Origin: Sulfurovaceae bacterium
Lineage (GTDB): Bacteria > Campylobacterota > Campylobacteria > Campylobacterales > Sulfurovaceae
Direction: 5' to 3'
Assembly (NCBI GenBank): GCA_028715055.1
Contig: JAQTLE010000002.1
Location: 124,001-188,000 of the forward strand
DNA length: 64,000 nucleotides
Positions 1 to 64,000 of the stretch are shown here, piece by piece. The position numbers and the translations under genes are program-made. How positions within the stretch are numbered: position 1 is the stretch's first letter; each line of letters opens with the position of its first letter. Under the pieces are notes generated by a model, which was given only the letters and a program-made list of their open reading frames with translations, had not been told where the DNA came from and searched no databases.

Positions 1-1
1 T

Positions 2-235
2 CAAAAAATATTTGCTAAAAATCTTAAAGCTCCATGCGGTATGACCGGTGCTAAATTCGCTGCTAAACATACTCAAGACCAATGGGAAGCCATTAAAGAT
101 GGTGGTAAATTTGGTGCTGAATTGAAAAAAATCTGCCCTAAAGCTTCTGCTGTTTATAAAGATGCATGGACAAATGATCTTTATGATTTCTCTTATGAAT
201 ATGCTTCAGATTCAGGAAACGTACCAAGCTGCTAA
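2..235 (+). CDS. C-terminal part of a probable c-type cytochrome (truncated by window edge)
   Basis: Open frame from base 2 (QKIFAKNLKAPCGMTGAKFAAKHTQDQWEAI...), upstream of a second cytochrome. Confidence 0.4.
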   Translation, partial: QKIFAKNLKAPCGMTGAKFAAKHTQDQWEAIKDGGKFGAELKKICPKASAVYKDAWTNDLYDFSYEYASDSGNVPSC

Positions 236-241
236 TTTATT

Positions 242-278
242 GCAGAATACCAATATCGGTATTCTGCTGGCATTTTTT
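242..278 (+). terminator. Rho-independent terminator
   Basis: gcagaatacc/ggtattctgc 10-bp stem followed by a T run. Confidence 0.7.
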
Positions 279-309
279 GGTAAAATTGAAAGGTTAATTA
301 AGGTATTTA

Positions 310-615
310 ATGAAAAAAATAATTTTTATATCTATGTTATCAGCTTTTACTTCTATTTTAATGGCGAACGGTGCATCGATATATGCAAGTAAATGTGCTA
401 GTTGTCATGGTGCTCATGGCGAAAAATCTGCATTAGAAAAATCCAAAGTAATAGCAGGTGAAGATGAAGGTACATTGATTAAAAAAATTCAAGGTTATAA
501 GTGTGGTATACTCAATCAATATGGAATGGGTGGCGCTATGAAAAACATGGTCAAAGGTCTTGATGATTCATCAATAAAAGAAATTGCAAATTATATTTCC
601 AAACTTAAACAATAA
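310..615 (+). CDS. small c-type cytochrome (c553-like)
   Basis: signal peptide and CASCH heme motif. Confidence 0.85.
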   Translation: MKKIIFISMLSAFTSILMANGASIYASKCASCHGAHGEKSALEKSKVIAGEDEGTLIKKIQGYKCGILNQYGMGGAMKNMVKGLDDSSIKEIANYISKLKQ

Positions 616-915
616 ATGTTTTTGTTAAATTAGTTTAGCATTTTCTACTTTTATTTTTATTATTATCTATGTTTCACTATAGGTTTATTACTATTTTCTA
701 ACAAAAATATTTGATTTTAAAACCAGCATAGCTTAATGGGTCGATAGACTATTTTAGCTCCTTCTCAAATCAAAGTCATCGTAACATTCCAATGTATATT
801 CTGTTTATGAAATATTAAATCATACAAAATATTTTTATACAGCCCGATAGTCTATCATCATTTCTTTAAGTCATTTTTGATATAGTCCATTATCATTTCT
901 AAGGTAACATTATTT

Positions 916-3900
916 ATGTCTGAACCAAAATTTACACATCTCCATTTACATACCGAATATTCATTGCTTGATGGCGCAAATAAGATAAAAGCGTTAGCAA
1001 AAACTATAAAAAATCTTGGCATGAATGCTGTTGCTATGACTGATCATGGGAATATGTTCGGTGCTATCGATTTTTATACTACAATGAAAAAAGAAGGTAT
1101 CAAGCCAATAATAGGAATGGAGTGCTATTTACACAACCAAGATAGCATTGATGATAAGAGCATAAGGCAAAGATTTCATATGTGCCTGTATGCGAAAAAT
1201 GAGATCGGCTATAAAAATCTAATGTATTTGAGCTCTAAAGCATATATGGATGGATTTTATTATTATCCACGTATTAATAAAAAATTACTAAAAGAACATA
1301 GTGAAGGGCTAATATGTTCTAGTGCTTGTTTGCAAGGTGAGATAAATTGGCATCTAAATCAAAACGAAAGAAATGTAAGTTTTGGTGCAAAAGGGTACGA
1401 AGAAGCTAAAAGAATTGCTTTAGAATATAAAGAGATTTTTGGTGAAGATTTTTATCTTGAACTTATGCGTCATGGTATAAGTGATCAGTATCGTATTGAT
1501 GCGCAAATTATTCAAATATCAAAAGAATTGAGCATAAAAATTATTGCTACAAACGATACTCACTACAATAAACAAGAAGATGCAAATGCGCATGAAGCAT
1601 TTATGTGTATTGCTATGAATAAACTCTATGATGACCCAAATAGACTAAGACATTCCGTTCATGAATTCTATATCAAATCACCTAGAGAAATGGCTAATCT
1701 TTTTGCAGATATTCCTGAAGCTATCATCAATACTCAAGAGATAGTAGATAAATGTAATCTTGAAATACAATTGGGCAATCCCACACCGCCAAATTTTAAA
1801 TTTTGTCGAGAGCGCTCATCGATCCATGGCATAGAACTTCCTTTTCCAAATGAAGAATATTCTTTGGAAAACGACAAAATACTATTTGCATTTGAAGCGC
1901 AAAAAGGCTTAGAAAATCGTTTAAAATATATAAATGTTGAGCAACATGAAGTATACAAAAAGCGTTTGGCTGATGAGATAGAGATAATAAATTCGATGAA
2001 ATTCCCTGGGTATATGCTTATTGTTTGGGATTTTGTGAGAGCTGCCAAGGAAATGAATATTCCAGTAGGCCCAGGTAGAGGAAGTGCGGCTGGTTCGCTT
2101 GTGGCTTATGCTCTTAAAATTACCGATATTGACCCGATACCTTACGGATTGCTTTTTGAGAGATTTCTTAATCCTGAACGCATATCAATGCCGGATATTG
2201 ATATGGATTTCTGTCAAGCAAGACGCCAGGAGATCATAGATTATGTAGTGGATAAGTATGGCAGAACAAACGTTGCCCAAATCATTACATTCGGTAAACT
2301 TTTGGCCAAAGGTGTTATTCGTGATGTTGCAAGGGTTTTGGATATGCCATACGCTAAAGCAGATGCTTTTGCGAAGCTTATCCCAGATGAATTAGGTATT
2401 GATCTTGAAAATTCATACAAAAAAGAACCAAAGATCGCAGAATTAATTGCCGACGACGAGAAATCAGCTCAAGTTTGGGAGTTTGCAAAAGCACTTGAAG
2501 GGTTGAATCGAAATGCCGGTACTCACGCAGCAGGAGTAGTAATATCAAATGAACCATTATGGCTAAAAACGCCGCTTTTTAAACCTACAGGAATGGATAC
2601 GGTTGCTACTCAATACAGTGGCAAATATATTGAAGATGTCGATCTTATAAAATTTGACTTTTTGGGTTTAAAAACTTTAACTGTCATTGAAGAAGCAAAA
2701 AAATTAGTAGAAAAAAGATATGGAAAAAAAATAATTTTTGAAACAGAAGATATAAATAATAAACAGGTATATGATTATATAAGCACCGGTCAAACACTTG
2801 GATTGTTTCAAATAGAATCAACAGGTATGCAAGATCTGGCAAAAAAACTAAAACCATCTGGGTTTGAGGATGTAGTTGCGATGTTGGCGCTGTATAGGCC
2901 AGGTCCTATGGAATCAGGCATGTTGGATGATTTTGTAGAGAGAAAACATGGTAGAGCAAACATTACATATATGTTTGAGGAACTGGAACCAATATTAAAA
3001 CCGACATATGGCGTCATAGTTTATCAAGAACAAGTTATGCAGATCGTACAAACGATAGGCGGGTTTTCATTGGGAGGTGCTGACCTTGTACGTCGTGCTA
3101 TGGGTAAAAAAATCAAAGAAGAGATGGATAAGCTTCAAGCCGACTTTGCTAATGGGGCAGAACAAAAAGGATTTAATAGAACAAAAGCTGTAGAGCTTTT
3201 TGATCTTATCGTAAAATTTGCAGGGTATGGGTTTAATAAATCTCATTCTGCAGCATATGCCATGATAACTTTTTATACTTCATATTTAAAATGTTTTTAT
3301 CCTACAGAGTTTATGGCTGCATTGTTGACACTTGAAAAAGATAATACTGATAAGATCGTAAAATATGCTGAAGAGTTAAAAAGAATGAACATAACTTTGG
3401 TTGCACCAGATATAAATCGTTCGGATTTGGTATTTGTAGCCGATAATATTGATGGCAACGATGTGATCTTGTTCGGTCTTGGTGCAATTAAAGGAGTAGG
3501 GGATGTTGCAGTCAATTCTATTTTGGAGGAAAGAACAAAGGGTAATTTTGAGTCTTTGGAAGATTTTATAGCTAGAATCGATACATCAAAAGTTAACAAA
3601 AGGGTTATAGAAGCACTTATAAAATCAGGTGCTTTGGATGTGCTTGGATATTCTAGGCAGGCAATGCTTAGCCAAATCGAAGAAATTTTAGATGCTTCAG
3701 CTAAGGCAACACAGGCTAAGAAGATGTCTATCGGCTCTCTTTTTGGCGAAGAGGAGGATATGATACAGATTAACATAGAATTATTCAATATGGACGAATA
3801 TGAACCTCTTTATGTGTTACAAATGGAAAAAGAAACTTTAGGTTTTTATATATCAGGTCATCCGCTCGATAAATATCGCGCACAATTGGATGGGATAAAT

Positions 3901-4464
3901 TACACTCTAAGTTCCGAGATAGAAGAGCTTGTCAATGGCTCTCAAGCACTTTTAGTCGGCAAAGTAGAACATATCAATGAAAAGATTTCTAAAAAAGGCA
4001 ATAAATTTTGTATAGTTACTTTGCTTGATTTGCATGGAAATATAGAATTGATGCTTTTTGAAGACAAATTAAGGGAGCTCAGGGATGAATTTGACTTAAC
4101 CAAACCAATTGGATTTAAAGTTAAAATCACAAAAGAAGGTGATTCAGCGCGACTTAATTTGATTAAGATTATTACACTTAAAGATGCGAAAAAAGAAAAA
4201 ATCAATATTATAAAAGAAGAAAATATTACACAAGAAATACCAACCATGTATAAACAAATTATATTGGGCGTACCACTTGGCAATAATACGATTATTTTGC
4301 AAAATATTTATAACCTTGCCAAAGAATATTCAGGCAATCATCCATTGATTATTTGTATAAAAAGTAAACTAGCAGATATTGTATTAGAGTCAACTTTGAG
4401 CGTGAATGAACATTTTCTACCAAAAGCAATTTCGTTGGGAATTTTTGAAATAGAAAATATTTAA
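916..4464 (+). CDS. dnaE: DNA polymerase III subunit alpha
   Basis: 1182 aa; PHP-domain start FTHLHLHTEYSLLDGA, PDIDMDF catalytic motif. Confidence 0.97.
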   Translation: MSEPKFTHLHLHTEYSLLDGANKIKALAKTIKNLGMNAVAMTDHGNMFGAIDFYTTMKKEGIKPIIGMECYLHNQDSIDDKSIRQRFHMCLYAKNEIGYKNLMYLSSKAYMDGFYYYPRINKKLLKEHSEGLICSSACLQGEINWHLNQNERNVSFGAKGYEEAKRIALEYKEIFGEDFYLELMRHGISDQYRIDAQIIQISKELSIKIIATNDTHYNKQEDANAHEAFMCIAMNKLYDDPNRLRHSVHEFYIKSPREMANLFADIPEAIINTQEIVDKCNLEIQLGNPTPPNFKFCRERSSIHGIELPFPNEEYSLENDKILFAFEAQKGLENRLKYINVEQHEVYKKRLADEIEIINSMKFPGYMLIVWDFVRAAKEMNIPVGPGRGSAAGSLVAYALKITDIDPIPYGLLFERFLNPERISMPDIDMDFCQARRQEIIDYVVDKYGRTNVAQIITFGKLLAKGVIRDVARVLDMPYAKADAFAKLIPDELGIDLENSYKKEPKIAELIADDEKSAQVWEFAKALEGLNRNAGTHAAGVVISNEPLWLKTPLFKPTGMDTVATQYSGKYIEDVDLIKFDFLGLKTLTVIEEAKKLVEKRYGKKIIFETEDINNKQVYDYISTGQTLGLFQIESTGMQDLAKKLKPSGFEDVVAMLALYRPGPMESGMLDDFVERKHGRANITYMFEELEPILKPTYGVIVYQEQVMQIVQTIGGFSLGGADLVRRAMGKKIKEEMDKLQADFANGAEQKGFNRTKAVELFDLIVKFAGYGFNKSHSAAYAMITFYTSYLKCFYPTEFMAALLTLEKDNTDKIVKYAEELKRMNITLVAPDINRSDLVFVADNIDGNDVILFGLGAIKGVGDVAVNSILEERTKGNFESLEDFIARIDTSKVNKRVIEALIKSGALDVLGYSRQAMLSQIEEILDASAKATQAKKMSIGSLFGEEEDMIQINIELFNMDEYEPLYVLQMEKETLGFYISGHPLDKYRAQLDGINYTLSSEIEELVNGSQALLVGKVEHINEKISKKGNKFCIVTLLDLHGNIELMLFEDKLRELRDEFDLTKPIGFKVKITKEGDSARLNLIKIITLKDAKKEKINIIKEENITQEIPTMYKQIILGVPLGNNTIILQNIYNLAKEYSGNHPLIICIKSKLADIVLESTLSVNEHFLPKAISLGIFEIENI

Positions 4465-4655
4465 ACCTCATATATCTTATAGATACTTAATCAAACAATA
4501 AAAATTTCTACACATGTAACATTATTTATTGTGTAATATAGAAACATATAACCAATATAAGATTTTGCTTGCTATTAAAATGATATATTTTATGATAAAA
4601 AGATGTTACACTTTAGATACAAAAATATAATATCTTAGTTTTTAAAGGAAAATCA

Positions 4656-6860
4656 ATGTCATCATTGCCAAAAATCGTATGGTCAAAAATTGACGAAGCA
4701 CCAGCGCTTGCAACATATTCATTGTTGCCAATAGTAAATGCATTTACTAAATCTGCAGGGGTAGAAGTAGAACTTAGAGACATATCTTTAGCAGGTAGAG
4801 TAATCGCTACTTTTCCGGAGTATTTATCTGAAGAGCAAAGACAAAATGATGATTTGACATATTTAGGAGCATTGGTACAAAAAGCTGATTGTAATATTAT
4901 AAAACTACCGAATATTTCAGCTTCTATACCACAACTTAAAGAATGTATTGCAGAACTTCAATCACAAGGCTATAGAATACCTGATTTTCCTGAAGATCCA
5001 AAAACTGATGCGGAAATAGCACTTAAAGAAAAATTTTCTACTTGTCTTGGAAGTGCAGTTAACCCAGTTCTTAGAGAAGGAAACTCTGATAGACGTGCTG
5101 CTGTGGCAGTTAAAAACTTTGCGAAAAAAAATCCACATAAACTTAGAGCTTTTAGTGAAAACTCTAAAACTTATGTTGCACATATGGATGCAAATGATTT
5201 TTACGGCAATGAAAAATCAATCATCAAAAATGGTGACGGAAAAGTAAGAATTGAGCTTAATGGTAAACTTTTAAAAGAAATAGACGCAAAAGATAAAGAG
5301 ATATTGGACGGTACATTTATGTCGGCTTCAGCTCTAAAAGATTTTTATGCTAAAACTCTTGAAGATGCTAAGACTAAAAACGTACTTTGGTCTCTTCACT
5401 TGAAAGCAACTATGATGAAAGTTAGTGACCCAATTATGTTTGGTTATGCTGTGGGTGTATTTTATAAGGATGTATTTGCTAAATATGCTGATGATTTCAA
5501 AGCAATTGGCGTAAATCCAAATCTTGGTCTTGGAGATCTTTATAAAAAATTAGAAAAACTTCCGACTGATAAAAAAGCAGAAATTGAAGCAGCCATAATG
5601 GACGTTTATACAAAACAACCACATATTGCAATGGTTGATAGCGATAATGGCATTACTAACCTTCATGCATCAAACGATATAATCATCGATGCTTCTATGC
5701 CGGTTGTGGTTAGAGATGGCGGTAAAATGTGGAACAGTGAAGGGAAAGTTGAAGAATGTGTTGCAGTCATACCGGATAGAACTTATGCAACTTTTTACGA
5801 AGAAATCGTCAATGATTGTGTAAAAAATGGCCAATTTGATGTAACAACTATGGGTAGCGTATCAAATGTCGGCCTTATGGCTCAAAAAGCCGAGGAATAT
5901 GGTTCTCACCCAACTACATTTGAAATAGCTGAAGACGGAGTAGTTAGAGTATTGGACAGCGATGGCAGTACTCTCATGGAATTCAATGTCCAAAAAGGTG
6001 ACATCTGGAGAATGAGCAGAGCAAAAGATATTCCTATCCAAGATTGGGTAAGATTAGCAGTTGAAAGAGCTAAAATAGAAAATGTTCCAGCAGTATTTTG
6101 GCTTGATGAAAAAAGAGCTCATGATGCGAATATGATCAAAAAGGTAAATGAATATCTTAAAAATTACGATACAAATGGACTTGAGATATTAATACTTGCT
6201 CCTGAAAAAGCAATGGAATATTCATTGAAAAGAGTAAGAGCTGGACTTGATACTATTTCAGTTACAGGAAATGTTCTTAGAGATTATCTGACAGACCTTT
6301 TCCCAATTTTGGAACTTGGTACTAGTGCAAAAATGCTTTCTATTGTTCCATTGCTTGCTGGCGGCGGTGTATTTGAAACAGGTGCCGGCGGTTCTGCTCC
6401 TAAACACGTAGATCAGTTTTTGGCTGAAGGTCACTTAAGATGGGATAGTTTAGGCGAGTTTTTAGCACTTGCAGAATCACTCAGAATGATAGGCGAAAAA
6501 AGCGGCGATGAGAAAGTAAAAGCTCTTACGGCTGCACTTGACAAAGCAAATGCGGCTTATCTTGATAATAATAAAGCACCTGGAAGAAGTGCGGGTGAAC
6601 CTGATAATAAAGCATCTCACTTTTTCTTGGCGCAATACTGGGCAGACGCGCTAGCCCATGGTGACGATAAAGAACTTTCTGCTAAATTTGCTCCTATTGC
6701 AAAAGAACTTAAAGACAACGAAGCTCAAATAATGGAAGAGCTTATGTCTGTTGAATGTAAAGCGCAGGATATCGGTGGATATTATCATCCAAACGAAGCT
6801 AAAACATCTGCAGCAATGAGACCTTCAAAAACACTAAACGCTATTATTGATGCTATTTAA
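4656..6860 (+). CDS. monomeric NADP-dependent isocitrate dehydrogenase
   Basis: 734 aa; KIVWSKIDEAPALATYSLLPIV... typical of the monomeric IDH family. Confidence 0.93.
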   Translation: MSSLPKIVWSKIDEAPALATYSLLPIVNAFTKSAGVEVELRDISLAGRVIATFPEYLSEEQRQNDDLTYLGALVQKADCNIIKLPNISASIPQLKECIAELQSQGYRIPDFPEDPKTDAEIALKEKFSTCLGSAVNPVLREGNSDRRAAVAVKNFAKKNPHKLRAFSENSKTYVAHMDANDFYGNEKSIIKNGDGKVRIELNGKLLKEIDAKDKEILDGTFMSASALKDFYAKTLEDAKTKNVLWSLHLKATMMKVSDPIMFGYAVGVFYKDVFAKYADDFKAIGVNPNLGLGDLYKKLEKLPTDKKAEIEAAIMDVYTKQPHIAMVDSDNGITNLHASNDIIIDASMPVVVRDGGKMWNSEGKVEECVAVIPDRTYATFYEEIVNDCVKNGQFDVTTMGSVSNVGLMAQKAEEYGSHPTTFEIAEDGVVRVLDSDGSTLMEFNVQKGDIWRMSRAKDIPIQDWVRLAVERAKIENVPAVFWLDEKRAHDANMIKKVNEYLKNYDTNGLEILILAPEKAMEYSLKRVRAGLDTISVTGNVLRDYLTDLFPILELGTSAKMLSIVPLLAGGGVFETGAGGSAPKHVDQFLAEGHLRWDSLGEFLALAESLRMIGEKSGDEKVKALTAALDKANAAYLDNNKAPGRSAGEPDNKASHFFLAQYWADALAHGDDKELSAKFAPIAKELKDNEAQIMEELMSVECKAQDIGGYYHPNEAKTSAAMRPSKTLNAIIDAI

Positions 6861-7058
6861 ATAGTATTGATAATTTTTTTTGATTACAATTTAAGCATAT
6901 TTATATTTGCTTAAATTGTTACTAAAATGATATAATTTGGCTCTACACTTAAAGTGGCAATAGTCAAATTTTAGCAAAGCATAATTGATACTATTTACGT
7001 AGTATGAGTGATGTTTTGCACCCATGCGATATTTGCTTAAATATACAAAGGACAAACA

Positions 7059-8018
7059 ATGATAAAACGAGGTAAAAAAGTTACTGTAATCGGTGCTGGC
7101 AATGTTGGTGCTACAGTAGCATATATTCTAGCAATGAACGGCGCATGTCATCACGTTGTACTTCGCGATAGAGATATTGAAACAGCAAAAGGTAAAGCTC
7201 TAGATATGAGTCAGGCAGCTAATGCAGCTAGAATGCATACCATTGTATCTGTAGCTGAAAAACCAGAAGATATTGCGGATTCTGATGTAATCGTAATTAC
7301 TGCCGGCAGCCCAAGATTGCCTGGAATGAGCAGAGATGATCTACTTATGATAAATGCGAAAATTGTAAAAGAAGTTATTGTAGATATAAAAACTTATGCC
7401 CCTGATTCAATTATTGTTATGGTCTCAAATCCACTTGATGTTATGACATATGTTGCATTTAGAGAAAGCGGGTTCCCTAGGGAAAGAGTAATTGGAATGG
7501 CCGGTATATTGGATAGTGCTAGAATGGCGCATTTTATACATGAAAAAATTGGATATGGATCCGGACAGATCAGGGCATCTGTAATGGGTGGACATGGCGA
7601 TGACATGGTGCCGCTTCCAAAATTTTCAACTGTAGCCGGTGTACCTCTTTCTGATATCCTTAGTGATGAAGAAATTGCTGAAGTAGTAGAGAGAACAAAA
7701 CATGGCGGTGCAGAGATAGTCGGCTATTTAAAAACAGGTTCAGCTTATTATGCGCCCGCAAAGTCTACGTCTATGATGGTAGAAGCTATGCTTAAAGATA
7801 CCAAGCAAATCTACCCTTGTGCGGTGTATTTGAATGGCGAATATGGATATAGTGATGTAGTTTCCGGTGTGCCTATTGTGCTTGGTGCTGCTGGAGCTGA
7901 AAAGATTTTTCAAGTTACTCTTAATGAAGATCAAGAGCTTAGATTTTCAAAAAGCATCGCATCTGTAAATAAAATGATACAAGTATTAAAAAATAAAAAT
8001 TTTTTTGAAGGAGAATAA
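7059..8018 (+). CDS. mdh: malate dehydrogenase
   Basis: Rossmann VIGAGNVGATVA, MGGHGDDMVPL motif. Confidence 0.95.
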   Translation: MIKRGKKVTVIGAGNVGATVAYILAMNGACHHVVLRDRDIETAKGKALDMSQAANAARMHTIVSVAEKPEDIADSDVIVITAGSPRLPGMSRDDLLMINAKIVKEVIVDIKTYAPDSIIVMVSNPLDVMTYVAFRESGFPRERVIGMAGILDSARMAHFIHEKIGYGSGQIRASVMGGHGDDMVPLPKFSTVAGVPLSDILSDEEIAEVVERTKHGGAEIVGYLKTGSAYYAPAKSTSMMVEAMLKDTKQIYPCAVYLNGEYGYSDVVSGVPIVLGAAGAEKIFQVTLNEDQELRFSKSIASVNKMIQVLKNKNFFEGE

Positions 8019-8021
8019 AAT

Positions 8022-9419
8022 ATGTCGGTAAGAATAGAAAAAGATACAATGGGAGAGGTAAGAGTACCTAATGATAAATATTGGGGAGCTCAAACACAAA
8101 GATCATTAGAGAATTTTGAAATCGGTAATGAAAAGATGCCGCGCGAAGTAGTGTATGGTTTTGCAAACCTCAAAAAAGCTTGCGCTTTAGTCAACCATGA
8201 TCTAGGAAGACTTGATGCATCAAAAACAAATGCGATTGTAAAAGCTTGTGAAAGCGTATTAAACGGTGAGCTTGATAATGAGTTTCCTTTGGTAGTTTGG
8301 CAGACTGGATCCGGTACACAATCAAATATGAATATCAATGAAGTAGTTGCCAATAAAGCCATAGAAATCCTTGGCGGTGATTTTACAAAAGATAAATTGA
8401 TACATCCAAATGATGATGTAAATAAAGGCCAAAGTTCAAATGATACATATCCTACAGCTATGCGTATTGCAGAGGTAGTGGCAGTTACCGATGATCTTTT
8501 TCCAGCTATCGCGCAGCTTAGAGCTACATTACACACAAAATCTATAGATTTTGAAAATATAGTTAAAATTGGAAGAACACATCTCCAAGATGCTACTCCT
8601 CTTACACTAGGACAAGAGCTTGGTGGTTATGTAGCAATGCTAGATACAAATACTAAGCAGCTTCATGATGCATTGGCATATTGTAAAGAACTTGCCATTG
8701 GCGGAACTGCAGTTGGAACTGGTCTAAATTCTCATCCAGAATTTTCGGAACGTGTATCAGCTTCATTAAATAGTTTTATGAACAAAGATTATGGCTTTGT
8801 ATCACAACCAAACAAATTCCATGCGCTTACAGGACATGACGCAGAAGTAGTACTTAGTGGAGCATTAAAAGCGCTTGCAGCAAATCTTATGAAAATAGCA
8901 AATGACGTTAGATGGTTAGCGTCTGGCCCTAGATGTGGAATTGGCGAGATTACAATACCCGAAAATGAGCCGGGAAGTTCTATTATGCCGGGTAAAGTAA
9001 ATCCAACACAAGCTGAGGCTATGACCATGGTTGCCGTGCAAGTAATGGGTAACGATGCAACTGTGGGTATTGCTGCGTCACAAGGAAACTTTGAACTAAA
9101 TGTATTTAAGCCTGTTATTGCTTATAATATCTTACAATCAACTAAACTATTAGCTGATGCAATGAGAAGTTTTGATAAAAACTGTGCAGTCGGAATTGAG
9201 CCTGTGAAAGAAAGAATTGAGAGTTATTTACACAATTCACTTATGCTTGTAACTGCACTAAATCCGTATATTGGATATGAAAATGCAGCAAAAATTGCTA
9301 AAACTGCCCACAAAAACGGAACAACTCTAAAAGAAGAAGCAGTAGCTCTTGGACTAATGAGTGCTGAAGATTTTGACAAATATGTAAAACCTGAAGAGAT
9401 GATAGCCGCAAAGGCATAA
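8022..9419 (+). CDS. fumC: class II fumarate hydratase
   Basis: [13 protein letters not shown] signature. Confidence 0.96.
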
Positions 9420-9577
9420 TGCATGCGTTGCTATAAGCAACATGCATCTCATCCTATGCAAAAAAGTGTGTAAATATGTACCATTTGCACTAAAATTAAA
9501 CTCCCTTAACACATATTTCATATAAAATAACACTATAAAGTTCTATAATTTACACATTCAATCAAGAAGGAGTTCTA

Positions 9578-10753
9578 GTGAATATACACGAATATCAAGC
9601 GAAACAAATTTTCGCCAAATATGGTGTTCCTACACCTAGAGGAATTATAGCAAATACGCCAGATGAGGCTGTTGCAAATGCAAAAGAGCTTGGCGGTAGC
9701 ATATGGGTTGTTAAAGCTCAAATACACGCAGGTGGCAGAGGATTAGGCGGAGGCGTAAAATTAGCTCGTTCTTTGGATGAAGTCAAAACATTGGCTAATG
9801 AGATCTTGGGAATGACTCTTGTTACACACCAAACCGGACCAGAGGGGAAATTGGTTCAAAAAGTTTATATAGAAGAAGGTGCAGATATCAAAGATGAACT
9901 ATACTTAGGTGTAGTTTTGGATCGTGCAAAAGAAATGCCGGTTATCATGGCAAGCACTGAAGGCGGTATGGCTATCGAAGATGTAGCACACGATACTCCA
10001 GAAAAAATTATCAAAGTTGCTGTTGATCCGGCTATCGGCTTTCAAGGATTTCACGGAAGAGAGTTAGTATTTGGTCTTGGCATCACTGATAAAGCTGAAC
10101 AAGCCAAACTTATCTCTTTTGCATCGAAACTCTTTAAAGTTTATATGGAAAATGATGCAGAAATGATAGAGATCAATCCGCTTATTAAAACCGGCAGCGG
10201 TGACTTCTTGGCACTTGACGGAAAAATGGGATTTGATGATTCTGCACTTTACAGACATCCAGAAATTGAAGCTATGCGTGATATAACCGAAGAAGATGCA
10301 GACGAGAGAGAAGCTGGAGAATACGGACTTAGCTATGTATCTCTTGATGGTGAAATAGGTTGTATGGTAAATGGCGCAGGACTTGCAATGGGAACTATGG
10401 ATACAATCAATTATATGGGTGGAACTCCTGCTAACTTTCTTGATGTCGGCGGAAAAGCAAATGCTGAAACAGTTGCAAAAGGATTCGAGATCATTCTTAA
10501 AAATCCAAATGTAAAAGCGATCTTCGTAAATATATTCGGTGGAATTGTTAGATGTGACAGAATTGCAAACGGTATACTTGAAGCTACAAAGCTTGTTGAT
10601 GTTCATGTTCCGGTTATTGTCAGACTTGACGGAACAAATGCTGCTGAAGCTGCTGAAATATTGAAAAACGCAAATATACCAAATGTAATAGCTGCCACAG
10701 ACCTTGCAGATGGTGCAGCAAAAGCAGTTAAAGCAGCAAAAGGAGAGAAATAA
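9578..10753 (+). CDS. sucC: succinyl-CoA ligase beta subunit
   Basis: [25 protein letters not shown] start. Confidence 0.96.
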
Positions 10754-11625
10754 TGAGTATTTTGGTCAATAAAGATACAAAAGTTATCGTGCAGGGCTTC
10801 ACTGGAAGCGAAGGTACATTTCATGCTGAGCAGTGTTTGGCATACGGAACAAAGATAGTCGGCGGTGTTACACCAAATAAAGGCGGAGAAACACATCTTG
10901 GTAAACCGGTATTCAATACTGTTAAAGATGCTGTCGCAGCAACAGGCGCTACCGTATCTATGGTATTTGTCCCACCTGCATTTGTAGCCGATGCTGTTAT
11001 GGAAGCAGCTGATGCCGGCATTGAACTTGCTGTTATTATTACTGAAGGCGCTCCAGTACGTGATATGCAAATGGCAAAAGCCTATGCTACTAAGAAAAAT
11101 ATGAAAACAATTGGACCAAATTGCCCAGGTATCATTACAGCTGAAGAGTGTAAAATCGGCATCATGCCTGGTAATATTTTTAAAAAAGGAAATGTTGGTC
11201 TTATTTCAAAATCTGGTACTCTTACATATGAAGGTGCAAATCAAGTATGCAAAGAAGGTTTTGGGATATCAACTGCAGTTGGAATAGGTGGAGATCCTAT
11301 CATTGGTCTTAGTTACAAACAACTATTGCCTCTATTTGAAGCTGATCCAGAGACACATGCTATCGTTATGATAGGTGAGATCGGTGGTGATCTTGAGATA
11401 CAAGCTGCTGCTTTTATCAAAGAAAATATTACTAAGCCAGTCGTAGCTTTCATAGCAGGACAAACTGCTCCTAAAGGTAAAAGAATGGGACATGCCGGTG
11501 CAATAGTAAGTGGAGGTGCCGGAACCGCAAAAGAAAAAATGGATGCTCTTGAAGCTGCAGGAGTTAAAGTTGTAGTATCACCTGCTGATATAGGCAAAGC
11601 TGTAAAAGAAGTCCTTTCTAAGTAA
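10753..11625 (+). CDS. sucD: succinyl-CoA ligase alpha subunit
   Basis: [24 protein letters not shown]; adjacent to sucC. Confidence 0.96.
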
Positions 11626-11762
11626 TTTTAAATAATCGCCCCTCTGAATCAATTTCATGGGCGATAATACTGTGTCATGCTGAATTTATGTCAGCATCTT
11701 CTTTGGTAAACCATTAATCACTAATTATGCTATACTTGCTTTAAAAACAAAAGGATTCTGTC

Positions 11763-12041
11763 ATGAAACAAACTTTTGAAGTTCTTAATGTAAAATGCAA
11801 TGGATGTGCCAATACACTTAAGACCAAGTTGGCAAAACAGTTTGGCAATGTTGAAGTAAATCTTGAATCAATGCCTAGACAAATCACACTGGATATTGAG
11901 CCGGGGCAAATGGATGAATTAAGGAATGTTCTAAAAACCATCGGCTATCCATTGAGCGATGAAGACTTGAGCGCAGTTGAAAATGCTACTACTAAAGCGA
12001 AAAGTTTTATCTCGTGCGCTATTGGTAAAATGAATACATAA
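11763..12041 (+). CDS. heavy-metal-associated (HMA) domain protein
   Basis: EVLNVKCNGCANTLKTKL motif. Confidence 0.75.
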   Translation: MKQTFEVLNVKCNGCANTLKTKLAKQFGNVEVNLESMPRQITLDIEPGQMDELRNVLKTIGYPLSDEDLSAVENATTKAKSFISCAIGKMNT

Positions 12042-12252
12042 TTTTATTACCAAATCGGATGGTTTCATCTTTTGAAGCTATTTTGGTGCAACAAAAAGTA
12101 ACAACCTCTACTTTTATTTCATAATTACAATAGTTTCAAAACTTTAATCATTAAAAATTGGTTATTCTATCCACAAGTGAATAGGAATACCATCACTTTG
12201 AAAGAGAAGCCCGTCTCTTCAATAAAAAAATTATTTAAAAAAGGGGAATTGG

Positions 12253-12576
12253 ATGTCTAATATTATGAAAGCTCCTGAAAATACACCGGTTTGGGTTAAT
12301 ACCAAAAGATGTAAAGCATGTGATAAGTGTGTTGATGTTTGCCCGGCAGGCGTACTTTCCATGGTGCAAGATCCTTCATCTACATTAGGTGCAATGATCA
12401 GCGTGATTGTGCCTGAATCTTGTATTGGATGCAGAGAGTGCGAATTGACTTGTCCTGATTTTGCAATATATGTAGCAGAAAAATCAGAATTTAAATTTGC
12501 TAAACTTACTGATGCTGCCAAACAAAGAGCAGAGGCAATTGCCAATAATAATTATAGATTACCTGCGGGTTACTAA
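12253..12576 (+). CDS. oorD: 2-oxoglutarate:acceptor oxidoreductase delta subunit (ferredoxin)
   Basis: two 4Fe-4S motifs; first gene of oorDABC. Confidence 0.9.
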   Translation: MSNIMKAPENTPVWVNTKRCKACDKCVDVCPAGVLSMVQDPSSTLGAMISVIVPESCIGCRECELTCPDFAIYVAEKSEFKFAKLTDAAKQRAEAIANNNYRLPAGY

Positions 12577-12587
12577 GGAGAAAAAGT

Positions 12588-13721
12588 ATGGCATTAAGAG
12601 AAATAATTTCAAGTGGAAATGAACTTGCAGCGCATGCTGCAATAGATGCTGGATGTAAGTTTTTTGGTGGTTATCCGATTACTCCATCTAGCGAAATTAT
12701 GCATGAACTATCTGACCTTCTTCCAGAAATTGGCGGAACATGTATTCAAATGGAAGATGAGATAGCTGGAGTTGCATGTGCAATAGGTGCGTCTATGAGT
12801 GGTGTAAGAGCCATGACTGCTACAAGTGGCCCTGGTATTTCACTTAAAGCAGAAAATCTTGGTCTTGCCCAAATAGCTGAAGTGCCATTGGTTGTTGTAA
12901 ATGTCATGAGAGGCGGACCTTCAACTGGTCTTCCTACTCGGGTATCTCAGGGGGATGTTGCGCAAGCAAAAAATCCAAGTCATGGCGACTACAAATCTAT
13001 TACTTTGTGTGCAGGGAACTTGGCTGAGTGTTACACGGAAACTATAAGAGCATTTAATCTTGCTGATAGATTCATGCAGCCTGTATTTGTGCTTCTAGAC
13101 GAAACATTGGGCCATATGCACGGTAAAGCAATGATACCTTCAGAAGATGAAGTAAAAGCCGGTATCAAACCTAGAAAAGAATTTACAGGCGATCCGGCTG
13201 ATTATAAACCTTATGGTGTAGCTCAAGATGAACCTGCAGTGTTGAATCCTATGTTCAAAGGATATAGATACCATTTTACAGGACTTCATCATAACGATAC
13301 AGGTTTTCCAACTGAAGAGATAGTGACTTGTCGTAAATTAATTGAAAGATTATTCAATAAAGTAGAAGCTCATCAAGATGAAATAGATTTATATGAAGAA
13401 TATATGCTAGATGACGCGGAACTTCTGATCATTGCTTATGGTTCAGTATCACTAGCGGCAAAAGAAGCCATCAGACATCTTAGAGCTGCTGGAATTAAGG
13501 CCGGGCTATTTAGACCGATTACCCTATGGCCGAGTCCTGCTGCAAGAATTAAACATTGGACGGATAAGATCCAAAAAGTATTATGTGCTGAGCTTAATAT
13601 GGGTCAATACAGAGACGAAATACAAAGAGCATCTGGCAGATTAGATATTGATGGGCTATTTAAAGTTAACGGTAGAGCACTTTCTCCTTATGAAATCGTA
13701 GAAAAAGTGAAAGGAATGTAA
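12588..13721 (+). CDS. oorA: 2-oxoglutarate:acceptor oxidoreductase alpha subunit
   Basis: GGYPITPSSEIMHELS, oorDABC synteny. Confidence 0.93.
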   Translation: MALREIISSGNELAAHAAIDAGCKFFGGYPITPSSEIMHELSDLLPEIGGTCIQMEDEIAGVACAIGASMSGVRAMTATSGPGISLKAENLGLAQIAEVPLVVVNVMRGGPSTGLPTRVSQGDVAQAKNPSHGDYKSITLCAGNLAECYTETIRAFNLADRFMQPVFVLLDETLGHMHGKAMIPSEDEVKAGIKPRKEFTGDPADYKPYGVAQDEPAVLNPMFKGYRYHFTGLHHNDTGFPTEEIVTCRKLIERLFNKVEAHQDEIDLYEEYMLDDAELLIIAYGSVSLAAKEAIRHLRAAGIKAGLFRPITLWPSPAARIKHWTDKIQKVLCAELNMGQYRDEIQRASGRLDIDGLFKVNGRALSPYEIVEKVKGM

Positions 13722-13723
13722 TC

Positions 13724-14581
13724 ATGGCGTTTAATTATGATAATTATTTGAGAGTTGATAAAATGCCAACACTGTGGTGTTGGGGTTGTGGTGATGGCGT
13801 AATTTTAAAGTCATTTATAAGAGCAGTTGATGAGCTTGGGTATAACAAAGATGATATGTGTATTGTATCTGGTATTGGATGTTCCGGAAGATTTTCTTCA
13901 TATATCGATTGCAATACCGTACACACTACTCATGGTAGAACAATAGCATTTGCTACCGGTATCAAGCTTGCAAATCCTGATAAAAAAGTTTTTTGTGTCG
14001 CAGGAGACGGTGATTCATTAGCTATTGGCGGTAATCATACTATTCATGGATGCAGAAGAAATATAGATCTTAATTTTATTCTTATTAACAACTTTATCTA
14101 TGGTTTGACAAATTCTCAAACAAGCCCGACTACACCGCAAGGTATGTGGACGGTTACAATGCAAAAAGGAAATATTGATCCTACTTTTGATGCTTGCAAA
14201 CTTGCAATTGCAGCTGGCGCGTCATTTGTCGGTAGAGAAACTGTTACTGATCCCAAAAAAATAGAAAAACTATTTGTAAAAGGATTTCAACATAAAGGTT
14301 TTAGTTTCTTTGATATTTTCTCAAATTGTCACATCAATTTAGGTAGAAAAAACAAAATGGCAAATGCTATGGAAAACCTTGATTGGATCGATAGCATAAC
14401 CGTATCTAAAACAAAATTTGACAAAATGAGCGAAGAAGAAAGAGCAGGTCTATTTCCTACCGGTGTATTACATCAAGATGAAAATGCTTTTGAATACTGC
14501 GATATGTATGAGCAAGTAAGACTAGCACAGCAAGGCAAACGTAAACCGATTACAGCAGCTGATTTTGCGAAAAAAGCGTAA
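13724..14581 (+). CDS. oorB: 2-oxoglutarate:acceptor oxidoreductase beta subunit
   Basis: TPP-binding GDGDSLAIGGNH; synteny. Confidence 0.93.
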   Translation: MAFNYDNYLRVDKMPTLWCWGCGDGVILKSFIRAVDELGYNKDDMCIVSGIGCSGRFSSYIDCNTVHTTHGRTIAFATGIKLANPDKKVFCVAGDGDSLAIGGNHTIHGCRRNIDLNFILINNFIYGLTNSQTSPTTPQGMWTVTMQKGNIDPTFDACKLAIAAGASFVGRETVTDPKKIEKLFVKGFQHKGFSFFDIFSNCHINLGRKNKMANAMENLDWIDSITVSKTKFDKMSEEERAGLFPTGVLHQDENAFEYCDMYEQVRLAQQGKRKPITAADFAKKA

Positions 14582-14592
14582 GGAGATAGAGA

Positions 14593-15150
14593 ATGGCTAG
14601 AACATTAATGAGATTTACAGGTGTTGGCGGACAAGGTGTACTTTTGGCTGGTGAGATTTTTGCAGAAGCTAAAATCAAGTCTGGAGGATACGGTCTTAAA
14701 ACAGCTACTTATACTTCCCAGGTGCGCGGTGGTCCAACAGTTGTTGACATTACGCTTGATGATGAAGAAATTTTTTATCCTTATGCAAATGATGGAGAAA
14801 TTGACTTTATGCTTTCAGTCGCTCAAGTCAGTTATGATCTTTTCAAAAATGGTGTAACAGAAGGCGGTATTATTGTCATAGAACCAAATCTTATCAAGCC
14901 TACTGACGAAGATCGTAAAAAATGGAAAATTATTGAAATTCCTATTATTACAATTGCAAAAGAAGAAGTGGGTAATGTAATTACCCAATCAGTAGTAGCT
15001 CTTGCTATCGCAAATACTATTATGCATGCTATCGATAGACAAATATTGATTGATACAATGCTTAGCAAAGTACCTGAAAAAGTACATGCACTTAACTTAA
15101 AAGCATATGATCTTGGTGAAAAATATGCTAAAGAAGCTATGAATAAATAA
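14593..15150 (+). CDS. oorC: 2-oxoglutarate:acceptor oxidoreductase gamma subunit
   Basis: RFTGVGGQGVLLAGEIFAEA; synteny. Confidence 0.93.
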   Translation: MARTLMRFTGVGGQGVLLAGEIFAEAKIKSGGYGLKTATYTSQVRGGPTVVDITLDDEEIFYPYANDGEIDFMLSVAQVSYDLFKNGVTEGGIIVIEPNLIKPTDEDRKKWKIIEIPIITIAKEEVGNVITQSVVALAIANTIMHAIDRQILIDTMLSKVPEKVHALNLKAYDLGEKYAKEAMNK

Positions 15151-15177
15151 ATTTTTATATTTTTAACAACCTCCACA

Positions 15178-15212
15178 ACTTACAGCTCCTGCGGCTGTAA
15201 GTATTCTTTTTC
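15178..15212 (+). terminator. Rho-independent terminator after oorC
   Basis: acttacagc/gctgtaagt stem followed by a T-rich tract. Confidence 0.7.
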
Positions 15213-15316
15213 ATTTTTTTAATTAATATTTTTTATTTTTAATATTGCTATCCTAAGAAAGTTAATATTTTTTTTTGTGTACAATACCGCCACTAAAGCC
15301 AAAAGGATATGTAGTC

Positions 15317-16783
15317 ATGAAACGCTTTCAAAAAATACTGATAGCAAACAGGGGTGAAGTTGCTCTTAGGATTATTAGAGCTTGTAAAGAACTTGAAATT
15401 AAATGTGTTGTTATTTACTCTACTGTAGATTCACACGGCGTGTGGGTTAGAAAAGCTGATGAATCTTATCTGGTCGACGGAGATCCGATACAAGCATATT
15501 TAAATTATGATCGTATTATAGATATTGCAAAAGAAATTGGTGCGGATGCCATACATCCAGGATATGGTTTTTTGAGTGAAAATGCTGAGTTTGCTCAAGC
15601 TTGTGTAGATAATGATATCACTTTTATTGGTCCAAAACCTGAACATATATCACTTTTTGGTGATAAAATGGCTTCTAAAACAGCCATGAAAGAGCTTGGA
15701 GTACCGGTAATTGAAGGCACAGAAGATCCGATCACAGATATTGCTGAAGCCAAAAAAATCGCAACCGAAATAGGCTTTCCTGTTATAGTTAAAGCGGCTT
15801 TTGGCGGCGGCGGTCGAGGTATGCGTATCGTTAAAAAAGAGGAAGATTTTGAAGAAATGTTTCTAGCCGCTTCCAAGGAAGCAGAAAAGTTTTTTGGTAA
15901 AGGCGATGCATTTATAGAAAAATATATAGAAAATCCAAGACATATCGAAGTCCAGGTTATGGCGGATAAATATGGAAATGTAGTGCATTTGGGAGATAGG
16001 GATTGTTCTATCCAAAGACGTCATCAAAAAGTTATTGAAATCGCTCAAAGTCCTAGACTGTCGATGGAAGTCAGAAGAGAACTTTATAGAGTTTCTGAAA
16101 AATCAATGTTTAGACTAGGATATGAAAGCGTGGGAACACTTGAGTTTTTGGTTGATTCGCATGATAATTTTTATTTTATGGAGATGAATACAAGGGTACA
16201 AGTAGAGCATCCAGTAACTGAAATCATTACAGGGATTGACATCATTCAAAGAATGATACAAATTGCCATGGGGGATAGATTAAAATTCTTGCAAGAAGAG
16301 ATCCACTTCAAAGGATATGCAATTGAATTTAGGATCAACGCAGAAGATCCACGAAAAGGCTTTATTCCAAGTCCAGGAAAAATAGAAACTCACCTTGCTC
16401 CAGGCGGTCCTGGTGTAAGATTGGATTCCATAGCATATAAAGATTATGTGATACCACCAAACTATGATTCCATGATCGGTAAATTGATCGTTTGGGCATT
16501 AGATTGGGAAACATTGGTAAATAGAACAAGAAGAGCATTGGATGAGTTTATTATAAGTGGAATCCCAACAAATATTCCTCTCCACAGAGAAATTGTTCGT
16601 GATGAAGATTTTATTAACGCCACATTTGACACTACATTTTTAGATAAAAAACTTCCAGAAATGTGCGAAAATATGGTATTTGATATAGACTATAAAGAAG
16701 ATGAATATATTAAATCAGACAATGAAAGCGATAGAATAGCTGCTGCAATAATAGGAGCTTTGAGTTATATGAAAGGAGCTTAA
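15317..16783 (+). CDS. accC: biotin carboxylase subunit (acetyl-CoA or pyruvate carboxylase)
   Basis: KILIANRGEVALRIIRAC, HPGYGFLSEN, RDCSIQRRHQKVIE. Confidence 0.9.
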   Translation: MKRFQKILIANRGEVALRIIRACKELEIKCVVIYSTVDSHGVWVRKADESYLVDGDPIQAYLNYDRIIDIAKEIGADAIHPGYGFLSENAEFAQACVDNDITFIGPKPEHISLFGDKMASKTAMKELGVPVIEGTEDPITDIAEAKKIATEIGFPVIVKAAFGGGGRGMRIVKKEEDFEEMFLAASKEAEKFFGKGDAFIEKYIENPRHIEVQVMADKYGNVVHLGDRDCSIQRRHQKVIEIAQSPRLSMEVRRELYRVSEKSMFRLGYESVGTLEFLVDSHDNFYFMEMNTRVQVEHPVTEIITGIDIIQRMIQIAMGDRLKFLQEEIHFKGYAIEFRINAEDPRKGFIPSPGKIETHLAPGGPGVRLDSIAYKDYVIPPNYDSMIGKLIVWALDWETLVNRTRRALDEFIISGIPTNIPLHREIVRDEDFINATFDTTFLDKKLPEMCENMVFDIDYKEDEYIKSDNESDRIAAAIIGALSYMKGA

Positions 16784-17031
16784 AACAAAGTTTTTAAGCT
16801 CTAATTTATCATTTATATTTATAATATATTGTACTTATCCATAAAAATATTGAATTATATTTATGGATATTTAATACCAAAAAGCTTTTTAATGCCAACT
16901 GTTTTATCTCACAAATATATCATTTATTTTTCATATTATATTACTTTAACATAAATTATATTTAATTATTTTATAGATGTTTAATATAGGAAACTTTTTT
17001 AAAAGTAATTTTTATGATATAATTCCATCCA

Positions 17032-17373
17032 AGGTGCGATAGGTAGTTGCTATCGATTTATCGGTAGAGGAAAGTCCGAGCTACAAGTGAGACAAGACTC
17101 CACCTAACGGGTGGCCAGAGTAATCTGAGGGCAAGTGCAACAGAGAGAAGACTACCGCTAAAGCGGTCAAAGGTGAAAGGGTGGGGTAAGAGCCCACCGG
17201 TACCTGTGGTAACATGGGTAGCCAGGTAAACCCTGTCTGTAGCAAGAAGTATATGGTACAAGTCTCACATTTTAGTCAAGCTCGCTTGACGAGATACTTC
17301 GCTCGAGCCATGTGGTAACATATGGCCTAGATAAATAACTACCCACGACAGAACTCGGCTTATCGTCGCACCT
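17032..17373 (+). ncRNA. rnpB: RNase P RNA (bacterial class A)
   Basis: GAGGAAAGTCCGAGC and ACAGAACTCGGCTTATCG signatures; 5' aggtgcga pairs with 3' tcgcacct (P1). Confidence 0.93.
17359..17373 (+). repeat. attL core
   Basis: CTTATCGTCGCACCT, identical to 53063-53077. Confidence 0.9.
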
Positions 17374-17545
17374 GTCATATAATCATAACCTCCCATACAC
17401 TACTATATGCCCTGAAATACGGACTTTGAGCATTTTTCAACTCTTTACATTTTATACAAAATACTATACAATACCAAGCAGAAGTGTACCCAGAAGTGTA
17501 CCCATTTGGGTATTTTTGGAAATGGGTACACCCAAAGGGGTACAA

Positions 17546-18589
17546 ATGACACCTACACGGTACGAAGGCGTGTATTATCAAATTAATCGCAACGGCAAAA
17601 AAACCTACATCGCGCGCTATAAAATCAATGGCAAAAGTCACAAAAAAGTGCTAGGTATGGAGCCAGAGATTAACGCACTCACAGCACACCGCCTAAGATA
17701 TGAGATCATCGAGGGGCATAAGGGCGGTGGCGACTATACCATAGATGAGTATTTCGAGAGGTATTGCGCTGCCAGAGAGGCTACTTTGTCGCACAGTTGG
17801 TATTATAATATCCGGAAAAATTATCGCAAACATCTCCAGTCATTCATTGGCAAGAAATATCCACACCAAGTCTCCAGCGATGAGATCCAAAAAATAATGA
17901 ATGATATGCTCGGCACTGGGTATAAGCCCTCCACCGTAAAGCAAATCAAGGACTGTGTGAGTGGACTGTATGCATATCTGATACGCAATGGTGTAGAGAC
18001 AGAAAACATCGGCAAGGTCCTTGAACTTCCCAAATTTGACAATAAGATCTACTTTACCACGACGATTGATGAAGCCAAGAGGCTATATGAGATCATAACT
18101 ACATATCATGACATCAAGTGGCGCACCTATTTTACATTTTTACTCCATGGACGTCGCAAAAGTGAGGTGATGTTGATGCGCTGGGAATACATCAATTGGG
18201 AGTTAATGAGCTATAGAGTGCCGGCAGATAATGTCAAAACGGTCAAAGAGATAAACGCTCCTATGCTGCCGATATTGGCTGAGTGCCTGCGGCTGCTAGG
18301 AGTGAAAGATAGTGGCTGGATATTTGATGGCGGCGCGGATGGGCATATATCGCTGACGGGGATAGATTTTCAATGGAGAAACATCAAGATGTTAGCTAAT
18401 TTGCCAAAGATGAGACTGCATGATCTGCGGCATTTTATAGGCTTTTGGGCGATAAACCAAGGCGCTACATTAGAGCAGATAGGATATGTGCTAGGACATC
18501 AAAGTATCAACACTACTAAGCGATATTCAAATCTAAAGCTAGATACCGCGTCCAAAGTGCTAGGAGACGTGTTTAAATCGCTTTCTTAG
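17546..18589 (+). CDS. tyrosine recombinase integrase
   Basis: C-terminal MRLHDLRHFIGFWAINQGATLEQIGYVLGHQSINTTKRY; start chosen after the arm-site repeats. Confidence 0.93.
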   Translation: MTPTRYEGVYYQINRNGKKTYIARYKINGKSHKKVLGMEPEINALTAHRLRYEIIEGHKGGGDYTIDEYFERYCAAREATLSHSWYYNIRKNYRKHLQSFIGKKYPHQVSSDEIQKIMNDMLGTGYKPSTVKQIKDCVSGLYAYLIRNGVETENIGKVLELPKFDNKIYFTTTIDEAKRLYEIITTYHDIKWRTYFTFLLHGRRKSEVMLMRWEYINWELMSYRVPADNVKTVKEINAPMLPILAECLRLLGVKDSGWIFDGGADGHISLTGIDFQWRNIKMLANLPKMRLHDLRHFIGFWAINQGATLEQIGYVLGHQSINTTKRYSNLKLDTASKVLGDVFKSLS

Positions 18590-18839
18590 CTGGGACCATA
18601 GTAGAGTCGATATATCTCTCCAGACTCTCTCTATCGTATCTATATTCCTTGGAATATCTATAGTAAGTTATTGCTCTCTCTTGGCGTAAAGCATCAAGTG
18701 TTTTTTTGGGAATGCCGAATTCATCATTGATCTCTTGGGCCGTCATTAGTTTTTGCTTTGCTTGCACCTGGTTTAGTTTGACTGTTTCGCTTATGATAGC
18801 TTTTAATTCATCGAGTTTGATCACTATTATTTCACTCAT
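18573..18839 (-). CDS. small helix-turn-helix protein (excisionase-like)
   Basis: MTAQEINDEFGIPKKTLDALRQERAITYYRYSKEYRYDRESLERYI, convergent with integrase. Confidence 0.6.
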   Translation of the reverse strand: MSEIIVIKLDELKAIISETVKLNQVQAKQKLMTAQEINDEFGIPKKTLDALRQERAITYYRYSKEYRYDRESLERYIDSTMVPAKKAI

Positions 18840-19357
18840 GATTTATCCTTTTTCATGGCATTAATTATGTCTTTGGTCGCAAATCCCATGCTAGAAGCAA
18901 ATAGTTTTGATGCTTTGGCTGCTTGTTCAAACGATGCGAATGCTTCGCAAGTGTTTTTAGCTGTTTTGCTTAGTTTTTTTAGTTCATAGTCTAAATTCAT
19001 ATTCAAACTATTAAAGTATACAACAAGCGCATAATCGCCGCTTAACCCCAATGATAAATATGTGTTAGCTAGTCTGCATACTTCTTTGAAATCTACATCT
19101 TTTGGTATTTTTGAGTGGTTAAAGCATTTATTTAAATACTTGACTTTTTCATCGATAAACTCTTCATAAAACATAGCGCCCATAGGATAATGTTGCAAAA
19201 TCTCACATTCTTTTCTGGACCGTAAATCTTTTCTAGTTATAGGCAAAACCAAATCTTTTGCATGGAATTCTTTATTCCCCATAACTAGAGTAAAAAGACC
19301 ACGCTTTAAAGATGGTAGGGCTTGTAATAGTTCATTTACTATACTTAATTTTATCAT
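18836..19357 (-). CDS. hypothetical prophage protein
   Basis: ORF in leftward early operon. Confidence 0.55.
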   Translation of the reverse strand: MIKLSIVNELLQALPSLKRGLFTLVMGNKEFHAKDLVLPITRKDLRSRKECEILQHYPMGAMFYEEFIDEKVKYLNKCFNHSKIPKDVDFKEVCRLANTYLSLGLSGDYALVVYFNSLNMNLDYELKKLSKTAKNTCEAFASFEQAAKASKLFASSMGFATKDIINAMKKDKS

Positions 19358-19536
19358 CTCATCTCCTCTTTTGTTTCTAAAATTATTATGATTGCCACAA
19401 GGTCTATTAGAGCTATATAGCCTCCGATATCTTTTCCAAAAATAATATCAAAAATATATACAAAAGCACTGAACATTGTTGTTCCTAAAAAAAGCACCAA
19501 TATTGCTGTAAATATTGTCTTAATATATTCTTTCAT
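19354..19536 (-). CDS. small two-TM prophage protein
   Basis: hydrophobic segments; ATGA coupling with next gene. Confidence 0.5.
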   Translation of the reverse strand: MKEYIKTIFTAILVLFLGTTMFSAFVYIFDIIFGKDIGGYIALIDLVAIIIILETKEEMR

Positions 19537-19545
19537 CTCTACTCC

Positions 19546-19932
19546 TTATTGTTGCACCTCTATTATTTTCCATAAGTTTGTTTTAGCATATCCCTGACCT
19601 ATAAAACTTCCATATGTACCTTGTTGCTTTGCAAGAAGTTGGCTTTCTCTTATTATTGCTATATATTTTATATTTTCATCGTTTATGATAAATATATCCC
19701 CACCTTTACCCTCTTCGCTAAGACTTGCAAAGATTTTATTTCCTTTGCTATCTATCATAGCAGGGAAGTGTATTGCTAGTGTTGATGGGTCTATTTTATA
19801 GTTTAACCCATGTTGCAGAAAGACCACCTCTCTTATTTCGGTTATACATGGTATCCCATCTTGAAGCCAAAAAAAGCCAATAACCCACTCATCACTATCT
19901 ATCTTCTTTGCTCTATAAATTGGTATATTCAT
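19546..19932 (-). CDS. YopX-like phage protein
   Basis: MNIPIYRAKKIDSDEWVIGFFW... pattern. Confidence 0.6.
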   Translation of the reverse strand: MNIPIYRAKKIDSDEWVIGFFWLQDGIPCITEIREVVFLQHGLNYKIDPSTLAIHFPAMIDSKGNKIFASLSEEGKGGDIFIINDENIKYIAIIRESQLLAKQQGTYGSFIGQGYAKTNLWKIIEVQQ

Positions 19933-19949
19933 CCCTACTCCTTTAGCCT

Positions 19950-20552
19950 CTAAATAATTTTATTAAATCTATTGACAATAAAACTATTTTTCTCTACCAA
20001 CTCCCAATATCTATCCGTGAACTGCTTGGCAGCTGTTGTATGGTCCGTCTCGTCTAAGCCCAAGAGATCTTCATACGGCGACAAAATATCACGATCAAAT
20101 GTTTCTATGCCCCATTCGCTTAGATCAGCATTCGGATAAAACATTCTAGCCTCCAGGCATAGAGCGACATTATCCGCCATTTTGATGAGCGCATCATCGA
20201 AGCTCACATTAAACCTCTTCTCTATCATCCGGGATAGTTTATGTTCCATATCTTGATAATTTGGCAGCATATGTTTCAGAGGTCTTGTGACATCACCCAT
20301 GAACGCTTCGGTAGCATCGTGCAGCAACCCTGCCAAAGCAAGAGACGGCGGAAGTATCTTTGATACCAGGACGCTATGCTCCGCCACGCTGTAGTGCCTA
20401 TCGCAATGACCATTGAAACGGCATATCTTTGATAAGCTCCTAGCTATATCGTCTATATGGATGTCGCTTACATTCATATCTTCATCATTAAAGTAAAATC
20501 GTCTCATACCGCAACTCATGGTTATAAAGCTGTAGTTATTTGTTTTGCTCAT
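19950..20552 (-). CDS. HD-domain phosphohydrolase (YfbR/5'-nucleotidase-like)
   Basis: HYSVAEHSVLVSKILPPSLALAGLLHDATEAFMGD. Confidence 0.8.
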   Translation of the reverse strand: MSKTNNYSFITMSCGMRRFYFNDEDMNVSDIHIDDIARSLSKICRFNGHCDRHYSVAEHSVLVSKILPPSLALAGLLHDATEAFMGDVTRPLKHMLPNYQDMEHKLSRMIEKRFNVSFDDALIKMADNVALCLEARMFYPNADLSEWGIETFDRDILSPYEDLLGLDETDHTTAAKQFTDRYWELVEKNSFIVNRFNKII

Positions 20553-20918
20553 CTATTGATCCATTTCATCTATAAACTGTTTTAAAACGACAATAAGGCT
20601 TCTCACTTGGTCTGTAGTTAAATGCATTCTTGTCGCTAATAGTACTTCTTCCGGAAGCGGATAGTCTATCCACCCACAATGTTCAGTTGTTTTTACCCCA
20701 AGTTTTTCAGCATCAGATGCTAAAATCTTTGGTCTCGGATTGTCAATACCTAGCCAAATTGCTTTTTCGGTTGCCAAACTGCTTATTTGAAGACTACATT
20801 CTCTGTCGTTAAAGTCATGAAAATCCAAAAATTTAAACCCTCGACCTGTATAGTTTTCTTTGAATATCATCACTCTTCTCCTGTCTCTACTTGGAACTGC
20901 TCTATATCGCAAGAGCAC
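20553..20918 (-). CDS. hypothetical prophage protein
   Basis: ORF in leftward operon. Confidence 0.5.
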   Translation of the reverse strand: MLLRYRAVPSRDRRRVMIFKENYTGRGFKFLDFHDFNDRECSLQISSLATEKAIWLGIDNPRPKILASDAEKLGVKTTEHCGWIDYPLPEEVLLATRMHLTTDQVRSLIVVLKQFIDEMDQ

Positions 20919-20987
20919 TCATCATCTTCTTTGACTTGTTTCCCACTCAAGTGGCAAATACTTTCGCATTGTTTATAAAACGCACAT

Positions 20988-21581
20988 TCATAGCATTGCA
21001 TTGTTGTTCCTTTTTTTATTGACCGCATTAGATACTTTTACAACTTGCAAAGCTGTTTCTTTAAGGCTTTCATCGATATCAGAATATTTTTGATTTAGTC
21101 TTACAAGTTCAACTCTAGAGACAAGCATTAGATTATCTAGCCGTGTATTGAGGGGGTTTTTGTCTTTGAAGATCACACAATGGTCTTTAGGTATTTTTCC
21201 ATACTTGCGTTCCCAAATATACGCATGAAGCCCTTGCCATATATTTGGTTCTGCAATTTTAATGCGCATATATAGATAACCATTTTTGTCTTTTCTTGTT
21301 ACAATACTTCCTACTTTTTTCACATTTGGGGGAGTATCCCCTTTTTTAAAAGTTGTTTTATTTGCTTTCATTAGTCCTTTTGTGCCTTTGTTTGCTGGGA
21401 TACTTCCTTTTTGGAAGCAACCATTATTAGGACAAACTAGACCTAGTTTTCTACATTTTTGTGCCAATGCTCCATGTGGTATATCTTTTTTAAATTTAGC
21501 GTTAAAAAGTTTTGCAAGTTCTTTTCTTGGCGTTGTCTCATGTCTCCTCAAAAAATCTTCATGAATTTTTAAATACTTCAT
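20988..21581 (-). CDS. HNH endonuclease-like protein
   Basis: HAYIWERKYGKIPKDHCVIFKDKNPLNTRLDNLMLVSR. Confidence 0.75.
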   Translation of the reverse strand: MKYLKIHEDFLRRHETTPRKELAKLFNAKFKKDIPHGALAQKCRKLGLVCPNNGCFQKGSIPANKGTKGLMKANKTTFKKGDTPPNVKKVGSIVTRKDKNGYLYMRIKIAEPNIWQGLHAYIWERKYGKIPKDHCVIFKDKNPLNTRLDNLMLVSRVELVRLNQKYSDIDESLKETALQVVKVSNAVNKKRNNNAML

Positions 21582-22036
21582 CGAAAACCATCTTTCTTTT
21601 TCTGTATAAACATTTCTGCTTTGAGAGACAAGTCCGCAATACCTATGATTTTATCAGCGACATTACACACTGCATTTGCTTTTTTAAGCTCCTGCTGCAT
21701 ATCAGTCCCATCATCAGGATCAACTATATTTTGTAATTGCTCAAACAGTATTTTATTTAAAGAGCTAAGACCATCTTTTTTATTATCGTCTGCCGTTATG
21801 ATACCGCCTATAGTACCGACGGTTGGAAGTTGATTTTTTTGCTCTACAAAAAGATGCTGTAGTTTTTCGGGCATATCCACTAACTTTACCATATTGGTTA
21901 TGTATGTTTTCCCTTTATATTGGATATAGCCATCCTTGTCTATAATGACTCCCCCCGCAAGCAAGCCTGTATTGGAAGGAATTACCTCAAATTGGTCGTT
22001 TAACATCGCCTTTTTTTTAAAAAGTTCATAGCTCAT
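21578..22036 (-). CDS. hypothetical prophage protein
   Basis: ORF overlapping HNH gene by ATGA. Confidence 0.55.
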   Translation of the reverse strand: MSYELFKKKAMLNDQFEVIPSNTGLLAGGVIIDKDGYIQYKGKTYITNMVKLVDMPEKLQHLFVEQKNQLPTVGTIGGIITADDNKKDGLSSLNKILFEQLQNIVDPDDGTDMQQELKKANAVCNVADKIIGIADLSLKAEMFIQKKKDGFR

Positions 22037-22071
22037 AACTGGTCCTTTGTATTTTTAATTTTTATCATCTC

Positions 22072-22287
22072 TCACTTCTCCTTACACTTTTTAATCCAGG
22101 ATCTATTCAGTTCAGCCCACTTTGGATTATTTTTGTGGAATATCACTACCCCATCTTCAAGCAATGTTGATTTTCTTTTCACCATTTGCCATATAAAACT
22201 AATTTCATATTTAGACTCTTTTTCGTATTCTTGAAAAAGCTGATTGTCTTTCAGAAATCTTATGAACTCAGATTTGCTTATACTCAT
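22072..22287 (-). CDS. hypothetical prophage protein
   Basis: ORF in operon. Confidence 0.45.
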   Translation of the reverse strand: MSISKSEFIRFLKDNQLFQEYEKESKYEISFIWQMVKRKSTLLEDGVVIFHKNNPKWAELNRSWIKKCKEK

Positions 22288-22534
22288 CTCTCACTCCTTC
22301 CTAAAATCCCAAAAGATTGACCAAAAACGGCACTGCGACCATCCCTACCCATGCATAAAACATCAGTAACGCGAAAACATACGGTATTAAATATCTTAGT
22401 TTTATCATCTCCTAGCCTCCATCATCACTATACTATGCTCCGTCACTATCGGAGAGGAATATTCCACTAAGATACTGATTGCCAAAGCTGCCAAAATAAA
22501 AGCCATTGATTTATAATCTGTTTGTGTTTCCATA

Positions 22535-22735
22535 TTACCCTCTCTTCATCATCATGTTAGGCTCAAAGACGAAATCGCCTTTAGTAAAGTATTCGTCTTG
22601 CTTTGCTAAGACCAATCCCCAAACTGCACCGCCAAACCATCTATTGAAGTTCGCTACTTTTGCAAGTGCGGTTTTGTTTCGCAATATTCTTTTAGTTAGT
22701 AGATCAATTTTTCTAAATACTGTCGGTTTTTGCAT
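22535..22735 (-). CDS. hypothetical prophage protein
   Basis: ORF in operon. Confidence 0.4.
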   Translation of the reverse strand: MQKPTVFRKIDLLTKRILRNKTALAKVANFNRWFGGAVWGLVLAKQDEYFTKGDFVFEPNMMMKRG

Positions 22736-22817
22736 TATTTATCCTTTCGGTAAAATCTATCTATGGCTCGCTCTATCCAAGCACCTATTGACTCGATACG
22801 GTTTTTCATAGTATCTC

Positions 22818-23030
22818 CTATAGTCTTTCCACGATGTATTTTGCGACATCGTAATAATTAAACCCTGCGAGCCTTCCAGCCTCTCTATCTCTGACTACTT
22901 CCCACACCTCTTGGTGTGTCTCGGCGGCCACTTTTTGCACGCTCAGAGAGGTTTGTTTTCGGCTGTATTTTGCTTTCAAGTATCTCACGAGCTGCATGAT
23001 CTTGGCTTCTATCTCGTCTCTCTTTAGCAT
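22818..23030 (-). CDS. hypothetical prophage protein
   Basis: overlapping small early ORFs. Confidence 0.5.
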   Translation of the reverse strand: MLKRDEIEAKIMQLVRYLKAKYSRKQTSLSVQKVAAETHQEVWEVVRDREAGRLAGFNYYDVAKYIVERL

Positions 23031-23251
23031 CTGAGGTCTTTCATGTATTTCGTCTCTGGTGGGTAGATGATGAGCTTATATTTGAGCTCGATACATTCCA
23101 CTACGCCACCGCTCTCTAAGTGTCTGAGCCACTTCTTGACGCTTTCGCTTTGCTTTTTGGTAGGATTACCGCCATGCATAGCATCTGCTATCTCTCCGTG
23201 CGTGGCACTGCCTGCCTTATTCAATATCTTCTTGATCCTTGCTTCCATCAC
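23024..23251 (-). CDS. hypothetical prophage protein, winged-helix-like
   Basis: KILNKAGSATHGEIADAMHGGNPTKKQSESVKKWLRHLESGGVVE. Confidence 0.5.
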   Translation of the reverse strand: MMEARIKKILNKAGSATHGEIADAMHGGNPTKKQSESVKKWLRHLESGGVVECIELKYKLIIYPPETKYMKDLRC

Positions 23252-23496
23252 TCACCTGCCGTTACGGCTTTTGCTTCCAAAAACACCGCGAAATCTTGGA
23301 GCGGAAATCTCACTCGGCTAGATCCACCAGCGGTCTTGATGTATTTTGGCAAGTCCTTGCCTTTTCTCATCCGCGAAGACAGAGCAGCGACTTTGATGCC
23401 TAGCTCGTCTGCCGCCTCTTTTTTACCTAGGGAGTCTTGATCCGGATATTTGGCCCTCAACCCCGCAAGTATTATTTTCGCTTTTTCGTTCATCAT
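23248..23496 (-). CDS. hypothetical HTH-like protein
   Basis: SLGKKEAADELGIKVAALSSRMRKGKDLPKYIKTAGGSSRVRF; start at internal ATG avoids overlap. Confidence 0.5.
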   Translation of the reverse strand: MMNEKAKIILAGLRAKYPDQDSLGKKEAADELGIKVAALSSRMRKGKDLPKYIKTAGGSSRVRFPLQDFAVFLEAKAVTAGE

Positions 23497-23501
23497 TGCT
23501 C

Positions 23502-23696
23502 CTATAAGTGCGTGCATATCAGCTTTGCGACTTGCTTTGGGGTAAATGTAACCAACATCCCCATTGAGCGGTAAGTAGATATCTCTTCTCTTGTGAGATG
23601 AGTCTCGCATATCACAGCCGATATTGACAGTTTGGAAGTTTGATACTTTTTATTGATGTATCTAGCCGGCCTATTTATCTTGGCTTCATGCTTCAT
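23502..23696 (-). CDS. hypothetical prophage protein
   Basis: ORF in operon. Confidence 0.45.
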   Translation of the reverse strand: MKHEAKINRPARYINKKYQTSKLSISAVICETHLTREEISTYRSMGMLVTFTPKQVAKLICTHL

Positions 23697-23961
23697 CGCA
23701 CACTCCTAATATCACCGGGTTAAGATAATGAAAGTCGTCGCACTCTTTTGTCAGTCTCCACTCCTCGCATCTGCTATGATCTGCTACTGCCATATTGTGG
23801 TATTTGCAAGTCAGAAATACATCATCATCTAGTATGCAAGAACGCCCACAAGATGAGCAATTTTTATCTATAGAGAGTTGGATAGTCACTCTTTTTACCG
23901 GCACTTCGTGGATATTTTGCCAGCCTCTCACGCACGCCATCATTCCTTTTGGTTCGCTCAT
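23686..23961 (-). CDS. hypothetical Cys-rich prophage protein
   Basis: CSSCGRSC motif. Confidence 0.5.
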   Translation of the reverse strand: MSEPKGMMACVRGWQNIHEVPVKRVTIQLSIDKNCSSCGRSCILDDDVFLTCKYHNMAVADHSRCEEWRLTKECDDFHYLNPVILGVCDEA

Positions 23962-24077
23962 CTGCCACCTGCCACAAGGTAGTGGTGGGAGTGGATAAAG
24001 CGGGCAAATTCTGCCATCGTGCGTACGCCTTGCACCCTTGCTAGGATCATGGCTAGTTTTCTATTTTGATTGTTCAT
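23958..24077 (-). CDS. 39-aa small protein, first ORF of leftward operon
   Basis: MNNQNRKLAMILARVQGVRTMAEFARFIHSHHYLVAGGR; ATGA overlap with next ORF; below track cutoff. Confidence 0.45.
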   Translation of the reverse strand: MNNQNRKLAMILARVQGVRTMAEFARFIHSHHYLVAGGR

Positions 24078-24233
24078 AACCTCTCCTTTGGTTTTGTTGG
24101 TTTTTTTGTAACCTTGCAGCAATTTATGGTAATTAGCTATAATTACCTATGAATAGATATAAATTGTTGTAATTGGATTATAGACAAATTGTTTTGTCTT
24201 TGTCAAGGCTTTTTGTATAAAAAAAGGAAAAAT

Positions 24234-24890
24234 ATGGAGAATTGGGGTTTAAGATTAAAAGAAATACGCGAAAAAAATGAATTATCACAAAATGACATAG
24301 CAATTCCACTGCAAAAGGATGTAACACAAATAAGCAGATATGAGCGCGGGCAAGGGGCTTCTAAGATGCCAAAATCTTTTAAAGAAGATTTAAAAGAGCT
24401 TTTTACTAATGGCGAATTAAAATATATTGCTGAGGGCGGAGAATTAATTGAAGAAGAGTCCAATATTGTCATGCTCCCATATTATCCGGAAACATATGCC
24501 AGCGCAGGCGGTGGGGCGTTTTCGTATCTGGAAAACAGTGAGCCGATGAGCTTTAGTAGGGATTTTTTAGAGCTGCACCTAGGGCTCAAAACATTTAAAA
24601 ATATATTTATCATCAATGCCACAGGCGATAGTATGGAAGGTACATTTAGTAATGGGGCATTACTATTCGTCAATCCATACGAGAATGAAGACCGCAAGCT
24701 TAGAGACGGCGGCATATATGTGATAGATGTAGATGACACCAGGCTAGTAAAGAGAGTGACTTACAATCCATTGGATCAGTCACACACCCTCATCAGTGAT
24801 AATGCTGTATATGGCAGCATCAAAGTATATAAGTTCAATGAAAGCGCCAAGTTCATCGGCAGGGTAGTAGGTTTTTTTGATAGGGTATAA
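24234..24890 (+). CDS. CI-like repressor with HTH and S24 peptidase domain
   Basis: LRLKEIREKNELSQNDIA; ATGDSMEGTFSNGALLFVN. Confidence 0.9.
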   Translation: MENWGLRLKEIREKNELSQNDIAIPLQKDVTQISRYERGQGASKMPKSFKEDLKELFTNGELKYIAEGGELIEEESNIVMLPYYPETYASAGGGAFSYLENSEPMSFSRDFLELHLGLKTFKNIFIINATGDSMEGTFSNGALLFVNPYENEDRKLRDGGIYVIDVDDTRLVKRVTYNPLDQSHTLISDNAVYGSIKVYKFNESAKFIGRVVGFFDRV

Positions 24891-25065
24891 ATGCCCAAAT
24901 GGCTGAAAGAAAAATTGATAGTTAGCCTGGTATTATGGATTTTTATCATTGTTTTTATGATGTTTAAAAGGATGATTTGGCTTTTTTACATATTTTTTTG
25001 TACATTTTCTTAATTTAGTATATAATTTTTGTTATAATCTTTAAACTAAATAAAAGGGGGTATAA

Positions 25066-25782
25066 ATGGCACTTCTGAAATGTAAAGAATGTGGGTCTAG
25101 CGTAAGTTCCAGTGCAAAAAAATGTCTAAATTGTGGCAAGCCTACTTCTCCGCAAACATCGTGGATGACATGGACGGTTCTTACATTAATCATATTTGGG
25201 GGGCTAGTTTCTGTTACTAATAATCGAGCAAAAAACGATATACAAGCAAATGCCCCATCGACACAGCAAACGGCCGTTCCGACTGTTCCGTTAAGCGCAG
25301 CCCAGAAGCAAGCTAACAAGAAAAATGATGAAGAACGGATGAAAAAAAAGCTTGATGAGATAGAAGACAGATTGTCAGAGAACAACAAATATATGCAAAA
25401 ATACTACGCCAGAGATGACCAGCTGCAAAAAGCGAATGAAGATTATCTATGGGTATTTGCCACAGAAACAGCAACAGATAGCAATCTATCAAAGAGCATT
25501 GTCAAAAAAGCTCTCGCACTCAAACCCAAGATAGAGCAGCAAGCTAGAAAAATGTATGCATCAGTACTGGAGCATAAAATGATGGATGCCAGGCAAGATA
25601 TATCATTCTCCGCCAAAGGCAAAGAAAATAAAACACTATATGTAAAGTGGGTGTTGATGGGGAATGCTACCGCCTATAACTTTCATAAAGAGATAGCAGA
25701 AAAAGCAAGAGGTTATGGCTTTACTAAGGTTGTTTATACTGATGGATATAATGAGACATGGACTTATGATCTTAGATCATAG
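25066..25782 (+). CDS. zinc-ribbon, TM-anchored protein
   Basis: CKECGSSVSSSAKKCLNCG then TM segment and coiled region. Confidence 0.65.
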   Translation: MALLKCKECGSSVSSSAKKCLNCGKPTSPQTSWMTWTVLTLIIFGGLVSVTNNRAKNDIQANAPSTQQTAVPTVPLSAAQKQANKKNDEERMKKKLDEIEDRLSENNKYMQKYYARDDQLQKANEDYLWVFATETATDSNLSKSIVKKALALKPKIEQQARKMYASVLEHKMMDARQDISFSAKGKENKTLYVKWVLMGNATAYNFHKEIAEKARGYGFTKVVYTDGYNETWTYDLRS

Positions 25783-25802
25783 CTTTTTATGATGTTTAAA
25801 AA

Positions 25803-25838
25803 AGAGGTTGTGTCTAGGGGCTGCAACCCCTAGACACA
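25803..25838 (-). terminator. terminator of the minus-strand 5S/micropeptide unit
   Basis: 12-bp stem tgtgtctagggg/cccctagacaca; T6 on minus strand. Confidence 0.75.
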
Positions 25839-25850
25839 GTAGCCATTTAT

Positions 25851-25931
25851 TTAATGAAATAAAAATTTCATTAAATGACCAACTAAAACTAAAAAATACC
25901 CGAATATAATAACAACTTCAATTATAAGCAT
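25851..25931 (-). CDS. 26-aa hydrophobic micropeptide MLIIEVVIIFGYFLVLVGHLMKFLFH
   Basis: strong SD (aggaggt) 5-6 nt upstream, single TM segment. Confidence 0.5.
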   Translation of the reverse strand: MLIIEVVIIFGYFLVLVGHLMKFLFH

Positions 25932-25952
25932 TTAATACCTCCTATATTTACT

Positions 25953-26073
25953 CTATAGGCAATAACCTACTTTCCCATACTAGACAAGCATAGTATCATC
26001 GGCGATTAGAGGCTTGACTTCTAGGTTCGGGATGGATCTAGGTATTTATCCCTCTATCTATCTTCACCTATAG
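25953..26073 (-). rRNA. rrf: 5S rRNA (isolated copy inside the prophage)
   Basis: minus strand reads ctataggtgaag...ccatcccgaacctagaagtcaagcctctaatcgccgatgatac...tgggaaagtaggttattgcctatag; helix I ctatagg/cctatag and helix II tagagg/cctcta preserved. Confidence 0.85.
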
Positions 26074-26080
26074 GCAAAAA

Positions 26081-26117
26081 AAAAGCCCCGGTAGGATTTA
26101 ATCCTACCGGGGCTTTT
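26081..26117. terminator. bidirectional hairpin terminator
   Basis: 17-bp perfect stem aaaagccccggtaggat/atcctaccggggctttt; T9 on minus, T4 on plus. Confidence 0.8.
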
Positions 26118-26350
26118 GAGGTGTTCATGCTAATGTGTTTGCAGACACATATAATAGAACTGTTATTGATCGGGTATGGAGGCTCTTAAGTGGCAACTCC
26201 TCTATATAACTCATTAGGTACATAAAAGAATAGCCTTTAATATACAAATTATAGTGCACCAACCTTAAATCAAAATAAGAAAAAGACCTTTTTATAATGA
26301 CTTTTTAGGTATTTCTTTACTATTTTAGTGTGTTTTTAAACTAAAAGAGG

Positions 26351-26821
26351 CTACTTGCAGCTTTCAACCGCTATTGTTTCAATCTCTCCTGTACGAAGAG
26401 CCTTGCCATAGTCGGTTATTTTTACATTTATTTTATTAACTCCCATTTTGTTAGCTATAGAGCATACATACTCGGCATATCCTTGTTTACCACCACCTTC
26501 ATTCCATATTGCCACATAAAGCCAGTCGCCATCTACCCAAGTCGCATTTTGAGCTTCCGGCTCTTTGTTGGATCTAAAACGCTCTAGTAATTTTTGTTTT
26601 TTAGCCTCTATATCTGCAACTGCTGCCGCTTGTTTATCGGCTGTTTGTTTTCTTTTTTCTGCATCTGCGACGGTTTTGAGCTTCATCTCTGCTTTTGTAT
26701 ATGCTTTTACGTCGGTAGGTTTCGCGTCAGTATTTGGGGTATCTCTAGTTATTATGGCTATTGCAATAAGGGTCAAAACCCCGAATGTAACTATATTTGT
26801 CTTCTTTTTATCATTTGCCAC
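26351..26821 (-). CDS. TM-anchored prophage protein, possible moron
   Basis: N-terminal TM, coiled region, C-terminal globular domain. Confidence 0.55.
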   Translation of the reverse strand: MANDKKKTNIVTFGVLTLIAIAIITRDTPNTDAKPTDVKAYTKAEMKLKTVADAEKRKQTADKQAAAVADIEAKKQKLLERFRSNKEPEAQNATWVDGDWLYVAIWNEGGGKQGYAEYVCSIANKMGVNKINVKITDYGKALRTGEIETIAVESCK

Positions 26822-26865
26822 ACGAATCCCCTTTTATTATTTTTCTAAACTTTTTATAACAATAC

Positions 26866-26895
26866 TTGACAAAGTGTCTATAATTTGTCTATAAT
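26866..26895 (+). promoter_or_regulatory. early rightward promoter
   Basis: TTGACA - 18 bp - TATAAT. Confidence 0.7.
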
Positions 26896-27113
26896 GCCAG
26901 AAGCGACACTCATTAGTTCGCTGTAAGTCCTTTATAATTTAACAACTTTTGTGGTGGGTATCTGCTTCCTTCGAACTAAACAGATACCCGGCACGACACG
27001 AAAATGAGGTGCTTCATATTGTACTTGAAGCTAACTAAAAGAATGTTTATGTATGCCTCTCGGTTCTTGTACCCGCTTGGCGGGGGGCAGACATAAAGCC
27101 AAAAGGGTAAAAT

Positions 27114-27608
27114 ATGAATAAAGATAGACGAACATACCTGGCAGTAGCCAAGGCGATCGACGCTTTCGGTGAAAAACACGAGATAAATGGGCGCGAACAT
27201 ATAGCTAGAGCTATTGGACTCCAAGGCCCAAATGCAGCTATACAACTCTCCAACATCCTAAATACAGAAACTTACAACCCCACAAATCCAAAGCGCCTCA
27301 GCATAGATCATCTTCTTGCTATCATGTTCGAGTTAGATGACGATAACAATATGATGATACTAAATGCTATCGCCGAAGAGTTTGGATACAACATCACTAA
27401 AGCCAAAAGCGACAAACCAAACAAAACAAACGTTTCAAAGGTTTTTAGCTCAGTCCTTGAGCTTAATCAGGGGCATGGGGAGCTATCCCGTGTCTTAAAT
27501 GAGAGTATTATAGATGGCGAGATAGACGAAGATGAGAAGATCAGGCTCCAAAAAGAAATATTAGATCTCAAAACCGCGGTTAGAGCTCTAGAGGAGTTGG
27601 TACGATGA
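27114..27608 (+). CDS. phage regulatory protein (CII-like)
   Basis: HIARAIGLQGPNAAIQLSNILNTETYNPTNPKRLSIDHLLAI. Confidence 0.55.
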   Translation: MNKDRRTYLAVAKAIDAFGEKHEINGREHIARAIGLQGPNAAIQLSNILNTETYNPTNPKRLSIDHLLAIMFELDDDNNMMILNAIAEEFGYNITKAKSDKPNKTNVSKVFSSVLELNQGHGELSRVLNESIIDGEIDEDEKIRLQKEILDLKTAVRALEELVR

Positions 27609-27859
27609 GTGATACAAAACTTCCACCTCCAGGATCTCAATCCCGACAGATTTATGAGATACTTAAATCCGGCGGGACAATTACCGCATATCATGCAGCT
27701 ACTGAGCTTGGTATATTATGCCTTGCCCAACGCATCTATGACCTTCAAAACAAATATAACATCACGATATATACTAAGACAGCAGAAAACAAAGCCAAAG
27801 GAAGGCATTGGACCATTTATAGCATGAAACCGTTTGAGGCGCAAAATGGATCTTTATAG
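27605..27859 (+). CDS. helix-turn-helix protein
   Basis: SQSRQIYEILKSGGTITAYHAATELGILCLAQRIYDLQNKYNI. Confidence 0.65.
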   Translation: MSDTKLPPPGSQSRQIYEILKSGGTITAYHAATELGILCLAQRIYDLQNKYNITIYTKTAENKAKGRHWTIYSMKPFEAQNGSL

Positions 27860-29171
27860 TGCCAATATTGAAAGAGCGATATTAAGCGCCATTATTTTTG
27901 ATAACGATAAATTCAACGATGTAGATGGTGTGCTTGATGTAGATAGTTTTTATTTCCAATTGCACAGAACAATATTTGAGATAATGATAGAGCTAGACGC
28001 AGCCAAAAAACCTATCTGCGAAGAGTTTATCATCTCTGGGCTTATGAAAAAAGAGGTTTTTGACGAGCAGGGATTTTTAGAACTCTTATCGTCAAACCCA
28101 GTCACAGACATAGACGCATACGCATCAGAGCTTAATGAACTCTCAAAGCGCAGGCTACTTGTGAATCTAAGCATCAAGTCCAAGCAATTAGCATCAGAGA
28201 GCGATGACGACAGCGATACTATACTAGCAGCAGTTAGTAGTGAGCTAGACAAGATCATGGATGTCGGTGCAGTTAATGGGCTTTTTGGTATGGATACAAT
28301 CATTAAGAAGCTTGAGCAAAAGATGAGTGAAGCCGTAGATCATGGCAATATCGTTGGATACAAGACAGGCATAAATAGTCTTGATACTATGATAGGTGGT
28401 TTTGAGCCTGGAGATTTAGTGATGATTGCTGCACGCCCTAGCATGGGCAAGACCAGCCTCGCTACTGAAATAGTAGAATACAGTCTCAACCATGGTGTTG
28501 GTGTACTTTTTGATAGTTTAGAGATGGATAGCTATAAGATCATGAGACGGCTCATCTCGGCAAGAAGCGACGAGAGCATAACTAACATCAAGCGTGGTCT
28601 TGTGCGTGATTTTGCCAAGTTTAAAGAAGCAAAAGAATTTTATCTAAAAGCTCCTCTGCATCTGCATGATAAATCGTATATCCCTATTGCTCAACTCAGA
28701 GCCAAAGCTATCAAAATATTTCGTAAAAATCCAAATGTAAAATTATGGGTTATAGATCATTTGCGATATATCAAACTCCCTGGGCTAAACATTCCCCAAG
28801 AACTTAGCGCGGCTATGAAAGTGCTAAAAGCTACAGCCAAGGAATATGGCGTGGTAGTGATCGCGTTATCACAGCTCAACAGAGCCAATGAGTCCAGAGT
28901 CAACAAGCGTCCGATGTTAAGCGATCTGCGCGATAGCGGCGCTGTAGAAGAGGATGCGGATGTGGTTATATTTTGCCATAGAGAAAGTTATTATCGACGA
29001 GCAGAAAGCGAAAGAGAGCCTGATGTGGCAGAAGCTGAACTTATAGTAGGTAAGAACAGAGATGGAGCAACTGGGGTGAATAAGTGTTATTTTGATGCTC
29101 CACATGCTAGGTTTCAAAATATATCTTATGGATACAACACCAATGAAACTCACGGGATGCCTACAATATGA
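27846..29171 (+). CDS. DnaB-like replicative helicase
   Basis: GFEPGDLVMIAARPSMGKTSLA Walker A; DnaB-like motifs. Confidence 0.92.
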   Translation: MDLYSANIERAILSAIIFDNDKFNDVDGVLDVDSFYFQLHRTIFEIMIELDAAKKPICEEFIISGLMKKEVFDEQGFLELLSSNPVTDIDAYASELNELSKRRLLVNLSIKSKQLASESDDDSDTILAAVSSELDKIMDVGAVNGLFGMDTIIKKLEQKMSEAVDHGNIVGYKTGINSLDTMIGGFEPGDLVMIAARPSMGKTSLATEIVEYSLNHGVGVLFDSLEMDSYKIMRRLISARSDESITNIKRGLVRDFAKFKEAKEFYLKAPLHLHDKSYIPIAQLRAKAIKIFRKNPNVKLWVIDHLRYIKLPGLNIPQELSAAMKVLKATAKEYGVVVIALSQLNRANESRVNKRPMLSDLRDSGAVEEDADVVIFCHRESYYRRAESEREPDVAEAELIVGKNRDGATGVNKCYFDAPHARFQNISYGYNTNETHGMPTI

Positions 29172-29959
29172 GAGATAAATACCTTAGCATGCCAACTGAC
29201 TATATTGGTGAATTAAAAGAGAGTGGCAAGAATTTTAAGGCCATGTGCTTCATGGATTATTATTATGATGTGGAATACAAAAGGGTTAAGTCATACGAGG
29301 ATTATCGCAAGGATTGGGGGCTAACTAGTAAAGGGTCTGTTTTTAAATGGATAGCAGAATTCAAGAACGAAATAGAGCGGTATTTTAACTTTTGGGTGAT
29401 GAAAAATAATCAACACTATAGCTCTGTCAAAAAATCGAGTGAACGCAAAGTGAACGGCAAGTGTACGATTGAACACCCACAAACTCCCACCACACCGAGA
29501 GTTTTAGAAAGTAATGGAACGGCAAGTGAACGGCAAGTGAACAAGTCTAATATAATAGTAGTAGAAAAAGGAGAAGATCATAAATTTAGAACAATATTTT
29601 CTCTCTTTGGTTTCTTTGGAATGTCTGGCAAAAGAAGTGAAGCTTTAGATATATATGAGAAGATTGACGATATAGAGTTTGAAAATCTAGTCTATGCAAT
29701 TAGAATGTATCTCAATGATAGCCGTATAACTCATAAGCTTTGGCTCCCGAACTTCCTAAAAGAAAAGATATATGTGAACTATATGAAACAAACTTTTAAA
29801 ATATTTATAAACGGCGAGTGGAAAATAGGCAAATATGATGCTGCAAAAGAAGTGTTTGAGACGCAAGAACAGAACTATAAACTAACCAAACAAAGAATAA
29901 ATGAGCTGCTTGACAGCAAAGAGCTTGAGTTTATTACACAAGAGGTGGCCGTGGCATGA
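29168..29959 (+). CDS. putative replication protein containing iteron-like repeats
   Basis: follows DnaB; internal repeats at 29438-29544. Confidence 0.45.
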   Translation: MRDKYLSMPTDYIGELKESGKNFKAMCFMDYYYDVEYKRVKSYEDYRKDWGLTSKGSVFKWIAEFKNEIERYFNFWVMKNNQHYSSVKKSSERKVNGKCTIEHPQTPTTPRVLESNGTASERQVNKSNIIVVEKGEDHKFRTIFSLFGFFGMSGKRSEALDIYEKIDDIEFENLVYAIRMYLNDSRITHKLWLPNFLKEKIYVNYMKQTFKIFINGEWKIGKYDAAKEVFETQEQNYKLTKQRINELLDSKELEFITQEVAVA

Positions 29960-30246
29960 CAGTAATATTGCATGATGGATATTTCATTGGGACTTGGCTG
30001 GCTAGAGAGTTTGGACTTCCTACCAACTATTTTTCTATCATCAATAGCAAAGCACCAAAGACATTGCATAGAGAGATTGATGTTGCTATGTTTGCCGGTT
30101 TGGTGTTTGTAAAGCTGCCAAGTAAGGTGGTTGAATATATCAGGGCAGGGTATATCACAGCTAAGATAGAGCCCGATGATGATCTAAACATGTATGAGTA
30201 TATCCTTGAGATTACGATCAATACAAAGATAGGATTTTGGATATGA
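29956..30246 (+). CDS. hypothetical prophage protein
   Basis: ORF in operon. Confidence 0.5.
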   Translation: MTVILHDGYFIGTWLAREFGLPTNYFSIINSKAPKTLHREIDVAMFAGLVFVKLPSKVVEYIRAGYITAKIEPDDDLNMYEYILEITINTKIGFWI

Positions 30247-30653
30247 AAAGAATTTGTCCCATACATGGAATACACTCAGAGACTAGGTGTCCGAAGTGCC
30301 ATAAACAAACAGCCAAAACCTACGATAAAACCAAAAGAGTAAATGCAAAATTTTATCATTCCAAGGAATGGAAAGAGGTCAGGGAGATACAGCTTAAAAG
30401 AAATCCTGTATGTTGTGTAGATGGATGTGGCAAGCCTGCCGTGATAGTGGACCATGACGAAGAGATAGAAGACGGCGGATGTAAGCTATGTCTTGATAAT
30501 CTACGATCCATGTGTATATCTTGCCATAATATCAAAACCAAAAAAGCTAAGGCAGCTAGGGAGGGGCGGTCTAAATCTCTACAGAACTCAAGCCCCAACA
30601 CCGACGCCCCTCCTAAACTTTCACAAAATGTATTTTTGAGGGGTACCCTATGA
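30237..30653 (+). CDS. HNH endonuclease
   Basis: VCCVDGCGKPAVIVDHDEEIEDGG...LRSMCISCHNIKTKKA. Confidence 0.85.
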   Translation: MDMKRICPIHGIHSETRCPKCHKQTAKTYDKTKRVNAKFYHSKEWKEVREIQLKRNPVCCVDGCGKPAVIVDHDEEIEDGGCKLCLDNLRSMCISCHNIKTKKAKAAREGRSKSLQNSSPNTDAPPKLSQNVFLRGTL

Positions 30654-31300
30654 GTATTGAACAAAATATAACAAAAGATAAAAATATAACAAAAAATAGC
30701 TTCCCAAAAGAGAGAAAAGAATATAAAAAAGATGAAGAGATAGACTGGGGCAGCGTACAGTTTGAGTATGAAAATATAAAAATAAGCGATGTGAAGCTAG
30801 CTGAAAAATATGGCACTTATAGCGTAAATATAAAACGAAAAGCTACTGAGGGCAACTGGTTAAAGTTTAAAAAACAAATTGATACCACCCCTGCAAAAAA
30901 TCTAATACCGGCTCACACTGAACAGATACTGGGAACGATAGCACTTCGCAAGATAAAAGAGATAAGGGATGAGCTTGGTGCTAATTACAGCACGGTTGAC
31001 GAAGCTCTAATAGTGATGTATGGCAAAACATACCAACGTTATCTTGAACTTGAAGCAATAGTAGACAAGGATGGATATGTAAAAATGAGTCCAAAGACAG
31101 GGGGTACATATATAAATCCATATTTTTCGTCACTATTAGCCGTTGAAAAAAGTCTTTTGAACGTGGGCGATAAGCTCGGGCTTTCAATAGAGTCAAGAAA
31201 GAAACTAGGGATACTAATAGGGGATCATGACGATAAAGCCAAGGGGCTGTTTGATATGCTCGATGATTTTAATAAACAGTCTATGGATGTGGATATATGA
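30650..31300 (+). CDS. terminase small subunit
   Basis: HTH region and position before large terminase. Confidence 0.65.
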   Translation: MSIEQNITKDKNITKNSFPKERKEYKKDEEIDWGSVQFEYENIKISDVKLAEKYGTYSVNIKRKATEGNWLKFKKQIDTTPAKNLIPAHTEQILGTIALRKIKEIRDELGANYSTVDEALIVMYGKTYQRYLELEAIVDKDGYVKMSPKTGGTYINPYFSSLLAVEKSLLNVGDKLGLSIESRKKLGILIGDHDDKAKGLFDMLDDFNKQSMDVDI

Positions 31301-32922
31301 TCACTCCTTACTACGAAAAAGCATTTGAGCGGCACAGACAAGACCTTGAGGCAGTAGAGCGTGGCGAAAAACCTCACTTGAGGTTTAATAAAAAGCTCGG
31401 GATGATGTATGTGATGATCATTCAGCAGCTTAGGCATTACAAGGGCGATAAAGCCGGGGATCTTATAGTTCTAGAGGAATGGCAAAAAAAAGCGATTGTA
31501 ATATTGGCCGGGTGGCAGAGACAAAGAGAGGATGGCGTGTGGGTACGTCGATTTCGTACGGCATTTATATTTTTACCTCGTAAAAATGGCAAAACCATCT
31601 TTGCTGCAGCTTTTGCTATAGCTGATATGATAGTCAGAGCCGACCAAGGGGGAGAGATATGCTTCTTTGCAACCAAAAGAGATCAGGCAAAGCTGGCATA
31701 TAACCCAACAAAATATATGCTTGAAAATCATCAAGACCTTAAAAAACACACAAAAGAGAGCTATGGGAAGCTTGTTTTTGATAAAAGCGGCACTGAGCTT
31801 TATACATTGGGCCGCGATAGTGACACACAAGATGGACTCAATGTAAGTGTAGGCATCGGCGATGAACATCATGCCCACAAAGATGATAGCCTCTGGGATG
31901 TGGTGAAATCATCCCAAATGGCAAGACGTGAGCCTCTCATGATCAGCATTACGACTGCCGGTTTTAACGTAGCCTCTCCTGCTTATACTCTGTATGAGTA
32001 TGCAAAGAACATACTAGACGGAGTAATAGAAGATGATTTTTTCTTTGGATTTATCGCTGAAGCTCCCAAAAAGCCAGATGATGAGCCCGACTGGTACTTT
32101 AAAGAAGAGGTTTGGAGCGCAGCCAACCCTAACTATGGGGTGAGTGTAGATAAAGAGGAGTTTGCATCCGCTGCCAAAGAGGCGCAAAGTCGTCCGGAAA
32201 AGCTAAATAATTTTTTGGTTAAGTACCTAAATGTATGGACCAATGCCGCTGAGGCGTTTTTGCCGTTCAACAAATGGCTCGAGTGTAAGGGGGAAGTCAA
32301 GATAGGAAACATTATCGGCGGGCTTGATATGTCAAAGGCTGATGACTTCACCGCATATGTACGAGTCTCAGTGATAGATGGCAAATATCACATAAGCCCT
32401 AAATTTTACATACCCAAAAATAATGTGTTTGATAGAGAAAGAGAGTTGCGGGTACCGCTCTCTAGCTGGGTGGAGCAAGGGTATATCACGGCGACAGACG
32501 GCGACAGCATAGATGAGGACTTTATCATATCTGATATTCAAAAAGACATGCCGGACATGGAAGCTTTTTGTTACGACACATATAAGGCTACCAGGATCGT
32601 CAATATAATGCAAGATGACGGTTATGATAGCTGTATACCCATAAGACAAGGTTTTTTGTCGCTTTCAGAGCCTACTTTTTTCTTACTAAAGCTCATCAAA
32701 GACGGAGATGTAGTGCATGACGGCAATCCGGTTATGACTTGGATGATAAGCAATTTGGCTATTTTGACCGATGCCGCAGGCAATATCAAGCCAAATAAAT
32801 CGGATTATAACCGCAAAATTGATGGGGTAGCCGCATTTATCAACACACTCGCGTATCTAATACACGAAACTCCAAAGCAGGAAAAGTCAATATATGAGGA
32901 GAGAGGGATGCGGTCCTTGTAA
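31297..32922 (+). CDS. terminase large subunit
   Basis: FLPRKNGKTIFAAA Walker A; GIGDEHHAH Walker B-like. Confidence 0.93.
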   Translation: MITPYYEKAFERHRQDLEAVERGEKPHLRFNKKLGMMYVMIIQQLRHYKGDKAGDLIVLEEWQKKAIVILAGWQRQREDGVWVRRFRTAFIFLPRKNGKTIFAAAFAIADMIVRADQGGEICFFATKRDQAKLAYNPTKYMLENHQDLKKHTKESYGKLVFDKSGTELYTLGRDSDTQDGLNVSVGIGDEHHAHKDDSLWDVVKSSQMARREPLMISITTAGFNVASPAYTLYEYAKNILDGVIEDDFFFGFIAEAPKKPDDEPDWYFKEEVWSAANPNYGVSVDKEEFASAAKEAQSRPEKLNNFLVKYLNVWTNAAEAFLPFNKWLECKGEVKIGNIIGGLDMSKADDFTAYVRVSVIDGKYHISPKFYIPKNNVFDRERELRVPLSSWVEQGYITATDGDSIDEDFIISDIQKDMPDMEAFCYDTYKATRIVNIMQDDGYDSCIPIRQGFLSLSEPTFFLLKLIKDGDVVHDGNPVMTWMISNLAILTDAAGNIKPNKSDYNRKIDGVAAFINTLAYLIHETPKQEKSIYEERGMRSL

Positions 32923-33003
32923 TATTTTTTGAGCTATGGCGGTCATACCAATGGATGTTGGTGACGTAATCGCTATGATTTGAAAAAAGCAAGGATTTTT
33001 GGT

Positions 33004-33213
33004 ATGACCGAAGAACTAAAGTTTGTGCTACTTTATCGCATTTTATTAACAATACTTTTTTTTATTTTGTCATCTTCTTTTTTAATACTGCCTTTGGGCT
33101 GGTGGAGCACACAGCTTTTCAGAATAGCTGCCGGCTTTGCAGTTATCTCCCAGTCTTCCTTGACTCTTTATGACATATACAAACTAGACAAGGCCGCAGA
33201 TGATAAGGAATAA
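33004..33213 (+). CDS. small two-TM protein
   Basis: hydrophobic ORF between terminase and portal. Confidence 0.5.
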   Translation: MTEELKFVLLYRILLTILFFILSSSFLILPLGWWSTQLFRIAAGFAVISQSSLTLYDIYKLDKAADDKE

Positions 33214-34405
33214 TCTTTTTAAAAAAAGAGAACTCTATCCGCTGAGCAGCCCAGAGTTGGCTTCTATATTTTCTAATCTTTTTATTACTTCAAAGTCAGG
33301 CATAAAAGTTACACAAGAAACAGCCATGAGGCATACTACAGTATTTGCCTGCTATATCGTATTATGTGAAGGTGTCGCGGGGCTACCTCTGACGCTAATG
33401 AGACGTAAAACAATAAATGGCAAGGTGATAAAAGAAAAAGCAGTCACACACAATCTATATAATACACTTCATTTGAAACCAAACAATGAGATGACCTCTT
33501 TTACATGGGTATACGCCTTGATGTTAAATCTCATCAGTAGGGGCAATGGCTTTTCCCAAATAATCAGAAACAATAGGGACCAGGTCATAGGGTTTTACCC
33601 TTTACTCTCAGATAATATGAGAATAGTCAGAAGCGAAAGCGGGGAGTTGGGGTTTATTTATGCATCAAGCAATAATGGGGAAGTTTTTCTAGACAAAAGA
33701 GAAGTGCTGAATGTTGTAGGTCATTCACTTAATGGCATAACGGGGATAACCCCCATCCAAGCCAACGCAAATTCCTTGGGACTTTCTATTGCAATGGAAG
33801 AGTTCGGATCTAGTTTTTTTAAAAATGGGGCAAATGGAACGGGGGTTTTTACCACTCCACAGGAACTTAGCGACCCTGCATTTAAACGTCTCAAAGAAGA
33901 TCTAGGTAAAAATTATACCGGGTTAATGAATGCAGGGAAACCTATGCTGCTAGAAAGCGGGCTTGATTTTAAACGCATCACAATCCCTAATAATGATAGT
34001 CAATTCTTAGAATCCAGAAAATATCAAAGAAGTGAGATAGCTTCTATATTCCGCATACCTCTTCATATGATAAACGACTTGGAAAAATCAAGTTTTAATA
34101 ATATGGAGCAACAATCTCAAGATTTTGCAACATATACACTCCAACCATGGATTACTCGCATAGAACAAGCCCTAAATATTGCTCTATTTGATGGTGATAC
34201 AGAATATTTTGTGAAGTTTAATATGGGGGCATTATTACGAGGCGATACTGCAACAAGGTATGAGGCATATGGTAAAGCTATACGAGATGGCTGGATGACG
34301 CGTAATGAAGCAAGAGAAATGGAAGATAAAAACCCAATAGATGGGCTAGACGATCCGATAATACCATTAAATATGACATCAGGAGGTATAAATGGCACGA
34401 AGTAA
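33200..34405 (+). CDS. portal protein (HK97 family)
   Basis: phage portal motifs, order. Confidence 0.9.
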   Translation: MIRNNLFKKRELYPLSSPELASIFSNLFITSKSGIKVTQETAMRHTTVFACYIVLCEGVAGLPLTLMRRKTINGKVIKEKAVTHNLYNTLHLKPNNEMTSFTWVYALMLNLISRGNGFSQIIRNNRDQVIGFYPLLSDNMRIVRSESGELGFIYASSNNGEVFLDKREVLNVVGHSLNGITGITPIQANANSLGLSIAMEEFGSSFFKNGANGTGVFTTPQELSDPAFKRLKEDLGKNYTGLMNAGKPMLLESGLDFKRITIPNNDSQFLESRKYQRSEIASIFRIPLHMINDLEKSSFNNMEQQSQDFATYTLQPWITRIEQALNIALFDGDTEYFVKFNMGALLRGDTATRYEAYGKAIRDGWMTRNEAREMEDKNPIDGLDDPIIPLNMTSGGINGTK

Positions 34406-35048
34406 AGTAGAAATCATCGCACGAATGAATGAGATAGGCGTATTGAGGCGCGTTTGTATTGGGAAGTGTCCAGCCACAAGAGTGGACGGAGGAGTACCTA
34501 TAGATATTGAAAAACGTCTTGTGCCGTTTGTGCTTGTGAGCGAAAATAATGCTGGTGAAAGATATGACTGGTGGGCAGATGAAGTATATATAGAAGAGCT
34601 TGATGTTGCTGGAGCAAGCTACGAGCGCTTGCGAACATTTTTCACCGATCACTTTCGAAGCGTGGACAATGCCATTGGGCGCATTGAAAACATACGCATA
34701 GAAGACGGGAGGATCAAGGCGGATGTTATTTTCGGAAGCGACGAAAGAAGTAATACAATATTTGAAAAATACCGTGACGGGATTCTCACTGATGTCAGTA
34801 TTGGCTATTACATTAATGATGTGACTGTTACTGAAAAAAAAGGTGAACCTACTCACGTATTGGTAACTGACTATGAGGTGGTTGAGCTGTCCGCTGTGTG
34901 GCGCGGCTTCGACCCTGGAGCAAATGCGTCTAGGGGAGCTAAAATTGAAACCGACGATGAAATAAACGGTAGTCAGACTCCAGAAATGGATGGTCGATCG
35001 GTGGATGTCCTAAGAAGAAAATTAAAATTGAAAGGGAAAATAGCATGA
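34392..35048 (+). CDS. HK97-family prohead protease
   Basis: position and TDVSIGYYINDVT...YEVVELSAVWRGFDPGA. Confidence 0.85.
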   Translation: MARSKVEIIARMNEIGVLRRVCIGKCPATRVDGGVPIDIEKRLVPFVLVSENNAGERYDWWADEVYIEELDVAGASYERLRTFFTDHFRSVDNAIGRIENIRIEDGRIKADVIFGSDERSNTIFEKYRDGILTDVSIGYYINDVTVTEKKGEPTHVLVTDYEVVELSAVWRGFDPGANASRGAKIETDDEINGSQTPEMDGRSVDVLRRKLKLKGKIA

Positions 35049-36223
35049 CATTAAAACAAAGATTGGAAGCGCTGAGAGCACAGCGAACAGTAAAACAAGA
35101 CGAGATGAATGCTCTTCTAAATAAGGCATCTGAAGAAAAAAGAAGCCTAAATGATGAAGAGTCAACAAGATATGACGCTCTTGATTCGGAGTTCGACTCT
35201 ATTTCTGCAGATATGAAGCGTGTTGAAAAGCAAATCGAGAGGGAAAGAGATCTTGACCAACCACAAAGAAAGCCGCTTCATAATGAAGGCAGCCAAGAAC
35301 AACGCGATGAAGATGCGCAACTTTATCAAAGAGCATTCTGGAAAGCACAAAAAGGTGAAGCACTTACTCCTGATGAATCAAGATCACTAAACATAGGTAC
35401 TGCCGACAAGGGCGGCTATTTGGTTCCTGAAAGCTTTGCAACTACGATCATCGCGAAACAGACTGAAAAGTCATACATGAGGGGTATTGCAACGGTATCT
35501 GCTTCAACATCGACCGAGAACCTTCCCGTAGAAGGCGATGATGGCGAGAATGGTTGGATTGACGAAGAAGGCGATTATCCAGAATCTGATCCTACTATCG
35601 GCAAAGTACAGCTTGCAGCGTGGAAAACAGGACGTATCGTCAAGGTAACAGAAGAGTCTCTTAAAGACACTGCCCCTGCTATCGAAGCATATGTTTCTAT
35701 GAAGTTTGCAAAATCAACAACAAAAGCTGAAGAAGCGGCATTTGTATCCGGAAACGGTACTAAAAAACCTATAGGGTTTTTAGTGACTGCTCAAACTGGT
35801 GTGACAGCAGCATCTGCTACGGCTATCACTTCTGATGAGATTATCGATCTTAAATATAGTCTAGATGAAGATTATGATCAAAATGCTGTTTGGATGATGA
35901 ACAGAAAAACACTCAAAACAATCAGAAAAATGAAAGACGCGAACGGTGACTATCTATGGTCTAAAGGTTTTGGCGGGGAGCCAGACACACTTGATGGGAA
36001 GCCAATCGTTGTGAATAAGCATATGCCAGATATTGCCACAGGGACTGCCCCTATCGCATACGGAGATTTCAGCTACTACCACATCAAAGACAGATTGGCG
36101 ATGGACCTTATGAAGCTTGATCAGCTGTATGCAAAAACTGGGCATGTTGGATTCCGTATCACAAAACGCGTTGACGGTAAGCTTGTTCTTGCTGAAGCAG
36201 TTAAAAAACTGGTAATGGCATAA
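35045..36223 (+). CDS. major capsid protein (HK97 fold)
   Basis: coiled N-terminal delta domain then GGYLVPESFATTII. Confidence 0.93.
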   Translation: MTLKQRLEALRAQRTVKQDEMNALLNKASEEKRSLNDEESTRYDALDSEFDSISADMKRVEKQIERERDLDQPQRKPLHNEGSQEQRDEDAQLYQRAFWKAQKGEALTPDESRSLNIGTADKGGYLVPESFATTIIAKQTEKSYMRGIATVSASTSTENLPVEGDDGENGWIDEEGDYPESDPTIGKVQLAAWKTGRIVKVTEESLKDTAPAIEAYVSMKFAKSTTKAEEAAFVSGNGTKKPIGFLVTAQTGVTAASATAITSDEIIDLKYSLDEDYDQNAVWMMNRKTLKTIRKMKDANGDYLWSKGFGGEPDTLDGKPIVVNKHMPDIATGTAPIAYGDFSYYHIKDRLAMDLMKLDQLYAKTGHVGFRITKRVDGKLVLAEAVKKLVMA

Positions 36224-36235
36224 AAGTAGTCCGCC

Positions 36236-36760
36236 ATGAAAATAAAACTACTTGTAGGGCGCGTATCTCTAGAAGGGGCACATAAGCCCGGGGAGATAAT
36301 CAGCGTTGATGACAGAGAAGCGTTGGCTCTTATCAGTTCAATACCATCTCAAGCAGAAGCGGTTAATAAGGCAGAGTTTAAAAATCTAGTAGAGCGTGTC
36401 GAGAAAAATAAACAAGAAGAGTTCGACAAACAAGCGCAGATCATAGCAATTCAGAAAAAGGAAGAGCTGACAAATGAAGCAGATACTTTGCTGGAAAATA
36501 CACTGGCAATCGTTGCCACCTTGAGCAGCAATGATCCTGAGTTTAAAGATAGATTTTTGGAAAGCTTCCATGAAAAATGGCTAGTTGCATTCCCAGAAGA
36601 TGATGCGAATGCCAAAGCAGACGCAGAAGCCAAAGCAGCTAAAGAAAAAGCAGACGCAGAAGCCAAAGCAGCTAAAGAAAAAGCAGACGCAGAAGCCAAA
36701 GCTAAAGAAGCTGTTGTAGGAGGCAAGGATGAAAACAAAACTGATCCAGCCGCCAACTGA
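36236..36760 (+). CDS. hypothetical head-region protein with Ala/Lys/Asp repeats
   Basis: AKAAKEKADAE repeats. Confidence 0.55.
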   Translation: MKIKLLVGRVSLEGAHKPGEIISVDDREALALISSIPSQAEAVNKAEFKNLVERVEKNKQEEFDKQAQIIAIQKKEELTNEADTLLENTLAIVATLSSNDPEFKDRFLESFHEKWLVAFPEDDANAKADAEAKAAKEKADAEAKAAKEKADAEAKAKEAVVGGKDENKTDPAAN

Positions 36761-37277
36761 TAGCGCAGTTTCTATTCTAGATGCGAAGTCGCATTATCGT
36801 ATCTTGGATGATGGGTCGGATGTAGATATACAGCTGACTATCGATGCGGCTACGGATAAAGCGGAGCAGATGACAAATCGTCAGCTTTGCAAGGCTACGT
36901 ATGAAGGGTATTTGGATAACTTTAAGACTTCTAAAATACCAAAGCCTCCTTTGGTAGAGGTCAAAAAAGTAGAGTATCTCAATACTGACGGAGAGCGAGT
37001 AGCCTATACTGATTATGAGGTGGACTCTTTGGTGGAGCCGGCGGAGATTTGCTTTAATTCAACTCCGACAGATTACAAGGGCGGTAAAAATAGCGTCATT
37101 GTGACTTTCGAGTGCGGGTATGGAAACGTACCTGCTGCTATCAAGCAGTGGGTACTCATCAATGGTCTGACGTATTATGAAAATCGCGAAAACATCGTGG
37201 TGGGCACTATCGTGGACACCGATAACAAAAAATATACTGACCATCTGCTGGATGACTACAGGATCATACCGGTATGA
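36729..37277 (+). CDS. head-tail connector (gp6-like)
   Basis: HYRILDDGSDVDIQLTIDAATDKAEQMTNRQL; order. Confidence 0.8.
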   Translation: MKTKLIQPPTDSAVSILDAKSHYRILDDGSDVDIQLTIDAATDKAEQMTNRQLCKATYEGYLDNFKTSKIPKPPLVEVKKVEYLNTDGERVAYTDYEVDSLVEPAEICFNSTPTDYKGGKNSVIVTFECGYGNVPAAIKQWVLINGLTYYENRENIVVGTIVDTDNKKYTDHLLDDYRIIPV

Positions 37278-37597
37278 GAATAGGGCCACTTAATCGCTTG
37301 ATAACCATAGAGCAAAAAGCCCAGACGCGCGACGCTCTTGGCGGTGTTGCTGCTGGGTGGAGTGAATTTACCAAAGCGTGGGCAGCTATCAACCCGGTAA
37401 GCGGCAGCTCGAGATATGTATCAGCCGAGCGACACTCAGAGGCGACACATCAGATAACTATCAGATGGGTAAATGGTGTGACACCTAAAATGAGAGTGGT
37501 TTATGGAATTAGAGTTTTTGAGATCATCTCTGCTCTCAATATCGCGGAGCGAAACAAGCAGATGATAATAGTGGCAAAAGAGGTGCTAGATGGCTAA
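37274..37597 (+). CDS. head-tail adaptor
   Basis: MRIGPLNRLITIEQKAQTRDALGGVAAGWSEF. Confidence 0.85.
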   Translation: MRIGPLNRLITIEQKAQTRDALGGVAAGWSEFTKAWAAINPVSGSSRYVSAERHSEATHQITIRWVNGVTPKMRVVYGIRVFEIISALNIAERNKQMIIVAKEVLDG

Positions 37598-38054
37598 TAT
37601 GACAGAGAGTTTCGCGAATGTGCAAAAGGCATTGAGCAAACTGCCTACGCATTTACAAGACAGGGTTGTAGTAGGCGCAACGCGAGCAGCGGCTCAAGTT
37701 GTTGCAGATGAAGCAAAACAAAATGTGCCTGTCGATACCGGGCTTTTGAAAAAAAGCATCGGAGTAGCACAAGCCAAGAAGTCTGATACCAAGCTTGGCC
37801 ACGTCAAATTTTATGCAGTAGCAAAATCAAAAATAAGAGGTACTTCCCAAATAGATGTTGGAGGTCAAAAAGGTAAACTTAAATACAAGATACATGCGTG
37901 GTATGCACACATGGTCGAGTTTGGCACGTCCAAAATGGCAGCAATCCCATTTATGAGGCCAGCCTTTGAAAATAGCGGCGAAAAATCTGTGAGCGCGTTC
38001 CAAGAGTATGCGCTTAAACGAGTAGATAAAGAGATAACGAAGCTGAAAAAATGA
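37590..38054 (+). CDS. HK97 gp10-like protein
   Basis: VPVDTGLLKKSIGV...HMVEFGTSKMAAIPFMRPAF. Confidence 0.88.
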   Translation: MANMTESFANVQKALSKLPTHLQDRVVVGATRAAAQVVADEAKQNVPVDTGLLKKSIGVAQAKKSDTKLGHVKFYAVAKSKIRGTSQIDVGGQKGKLKYKIHAWYAHMVEFGTSKMAAIPFMRPAFENSGEKSVSAFQEYALKRVDKEITKLKK

Positions 38055-38401
38055 TAGAAACAGAACTCCTTGATCATCTAAAACGTCAATTGCCTGCTTT
38101 GGCTGAGAGGATATATCCCCAGATCATGCCGCAGGGGTGCGTGAAGCCTGCTTTGGTCTATACCGTAGTCAATAGCAGTGATAACCAAGGATTAGAGGGG
38201 TGCGTATCATCAGAAAATACGAGAGTGCAGATAGATGTATATGCGAGCAGCTATTTAGAGGCTAAGACAGTAAAAAACGAGGTGAAAGCCGCTCTTTACT
38301 CATTTGGCTCCATCCCATACGCTATGAATAGCAGGGATGGGGTATATGAAGAAGAGGTCGGGCTTTTTAGACAAATAATTGACTTTAATATAAGGAAGTA
38401 A
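38051..38401 (+). CDS. tail completion protein (DUF3168-like)
   Basis: size, order, AERIYPQIMPQGCVKPALVYTVV. Confidence 0.8.
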   Translation: MIETELLDHLKRQLPALAERIYPQIMPQGCVKPALVYTVVNSSDNQGLEGCVSSENTRVQIDVYASSYLEAKTVKNEVKAALYSFGSIPYAMNSRDGVYEEEVGLFRQIIDFNIRK

Positions 38402-38402
38402 C

Positions 38403-38867
38403 ATGGCAGCAACAGGCGAAACCAACTACAAAGGAACGGCCGTAGAAGTAGCAAAAAACGGCACGACCACATGGGATAAATTTGTATGTAACGAAAATGC
38501 GATCGAGATAGACTTCGGCACTGATGCGACATCTTCTAGAGTATGTCTTGAGACGGGGGAAGAAATAGTCGGAGCTGGCTCAACTTCATACGGAGAGCAA
38601 GAATTGGACTATGTATGGACGCAAGAGCTGACAAATGCAGCTGATACCACCATCCGTAATGCGAAGATAGCTACAGCAATCGCTGATAAAAAAGTGAATC
38701 TAAGGATCACAATGAATAACAAGACGGGGGTTGAGACAAAAGGAACGTTATACCTCGTCCCATTTATCGTGACGGGGTATAAGCACTTGGGCGTCAAAGA
38801 CGGCGTATGGACCACTAAAGCAAAAATCAAACAAATAGGCGTCCCGGTAGAAACACCGGCTGCATAA
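38403..38867 (+). CDS. major tail (tube) protein
   Basis: order between tail completion and chaperone. Confidence 0.75.
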   Translation: MAATGETNYKGTAVEVAKNGTTTWDKFVCNENAIEIDFGTDATSSRVCLETGEEIVGAGSTSYGEQELDYVWTQELTNAADTTIRNAKIATAIADKKVNLRITMNNKTGVETKGTLYLVPFIVTGYKHLGVKDGVWTTKAKIKQIGVPVETPAA

Positions 38868-38931
38868 TTTAGCTGGGTTTTGTCTCCTTCCCCGGCACTA
38901 AAAAAAAGGACCAAATAAAAAAGGAGAGAAC

Positions 38932-39318
38932 ATGGCACAAAAAGTAACGATAACAAAAGAAGAGCTATTCGCGCTATATCCAGCTGAGACAAAAGAAATG
39001 CAAGTCAAAGCTTGGCAAAACATGAGCGTTAAAATAAAAAAATTGACAATAAAGCAAGATGATGAAGTCCAAGCAATGCTTATGAATAATGCATCTGCCA
39101 ATGACCTCAAGGACGGTAAACTAGAGGTAAGTGTGAGCCTGCTTCAAAAGTCTCAATGGTTGGCTGTGTCATATGCTCTAGTAGAGCCAAGGCTCACAGT
39201 AGATGAGATTAGCAGTCTGCCTACTGATGCATTTGCTGGGGTAAGTGAGATCTATGATGCATTGCAAGAATGGGGTAAACCAAAAAAGTCGAGGGGCGAG
39301 AGTTCCTCTTCAAACTAG
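38932..39318 (+). CDS. tail assembly chaperone (G-like)
   Basis: order; A AAA AAG slippery site near the 3' end. Confidence 0.75.
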   Translation: MAQKVTITKEELFALYPAETKEMQVKAWQNMSVKIKKLTIKQDDEVQAMLMNNASANDLKDGKLEVSVSLLQKSQWLAVSYALVEPRLTVDEISSLPTDAFAGVSEIYDALQEWGKPKKSRGESSSSN

Positions 39319-39338
39319 CTATTTGCCTCGGCAAGACC

Positions 39339-39581
39339 GTGGGAGAAATAGAAAACACGATGAGTTCCGGAGAATATCTGGAGTGGCACGAATACTACAA
39401 GATAGAGCCGTTCATGGCGGATAGAAATGAGTTGCAGATGGCGATGTTGTCATCTGCCATGGCGATGGGCAAAACGAAAGTAGGAGATTTTATCATCTCC
39501 AATAAGGCTCTCAAAACAAATAAAAACAGAGATATATCCACAGCATCCGCTGCAGATATAAATAAACTAGCAGGGGTATAG
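39339..39581 (+). CDS. tail assembly chaperone T-domain, read by -1 frameshift
   Basis: -1 frame open from 39288; LAICLGKTVGEIENTMSSGEYLEWHEYYKIEPF. Confidence 0.8.
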   Translation: MGEIENTMSSGEYLEWHEYYKIEPFMADRNELQMAMLSSAMAMGKTKVGDFIISNKALKTNKNRDISTASAADINKLAGV

Positions 39582-39584
39582 CAA

Positions 39585-42500
39585 ATGGCAAGTGTCGGCA
39601 CGGTCGTTATCGAAGTAGATGCTAATATAGCGAAGTTGGTAGAGGGGATGAAAAAATCCCAAAGCCAGCTGTCGAATCTACAAAGAACAGCTATGCAAGC
39701 CAAAGATACTATTGCTAATTTCGCCAAAGCTGCTGCAGGGCTATGGGTAGTTAAGCAAGGCATAGACTTGGCAACGGCTGCAGTTGCAAGTTTTGTGGAT
39801 ACTGCTGCACAATTTGAGCAGTTTGAAACCACGCTAACCTCCATCACCGGCTCAAGCGAGCAAGCAAAACAATCAATGAAGTGGATACAGGATTTCGCTG
39901 CACAAACTCCTTTTAACATCGATAAGGTGACAGAGGCGTTTGTGAAGATGAAAGCATATGGATTAGATCCGCAAGATGGTACACTCAAAGCTCTTGGGAA
40001 TACCGCTGCCGCCATGGGTAAAGATATAGTGGACGCGGTAGAAGCGATGGCGGACGCCGTAACTGGAGAGAATGAGAGGCTAAAAGAATTTGGGATCAAA
40101 GCATCACAAGCAGGACAAAAGGTAGCATATAGCTGGGCGGACAGTTCCGGCAAAATGAGAAATATCTCAATCGCAAATAATAAAGACATCATCCAATCCA
40201 CCCTCACCGCTATATTTAACGAGAAATATGCAGGGGCCATGGAAGCACAGTCCAAAACATGGAAAGGGATGGTATCAAACCTAGAAGATACTTGGACGAT
40301 ATTTAAAAAAGATGTCATGAACGAGGGGCTATTTACATATCTAAAAGGCATATTAGCCACTTTTGGTGATTATCTCAAAAATGGGTTTGATGGTGCCAAA
40401 AATGGCGCAGCATCAATGTCAGATAGCATAATAAGCGGTATTAAGTCTATTATATTGGCAGTAGGAAATATGTATGATGCTTGGAATGGCATTAAACTAG
40501 CCTTTGCCTCTGTCGCCCTGGCTTTTGGGGCGCTTCAAGCTCCGTTCGTGGCCGTAATAAACGTAATGGTCAAGGCTTGGGATTTTCTCGGCACTAGCAT
40601 GCAAAATATATTCAAAGATGCAATCAATCATATTCTAAATAATATGAACCCACTAATAGCCGTTACAAATCTTATAATCAAAGGGCTTAATGCAGCGGGT
40701 CTAAGTTCTGCAAAACCTATAAGTATAGATACAAGCAAATATATTGATTTTGGAGCGTCTGCCGCTAAAACATATGCAACTGAATATAAAGCAACGATGG
40801 TTGATCTCTCTCAATTTGTTAAATCAACATATGCGGATGTAGAAAAGGCTATCGGCAAAAATACTGCTTTAAAAGTAATAAGTGATATAGATAAAAAAAT
40901 AAAAGAAATGTCGAAACCACAAAACAGCTTTGAGGCGCAAAAAGAAGCAGCCAAAGCGGCGCTAGACGCTCTAGGAGCGGGGTATGGGGCTCTAGGAAAT
41001 GCAGCGCAAGGTGCAGGCAAAAAAGGATCTGCCGCCGCAAAAGAGCATGAAAAAGCACTTAAAGATGCCGCCAAAGCTGCAGAGGAATTGGCAGCCAAAC
41101 AAAAAGAAGCATATTATGATTATCTAGAAGTGACCGGCAAAAAAGCAGAGGTGGCAATGGCAAAAGCTATGGACCAATATGACAAATACTCATCACTCCT
41201 ACCTAATGATAAAATTAGAAAAGAGTATTTTGATGGGCTGGTCAAAAACGCGAAAGAAGCAGCGGACAAAATAAAGCTAGATTTCACCGATCAATTCAAA
41301 GGGCTTTTTGAAAATTTATTTAAAGGCGATATGAGTGGTGCGATAAAAGGCTTTTTTGATGGCGTATCTATGGACCTAATGAAAGGCATGATAGATAATT
41401 TATCAAAATCATTTCAAAGCAGTATAAGTAGCATATTTGGCGGACTGGGGGATATGGGGAGCGGGTTAGTAGGATTAGCTCTTGGGTTGGCATCCAAACT
41501 ATTCAGCTCTCATGTCACACAAGCGCAAATTGACGCTGCAAAAGGCAAGTCTGACTTTAGCGATGCTAGTATCAAAAATCTAGGCTCGATGTTCGCGAAT
41601 GTACAGTATCCGATGCTTGAAGTCACCAATAAAATGTATAAAAACATCCGCAATATGGATAACAACTTCCAAAGCGTGGCGCGTGCCATCACCGGCAATG
41701 CAAGTGCAAGCGGTATCGACTTAACGGGGGCGAACTTCGTGAATACTGCAACGAGTGGCTTTCTGGGCTTTTCATCAAAAACCGTCTCGCTTATCGGCAC
41801 CGGCTTAAAATTTGAATTGCAAAACTTGACTGATATGATGGATATGGCTTCATTATCTGTCAAAGGCTATACCTCTAAGCTAGTCGAGAGTTCGTCATTT
41901 TGGGGATTATTTAGCAGCTCCAAGATCCAAACCTCTTTGACAAACTTGCCAGACTCTGTGAAAAAGGACATCTCTAGCGTATTCGCAAGCGGATACCAAA
42001 ACATCATGACAGCAGGCGTGGCTCTAGGATTTAATGAGACGAATATCGCAGATGCCTTAGCAAAAGCCCAATTGAATATAGGCAAGATAGACTTCACAGG
42101 GTTAAGCTCTGCGGAAGTCAGTGAAAGATTTAGCCAAGCGGTGAGTGGGGCGTTTAGTGGAGTGATCAACGGTATATCGATGTTTACGGGATTAGTGGAT
42201 AGATACGCCACGTCAAGCGAAGCTTCCTTGGAAACTTTAGTGCGTATAGCGACCGAATACGATCAAGCCACTCATTCATTTAATCTGATAGGCAAAAACT
42301 TCATAGACGGCATAAATGGCTTCAATAAGCAAATGCAAGTCTTAGATATCGTGAAAAGCACCGGCGGATTGACAAACTTTAGCGACGCTATGGGGTCGTT
42401 CATGTCGAACTTCTACACAGATGCCGAGCAGCTGAAATTCATGCAAAGCTCTATCGGCACTGCGTTCCAAACTCTAGGTCTTAGCACAGTACCGACCACC

Positions 42501-42980
42501 AATTCCGAGTTTAGAAAACTGCTTGAAACGATGGACACTAGCACAGAGAGCGGAGCGTATCTATATGGGCAAGTGCTGATGCTATCTGATAGCTTCTCCA
42601 AAATGACATCGGCGTCAGATAACCTCAAGACTGCATTGTCCGGAAGCCTGCAATCTGTTATCGATACTATTACTGGAGATTTGAGCGCATTTACCTTATC
42701 GCAAAAAGCTGATTTTACCTCACAATACTACGACCTGGCACGTCAAAGCAATGGTGCTTTGAGCTCACTAGACGCAGCCAAAGCGCAAGCAGAGATGAAG
42801 CTCAAAACTGTCGCGACTAGAGAGGATTATTATCAGTTCATAGATACGTACAAAAAAGAGATAGAGAAACAAGCCAAAGACGCGTCAAATACGGATCTAT
42901 TGAATGCTATCAACAAGCTGATAACCACAGTAGAAACATCAAGCAACAAACAAATCCAAACCATGATAGGGATAGCGTAA
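39585..42980 (+). CDS. tail tape measure protein
   Basis: 1131 aa, coiled N terminus, central hydrophobic segments. Confidence 0.9.
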   Translation: MASVGTVVIEVDANIAKLVEGMKKSQSQLSNLQRTAMQAKDTIANFAKAAAGLWVVKQGIDLATAAVASFVDTAAQFEQFETTLTSITGSSEQAKQSMKWIQDFAAQTPFNIDKVTEAFVKMKAYGLDPQDGTLKALGNTAAAMGKDIVDAVEAMADAVTGENERLKEFGIKASQAGQKVAYSWADSSGKMRNISIANNKDIIQSTLTAIFNEKYAGAMEAQSKTWKGMVSNLEDTWTIFKKDVMNEGLFTYLKGILATFGDYLKNGFDGAKNGAASMSDSIISGIKSIILAVGNMYDAWNGIKLAFASVALAFGALQAPFVAVINVMVKAWDFLGTSMQNIFKDAINHILNNMNPLIAVTNLIIKGLNAAGLSSAKPISIDTSKYIDFGASAAKTYATEYKATMVDLSQFVKSTYADVEKAIGKNTALKVISDIDKKIKEMSKPQNSFEAQKEAAKAALDALGAGYGALGNAAQGAGKKGSAAAKEHEKALKDAAKAAEELAAKQKEAYYDYLEVTGKKAEVAMAKAMDQYDKYSSLLPNDKIRKEYFDGLVKNAKEAADKIKLDFTDQFKGLFENLFKGDMSGAIKGFFDGVSMDLMKGMIDNLSKSFQSSISSIFGGLGDMGSGLVGLALGLASKLFSSHVTQAQIDAAKGKSDFSDASIKNLGSMFANVQYPMLEVTNKMYKNIRNMDNNFQSVARAITGNASASGIDLTGANFVNTATSGFLGFSSKTVSLIGTGLKFELQNLTDMMDMASLSVKGYTSKLVESSSFWGLFSSSKIQTSLTNLPDSVKKDISSVFASGYQNIMTAGVALGFNETNIADALAKAQLNIGKIDFTGLSSAEVSERFSQAVSGAFSGVINGISMFTGLVDRYATSSEASLETLVRIATEYDQATHSFNLIGKNFIDGINGFNKQMQVLDIVKSTGGLTNFSDAMGSFMSNFYTDAEQLKFMQSSIGTAFQTLGLSTVPTTNSEFRKLLETMDTSTESGAYLYGQVLMLSDSFSKMTSASDNLKTALSGSLQSVIDTITGDLSAFTLSQKADFTSQYYDLARQSNGALSSLDAAKAQAEMKLKTVATREDYYQFIDTYKKEIEKQAKDASNTDLLNAINKLITTVETSSNKQIQTMIGIA

Positions 42981-44914
42981 TGGCAACGATATTAGAAGAG
43001 ATAGACTGCGAATTCGTATCATCAAATGTCACGGACAGTACGCCGCTTTGGGATAATACCAAAAACACGGCTATATTAGCCAAAGCCAAGCTGCAATATG
43101 ATAAATATATATTTTTGAATAACACTCCTAATCCTATAATTTTTAGCGATTATGACCCAAACTATACTTATGCACTCGGGGATATATCGTATAAAGACGG
43201 TCATGTATCGATATACTCCAACGGCGATGGGGGCATCTCGCCTAAAATGCCAAGCGAATATGCTGCGCACGATGCCTCTTTTGACAGTTCAGTGTGGGCG
43301 AACAGATATGTATTGCTTGGGACTAACACCGCAACATATCCTGAAATTGCTTTGACAGCTACAAGTACGGATTCAAATATCGCGATTTCCACGGTAAGCA
43401 ACAACGGGGTTTATACATATACTTGCGACATAGACTCTACATCAACCGGACAAATTATAAACACTGATACTGGGTTAAAAAATCCAACCGATTTTAACAG
43501 TGTCGGGGATGGTTTTACTTGGAGTGATTTTAATTCCATTAGAGCAAAAGACGGAATTCTTGCGACTAGAAACATGCTCCAAGGTGATACAAAAAAAAGC
43601 GCAACTCTTTTGAGTTTGGGATATGATTTTTCGTCAATTCCAAATAATGCCACGATAAAAGGTATCGAGATACAAATTACTAGGAAAAGTAGTGGCTCGC
43701 GTTTTCAAGACGTCCTCGTATCTCTCTTTAATGGGATAACGCAGAAAGGTATAAATGTAGCTTCTACTAACTTTTGGTCATCTACTTTAACAACTGCAAC
43801 TTATGGGGGCGCGACTAATTTGCTGGGATGGGCAAACATAACCGTCTCGGACCTAAAATCATCTGATTTTGGGGTGGGGCTTAGCGCATTAAATAATTCT
43901 ATTTACGACTCTACCGCTTATTTAGACTCTATCCAAGTAAAAGTTTATTACGAATATGTAGAAGCTCAAGCGTGGGCTTACAGCTCTAGCCCGACGGCGA
44001 CCAATCTGGTTACCTCTGAAAATGTATTGACCGAAACCAAACCGACAATGCACTTAGATAAAAGTAATTATGCCTATGAGTTCAAATCACTGATAGTTAG
44101 CGGAACAAGCATTTATGCCAGAACAGACAAAGATGTGGGTTATGAAACCAAAACACTCGAGGTGATATGGGAAGCAGTGCAAAGCCCCGCGCAACTAGGG
44201 ATGATATATATCGGACACTCCAATCGCTTCGCGCCGTTCGATGATACGAACAATACGCCTGCTGTCTTCGCAAGTCCGATGACATATGTAGTCAAAGGGC
44301 TTGAAGATTTTAATGCCTTTACCCTGTCTAAAGTATTAGCTTCTAGCGTGACTTATACATTCAAAGACCCGAGCGGAAATGTAGTCAAAACCGCCACTGC
44401 CGCTATTGACTGCAAAAGAGACCCGGGAGGCATACTGTCTCTATACCCTACCACGGTGGTTTTGTATGCAGATACACAAATGGCTCCCAACTCCACGATC
44501 GAGATAACTCTCACTCATGATGATGATATCAAACTTGGAAGCTTCACGGTCAATAATGGTGTAAGAAAAATATTTTTTACTGATCTTGTTTTTTCGAAAG
44601 GCTCGATAAGCTACAACAATATCCAAGCGGACGAGTTCGGGTTCATAGATAAAGGTAATAAGCCGGTCGTTACTTCTTTCAATATCAAGACGCATATGAT
44701 CCTAGACAATTTCAGATACAGCGCTCCGTTCCTGGAAAGCATCGTAGATAAATGGGTCACAGTGGATGGCGCGGATTCATGGGATGGGAAGACTACTTTC
44801 GCCCCATTGGTTAGACGGGCCGTACTTGGAGACCATAGCATCTCAAGTGTAGTAGAAAACGGAGAACTTGGCGACATGGTAGAAGCTACCATCATGGTGA
44901 AGGAGATCATATGA
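42980..44914 (+). CDS. minor/distal tail protein
   Basis: 644 aa after tape measure. Confidence 0.65.
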   Translation: MATILEEIDCEFVSSNVTDSTPLWDNTKNTAILAKAKLQYDKYIFLNNTPNPIIFSDYDPNYTYALGDISYKDGHVSIYSNGDGGISPKMPSEYAAHDASFDSSVWANRYVLLGTNTATYPEIALTATSTDSNIAISTVSNNGVYTYTCDIDSTSTGQIINTDTGLKNPTDFNSVGDGFTWSDFNSIRAKDGILATRNMLQGDTKKSATLLSLGYDFSSIPNNATIKGIEIQITRKSSGSRFQDVLVSLFNGITQKGINVASTNFWSSTLTTATYGGATNLLGWANITVSDLKSSDFGVGLSALNNSIYDSTAYLDSIQVKVYYEYVEAQAWAYSSSPTATNLVTSENVLTETKPTMHLDKSNYAYEFKSLIVSGTSIYARTDKDVGYETKTLEVIWEAVQSPAQLGMIYIGHSNRFAPFDDTNNTPAVFASPMTYVVKGLEDFNAFTLSKVLASSVTYTFKDPSGNVVKTATAAIDCKRDPGGILSLYPTTVVLYADTQMAPNSTIEITLTHDDDIKLGSFTVNNGVRKIFFTDLVFSKGSISYNNIQADEFGFIDKGNKPVVTSFNIKTHMILDNFRYSAPFLESIVDKWVTVDGADSWDGKTTFAPLVRRAVLGDHSISSVVENGELGDMVEATIMVKEII

Positions 44915-45318
44915 TAGTGCTTTTTTGGGATAAAAGTGTAATGCCGCGCCCGGTCTATCCTTTTACTAGAAAACCGCAGACACTGACTAGATATCTAGGC
45001 GGCGGATCTGCGAAACTCCAAAATGCAGTACGGCAGGCGGAATTTTTAGCAGAAGGAAATGAAAAGCAGGCCGCATTTGATGAATTTTTGGAAAATATAA
45101 ATTATGGAGCTGACAGATTTTTGATAGACCTGCGGCTAAATGGGCAGGAGAAGACGTATCTATGCAAGATATCGGATATCGATATCAAGCAAGACTACCC
45201 AACGCTATCCAATATCACGGCTACGCTCACGGTCTTGCCGGTAGAGTATTCTATAAATGCAAACGGCGAGTATGTAGTCGATGACACATACAACACGCCG
45301 ACAATCATCACAATTTAG
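44911..45318 (+). CDS. minor tail protein
   Basis: order. Confidence 0.55.
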   Translation: MIVLFWDKSVMPRPVYPFTRKPQTLTRYLGGGSAKLQNAVRQAEFLAEGNEKQAAFDEFLENINYGADRFLIDLRLNGQEKTYLCKISDIDIKQDYPTLSNITATLTVLPVEYSINANGEYVVDDTYNTPTIITI

Positions 45319-45326
45319 GAGGTCAA

Positions 45327-47462
45327 ATGAGAACTATTATAGGAACACTGGAGAGGGTGGATGGGACACCGTCAGCGAACACGAAAATAACATTTACGCT
45401 GGTTAACGAAAGCAACAGAGTTATATCTAGCTTTATAGCTGAGACACATGAACAAGTTTATGGCTCTGCGGAAGTGACTACAGATGAAAATGGAGCGTTT
45501 AGCGTTTCGCTAGTTGAAAACACGCTTCTGTCTGATGAGACATATTATTTAGTCAAAACGGATAAGTCAGCAATACCTTCGTTTAGAGCAGCATTGGCAG
45601 CAGGCGCTGGAGATATAGATTGGTTAGAATTCAAAGCTAGTGGCGGCCCAATCGAGCCTGCGGTTTTAGACATCATCCAAACATATATCGATACCGCAGA
45701 AGCAGCAGCTACAATCTCTACAACCAAAGCAGGTGAAGCTTCTTTAGACGCAGAACAAACAGCTCTTGACCGAATAGCAACAGGCGAGGACAGGGTAGCT
45801 ACTGGACTTGACGCAGAACAAACAGCTCTTGACCGAATAGCAACAGGCGAGGACAGGGTAGCTACTGGACTTGACGCAGAACAAACAGCTCTTGACCGAA
45901 TAGCAACAGGCGAAGATAGAACCGCGTGTGGGGAATCTGCTCAAATAGTTTTAGACAATAAGCCGAACATTGACATCATTGCCGCTAACATAGATGTCAT
46001 AGAGAATCTATCCACGAACATAGATGAGATTATGGATGGAATAGTTTATACGATAGGCACAGCAGGACAAATAGGCTTTGGCGTTTCTCCAGCTAGAAAA
46101 GAGATATATGAAAAGTACGGGATGATACCTTTTGAGGGGCATACTAGCATGACTAGCCCGAACAGAGGTAAATATCTTCATGCGGCAAGTGGCTCTATAT
46201 TTTACTATATCCCAAAACATTACTATAAAACTACGGTAAATGAAAATCTATTTAGTGATGTCCCTATAGTCGGATATATACTAGATAGAAGCTTCATAAA
46301 TGCAGGAGTTGAGATAGAAGGTATATTCGTTTTTGGTTTTGGCGGCTCTAATAATGCTGGGAAACTAAGTGCTAGACAAGGATATGACCCAGTGAGCACA
46401 AATTCAGCTCACAATCCTATATCAGCTCTCACAGGAACTCCTGCCAACAACTATGGCGGTGCTTATAAGGCGGTAAAATCTTGTGACGCTAATGCTTGTG
46501 TGCAGACTGTGTGGGTAGATGCTATGCTAGCAAGACTTGCTATCGCGCATGGTAAATCAGCTACAACCCAAACCGCTTGTGCATATATGGATGTGAATCC
46601 TAAGCACCCAAAAGGGAATAACAATAACGCGCTCAAAGATGTTAACGATACTAGCGTGACTTTCACATCAAGCGGATATTCCAACTGTGCTCTGACTGGC
46701 TCAGGCGTTCCATTCGCTAAGACCACACATAATGGACAAGAGTGTGGTATCGCAGACCTTAATGGCAATATGTATCATGTGGCTGCTGGACTAACATACA
46801 AAGCAAGAACAGGGGCTACTGGCACATCTGGCACTAATGCAGTAGTTTTGACCGCTCATAAATATGCGGCAGGACAAAAAATAGCATTTGGCGGCACTCC
46901 TAGCACCGGGACTACATACAATACCGCATTATATATAGTCGATACTGTTGTGGATGCCAATAACTTCACTCTGACTACTAATTTGGAACGCAACATATTG
47001 GCAACGGATGGCATATATACGGGCAAAACCTTCTATATACTAAAAGAAAGCGTAGATATGACGGCAATCCTCGATGATAGCACTACCGCTGGAACTGGGG
47101 CATATGATATGAACTTATACGAACAGATAGATTTGTCTGATTTGATTTTTGATAATACCTTAATAAAATTAGGTAACGGCACAAATCAAGTGTACGGTTT
47201 TAGTACGGACAGAAGTAGTGCTGCATACAAGAGAGCTGCTATCGGGATACCTCTCGCAGGGGGAGTAAGTGCAGGGGGGACTACAGAGTTTGGGGATGAC
47301 GGATTATATAGATACCTCAGACACGACTTGGCTGTCATCGCCGGCGGCGCTTGGGACAATTCTTCCGCTGCCGGTGTGGGCAATGTGACTTTGTACCACT
47401 ATCGTACGGGGTCCGATAACGAGGTTGGGGTTCGCGCCTATATACCAGCGACCTTGTCATGA
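45327..47462 (+). CDS. DGR target: tail fibre with C-terminal C-type-lectin/FGE-like variable domain
   Basis: GIADLNGNMYHVAAG lectin/FGE motif; C-terminal VR in frame. Confidence 0.9.
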   Translation: MRTIIGTLERVDGTPSANTKITFTLVNESNRVISSFIAETHEQVYGSAEVTTDENGAFSVSLVENTLLSDETYYLVKTDKSAIPSFRAALAAGAGDIDWLEFKASGGPIEPAVLDIIQTYIDTAEAAATISTTKAGEASLDAEQTALDRIATGEDRVATGLDAEQTALDRIATGEDRVATGLDAEQTALDRIATGEDRTACGESAQIVLDNKPNIDIIAANIDVIENLSTNIDEIMDGIVYTIGTAGQIGFGVSPARKEIYEKYGMIPFEGHTSMTSPNRGKYLHAASGSIFYYIPKHYYKTTVNENLFSDVPIVGYILDRSFINAGVEIEGIFVFGFGGSNNAGKLSARQGYDPVSTNSAHNPISALTGTPANNYGGAYKAVKSCDANACVQTVWVDAMLARLAIAHGKSATTQTACAYMDVNPKHPKGNNNNALKDVNDTSVTFTSSGYSNCALTGSGVPFAKTTHNGQECGIADLNGNMYHVAAGLTYKARTGATGTSGTNAVVLTAHKYAAGQKIAFGGTPSTGTTYNTALYIVDTVVDANNFTLTTNLERNILATDGIYTGKTFYILKESVDMTAILDDSTTAGTGAYDMNLYEQIDLSDLIFDNTLIKLGNGTNQVYGFSTDRSSAAYKRAAIGIPLAGGVSAGGTTEFGDDGLYRYLRHDLAVIAGGAWDNSSAAGVGNVTLYHYRTGSDNEVGVRAYIPATLS
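45747..45914 (+). repeat. 63-bp tandem repeat, ~2.7 copies
   Basis: encodes DAEQTALDRIATGEDRVATGL repeats. Confidence 0.9.
47334..47438 (+). repeat. DGR variable repeat (VR)
   Basis: 89/105 identical to TR at 47921-48025; 14 of 16 mismatches at TR adenines. Confidence 0.95.
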
Positions 47463-47489
47463 GTGAACGATAGTGAACGGAGATAAAAC

Positions 47490-47885
47490 ATGGGCATAAA
47501 TAGCGAAGCGATTTTAAATCATAAGTTTTTGGAGATGGCAAAGCTGCTTAATGTATATCTCAATCATTTTCCAAAACATGAAAAATATGCACTCGCTAAT
47601 AATATTAGAAATACCGCGTACTGCATGTACGATCTTATCACTGAGTGTCAAAAAAGGTATTTTAAAAAAACATCATTGACGGAGCTTGATATCGTTCATG
47701 AGAAATTGAGAATGCAGATATATCTTGCAAACGAACTTGGATATTTTGGGTTCAAAGACGGGAAGGAGAGCCAACAGGCAAATAGTGTAAAAAGATTTAT
47801 AGCGCTAACCAAACTCATAGATGAACTTGGGCGAATGATCGGCGCATGGATCAATAAATTAAAAAATATGGCAAATTTTAAATGA
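47490..47885 (+). CDS. avd: accessory variability determinant (Avd), four-helix-bundle protein
   Basis: 131 aa, LNHFPKHEKYALANNIRNTAYCMYDLI; between target and RT. Confidence 0.88.
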   Translation: MGINSEAILNHKFLEMAKLLNVYLNHFPKHEKYALANNIRNTAYCMYDLITECQKRYFKKTSLTELDIVHEKLRMQIYLANELGYFGFKDGKESQQANSVKRFIALTKLIDELGRMIGAWINKLKNMANFK

Positions 47886-49147
47886 ATAACTTAGGGCAAC
47901 ATAGCAATATGAAAAATGAAGTCATCGCCGGCGGCAATTGGAACAATTCTTCCAATGCCGGTGTGGGCAATGTGAATTTGAACAACAATCGTACGAATTC
48001 CAATAACAATGTTGGGGTTCGCGACTTTATTTCCATGCCTGAAACATCAAGAGATGATACTGGAAATATAGGGGTATGTTGTCCTGCTAAAAGCGAAATC
48101 AAAAATACAAATAATCTTTTGAGTAACTTAGTTGAAAATCAGATTAAATCAAAACGAATAGGCAATTTATTTGAAAAAGCGTTTAGTGTAGAAAATCTAT
48201 ACCAGGCTTTTTTGGATGCTAGAAAAGGCAAAAGAAAAAAAAGAGCGACGCTGAATTTTGAGAAAAATCTAGGCACAGAGCTCTTGGATCTATATAGTGA
48301 GCTGCATGATGGGGATTATAAGACAAAACCATATAAGCAATTTAAAGTCTATGAACCCAAAGAGAGGGTAATCAATGCCCCTCATTTTAGAGACTTAGTG
48401 GTGCAGCATGCTATATATAGAGTTATTTATCCTATATTTGATAAGTCTTTTGCGGATACCAGCTATGCGTGTCGCAAAGGCGGGGGCACGCACAAGGCAA
48501 GTGCCTATACTCAAAAAGAGATGAGAAAGCATGACGGAGAGCTTTATTATGTGAAGCTTGATATTCGTAAATTTTTCTACAACATCGATAGAGAAATCCT
48601 GCGAAAACTTTTCGAGAAAAAAATAAAAGACAAAAAGTTTATAGAGATCATGATGCAGTTTGCAAATATGGACACGAGCAAAGGCATACCGATAGGTAAT
48701 CTTCTAAGCCAACTATACGCGCTGATATATATGAACCCCGTGGACCATTACGCAAAAAGAGAGCTAAAAGTGAAGTCATATGTCCGCTACGTAGATGATA
48801 TTGTGGCAATCGGGGTAACGCTTGATATTGCTAAAAATATAAAAAATAAAATAGAAAAATTCATACAAGATAAGTTGAACCTGGAATATTCTCACTGGAT
48901 GATCTCCAAAATAAAAAAAGGCATTAATTTTGTAGGGTACCGCACATGGAAAAGCGTGAAGTTTGTCCGGAAGCATAGTATGTACAAATTTAAAAAAGCA
49001 ATCAAAAAATCTCGTATTGAGTCAATAGTATCTCTGATAGGACACGCAAAGGGAACGGCGTCGACTTCGTATTTTAGATCACTGTTGGCTGAACATGAAA
49101 TTTTAAACCAAATACCAAAGAGGAGCCTAGCATGTTTAAATATGTAA
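47882..49147 (+). CDS. DGR reverse transcriptase
   Basis: LDIRKFFYNID, GIPIGNLLSQLYA (DGR-type motif 4), YVRYVDD catalytic motif. Confidence 0.96.
   Translation: MNNLGQHSNMKNEVIAGGNWNNSSNAGVGNVNLNNNRTNSNNNVGVRDFISMPETSRDDTGNIGVCCPAKSEIKNTNNLLSNLVENQIKSKRIGNLFEKAFSVENLYQAFLDARKGKRKKRATLNFEKNLGTELLDLYSELHDGDYKTKPYKQFKVYEPKERVINAPHFRDLVVQHAIYRVIYPIFDKSFADTSYACRKGGGTHKASAYTQKEMRKHDGELYYVKLDIRKFFYNIDREILRKLFEKKIKDKKFIEIMMQFANMDTSKGIPIGNLLSQLYALIYMNPVDHYAKRELKVKSYVRYVDDIVAIGVTLDIAKNIKNKIEKFIQDKLNLEYSHWMISKIKKGINFVGYRTWKSVKFVRKHSMYKFKKAIKKSRIESIVSLIGHAKGTASTSYFRSLLAEHEILNQIPKRSLACLNM
47921..48025 (+). repeat. DGR template repeat (TR)
   Basis: AAC/AAT-rich; offset 587 bp from VR; in frame with RT ORF. 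Confidence 0.95.
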
Positions 49148-49662
49148 CTTATACACCAGCGACCGACCAATACACCACACACTCTTTTGCAGAGTCAAAC
49201 GATAAATGCAAGGTACATAGATTTGATGTTCCGCTTGTATCTGTAGAGTGTGAAAACGAAAGTGACTTTAATGAGTTGATGGCAAGTCAAAATCCTATCA
49301 TCCAAGCAATTGAGATAACAAAAGAAGAGTTTGCAAGTGCGGTATCAGACAGCGCGCAAGTGCAAAGAATGTATGACAGAGCTAACGAGCTACTTAAAAA
49401 CTTAATGAAGCCTATTTCTAACAAATACTGTAAAGAGGAAAGGGATACTTGGGACAGTCAAAAAGAAGAAGCTAATGCTATTTTAGCAGGAGCTACTAAT
49501 ACAACAATATTAGGAACTTTAGCAACTGCCGAAGGAGCTACTATTCAAGAGTTTGCACAAGCCGTAGTGAGTAATAGAGCGAATTTTGAAGCGTTAAGTG
49601 CTAATGCTCTAGTGCAAAAAAGAGCTTTTTTGGCAGAGTTAAAAGCAGAGGTGGGGCTGTGA
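49132..49662 (+). CDS. tail fibre assembly-like/hypothetical protein
   Basis: position after fibre/DGR. Confidence 0.5.
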   Translation: MFKYVTYTPATDQYTTHSFAESNDKCKVHRFDVPLVSVECENESDFNELMASQNPIIQAIEITKEEFASAVSDSAQVQRMYDRANELLKNLMKPISNKYCKEERDTWDSQKEEANAILAGATNTTILGTLATAEGATIQEFAQAVVSNRANFEALSANALVQKRAFLAELKAEVGL

Positions 49663-50111
49663 AACTAGCATTTTATAAAGCATTTCAAAACCAAGCAACA
49701 TGGCTGGATATATTCATAGCACTTGTAACATTTGGCAGATATAGTCATGTGGAAATCGTGTTTAGTGACGGCATGTCGTTTTCAATCAGCCCTCGTGAAA
49801 AAGTCTGTAGATTTAAGCGGATAGACTTTAATCCTGATAACTGGGATTTTATAGAGCTCGTAGTTACCAAAAAAGAAGAAGATTATATTCGCGCAATGGA
49901 ATATAAATATCTTCATTGTACCTATGACTATATCGGAGCGATGACTTCTGCCACGCCTATCTGTCTACAAGTCAGTAGTGAAATGTTTTGCAGCGAACTA
50001 GCAACAGAGCTGATCCGCAATTCACTATCATATAGAAGGCTTAGGGATGGGTGCAGATATAGCCCAAATGCGTTATATAAAATCTTAGGAGGTGGCAGGT
50101 GGCAAAAATAA
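49659..50111 (+). CDS. NlpC/P60-superfamily (YiiX-like) peptidase
   Basis: FGRYSHVEIVFSDG ... FCSELATELI. Confidence 0.65.
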   Translation: MKLAFYKAFQNQATWLDIFIALVTFGRYSHVEIVFSDGMSFSISPREKVCRFKRIDFNPDNWDFIELVVTKKEEDYIRAMEYKYLHCTYDYIGAMTSATPICLQVSSEMFCSELATELIRNSLSYRRLRDGCRYSPNALYKILGGGRWQK

Positions 50112-50136
50112 AAGTAAATGAGGGGGGGGATATATA

Positions 50137-50391
50137 ATGGATTGGCAATGGGTAGCAGACGGGCTTTTCGCACTATCAGGTATATTGCTTGGGATGTTAT
50201 ATAGTGATGTGAGGAAAGATATGGCAAAACAGGACAAAGTACTTGACGCATTGACGGAAAAAATCCACGAAGTGGACAAGCTTGTAGCTGGAAACTATGT
50301 TCATAAAAATGATCTAAAAGAGATCACTAATGCTCTATTCAATAAATTAGAACTGATATGCGAAAAATTAGACAGAAAGGCAGATAAATGA
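50137..50391 (+). CDS. small membrane/coiled-coil lysis-region protein
   Basis: N-terminal TM, helical tail. Confidence 0.5.
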   Translation: MDWQWVADGLFALSGILLGMLYSDVRKDMAKQDKVLDALTEKIHEVDKLVAGNYVHKNDLKEITNALFNKLELICEKLDRKADK

Positions 50392-50660
50392 AAAATTTAA
50401 AACGCGTGGCATTCGAGCTTTTGCTCTCGGTATTTATATTAGGATTGTTTTTTAGCGGTGGGTATGAGTTGGTACCGCCGGCTTTGCAGCTATTGGCTCT
50501 CAAAGTGGTATTAGTGTCAGTGGGCTTGCTCCATGCTCATGCTGCAGGGAAATTGCTTGTGAATACGACAGTAGATTGGACGGACGATTTTCATCCGGCC
50601 CATTTTGTAAGGATGGTGCTTTATGTGGTTGTACCTATTTGTTATTCTCTCGGCGGTTAG
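50388..50660 (+). CDS. putative holin
   Basis: 90 aa with 2-3 TM, before endolysin. Confidence 0.6.
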   Translation: MKNLKRVAFELLLSVFILGLFFSGGYELVPPALQLLALKVVLVSVGLLHAHAAGKLLVNTTVDWTDDFHPAHFVRMVLYVVVPICYSLGG

Positions 50661-51204
50661 TCTGAACGCCGGCACTGTCGGCAGGTGCCAGAGCTATGTT
50701 CAGGATGTGCGTAAGGCACACTGGGAGCAGTTCGGAGTAGATTACCCATATCAATATGGAGTAGCGCAGCTCCAGCAAGAATCCAATTGCAGAAATGTGT
50801 TATCTCTTGACGGTGTAGGATCGGAAGGATTGCCACAGATCACTTATCGACTTTGGCAAAAACCACTTGCATCGCATGGGGTGAAATCTATTCGTGCCAT
50901 TCCAGATCAGCTCAAGGCGCAAGCTATCATCATGCGGTCAGTATATCAGCCCAAATATGGGCTTTGGGTGACATACCAAGTCTATAATGGAGGAGGTTTG
51001 GTACTCAAAGAAATAGGGCGTGCAGGCGGAGAGGACTGGGGCAAGGCAAAGGCACAATGCCGTAGAGGGCAAAGCTGCTTTACATACAAGAACGGCAAAA
51101 GGGAATGCGTGAGCAATTGCGTTATCAACTATGACTATAGTAAAAAAATAGATCGATACGCGCAAAATTACGGAATGATCAAAACAAAATATAGATATTG
51201 GTAA
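50623..51204 (+). CDS. lytic transglycosylase-like endolysin with signal peptide
   Basis: QYGVAQLQQESNCRNVLSLDGVGSEGLPQIT. Confidence 0.75.
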   Translation: MWLYLFVILSAVSLNAGTVGRCQSYVQDVRKAHWEQFGVDYPYQYGVAQLQQESNCRNVLSLDGVGSEGLPQITYRLWQKPLASHGVKSIRAIPDQLKAQAIIMRSVYQPKYGLWVTYQVYNGGGLVLKEIGRAGGEDWGKAKAQCRRGQSCFTYKNGKRECVSNCVINYDYSKKIDRYAQNYGMIKTKYRYW

Positions 51205-51216
51205 GGAGACTAGCCT

Positions 51217-51393
51217 ATGAAAACTATAATAATCAATCAATACGGAAAATACTTACAAGGTGCGGAATTTGACGAGATACTAGATGCCCACAATAAGGAT
51301 GTCACAACAGTTGTATTCCGGGATAAGAAAGTAAAAATTGTCGAGGTCACAAAAAATGACAACGAGCAAATTATCAAAGTGGAGATAGAGTGA
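51217..51393 (+). CDS. 58-aa hypothetical protein
   Basis: MKTIIINQYGKYLQGAEFDEILDAHNKDVTTVVFRDKKVKIVEV...; not in track. Confidence 0.5.
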   Translation: MKTIIINQYGKYLQGAEFDEILDAHNKDVTTVVFRDKKVKIVEVTKNDNEQIIKVEIE

Positions 51394-51779
51394 TGAATAA
51401 AATAAAACTATTTCTTAGTGCGGTACAAATGTACTTATGGATCGCGGTTGGTATTATTATCTTAGGGCAGGGGTTTTATATCTATACTCAAAACAAGGAC
51501 CTAGAGAGGAAGGACTTAGAGTATAAAGTTCTTATCGGACAGCATAAAAATCTAGCAGACGCAGTCGGGAAACAAAATAAAGCTATCGAAGGTATGGCAA
51601 TAGACGAAGCCAAAGCAAATAAGAAGTTTGAAGCAGCCAAGGCTAGTATCAAACAAACATATCAAGCTTTAGTAGATAAATATAAAAACACGCCTAAAGA
51701 CAAGCAATGCGAAATTATTATCGAGCAAAATCGCAAAGAGTACGAAGAGGACAAAGGAGTAGGCTATGAAGAGATTTGA
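51390..51779 (+). CDS. i-spanin (Rz-like)
   Basis: N-terminal TM and coiled coil. Confidence 0.65.
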   Translation: MMNKIKLFLSAVQMYLWIAVGIIILGQGFYIYTQNKDLERKDLEYKVLIGQHKNLADAVGKQNKAIEGMAIDEAKANKKFEAAKASIKQTYQALVDKYKNTPKDKQCEIIIEQNRKEYEEDKGVGYEEI

Positions 51780-52020
51780 CATTATTATTTTTGTGATCGC
51801 TGCTATATCAGTATCGTTCTTGCTCTTTGGATGCAGCGAAAAAGTACCGCCAAACCCAACTGCACTAATCCCAGTCGAATGTCAATTCGCTCCGATACCT
51901 CCATTGAAGATGATGGTAGTTAATCCTAAAGACGATGTGGAGATTGATATGAGAATACATGAACAACGACACTTAATGCAAGAGACACTTAGGAAGTGCA
52001 AGAAAGCGAAAGCGAGTTAG
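51766..52020 (+). CDS. o-spanin (Rz1-like lipoprotein)
   Basis: lipobox LLFGCS, overlaps i-spanin. Confidence 0.65.
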   Translation: MKRFDIIIFVIAAISVSFLLFGCSEKVPPNPTALIPVECQFAPIPPLKMMVVNPKDDVEIDMRIHEQRHLMQETLRKCKKAKAS

Positions 52021-52147
52021 TTCGCTTTGGGTAGTGATATCCAACAAATAATACAGCCGCCCTGGTGAACGACTGCAAAAATATTTTAATGATATTTTGC
52101 GCCAAAGTTCTTTTATATGGTCAAAATGTCATATTTTAAGGATATAG

Positions 52148-52945
52148 ATGCAGAAAAATATAAACACACCTTTTGGTTGGATAGGCGGAAAGAGTCAGCT
52201 CACAAGCGACATCATCAAAAAAATGCCGCAGCATAGTCTGTATGTAGAGGTGTTTGGTGGCTCCTTGGCCGTCCTTTATGCTAAAAATAGCCGGCACTCG
52301 TCTGGGTATCGAGAAATAGTCAATGATATAAACTCGGACCTGATAAATCTTCATAGGATCATACAAACACGGCCAGAGTCTCTAAGGCAGCAGCTGCACA
52401 GGATGTTGATCAGTAGAGAGGTGTTCTATGCCATAAGGCGAAAAAAATATCAACCACGCAATGATATAGAAAAAGCGGCATTTTATTTTTATTTATTGAG
52501 CCAAAGCTTTGGCAGCAAGGGCGATAATTTTGCCATGTCAGCCAAAACAAAAAGGCCCAAAGATATTTATAAGAGTTTTGATGTATGGTCGCGCCGGCTC
52601 AAATTTGTAACTATAGAAAATATGTCATTCGCAGAGCTGATCTCTACATACGATTGTGAAGATGCATTCTTTTATTGCGACCCTCCTTATGTGGGGACAG
52701 AGGATTATTATAAAAATACCGGCGGATTTGGAATAGATGAGCATACCAGGCTAAGAGATTGTTTGGCAGATATCAAAGGTAAATTTTTGGTAAGCTATAA
52801 CGACTGCGAGGTTGTGAGAGATTTGTATAAAAATTTCAATATAGAAAATACGAAGCAGATCAAATATACACTCAATGGGAAAGATAGCAAAAATATTAGT
52901 GAAGTTTTTATTACCAATTATAAAGTAAATACGTTGTTTATTTAG
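52148..52945 (+). CDS. DNA adenine methylase (Dam family)
   Basis: FGWIGGKSQL, VEVFGGSLAVL, DPPY motif. Confidence 0.92.
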   Translation: MQKNINTPFGWIGGKSQLTSDIIKKMPQHSLYVEVFGGSLAVLYAKNSRHSSGYREIVNDINSDLINLHRIIQTRPESLRQQLHRMLISREVFYAIRRKKYQPRNDIEKAAFYFYLLSQSFGSKGDNFAMSAKTKRPKDIYKSFDVWSRRLKFVTIENMSFAELISTYDCEDAFFYCDPPYVGTEDYYKNTGGFGIDEHTRLRDCLADIKGKFLVSYNDCEVVRDLYKNFNIENTKQIKYTLNGKDSKNISEVFITNYKVNTLFI

Positions 52946-53062
52946 TGTATAATGCAAAATATATTAGGGATAAAAACACTTAGTGGCACAATAAAACAAA
53001 GGTGTACCCAAAAGTGTACCCATTGCCACTTTCTGCCCCTAAAAAAGGGCAAGAGTGGATAA

Positions 53063-53077
53063 CTTATCGTCGCACCT
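53063..53077 (+). repeat. attR core
   Basis: CTTATCGTCGCACCT followed by native rnpB T-tract. Confidence 0.9.
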
Positions 53078-53136
53078 TTTTTATACTCTCTTTGTGATAC
53101 AATCAAATCAAAATTTACTGTTATTATGGAAGCAAT

Positions 53137-54921
53137 ATGAAGCAAAGTGCTTGCGGACTTGATTGTTATGATGGGTGTACTATTAATTATGATGAACACA
53201 ATGACAAGATATCTGGAGATACAAGTCATCCAGTGACAAACGGTGCATTATGTGCCCTGCTTAATCGATACCAGCCAAATGCAAAACGCATAGAAAAGCC
53301 ACAAATTGATGGTAAAGAAGTCTCTATAGATGAAGCAATAAATGAAGTTGCAAAGGTCATAAAAGACAATAAAACATTGCTATGGAGAGGCTCTGGAAAT
53401 GTGGGCGCGATGCAGGAAATTACAAATTTGCTTATGGAAAATGTAGGCGGATATCTAACAAAGGGCAGCTTGTGCGATGGAGCAGGAGAGGCCGGTATAT
53501 TGGAAGGTAGGGGTGTAAATCTGCAATTACCTCTTGAGCAAATAGCTTCATCTGAAGTTGCAGTGGTTTGGGGCAGGAATATTACAGTAACAAATTCTCA
53601 TCTGATACCATTTTTAAAAAATAAAATAATTATAGTCATTGATCCGATAAAAACAGAAATAGCTAAAAAAGCACATTTGCATTTGCAAATCGCCCCTAGA
53701 AGCGATTTTTATCTAGCTATTTTACTATCAAGATTTATGTTTATAGAAGAAATGCTAGATAAGGAATGGCTAGAAAAGTTTGCACCAGATTATGATGACT
53801 ATTCTGATTTTGTCCATTCATTTCGTATTAAAACATTATTATCGCTTATTGATATAAATCTAGATGCTCTAGGAGATATGCTTTCTCTATTGCAGGATAA
53901 AAAAACTGTATTTTTAGTGGGCGCAGGTGTGCAAAGAAATAGTATAGGGCACTACACTATTAGAGCTATAGATGGGCTTGCTGCACTTCTTGGATTATTT
54001 GGAAAAGAAGGGTGCGGAGTAAGCTATATTGGCGATTCAAAATTAGGATTTGAGAATCCTTTTAAAGTAAATTGTCCTACGGTTTCCAAGGTACTGACAC
54101 CGTTTGATCGATTCAATACGGTCATAGTGCAAGGAGGCAATCCAGCCTGTAGTATGCCATGTAGCCTTAGAGTAATAAACAAACTTAAATCCGTTAAAAA
54201 TCTTATATATTTTGGGCTGTATGAAAACGAAACCTCTACATTAGCAAGAATAGTGATACCGGCCAAAAATTTCTATGAAAAAGATGATGTTAGACTTAAT
54301 TATGGCCATACTTTGGTGGCTAAAATGAATAAACTTTATGAAACCCAAATGGGCATAAGTGAGTATGATTTTGTATTTAAATTATTTAATATTATGAATT
54401 TAGTTGGTCTACAAAACGAGGAATATTATGTTGATTATTATCTAAAACAATGCGAAAAAATAGATGAATTATATCGATCTCCGGCTCATAGAGATTTGCC
54501 GTATAGTGATGGTTTTGGCAAATATGGAAAAGATAGATCCGTATTTTTAGATGATTATGATGATGATTTTATTGACCTCAAAAAATTGCGCAAATATTGC
54601 AAAGAAAAAATAGAACAAGATATAGATGAATATTGGTTGATTAACAGTAAATCCAAACATGCATTAAATTCTCAATATGAGAGAGATGATACTCTTTATA
54701 TATATCCAAATAACCATTTTTATGATGGAGAAAAAATTCGAGTGACTTCAGAACATGGTGAAGCGATATTTGTTGTCAAATTCTCTGAAAAGGTTAGAAA
54801 AGATTGCATAATGATCTTGACTAATGCCATAGGCATTAATAACTTAACCCCGCCAATAGAGAGTATAGCAGGAAATTCTGCTTGTTATGGTGAAGTAAAA
54901 GTACGATTAAATAAACTATGA
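53137..54921 (+). CDS. molybdopterin oxidoreductase (formate dehydrogenase-like)
   Basis: CGLDCYDGC; GNVGAMQ; QGGNPACSMP. Confidence 0.85.
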   Translation: MKQSACGLDCYDGCTINYDEHNDKISGDTSHPVTNGALCALLNRYQPNAKRIEKPQIDGKEVSIDEAINEVAKVIKDNKTLLWRGSGNVGAMQEITNLLMENVGGYLTKGSLCDGAGEAGILEGRGVNLQLPLEQIASSEVAVVWGRNITVTNSHLIPFLKNKIIIVIDPIKTEIAKKAHLHLQIAPRSDFYLAILLSRFMFIEEMLDKEWLEKFAPDYDDYSDFVHSFRIKTLLSLIDINLDALGDMLSLLQDKKTVFLVGAGVQRNSIGHYTIRAIDGLAALLGLFGKEGCGVSYIGDSKLGFENPFKVNCPTVSKVLTPFDRFNTVIVQGGNPACSMPCSLRVINKLKSVKNLIYFGLYENETSTLARIVIPAKNFYEKDDVRLNYGHTLVAKMNKLYETQMGISEYDFVFKLFNIMNLVGLQNEEYYVDYYLKQCEKIDELYRSPAHRDLPYSDGFGKYGKDRSVFLDDYDDDFIDLKKLRKYCKEKIEQDIDEYWLINSKSKHALNSQYERDDTLYIYPNNHFYDGEKIRVTSEHGEAIFVVKFSEKVRKDCIMILTNAIGINNLTPPIESIAGNSACYGEVKVRLNKL

Positions 54922-55038
54922 TCTAGAAGTAATGAAGCAATTATAATATTAATAAATATTTTATATAAACTGTATTGTATTAAAAAAATATTGCAAAGTG
55001 GTGCTATAATACGCAAAAAATTATGCAAAGAGAATAAA

Positions 55039-56223
55039 ATGAATTTGGAAGAATTGGACAAACATTATGTATTGCAAACCTATGGTCGAAATTACACCAA
55101 TTTTACGCATGGCAAAAGCTCTACGCTTTATGATGAAAATGGTAAAGACTATATAGACTTTGCTAGTGGAATAGGGGTAAATTCTGTTGGACACGGTAAT
55201 GAAAAACTTGTCAATGCCATATGTGCACAAGCTAGCAAGATAATCCACATATCAAATCTTCAAGTTATAGAGCCACAAGTAAAATTAGCACAAAAAATAT
55301 CAGAACTTTATGGACAAGATGTAGCAATTTTTTTCGCCAATTCCGGAGCAGAAGCGAATGAAGGTGCTATAAAATTGGCACGAAAATACGGCGAAGTTAA
55401 ATTTGATAGTAAAAAATATAAAATCATAACTTTGGAAAATTCATTTCATGGAAGAACATTGGCAACAGTAAAGGCTACAGGCCAAGATAGTTTCCATCCA
55501 ACATGTTTTGCCCCGTATATAGAAGGTTTCATTTGTACTGCTAGCGTCCAAGAAGCGATAGATGCCATAGATGATGAGACAGTTGCTGTGATGCTTGAAC
55601 TTGTGCAAGGCGAAGGTGGCGTAGAAGCTTTTTCAAAAAATGAGATACAGTATTTATCGAGCACACTAAAAGAAAAAAATGTATTGCTGATAGTAGATGA
55701 AGTACAAACAGGAATCTATCGTACCGGAGAATTTTTAGCTTCACAGGTTTATGGCATAAAACCGGACATTATCACTCTAGCTAAAGGTTTAGGCGGTGGA
55801 GTTCCTATAGGCGCAGTAGTGACTCCGCATAAAGATATATTTACTGCTGGCGATCATGGCAGCACATTTGGCGGTAATTATCTAAGTACTTCAGCAGGCC
55901 TTGCGGTTTTGGGAATTTTAGAAGATCTGTACAAGTCAAATAAATTGGCAGAAACCATAGAGTATTTTAATGCCAAATTAGAAAAAATTGCATCTAAATA
56001 TCCTCAATATTTTGAAAAAAGCTCTGGAATAGGGCTAATGCGAGGGCTTAGAGCAAAAGATAGTGAAACTCAAGGCAAGATCATCAAATCTTGCATGAAT
56101 GAAGGCGTCATAGTGCTCAAAGCAGGACGCAACACCGTGCGATTCTTGCCAAGCCTTACAATTACAAATAGTGAAATAGACGAGGGCTTTATTCGATTAG
56201 AAAAAGCTCTAGAGTCCCTATAG
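55039..56223 (+). CDS. argD: acetylornithine aminotransferase
   Basis: class III PLP aminotransferase, LIVDEVQTGIYRTG. Confidence 0.9.
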   Translation: MNLEELDKHYVLQTYGRNYTNFTHGKSSTLYDENGKDYIDFASGIGVNSVGHGNEKLVNAICAQASKIIHISNLQVIEPQVKLAQKISELYGQDVAIFFANSGAEANEGAIKLARKYGEVKFDSKKYKIITLENSFHGRTLATVKATGQDSFHPTCFAPYIEGFICTASVQEAIDAIDDETVAVMLELVQGEGGVEAFSKNEIQYLSSTLKEKNVLLIVDEVQTGIYRTGEFLASQVYGIKPDIITLAKGLGGGVPIGAVVTPHKDIFTAGDHGSTFGGNYLSTSAGLAVLGILEDLYKSNKLAETIEYFNAKLEKIASKYPQYFEKSSGIGLMRGLRAKDSETQGKIIKSCMNEGVIVLKAGRNTVRFLPSLTITNSEIDEGFIRLEKALESL

Positions 56224-56225
56224 CA

Positions 56226-57209
56226 ATGAACTTTGGCTCATATATGACTGATTGGCTTTATGGAGAAAATGGATATTATGCTAATTTTAAAGCCATAGGT
56301 AAAAGTGGTGATTTTTATACGGCTGTGAGTACCAGTGCATTTTTTGGGGCAAGTATCGCTAATTATCTTTTAAAACTCGTGGAAGAAGATGACAGCAAAA
56401 AAGAAGGATGGCTAATAGAGATAGGAGCTCATCAAGGTTATTTGTTGTGTGATATGATCCAATGGATATATACCGTAAATCCAAAACTATTAGAAACTAT
56501 GCAGTTTGGTATAGTTGAAAAACATCCAAAAATTCGCGAAGCCCAGTTATCGTATATACAAGAAAGGTTTGGCGATGAAATTAAAGTTCATCACTTTTCT
56601 TCTATTTCCGAGCTAAAAGCTGATTATGCATTTGTAGTATCAAATGAGATTTTCGATGCATTTCCTTGCGAATTACTCAAAGACGGCAAGATAGCCAAAG
56701 TGGATAATCACACCATATCATGGGAAGATGCTTCATCTGAAATGCTAGAATGGGCCAATAGACATCATCTTAGGGTAGGTGAAGTTGCAATAGGTTATGA
56801 ATATTTTGCCAAAGAAGTAGCTACTTTGCAAAAATGTGATTTTGTTTCTTTTGATTATGGAGAAGCTTATGTGAGAAATGATTTTTCTATTCGCATATAT
56901 GAAGAGCATCAAACATTTCCGTTATTTGATGAAAAAGTAAATTTAGAAAGATCTTTTAAAAAAGCAGATATCACTTATGATGTAAATTTTGCTCATGTCA
57001 TAGAGGCTTTTGAAGCCGAGGGATTCATAAAAAATCAATATGAAACACAAGCTAGAGCATTGGTAAGGTTTGGCATCATAGAAATCCTAGGTCAATTTGC
57101 AAAGCAAACGACCCAAGAGAATTACGCTAGAGAAGCAGATAAGATCAAAACTCTACTAGCTCCTACCATAATGGGAGATAGATTCAAGATGGTGCATTTA
57201 TCTAAATAA
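56226..57209 (+). CDS. MidA/DUF185-like SAM-dependent methyltransferase
   Basis: GDFYTAVSTSAFFG...EIGAHQGYLL...SNEIFDAFPCE. Confidence 0.85.
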   Translation: MNFGSYMTDWLYGENGYYANFKAIGKSGDFYTAVSTSAFFGASIANYLLKLVEEDDSKKEGWLIEIGAHQGYLLCDMIQWIYTVNPKLLETMQFGIVEKHPKIREAQLSYIQERFGDEIKVHHFSSISELKADYAFVVSNEIFDAFPCELLKDGKIAKVDNHTISWEDASSEMLEWANRHHLRVGEVAIGYEYFAKEVATLQKCDFVSFDYGEAYVRNDFSIRIYEEHQTFPLFDEKVNLERSFKKADITYDVNFAHVIEAFEAEGFIKNQYETQARALVRFGIIEILGQFAKQTTQENYAREADKIKTLLAPTIMGDRFKMVHLSK

Positions 57210-57230
57210 TTAAGCTAATCATTGTTATTA

Positions 57231-57821
57231 TCAAGAAAGCGCTCTAATTCTACTTTGAAATGCTGCAAGATGATTATAGCTTCCTTGCATTAAGTTGTTA
57301 AATACGTTCACTACATCGCTTGGCATACCTATGGAAGCTTTTTGAAGGTCATTTATATCTGTGATTTCTATCAACTCACCTATTTTTACTGCATCAAGGA
57401 GTGACTTTTGACCTTCAGCTACACAAGTATTATAAAGCTCTTGAAGATTCGGCAATATAAATTGGCCCACAATGCTCTCATTGATCCCAGCAATGCTTAC
57501 CCCATATTTTACACACAAATTTTTACAGGCATTCATGTGATTTTGCTCTGAATTCTGTATATTGGCAAATGTGTTTTCTGATGGGTATGCTTTGCCAAGA
57601 GTTATATACACATCTCTAGCAACTTTTTCTTCTTGATACATATACAATAGCCAATCTTTTTGTTCACTTGTTAAAGTCGCCGTAGTGCCGCTTCCGCTTC
57701 CACCTCCTCCACGGTATCCATTTCCACTATATCCCGCAGATACGATACCCATAACGCCTGCACTAACAACTAAAATTTTAGATATAAAATCTCTACGATC
57801 TTGATTTCTACAACTTCCCAT
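57231..57821 (-). CDS. DUF2202-like protein with twin-arginine signal
   Basis: RRDFISK; LLYMYQEEKVARDVYITLG. Confidence 0.8.
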   Translation of the reverse strand: MGSCRNQDRRDFISKILVVSAGVMGIVSAGYSGNGYRGGGGSGSGTTATLTSEQKDWLLYMYQEEKVARDVYITLGKAYPSENTFANIQNSEQNHMNACKNLCVKYGVSIAGINESIVGQFILPNLQELYNTCVAEGQKSLLDAVKIGELIEITDINDLQKASIGMPSDVVNVFNNLMQGSYNHLAAFQSRIRALS

Positions 57822-58042
57822 TAACTATCCTTTGTGTAATTCGATATAAGAATAAAAACTATAATAAACTAGTGTTAAGTAGATATTAAATTTTTGTTAA
57901 TTCAAAGTTAATTTTACTAATTTATATATTTTTTATAATAATTGGATTTGTTCAAATAAAATAAAGGTCAATCATTCTTCTTATTATGTATTTGCAGTTT
58001 CAAAAATAATATGATATATTAAATAAAAAAAGGATTGTTAAA

Positions 58043-58711
58043 ATGAAAAAATTATATGTTGTTTTACTTTTGCCGTTATGGTTGATAGGTGATAATGTAA
58101 ATGAACCAAGTTCTAATATTCAACTAAATAAAATTCAAAGTTTGGATAAATTAGACAAAGTTTTATCTCCTTTTGAAGATTTAACTGAATATTCTTTGGA
58201 AAAAGACTCTAAAAAAGTCAATGAAGCTTTCATGACAATCAAAATAAATTCTAAAAATGATATTACATTTAGGCAATCTCTAGATAGTACCAATTATAAA
58301 AAATTACTAAATGATATCAAAACATTGGATAAATACCATAGTCAAAATAATTATAAAGCTATGGCTATACTCTCAACCCAAATATTTGCAAATAATATTC
58401 AAAACTTTAAATTCTCCAATATGATAAAAGAGCAGATCCATATGGAATATTTGGACTATATGGGCTTCATGACATTATCTTTGCTAGAGCAAGACAAAAT
58501 AGACTATAGCAAAATATCATCTACTGTGGCATTATCACAAAAACATTGGTTGGCTATACGAAATAAAATTAAAGACAAAAATGTAGTTGGTTCTTTTGAT
58601 TTGATTTACAAAGGTATGAATTTGAGTATCAAAGATAAAAATAACGAAATGATTAAAATATTTGCAACTATGACACTATACATGGTTGATGTAGGCGAAA
58701 AAATGATTTGA
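58043..58711 (+). CDS. secreted hypothetical protein
   Basis: signal peptide MKKLYVVLLLPLWLIGD. Confidence 0.6.
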   Translation: MKKLYVVLLLPLWLIGDNVNEPSSNIQLNKIQSLDKLDKVLSPFEDLTEYSLEKDSKKVNEAFMTIKINSKNDITFRQSLDSTNYKKLLNDIKTLDKYHSQNNYKAMAILSTQIFANNIQNFKFSNMIKEQIHMEYLDYMGFMTLSLLEQDKIDYSKISSTVALSQKHWLAIRNKIKDKNVVGSFDLIYKGMNLSIKDKNNEMIKIFATMTLYMVDVGEKMI

Positions 58712-58804
58712 TTTCACATTTGTTTCTCTTGAGAAAAAAGATAAAATTTTGTAATATATAAAAATAAAAAATCTTAGAAAAGATAGAGACCCATAGGATA
58801 TGGA

Positions 58805-59142
58805 ATGAAATTATTATTAATTGAATATGATATAATGATATGCAAATATTAATAACAATCTTATAGATAATGCAATCAGATATGCACCACATAGAGGACG
58901 AATTGACATTGGGCTATTTTTTGGAAAACAGCAAAATTATATTTGAAATAAAAGATAGTGGCATTGGCATAAGTTATAACGATAAAAATAGAATTTTTGA
59001 TAGATTATATATAGTAAATAACAAATCAATTGTAAGTGTGTGGGGGCAATCCATTGTGAGTGAAATTTGTAAAAAATACAGTTATAGTGTAATCTTAAAA
59101 GACAATAAACCAAGAAGGACTATTTTTAGAATCGAATTTTAA
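58805..59142 (+). pseudogene. remnant of two-component system (RR start fused to histidine kinase HATPase end, frameshifted)
   Basis: MKLLLIEYD then NLIDNAIRYAPHRG then, in another frame, FEIKDSGIGIS...NRIFDRLY. Confidence 0.7.
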
Positions 59143-59204
59143 TTTAATTAATTTATAATTGGTCATTTTAAAATATGATATAATAAAAAATTAAAAGGAT
59201 TTAA

Positions 59205-59765
59205 ATGAAAAAATTATTGGTTGTTTTGCTTTTGCCGTTATGGCTGTTGGCTGATAGTATAAATGGATGGACTCCGCTGCATCAGGCTATATATGACGGC
59301 AATACCAAAAATATTGATAAACAATCAACAAAATATAATATAGAAAAAGCATCGAAAGCAGGAATTAGGCCTTTGCATTTGGCTGTTAAAATGCGTCAGC
59401 TAGATACCGTTGAAAAACTATTAAATAAAGGTGCTGATATTGACGCACAAGATAACAATGGTCAAACGCCTCTTCATTATGCTATAGGGCAAAACCAAAC
59501 CAAAATAGCAAAACTCCTTATTGCCAAAGAAGCCGATATGGATATAAAAAATAAATATGGTATAACACCTCTTCATCAAGCTGCTTTCAAGGGCGACACG
59601 GATATTATACAATATATGATAGACAATGGAGCTACCGTGGATGTTAAAAACAAACAAGGCGTTACACCTTGTCAATTGGCATTTGCAAAACAAAATATAG
59701 GAGCAACTTCGTTATTGCAACATTATAGTAAAATACAATGTGGAATTAAAGTTTTACCAAAATAA
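59205..59765 (+). CDS. secreted ankyrin-repeat protein
   Basis: ankyrin repeats GQTPLHYAIGQNQTKIAKLLIAKEAD. Confidence 0.88.
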   Translation: MKKLLVVLLLPLWLLADSINGWTPLHQAIYDGNTKNIDKQSTKYNIEKASKAGIRPLHLAVKMRQLDTVEKLLNKGADIDAQDNNGQTPLHYAIGQNQTKIAKLLIAKEADMDIKNKYGITPLHQAAFKGDTDIIQYMIDNGATVDVKNKQGVTPCQLAFAKQNIGATSLLQHYSKIQCGIKVLPK

Positions 59766-59775
59766 GGAGCAAAAC

Positions 59776-60330
59776 ATGAATGATATTCTTACATCATTAG
59801 CTAGAAATGCTATTATGGCTGCCTTGGGTCATAGTGTAAACTTTGATCTTGAAGAAATACTAAAAAAATATCCTGAACTCAGCAAAAACGGTGCCTCTTT
59901 CGTAACTTTAAATACCACGCCATCTATGCAACTAAGAGGATGCATAGGATCCATTCAAGCTTATCGTCCTTTATATGAAGATATTATATTAAATGCCAAA
60001 TCTGCTGCTTTGCATGATCCAAGATTTATGCCACTTACATTAGATGAACTAAATAATATCAAAATAGAAGTGTCTATTCTTACTGAACCAAAAGAAGTTA
60101 CATATAAAGACATCGAAGATCTTAAATCCAAAATAACACCATTTAAAGACGGCGTTGTTATGCGTTATGGTTCGCATGGAGCGACATATTTGCCGCAAGT
60201 TTGGGAGCAATTGCCTGATTTTGATATATTTTTTAGCAGCTTATGTCTAAAGGCAAATTTAGATCAAAATTGTCTTGCTAGACATCCGGAAATACTCACT
60301 TATCAAGTCAAAAAATACGAAGAAGAATGA
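59776..60330 (+). CDS. AMMECR1 / AmmeMemoRadiSam system protein A
   Basis: LRGCIGSIQAYRPLYEDIILNAKSAALHDPRF. Confidence 0.9.
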   Translation: MNDILTSLARNAIMAALGHSVNFDLEEILKKYPELSKNGASFVTLNTTPSMQLRGCIGSIQAYRPLYEDIILNAKSAALHDPRFMPLTLDELNNIKIEVSILTEPKEVTYKDIEDLKSKITPFKDGVVMRYGSHGATYLPQVWEQLPDFDIFFSSLCLKANLDQNCLARHPEILTYQVKKYEEE

Positions 60331-60398
60331 TATAGAAATTTTTCATACGATTTTCACACTCTTTGTGATATAGTAAAATCAAAAATAGGATTTTTTAA

Positions 60399-60599
60399 AT
60401 GATAATTATCGTAAATGGAGAATCCAAAGAAATAGCACAGCGTTCAACCATAGCCAAGCTCATAGATTCTCTTGGAGTCAAAGTGCAAGTCATGGCCGTA
60501 GCTGTGAATATGGAAATAGTCAAAAAAGACAAATGGGATACTCATATATTAAATGAAAATGATAGGGTGGAACTACTTCACTTTGTGGGCGGGGGATAA
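60399..60599 (+). CDS. thiS: sulfur carrier protein ThiS
   Basis: 66 aa ending in FVGGG. Confidence 0.9.
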   Translation: MIIIVNGESKEIAQRSTIAKLIDSLGVKVQVMAVAVNMEIVKKDKWDTHILNENDRVELLHFVGGG

Positions 60600-60603
60600 A
60601 TAA

Positions 60604-60954
60604 TTAAAAGCTAATTGCCACAATAGCAATGGCAAATCCACCGTCATGGCTAATAGATAACGAGCTTTTTTTGATGCTGAATCGTTTTTTTGCCTCCGTA
60701 CTTAAGTCAAAATGAGGCGCACCTCTTGAATCTTTTGATATAGTAATATCATGAAAGCCAAGTTCATTGCCTATACCACAACCCAAAGCTTTGGAAATAG
60801 CCTCTTTGGCAGCCCAAAAGCCTGCCACGGAGGCAGTTTTTTTGGCGAGTTTTATCTCATTTTCACATAAAAATCTCTTTTTGAAGCTATCTCCAAATTT
60901 TTCCAAAGCTTTTTCTATTCTATCAATTGCAATTATATCTGTTCCTATTTTCAT
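60604..60954 (-). CDS. acpS: holo-[acyl-carrier-protein] synthase
   Basis: IGTDIIAIDRIEKAL; FWAAKEAISKALG. Confidence 0.93.
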   Translation of the reverse strand: MKIGTDIIAIDRIEKALEKFGDSFKKRFLCENEIKLAKKTASVAGFWAAKEAISKALGCGIGNELGFHDITISKDSRGAPHFDLSTEAKKRFSIKKSSLSISHDGGFAIAIVAISF

Positions 60955-60974
60955 GATAGAAGTTTAGCATAATC

Positions 60975-62324
60975 TTACACAAACATCCATTCTACTATTT
61001 TGGCAACTTCATCAGCTTCGTAGCATTTGACGTCCATAGTTTCTATAGGCTTAGCAGGAAGTATGGCTTTTTTAAATCCATGTGTTTGAAGTTCTTTTAT
61101 CCTTGATGCAAGGGAAGTAACCTCTCGTATTTCACCAGTAAGACTAACTTCGCCCAAAAATATCGTCTCACTGCTAAGAGGCCTGTCTCGGTAGCTGCTT
61201 AAAATCGCAGCTACTATTGCCAAATCCGCGCTAGGCTCGCTTATTTTTATTCCTCCTGGAATATTGATAAAAACATCATAAGTTCCAAGAGGCAGATCCA
61301 ACTTTTTTTCGAGTAGTGCAAGCAGCATGCCAAGGCGATTATTATCAAATCCGGTGGAACTTCGTTTGGGATTGCCATGGGCTTCTGAAACCAAGGCTTG
61401 TACTTCTACTATAATAGGACGGCTTCCTTCCATGACAATAGTAAGTGCCGAGCCTGCTTGGAGTGTAGTTTTTGAGAAAAATTTATTGGTTATAGTGCAT
61501 GAATCATGCAGCCCGCTTTTATTCATCTCAAATATACCCACTTCATTTGTAGAACCAAAACGGTTTTTAAAACCACGCAAGAGTCTTAATTCCGTATTGC
61601 TGTCTCCTTCGAAATAAAGCACGGTATCAACCATATGTTCCAATACTCTCGGGCCTGCGATCGAACCGTCTTTGGTAATATGGCCAATGATAAAAATAGG
61701 AATTTGCAGTGTTTTGGCTAATCTCATCAATTCAAACGTAATATTTCTAACTTGCGTAACAGAACCTGATGCTGATGGGCTATCGTCACTATATAAAGTT
61801 TGTATGGAATCAATAACTATGAGCTCATAACTATTTTGGGTTATTTCGGCAAGTATTGAGACAAGATTGATCTCGCACAATAAAAATAGATTATCGCTAT
61901 TAGCATCCAGTCTATCAGAGCGAAGTTTAATTTGTCCCAATGATTCTTCGCCAGAAACATAGAGTACTTTTTTTTCATTTTTGGCTATATTGCCGGCTAT
62001 TTTTAGAAGCAGGGTAGATTTACCAATACCTGGACTACCACCGATAAGTGTAAGTGAGCTAGGAACAATACCTCCGCCAAGCACAAGGTCCAACTCTCTG
62101 CTACCAGAGGTAAAACGAGTGATATCTTCTTGACAAACAGTTGTGATCGGCTGTGCAACTGAACTAGCGGATGTATTTTTGCTGCTTTCTTTTAGATATT
62201 TGATCTGTTCGCTATTTAGCTCCATCATGCTATCCCATTCGCCGCAATTTGTGCATTTACCGATCCATCTAGGAGTTTGAAATCCACACGCTTGACATTC
62301 AAATAGAGTTTTTTGCTTTGCCAT
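60975..62324 (-). CDS. radA: DNA repair protein RadA
   Basis: N-terminal zinc finger, GGSPGIGKSTLL, KNRFGSTNEVGIF. Confidence 0.96.
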   Translation of the reverse strand: MAKQKTLFECQACGFQTPRWIGKCTNCGEWDSMMELNSEQIKYLKESSKNTSASSVAQPITTVCQEDITRFTSGSRELDLVLGGGIVPSSLTLIGGSPGIGKSTLLLKIAGNIAKNEKKVLYVSGEESLGQIKLRSDRLDANSDNLFLLCEINLVSILAEITQNSYELIVIDSIQTLYSDDSPSASGSVTQVRNITFELMRLAKTLQIPIFIIGHITKDGSIAGPRVLEHMVDTVLYFEGDSNTELRLLRGFKNRFGSTNEVGIFEMNKSGLHDSCTITNKFFSKTTLQAGSALTIVMEGSRPIIVEVQALVSEAHGNPKRSSTGFDNNRLGMLLALLEKKLDLPLGTYDVFINIPGGIKISEPSADLAIVAAILSSYRDRPLSSETIFLGEVSLTGEIREVTSLASRIKELQTHGFKKAILPAKPIETMDVKCYEADEVAKIVEWMFV

Positions 62325-62435
62325 GTATTACCCTTGCTGTGTTAATAAAGTAAGTATAGCATGCTAGAAAATGTTGGATAAAAAATATTGCAAATTGTTA
62401 TATTTTGATAATTTTGTATGATTTTTTGGAGATTT

Positions 62436-62512
<77 letters not shown>

Positions 62513-62571
62513 ATATAAAAATGTATTTCGAATTTCAAGTTGTAGATATTAAAAAAGTATAAGTCTAGATT

Positions 62572-62618
62572 TGGTTGCGGGAGCCAGATTTGAACTGACG
62601 ACCTTTGGGTTATGAGCC
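62572..62618 (-). repeat. truncated 3' part of tRNA-fMet, probable att site
   Basis: 47 bp matching 62436-62482 with one mismatch. Confidence 0.85.
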
Positions 62619-62947
62619 ATAAACTTTTGGAAGTATATCACAGTTTTTTGATAGAACGCTGATTATGTTAATCTTTTTGCTAGTTTTTCTTCTTTTTTCT
62701 TTGTATCTTCAAGATTTCCTTACTTAAATGCTAAACAAGGCGTTAGCCGTCCGATTGAGTTTGACCCAATCGGTGCGAATATGAGCCTTTTTGTGGTCCT
62801 GCAATCGCAGAATGCAGGACGTATTTACAAAAAGAGCGAGTAGATGATAAATAGCGACTAAGGAGCTGTGCATTTTGCCACTTGTGGCCATAAATGCATA
62901 AGCGACGTAAGTCGCCTTGTCTATTTATCAAAAGTTGTTCAATACTC

Positions 62948-63295
62948 CTAGTTTTTCATTTGTCTTAGTACTTCTTCTTTTGCTTTTAATCTTTCTTCTT
63001 CATTATCTGTCGGTTTAATTATTTCGTTTTTTGGTGTTTGTTTAATTGTCTCGTTTGTTGTTGTTATTTGAGTTTGTGGTATTTGTATTTGTGGCATTTG
63101 TATTTGAGGAACATCGCTTATTTTTTTAAACATTTGATTTGTTGTTTTTGTCATTTCATTTATTGTTTTTAAATTTTCTTTTGCTTGGTCTTCTACTCTT
63201 TGCAACATTATCGATTCTTGTATTTTATTAATTATAAATATTATTATTAGTATTCCTATTATTATAAAAATTGTTTTTTCTGTTTTTTTGTCCAT
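62948..63295 (-). CDS. membrane-anchored hypothetical protein of second element
   Basis: N-terminal TM; QMPQIQIPQTQI low complexity. Confidence 0.5.
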   Translation of the reverse strand: MDKKTEKTIFIIIGILIIIFIINKIQESIMLQRVEDQAKENLKTINEMTKTTNQMFKKISDVPQIQMPQIQIPQTQITTTNETIKQTPKNEIIKPTDNEEERLKAKEEVLRQMKN

Positions 63296-63306
63296 ACATG
63301 ATCCTT

Positions 63307-63507
63307 TTATTTTAGTTCAAATTTACCACTGCTTGCTTTTAATTCTATTTCTTTGAGTTTTTTAAGTAGCTTTTCAGTTTCTTCTATGGATTTATCTGTT
63401 TGTAGTCCTAGATTAATTAATCTGACAAGTTCAGGTTTTTCTCTTTCCCATTGATTTAATGTTTGTCTTGCGACTCCTATTAAGTCTGCTAGTTCTTGTT
63501 TTGTCAT
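63307..63507 (-). CDS. XRE-like HTH regulator
   Basis: TKQELADLIGVARQTLNQWEREKPELV. Confidence 0.75.
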   Translation of the reverse strand: MTKQELADLIGVARQTLNQWEREKPELVRLINLGLQTDKSIEETEKLLKKLKEIELKASSGKFELK

Positions 63508-63627
63508 TTTATATTACCTTTTTAGTAAATTTGTCAAATTATTTAACAATTTAATATTTTTTTAAGTTAAATAATGTTACATTTTCTTTAAATATGTAAT
63601 ATTATTTTACATTTAGGAGCTGTTAAA

Positions 63628-64000
63628 ATGAAAGTTTATGAAATATACAAATACTACGAAAACTTTAAACGTCCGATTGTATCTGTTCGTACGTTTAATT
63701 CAAATAAGAGTAATTATTATACTCATATTCATCCAGTGTTTGGAGATAAGGAATTTTTTCAGCTCAAGTATATAGATTATCAAAATTTTGTTAATAATCT
63801 GCTTTCAATCAATCTTAAACCTAAAACAATCAAAAATATACTTATTGTTCTTCAAGGTTTGTATAAACTTGCAAAGAAAAACGATTGGTACACTGGAGAG
63901 AATTATCTCTCTTTTGTTGAGCTTCCACGATTTGATAATCGTAGATATTTTACTCTTGATGTTGCTATCCAAAAAGCATATATAAAAGCTATTCTTGATT
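63628..64000 (+). CDS. tyrosine recombinase/integrase, N-terminal part (runs off window)
   Basis: MKVYEIYKYYENFKRPIVSVRTFNSNKSNYYTHIHPVFGDKEFFQLKYIDYQNFVNNLLSINLKPKTIKNILIVLQGLYKLAKK; absent from ORF track because it has no stop in the window. Confidence 0.75.
   Translation, partial: MKVYEIYKYYENFKRPIVSVRTFNSNKSNYYTHIHPVFGDKEFFQLKYIDYQNFVNNLLSINLKPKTIKNILIVLQGLYKLAKKNDWYTGENYLSFVELPRFDNRRYFTLDVAIQKAYIKAILD

Follow-up and report, generated by a model that had tools for sequence, protein, structure and literature searches.

The presence of a 5S rRNA inside a prophage raises the question of whether it is a gene in its own right, a relic, or a part of something larger. In the window (the whole stretch of 64 kb from a Sulfurovaceae bacterium that we analysed), such an RNA lies on the minus strand, where a preliminary description, made from the sequence alone, had placed an isolated, full-length 5S gene.

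A full-length 5S rRNA-like RNA in a prophage

When the Rfam check proposed in that description was run, RF00001 matched the window at 26071-25954 (-) over model positions 1-120, with 71.1 bits (E 5.2e-13) against a gathering score of 38 bits. The conserved 5S signatures quoted beforehand are all present and, beyond helices I and II, which had been said to be preserved, the standard helices as a whole are kept, 32 of 34 pairs being canonical in the standard 5S fold. The window RNA is a divergent but structurally constrained full-length 5S. It does not occupy the operon position 3′ of a 23S gene, and neither 16S nor 23S was found within the 64-kb window. The RNA is indeed isolated at this scale, but this says little about the host, since the draft assembly contains no 16S or 23S anywhere, and the ordinary 5S is reduced in it to 3′ fragments with which contigs C1 and C2 begin. 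The window copy is the sole full 5S in the host assembly.

The RNA sits in a 379-kb contig among phage genes, and these genes, together with flanking direct repeats, bear out the prophage that had been proposed around it:

17359-53077: prophage holding the cassette, with 15-bp direct repeats CTTATCGTCGCACCT at 17359 (3′ end of rnpB) and 53063
17426-18589: integrase gene of the prophage
24189-24890: CI-like repressor gene of the prophage

Further prophage genes in the window encode a CII-like regulator, DnaB, TerL, portal, capsid and tape measure. The RNase P RNA gene (rnpB) occupies 17031-17378 at the prophage edge, and a reverse transcriptase gene (RVT_1, 47882-49147) in the tail region may be part of a diversity-generating retroelement.

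Organization of the cassette

The 5S-like RNA takes its place in an ordered series of parts, namely a promoter, an sRNA of about 165 nt, an intrinsic terminator, the 5S-like RNA itself, a ribosome binding site (RBS), a hydrophobic micro-ORF of 26 aa and a second terminator:

26248-26253, minus strand: probable -10 element (TATAAT) of the sRNA promoter, read from the sequence; a TATAAT also lies upstream of the sRNAs of loci L050, L052 and L053 and of genome G115
26076-26241, minus strand: putative antisense sRNA that would act as the antitoxin RNA, with predicted ends, the 3′ end at terminator 1; leader conserved with genomes G115 and G123, complementary to its own micro-ORF
26145-26177, minus strand: sRNA segment complementary to the micro-ORF start, pairing imperfectly with 25931-25896 over about 30 bp (shuffle p 0.005)
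26076-26117, minus strand: strong intrinsic terminator 1, between the sRNA and the 5S, a hairpin with a 17-bp stem and a T9 tail
25954-26071, minus strand: full-length 5S rRNA-like RNA, probable 5′ domain of the micro-ORF message, with covariation across cassettes
25938-25943, minus strand: ribosome binding site AGGAGG, read from the sequence
25851-25931, minus strand: micro-ORF MLIIEVVIIFGYFLVLVGHLMKFLFH, putative membrane toxin, a hydrophobic 26-aa peptide alignable with the micro-ORFs of other cassettes
25798-25838, minus strand: intrinsic terminator 2, with a 13-bp stem and a T-rich tail

Since a sigma-70 consensus scan did not list the TATAAT at 26248-26253, the sRNA promoter is a predicted one, as are the transcript ends of the cassette. 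The 5S-like RNA starts directly after the GCC found 3′ of terminator 1, and the hairpin-T9-GC junction is shared by the other cassettes with a 5S. On the minus strand the scan listed no promoter-like site from terminator 1 to the micro-ORF, which is weak evidence because the same scan also skipped the upstream TATAAT. The window peptide has a hydrophobicity of 2.9 over 15 residues and no Pfam family was found for it; no known Rfam leader or riboswitch in the cassette scored above cut-off. Two further ideas about the sRNA were dropped: a leader peptide, whose window frame is, by eye, not kept in G115, and antitermination through a host-type boxA, to which there is only a weak likeness. Genes for zinc-ribbon proteins lie beside the cassette both in the window (25066-25782) and on the L052 contig of genome G031 (340-909).

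Recurrence on mobile elements

Besides the window, four distinct places were found to carry the 5S-bearing layout, and one more has a near-copy. BLAST of the window 5S against 175 genomes of the family returned a second isolated copy in G115 (L036) together with the near-copy, in G123, which is cut off by the contig end. G115 belongs to another genus of the window's family and carries its cassette on a conjugative element, adjoining a TrwC relaxase and type IV secretion genes. Model searches R2 and R3, over order and family samples, added G411, G530 and G538, all three in a second family that is probably Arcobacteraceae, since its 5S resembles Aliarcobacter rrn 5S. The G411 cassette lies in a prophage adjoining rnpB, near a CI-like repressor, DnaB and terminase, that of G530 is close to phage-like ATPase and HNH families, and that of G538 is close to a contig end, beside a HipA_C gene (L158 1284-2279). 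Three of the five distinct 5S cassettes sit in prophages or a conjugative element. Throughout the cassettes, the micro-ORFs encode small hydrophobic peptides and a terminator stands at the end. The window feature belongs to a mobile cassette that recurs, and is not an isolated 5S gene; transcription and toxicity of the cassette, like the role of its 5S, are putative.

Ordinary 5S can mask members of the cassette, G411 (in R2) and G538 (in R3) having scored inside the ordinary range, and over the window's own family R3 gave no more 5S cassettes above that range. L092 and L150 turned out to be ordinary rrn 5S, and L044, a pattern match in Rhizobiales, was put down to chance. The RNase P RNA gene of G411 (L094 17103-17430) adjoins the integrase of its prophage, an integration site shared with the window. 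In G530 (L102) a short hairpin followed by seven T was seen by eye between the 5S-like RNA and the RBS; with it the 5S might end as an RNA of its own, or the RBS might be paired.

A model of the leader and terminator (R1) also drew G112 (L050), G031 (L052), G105 (L053) and G046 (L059), in which the order of parts is identical and a UTR of about 50 nt stands in place of the 5S; the L052 contig has an integrase as well as the zinc-ribbon gene nearby. Since these four cassettes do without it, the 5S is dispensable for the basic module. The R1 matches L051 and L054-L058 were judged by eye to be terminators or chance. One of them, L058 (G125), has a leader and terminator like those of the cassettes without 5S and no clear hydrophobic micro-ORF, and is perhaps a decayed member.

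Looking for the cassette in related phages, as the preliminary description had advised, succeeded with the G411 prophage and failed with the phage collections, which like the plasmid collections gave no 5S cassette. The plasmid matches inspected were ordinary rrn operons of Sulfurovum mangrovi and Aliarcobacter cibarius pACIB, lying on replicons filed as plasmids (395 kb in the former, L006; pACIB, L157). Of two IMG/VR patterns with a T-run ahead of the 5S, one gave none and the other a single match without 5S, while a strict 5S core pattern run over 2.9 million viral contigs yielded four matches, all close to contig ends. Phage-borne 5S genes appear to be very rare.

Complementarity between the sRNA and the micro-ORF

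For nine cassettes we compared the sRNA body with the UTR after the 5S plus 45 nt of the ORF and took the best local pairing score. The own sRNA-target pair scored highest in every one of the nine columns and in all but one of the nine rows, with shuffle p values of 0.005 to 0.04 except in G411, whose complementarity was not better than that of shuffles (p 0.21). The total own score of 424 was reached by none of 200,000 sampled non-identity permutations (best 418), and for the five 5S-type cassettes alone the own set came first of 120 (236 vs 230), these margins being modest and the sRNA segments having been chosen by the analyst with the candidates in view. An earlier unconstrained duplex calculation, made without loop penalties, did not show the window pair and supported the cassettes without 5S well; the window pair appeared in the local pairing alignment. 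By predicted folding, the start region is less accessible in the read-through RNA than after terminator processing in eight of the nine cassettes, the window being the exception.

The cassette shares with type I toxin-antitoxin systems its small hydrophobic peptide and an sRNA complementary to the toxin message, weakly so in G411. Because of this complementarity, type I-like action is the best reading, and the pairing indicates a candidate type I-like (antisense) toxin-antitoxin module in a tandem, terminator-separated order.

Comparison with known systems

A small hydrophobic peptide, a message complementary to a small RNA and a common location on mobile elements also characterize the type I systems hok/sok, tisB/istR-1, shoB/ohsC, zor/orz, dinQ/agrB and fst (PMC4147584). 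In the systems described in that paper, however, the RNA is encoded opposite, divergently or convergently, whereas here it lies upstream on the same strand with a terminator between, and the message may begin with a 5S fold. In type III modules, an antitoxin RNA, an intrinsic terminator and the toxin gene follow one another on one strand, and read-through sets the ratio and keeps the RNA in excess; this order is common to ToxIN, to AbiF/RCd22 and to the window cassette (PMC4147584; PMC12373285). The target of the type III and AbiF RNAs is nevertheless the toxin protein, and ToxI is built of repeats, whereas in the window the RNA is complementary to the message and no tandem repeats occur in 25780-26300. 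Nor is there an endoribonuclease of the ToxN kind, the only ORF in the place of the toxin being the 26-aa peptide without family match.

In AapA/IsoA of Helicobacter pylori the antitoxin is an antisense RNA on the opposite strand. This type I system of the same phylum resembles the cassette in having a short toxic peptide under the control of RNA folding and of an antitoxin RNA (PMC6733600). Unlike the window cassette, it is not known to comprise a 5S. A 5S-like fold with a regulatory role inside a message exists in P5SM, in the plant TFIIIA pre-mRNA. Being eukaryotic, acting in splicing and having no known toxin or antisense RNA, P5SM serves as a lead only.

Conservation and origin of the 5S copies

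In an alignment of six cassette 5S, one of them partial, standard pairs filled 94.4% of cells, compared with 84.8% in shuffles and 32-42% in slid controls; this alignment had been fitted to the model, which favours the fold. Eleven pairs were altered on both sides (0 of 500 shuffles). At the 53 columns that are invariant among 28 ordinary 5S, four of the five cassette 5S differ at one each; for the window 5S the raw alignment gives six differences, and we attribute several of these to a shift from its extra bases. This near-complete retention of conserved positions suggests that the cassette 5S may be recognised by the host 5S machinery.

In a tree resting on 118 columns only, the window 5S groups with the 5S of its own family (99/99) and the other four with the second family (96/92), including that of G115, a genome of the first. 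Such a topology suggests that 5S may have been recruited twice, or been exchanged with that of the host; the test does not reject one common origin of the cassette copies (p-AU 0.11).

A possible role for the 5S domain

In our best explanation, to which we give a probability of about 0.6, a mobile type I-like toxin-antitoxin cassette expresses a 26-aa membrane peptide from a message whose 5′ untranslated domain is the 5S-like RNA. This reading builds on what the sequences show, namely the layout, its recurrence, the complementarity of the sRNAs to their own ORFs and the constrained 5S fold, and adds read-through transcription, toxicity and a role for the fold as inferences. One promoter would give the antisense sRNA, mostly stopping at terminator 1, and the minority of polymerases passing it would produce the toxin message, which after processing would start with the folded 5S RNA. 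The abundant sRNA would block translation of this message by pairing in trans with its start region; were the element lost, the sRNA would decay before the message and the peptide would be made. Host handling of 5S, by trimming up to the fold and by 5S-binding ribosomal proteins, may provide a defined, nuclease-resistant 5′ end. The placing of a terminator behind the antitoxin RNA and ahead of the toxin gene has precedents in type III and AbiF systems, which supports this explanation. The 5S domain would most likely act as a processed, stable 5′ end of the toxin message or as a sensor, processing and stability being the leading reading. Of the roles imagined in the preliminary description, an RNA scaffold for the downstream micro-ORF pointed in the right direction.

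As a sensor, the 5S domain would bind the free host ribosomal proteins L5, L18 or L25, or a phage factor that attacks 5S, and thereby alter how the toxin message is translated or degraded; superinfection, or a disturbance of ribosome assembly, would then fire the toxin. We entertain this tentatively: the domain retains positions that are invariant in ordinary 5S, as it should if host proteins have to recognise it, the window copy groups with the 5S of its own host family, and there is a known case of a phage protein, PhiKZ014, that clamps 5S rRNA at an early stage of infection (PMC10914614), but related cassettes exist without 5S and the analysis brought out no conserved alternative fold that would join 5S and RBS. 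It is equally tentative to regard the RNA as a bacterial regulatory 5S mimic, in which a full 5S fold would have entered a mobile toxin message, perhaps on more than one occasion and from host-type 5S, the output of the message being set by host 5S-binding proteins or by attack on 5S.

It seems unlikely that the element supplies a functional variant 5S for host ribosomes, or a decoy for 5S-binding proteins, with the micro-ORF cassette merely a neighbour. That the 5S core and fold are conserved almost throughout would suit such a role; however, the RNA holds a constant position between the terminator and the micro-ORF RBS in five distinct loci, the scan found no promoter of its own, and the same cassettes exist without 5S. 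With this placement recurring in other mobile elements, the captured, free-standing host gene supplying variant 5S that had been envisaged earlier finds little place. More improbable by far is that the RNA is a decayed piece of host 5S or the product of a chimeric assembly. Although the absence of the host's ordinary 5S, save fragments, from the assembly could be taken in its favour, the compensatory changes and kept pairs agree with the earlier view that the 5S is not decayed, the RNA lies well within a long contig among phage genes, and the chimera named beforehand as a possible objection is unlikely because the same layout is repeated in independent assemblies, two of them single-contig chromosomes.

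In the open-access literature we came across neither a phage 5S gene nor a toxin message led by 5S. To the tandem arrangement familiar from type III systems the cassette adds a candidate antisense module. It also places 5S, repeatedly and on mobile elements, at the head of a probable toxin message, which if true would be a new use for a ribosomal RNA and would offer a test system for the function of the 5S fold outside the ribosome.

What the first reader, a model, noticed from the sequence alone, without database searches (positions are those of the whole stretch)
45327..49147. Complete diversity-generating retroelement mutating the prophage tail fibre
Target, VR, Avd-like gene, TR and RT all lie within 4 kb. 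The VR (47334-47438) closes the fibre ORF and aligns without gaps to the TR (47921-48025): 89/105 identities, and 14 of 16 mismatches fall at TR adenines (14 of 29 TR As differ, against 2 of 76 other bases). Both repeats end in an identical GTTGGGGTTCGCG block, which fits an initiation-of-mutagenic-homing region. The RT has the DGR-type IGNLLSQ motif and YVDD. Eleven of the 35 VR codons differ from the TR at one or more adenines, including AAT>GCT, AAC>TAC, AAC>CAC and AAT>TAT. DGR mechanism and the lectin-fold target are established from BPP-1; the call here is from sequence.
Basis: partly seen in the sequence, partly recalled or inferred. Interest (0 to 1): 0.92.

Follow-up and report, generated by a model that had tools for sequence, protein, structure and literature searches.

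The report
Prophage tail-fibre mutator with fused template
A prophage in a Campylobacterota genome carries a complete, BPP-1-like diversity-generating retroelement that rewrites the tip of its tail fibre; this is a known kind of system, but in this lineage the RNA template lies inside the reverse transcriptase's own reading frame instead of between genes.

Summary
The DGR is real. TR/VR alignment, Avd, DGR-type RT and C-type-lectin target all check out. One correction: the last of the 14 'A' mismatches (TR GACT / VR GCCT) is fixed in 56 of 56 scored loci, so it marks IMH*/IMH rather than mutagenesis; 13 of 28 other adenines differ. Across 62 related loci 949 of 990 TR/VR mismatches fall at TR adenines, and loci with identical TRs have VRs differing almost only there (18/18, 17/18, 16/17): the family homes mutagenically. 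The RT frame opens at an ATGA overlap with avd and runs in frame through leader, TR and spacer, in the frame VR has in the fibre, in all 13 loci of the closest clade. (2) An 11-bp helix between leader and spacer brackets TR, with strong covariation over 46 loci, plus a spacer hairpin. (3) A GATA-loop hairpin follows the fibre stop codon, as at BPP-1 target sites. The prophage sits in the 3' end of rnpB. Activity of this copy is inferred. It is a DGR with an unusual gene layout; whether the template is translated is untested.

The parts
45327..47462 (+). target gene: tail/neck fibre, 711 aa; last ~470 aa form an FGE-type C-type-lectin domain with VR at the C-terminus
   Evidence: phmmer aa 1-132 to neck fibre gp82N (8keg, E 4e-4); AlphaFold pLDDT 88, Foldseek top hit TaqVP 5vf4 E 7e-16, then Mtd; profile search of PDB 5vf4 E 1e-7
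47334..47438 (+). variable repeat (VR)
   Evidence: 89/105 to TR, 14/16 mismatches at TR A
47424..47436 (+). IMH core GTTGGGGTTCGCG, followed by VR-specific GCCT (TR has GACT)
   Evidence: GACT/GCCT fixed in 56/56 scored loci
47463..47478 (+). IMH-proximal hairpin GTGAAC-GATA-GTGAAC directly after the fibre stop codon; GRNA loop, stem with tandem G.A mismatches
   Evidence: such hairpins in 36/62 loci against 0.8 expected from shuffles; GRNA loop consensus from PMC3240598
47490..47885 (+). avd, accessory variability determinant, 131 aa
   Evidence: Pfam bAvd 2.5e-15, PHROG Avd of DGR 2.2e-19
47882..49147 (+). RT open reading frame, 421 aa, starts by ATGA overlap with the avd stop and runs through leader, TR and spacer; RT domain from about 48149
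   Evidence: bRT 8ub7 E 3.6e-58 over residues 91-374
47893..47903 (+). 5' strand of helix P1, AGGGCAACATA
   Evidence: covariation over 46 loci
47921..48025 (+). template repeat (TR), inside the RT frame, in the same frame as VR in the fibre
48011..48023 (+). IMH* core GTTGGGGTTCGCG, followed by TR-specific GACT
48025..48146 (+). structured spacer RNA between TR and RT domain; weak full-length match to Rfam RT-14 (25.9 bits, below the gathering score of 48.1)
48075..48085 (+). 3' strand of helix P1, TATGTTGTCCT, in the spacer
48113..48145 (+). spacer hairpin: outer stem AATCT/AGATT, AGTA...GAA internal motif
   Evidence: 5 of 5 outer pairs with changes on both sides, 93.5% of cells paired

Best explanation
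A complete BPP-1-type diversity-generating retroelement in a siphovirus-like prophage. The operon fibre-avd-RT is transcribed; the stretch of that transcript from about 47893 to 48145 folds (P1 helix bracketing TR, spacer hairpin) and is bound by RT and Avd; RT copies TR with errors at adenines; the cDNA replaces VR in the fibre gene, guided by IMH and the downstream hairpin, so progeny phages carry altered fibre tips. In this clade the RT has no start codon of its own at the usual place, so translation most likely starts at the avd-overlapping ATG and passes through the template. Shown here: anatomy, adenine specificity, RNA covariation, frame conservation, predicted lectin fold. Inferred: transcription, cDNA synthesis, homing in this lysogen, translation through TR.
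For: TR/VR pattern; Avd and RT families; 949/990 mismatches at TR A in 62 loci; pairs with equal TR and A-only VR differences; P1 and hairpin covariation, 94.8% of cells paired vs 68.6% shuffled, 199 double changes vs 62; IMH hairpin; CLec fold; frame open in 13/13 clade members with start at the avd stop, simulated probability of no stop 3.6e-5.
Against: No second strain with the same TR exists in the data (within the genus only this genome has the RT at high identity), so activity of this copy is not shown. Two VR mismatches are at T, not A. Spacer amino acids are barely constrained (pN/pS 0.81), so the leader peptide itself has no evident function. L011, a fairly close RT relative, has stops between TR and RT, so the fused frame is not obligatory. 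The IMH hairpin stem is short and not GC-rich, unlike the published ones.
Confidence: 0.93

Rival explanations
1. The DGR is a decayed or dormant remnant: VR was diversified in the past but the element no longer works in this lysogen.
For: No same-TR strain available; two non-A mismatches; weak IMH hairpin.
Against: All frames intact, RT motifs intact, TR/VR difference still almost only at A, conserved RNA helix intact.
Confidence: 0.12
2. The RT really starts inside or after TR (for example ATG 48035 or TTG 48119) and the open frame through TR is an accident, forced by the VR frame of TR and by shared ancestry.
For: Amino acids of the spacer nearly unconstrained (pN/pS 0.81); no ribosome-binding site is evident before 47882; the homologous RT domain starts at residue ~90.
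Against: No start codon between TR and the RT domain is shared by the whole clade; only the avd-overlapping ATG/GTG and the ATG after P1 are conserved; all indels are multiples of three; stop-free chance 3.6e-5 under a star-tree simulation; VR-frame stops in the spacer are 28 against 79 and 141 in the other frames over 46 loci.
Confidence: 0.3
3. The repeats are an ordinary duplication of the fibre end, diverged under selection, unrelated to the RT.
For: TR and VR lie 0.6 kb apart.
Against: Adenine-confined differences in 62 loci, and varying VRs on fixed TRs.
Confidence: 0.01

Closest known systems
Bordetella phage BPP-1 DGR (mtd-avd-TR-brt)
   Same: Gene order target-VR, avd, TR, spacer, RT; RT 35% identical; lectin-fold target with C-terminal VR; IMH and downstream GRNA hairpin; AGGGCAG/CUGUCCU complement around TR
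   Different: In BPP-1 the TR lies outside brt and the VR-frame through TR stops 29 nt before brt; here TR is inside the RT frame. The IMH hairpin here has tandem G.A pairs and is AT-rich.
DGRs of Campylobacterota (MAGs assigned to Sulfurovum, Helicobacteraceae and Campylobacterales, and IMG/VR contigs): L005-L010, L013, L014, L026-L028, L054
   Same: RT 63-75% identical, same order, same fused frame
   Different: Fibre N-termini and inserts differ; L011 and L012, 68-69% identical, lack the fused frame.
Rfam RF02921 RT-14 RNA
   Same: Weak full-length match over the spacer, including the AGUA/GAA hairpin
   Different: Score 25.9, below the gathering score 48.1; the match starts at the end of TR, so it does not contain the P1 strand upstream of TR.
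TaqVP, Thermus aquaticus DGR variable protein (5vf4)
   Same: Best fold and profile match of the target's C-terminal domain
   Different: Here it is fused to a phage fibre N-terminus and carries an inserted small beta domain.

Membership tests
Diversity-generating retroelement | TR/VR pair with substitutions confined to TR adenines | tested here: met
   14/16 mismatches at A (13/15 after removing the fixed GACT/GCCT site)
Diversity-generating retroelement | RT of the DGR type (IGNLLSQ, YxDD) | tested here: met
   GIPIGNLLSQ invariant in 17 relatives, YVDD; bRT nearest in PDB. No full RT tree was built.
Diversity-generating retroelement | accessory Avd-type gene | tested here: met
   Pfam bAvd above cut-off, PHROG
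Diversity-generating retroelement | VR in C-type-lectin or Ig-like target | tested here: met
   AlphaFold + Foldseek to TaqVP and Mtd
Diversity-generating retroelement | IMH at VR 3' end and IMH* at TR 3' end | tested here: met
   shared GTTGGGGTTCGCG, then fixed GCCT/GACT difference
Diversity-generating retroelement | hairpin downstream of VR with GRNA loop | tested here: inconclusive
   GATA loop and position fit, but the stem has tandem G.A mismatches and is not GC-rich
Diversity-generating retroelement | mutagenic homing observed | not testable with these tools
   No reads or same-TR strains for this copy; seen by comparison in relatives
Rfam RT-14 RNA | score above gathering threshold | tested here: not met
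   25.9 vs 48.1 bits

The most novel reading that the evidence does not exclude
In this lineage the mutagenic template is itself translated: ribosomes coupled from avd read leader, TR and spacer as the N-terminus of RT, so one RNA serves either as message for RT or, when P1 and the spacer hairpin form and bind RT-Avd, as template. The P1 5' strand, followed (usually 15 nt after its GGG) by a conserved ATG that is mostly in the VR frame (38 of 51 scored loci), would make this a self-limiting switch, also used by more distant DGRs through an ATGA overlap with the RT start.
Probability: 0.3. Interest if true: 0.6.

Novelty: new variant of a known kind. Interest (0 to 1): 0.4.

Why it matters
It adds a well-documented clade of prophage DGRs in Campylobacterota and, by comparison over about 60 loci, supports a long-range RNA helix that brackets the template as a conserved DGR part. 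If the template is translated, DGR expression and mutagenesis would be coupled in cis, a simple way to limit hypermutation that could be tested in a reconstituted reporter.

Tried and rejected
A first AlphaFold job with a wrongly cut target alignment gave pLDDT 46 and was discarded. Pfam gives no lectin family for the target; the fold had to be reached by model and profile. Rfam at gathering scores finds nothing at the DGR in 13 related loci or in the window's DGR. The second RT in the genome (C19) is not a DGR RT but a Drt3b-like defence RT. The excess of open VR-frame spacers (29 of 50, against 11 and 7 in the other frames) is suggestive only, because the loci share ancestry and the RNA itself is conserved. 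The Nature 2025 BPP-1 RNP paper and the 2017/2018 cDNA papers are not held, so whether helix P1 is already described for BPP-1 could not be checked; from memory the 2025 abstract says that upstream and downstream RNA are both needed, which makes that likely.

Full report
Observation. The reported repeats exist at the stated coordinates and are not chance: VR 47334-47438 and TR 47921-48025 match at 89 of 105 positions, 14 of 16 mismatches lie at the 29 TR adenines (hypergeometric p 7e-8), and the two others are T>G at third codon positions. The own genome has one TR and one VR only. The last A mismatch lies outside the shared 13-base block; TR has GACT and VR GCCT in 56 of 56 scored loci, so it is a fixed IMH*/IMH difference, leaving 13 of 28.

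Parts. Avd is confirmed by Pfam and PHROGs. The RT is nearest, among solved structures, to BPP-1 bRT (8ub7, E 3.6e-58), far ahead of group II intron RTs; GIPIGNLLSQ is invariant in 17 relatives. The last 474 aa of the fibre model well (pLDDT 88) and match TaqVP, a solved DGR variable protein of the FGE-type lectin fold, then Mtd (PMC6328139); a sequence profile reaches 5vf4 too. The fibre's first 132 aa weakly match a neck fibre (8keg), so 'tail or neck fibre' is the safe name.

Prophage. Integrase, CI-like repressor, DnaB helicase, terminase, portal, major head protein, tape measure, endolysin and adenine methylase are present. A 15-bp direct repeat CTTATCGTCGCACCT at 17359-17373 and 53063-53077 marks the likely ends; the left copy lies at the 3' end of an RNase P RNA gene, 17031-17378. 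The prophage that holds the DGR thus spans about 17.36-53.08 kb.

Family and activity. Searches gave 21 IMG/VR loci and 51 genome loci. In 62 of 67 analysed loci (window included) a TR/VR pair was found by a search that required an adenine share of at least 70% among mismatches; within these, 949 of 990 mismatches are at TR adenines (the selection inflates this somewhat). Beyond that selection, loci with identical TRs have VRs that differ at TR adenines and almost nowhere else: 18/18, 17/18, 16/17. So the family is active; for this copy activity is inferred.

RNA. Helix P1 pairs 47893-47903 (upstream of TR) with 48075-48085 (spacer). It was noticed by eye, then found at the same place in most loci and counted on a 46-sequence MAFFT alignment made without reference to it: together with the outer stem of the spacer hairpin, 94.8% of cells pair against 68.6% after shuffling, 199 cells are changed on both sides against 62, and sliding by one to three columns destroys it. 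BPP-1 has a cognate AGGGCAG/CUGUCCU. Rfam's RT-14 matches the spacer over its full length but below threshold. That the BPP-1 spacer folds and recruits bRT-Avd, and that a motif in the 3' end of avd ends reverse transcription, is established (PMC12875486); whether this very helix has been described I could not check.

Frame. The RT frame starts by ATGA overlap with avd and runs in frame through leader, TR and spacer; TR is in the frame that VR has in the fibre. All 13 loci of the nearest clade keep this, with a start codon at or beside the avd stop; 'in most cases intergenic' is the published rule for TR (PMC8144416). With the observed numbers of substitutions placed at random, ten lineages would all stay stop-free with probability 3.6e-5, assuming independence. 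Amino acids of the spacer are hardly constrained (pN/pS 0.81; TR 0.19; RT 0.29), so the frame, not the peptide, seems to matter. In more distant loci the VR-frame ORF through TR and spacer often ends at an ATGA overlap with the RT start; VR-frame stops in the spacer are 28 against 79 and 141 in the other frames. This suggests translational coupling through the template, but shared ancestry and RNA conservation are confounders.

IMH hairpin. GTGAAC-GATA-GTGAAC follows the fibre stop codon (47463-47478). The loop fits the GRNA consensus (PMC3240598); the stem has tandem G.A mismatches. Comparable hairpins occur in 36 of 62 loci by a strict pattern, 0.8 expected.

Verdict. It is a known kind of system with an unusual layout in this lineage. 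Host: Campylobacterota, inferred from the nearest relatives; the genus was not identified.

Noticed in passing
window 25954-26071, minus strand: A 5S rRNA gene (Rfam 71.1 bits) lies inside the prophage with a terminator-like hairpin. It is the only 5S over threshold in this assembly; short 90%-identical pieces sit at the ends of contigs C1 and C2, probably the host copies. No match in 50,697 phage records. A phage-borne 5S rRNA would be unusual.
   Followed up: partly
window 17359-17373 and 53063-53077: Prophage attachment repeat CTTATCGTCGCACCT; integration in the 3' end of the RNase P RNA gene rnpB (17031-17378).
   Followed up: yes
L002 (genome contig C19): A second RT in the same genome is a Drt3b-like defence RT (PADLOC E 2.6e-173), on a short contig.
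   Followed up: partly
window 47439-47453 and 49150-49164: The fibre's 3' end (TATATACCAGCGACC) nearly repeats at the start of the gene after RT (TATACACCAGCGACC); perhaps a trace of cassette insertion.
   Followed up: no
window 46824-46985 (fibre aa 500-553): A small beta domain resembling the endosialidase end barrel (weak, E 0.007) sits inside the lectin domain; relatives L006 and L010 appear to have it, while L005, nearly identical to L006 in RT, does not.
   Followed up: partly
L049, L060, L061: One Psychrobacter genome holds three related DGR copies, two with identical TR and VR.
   Followed up: no
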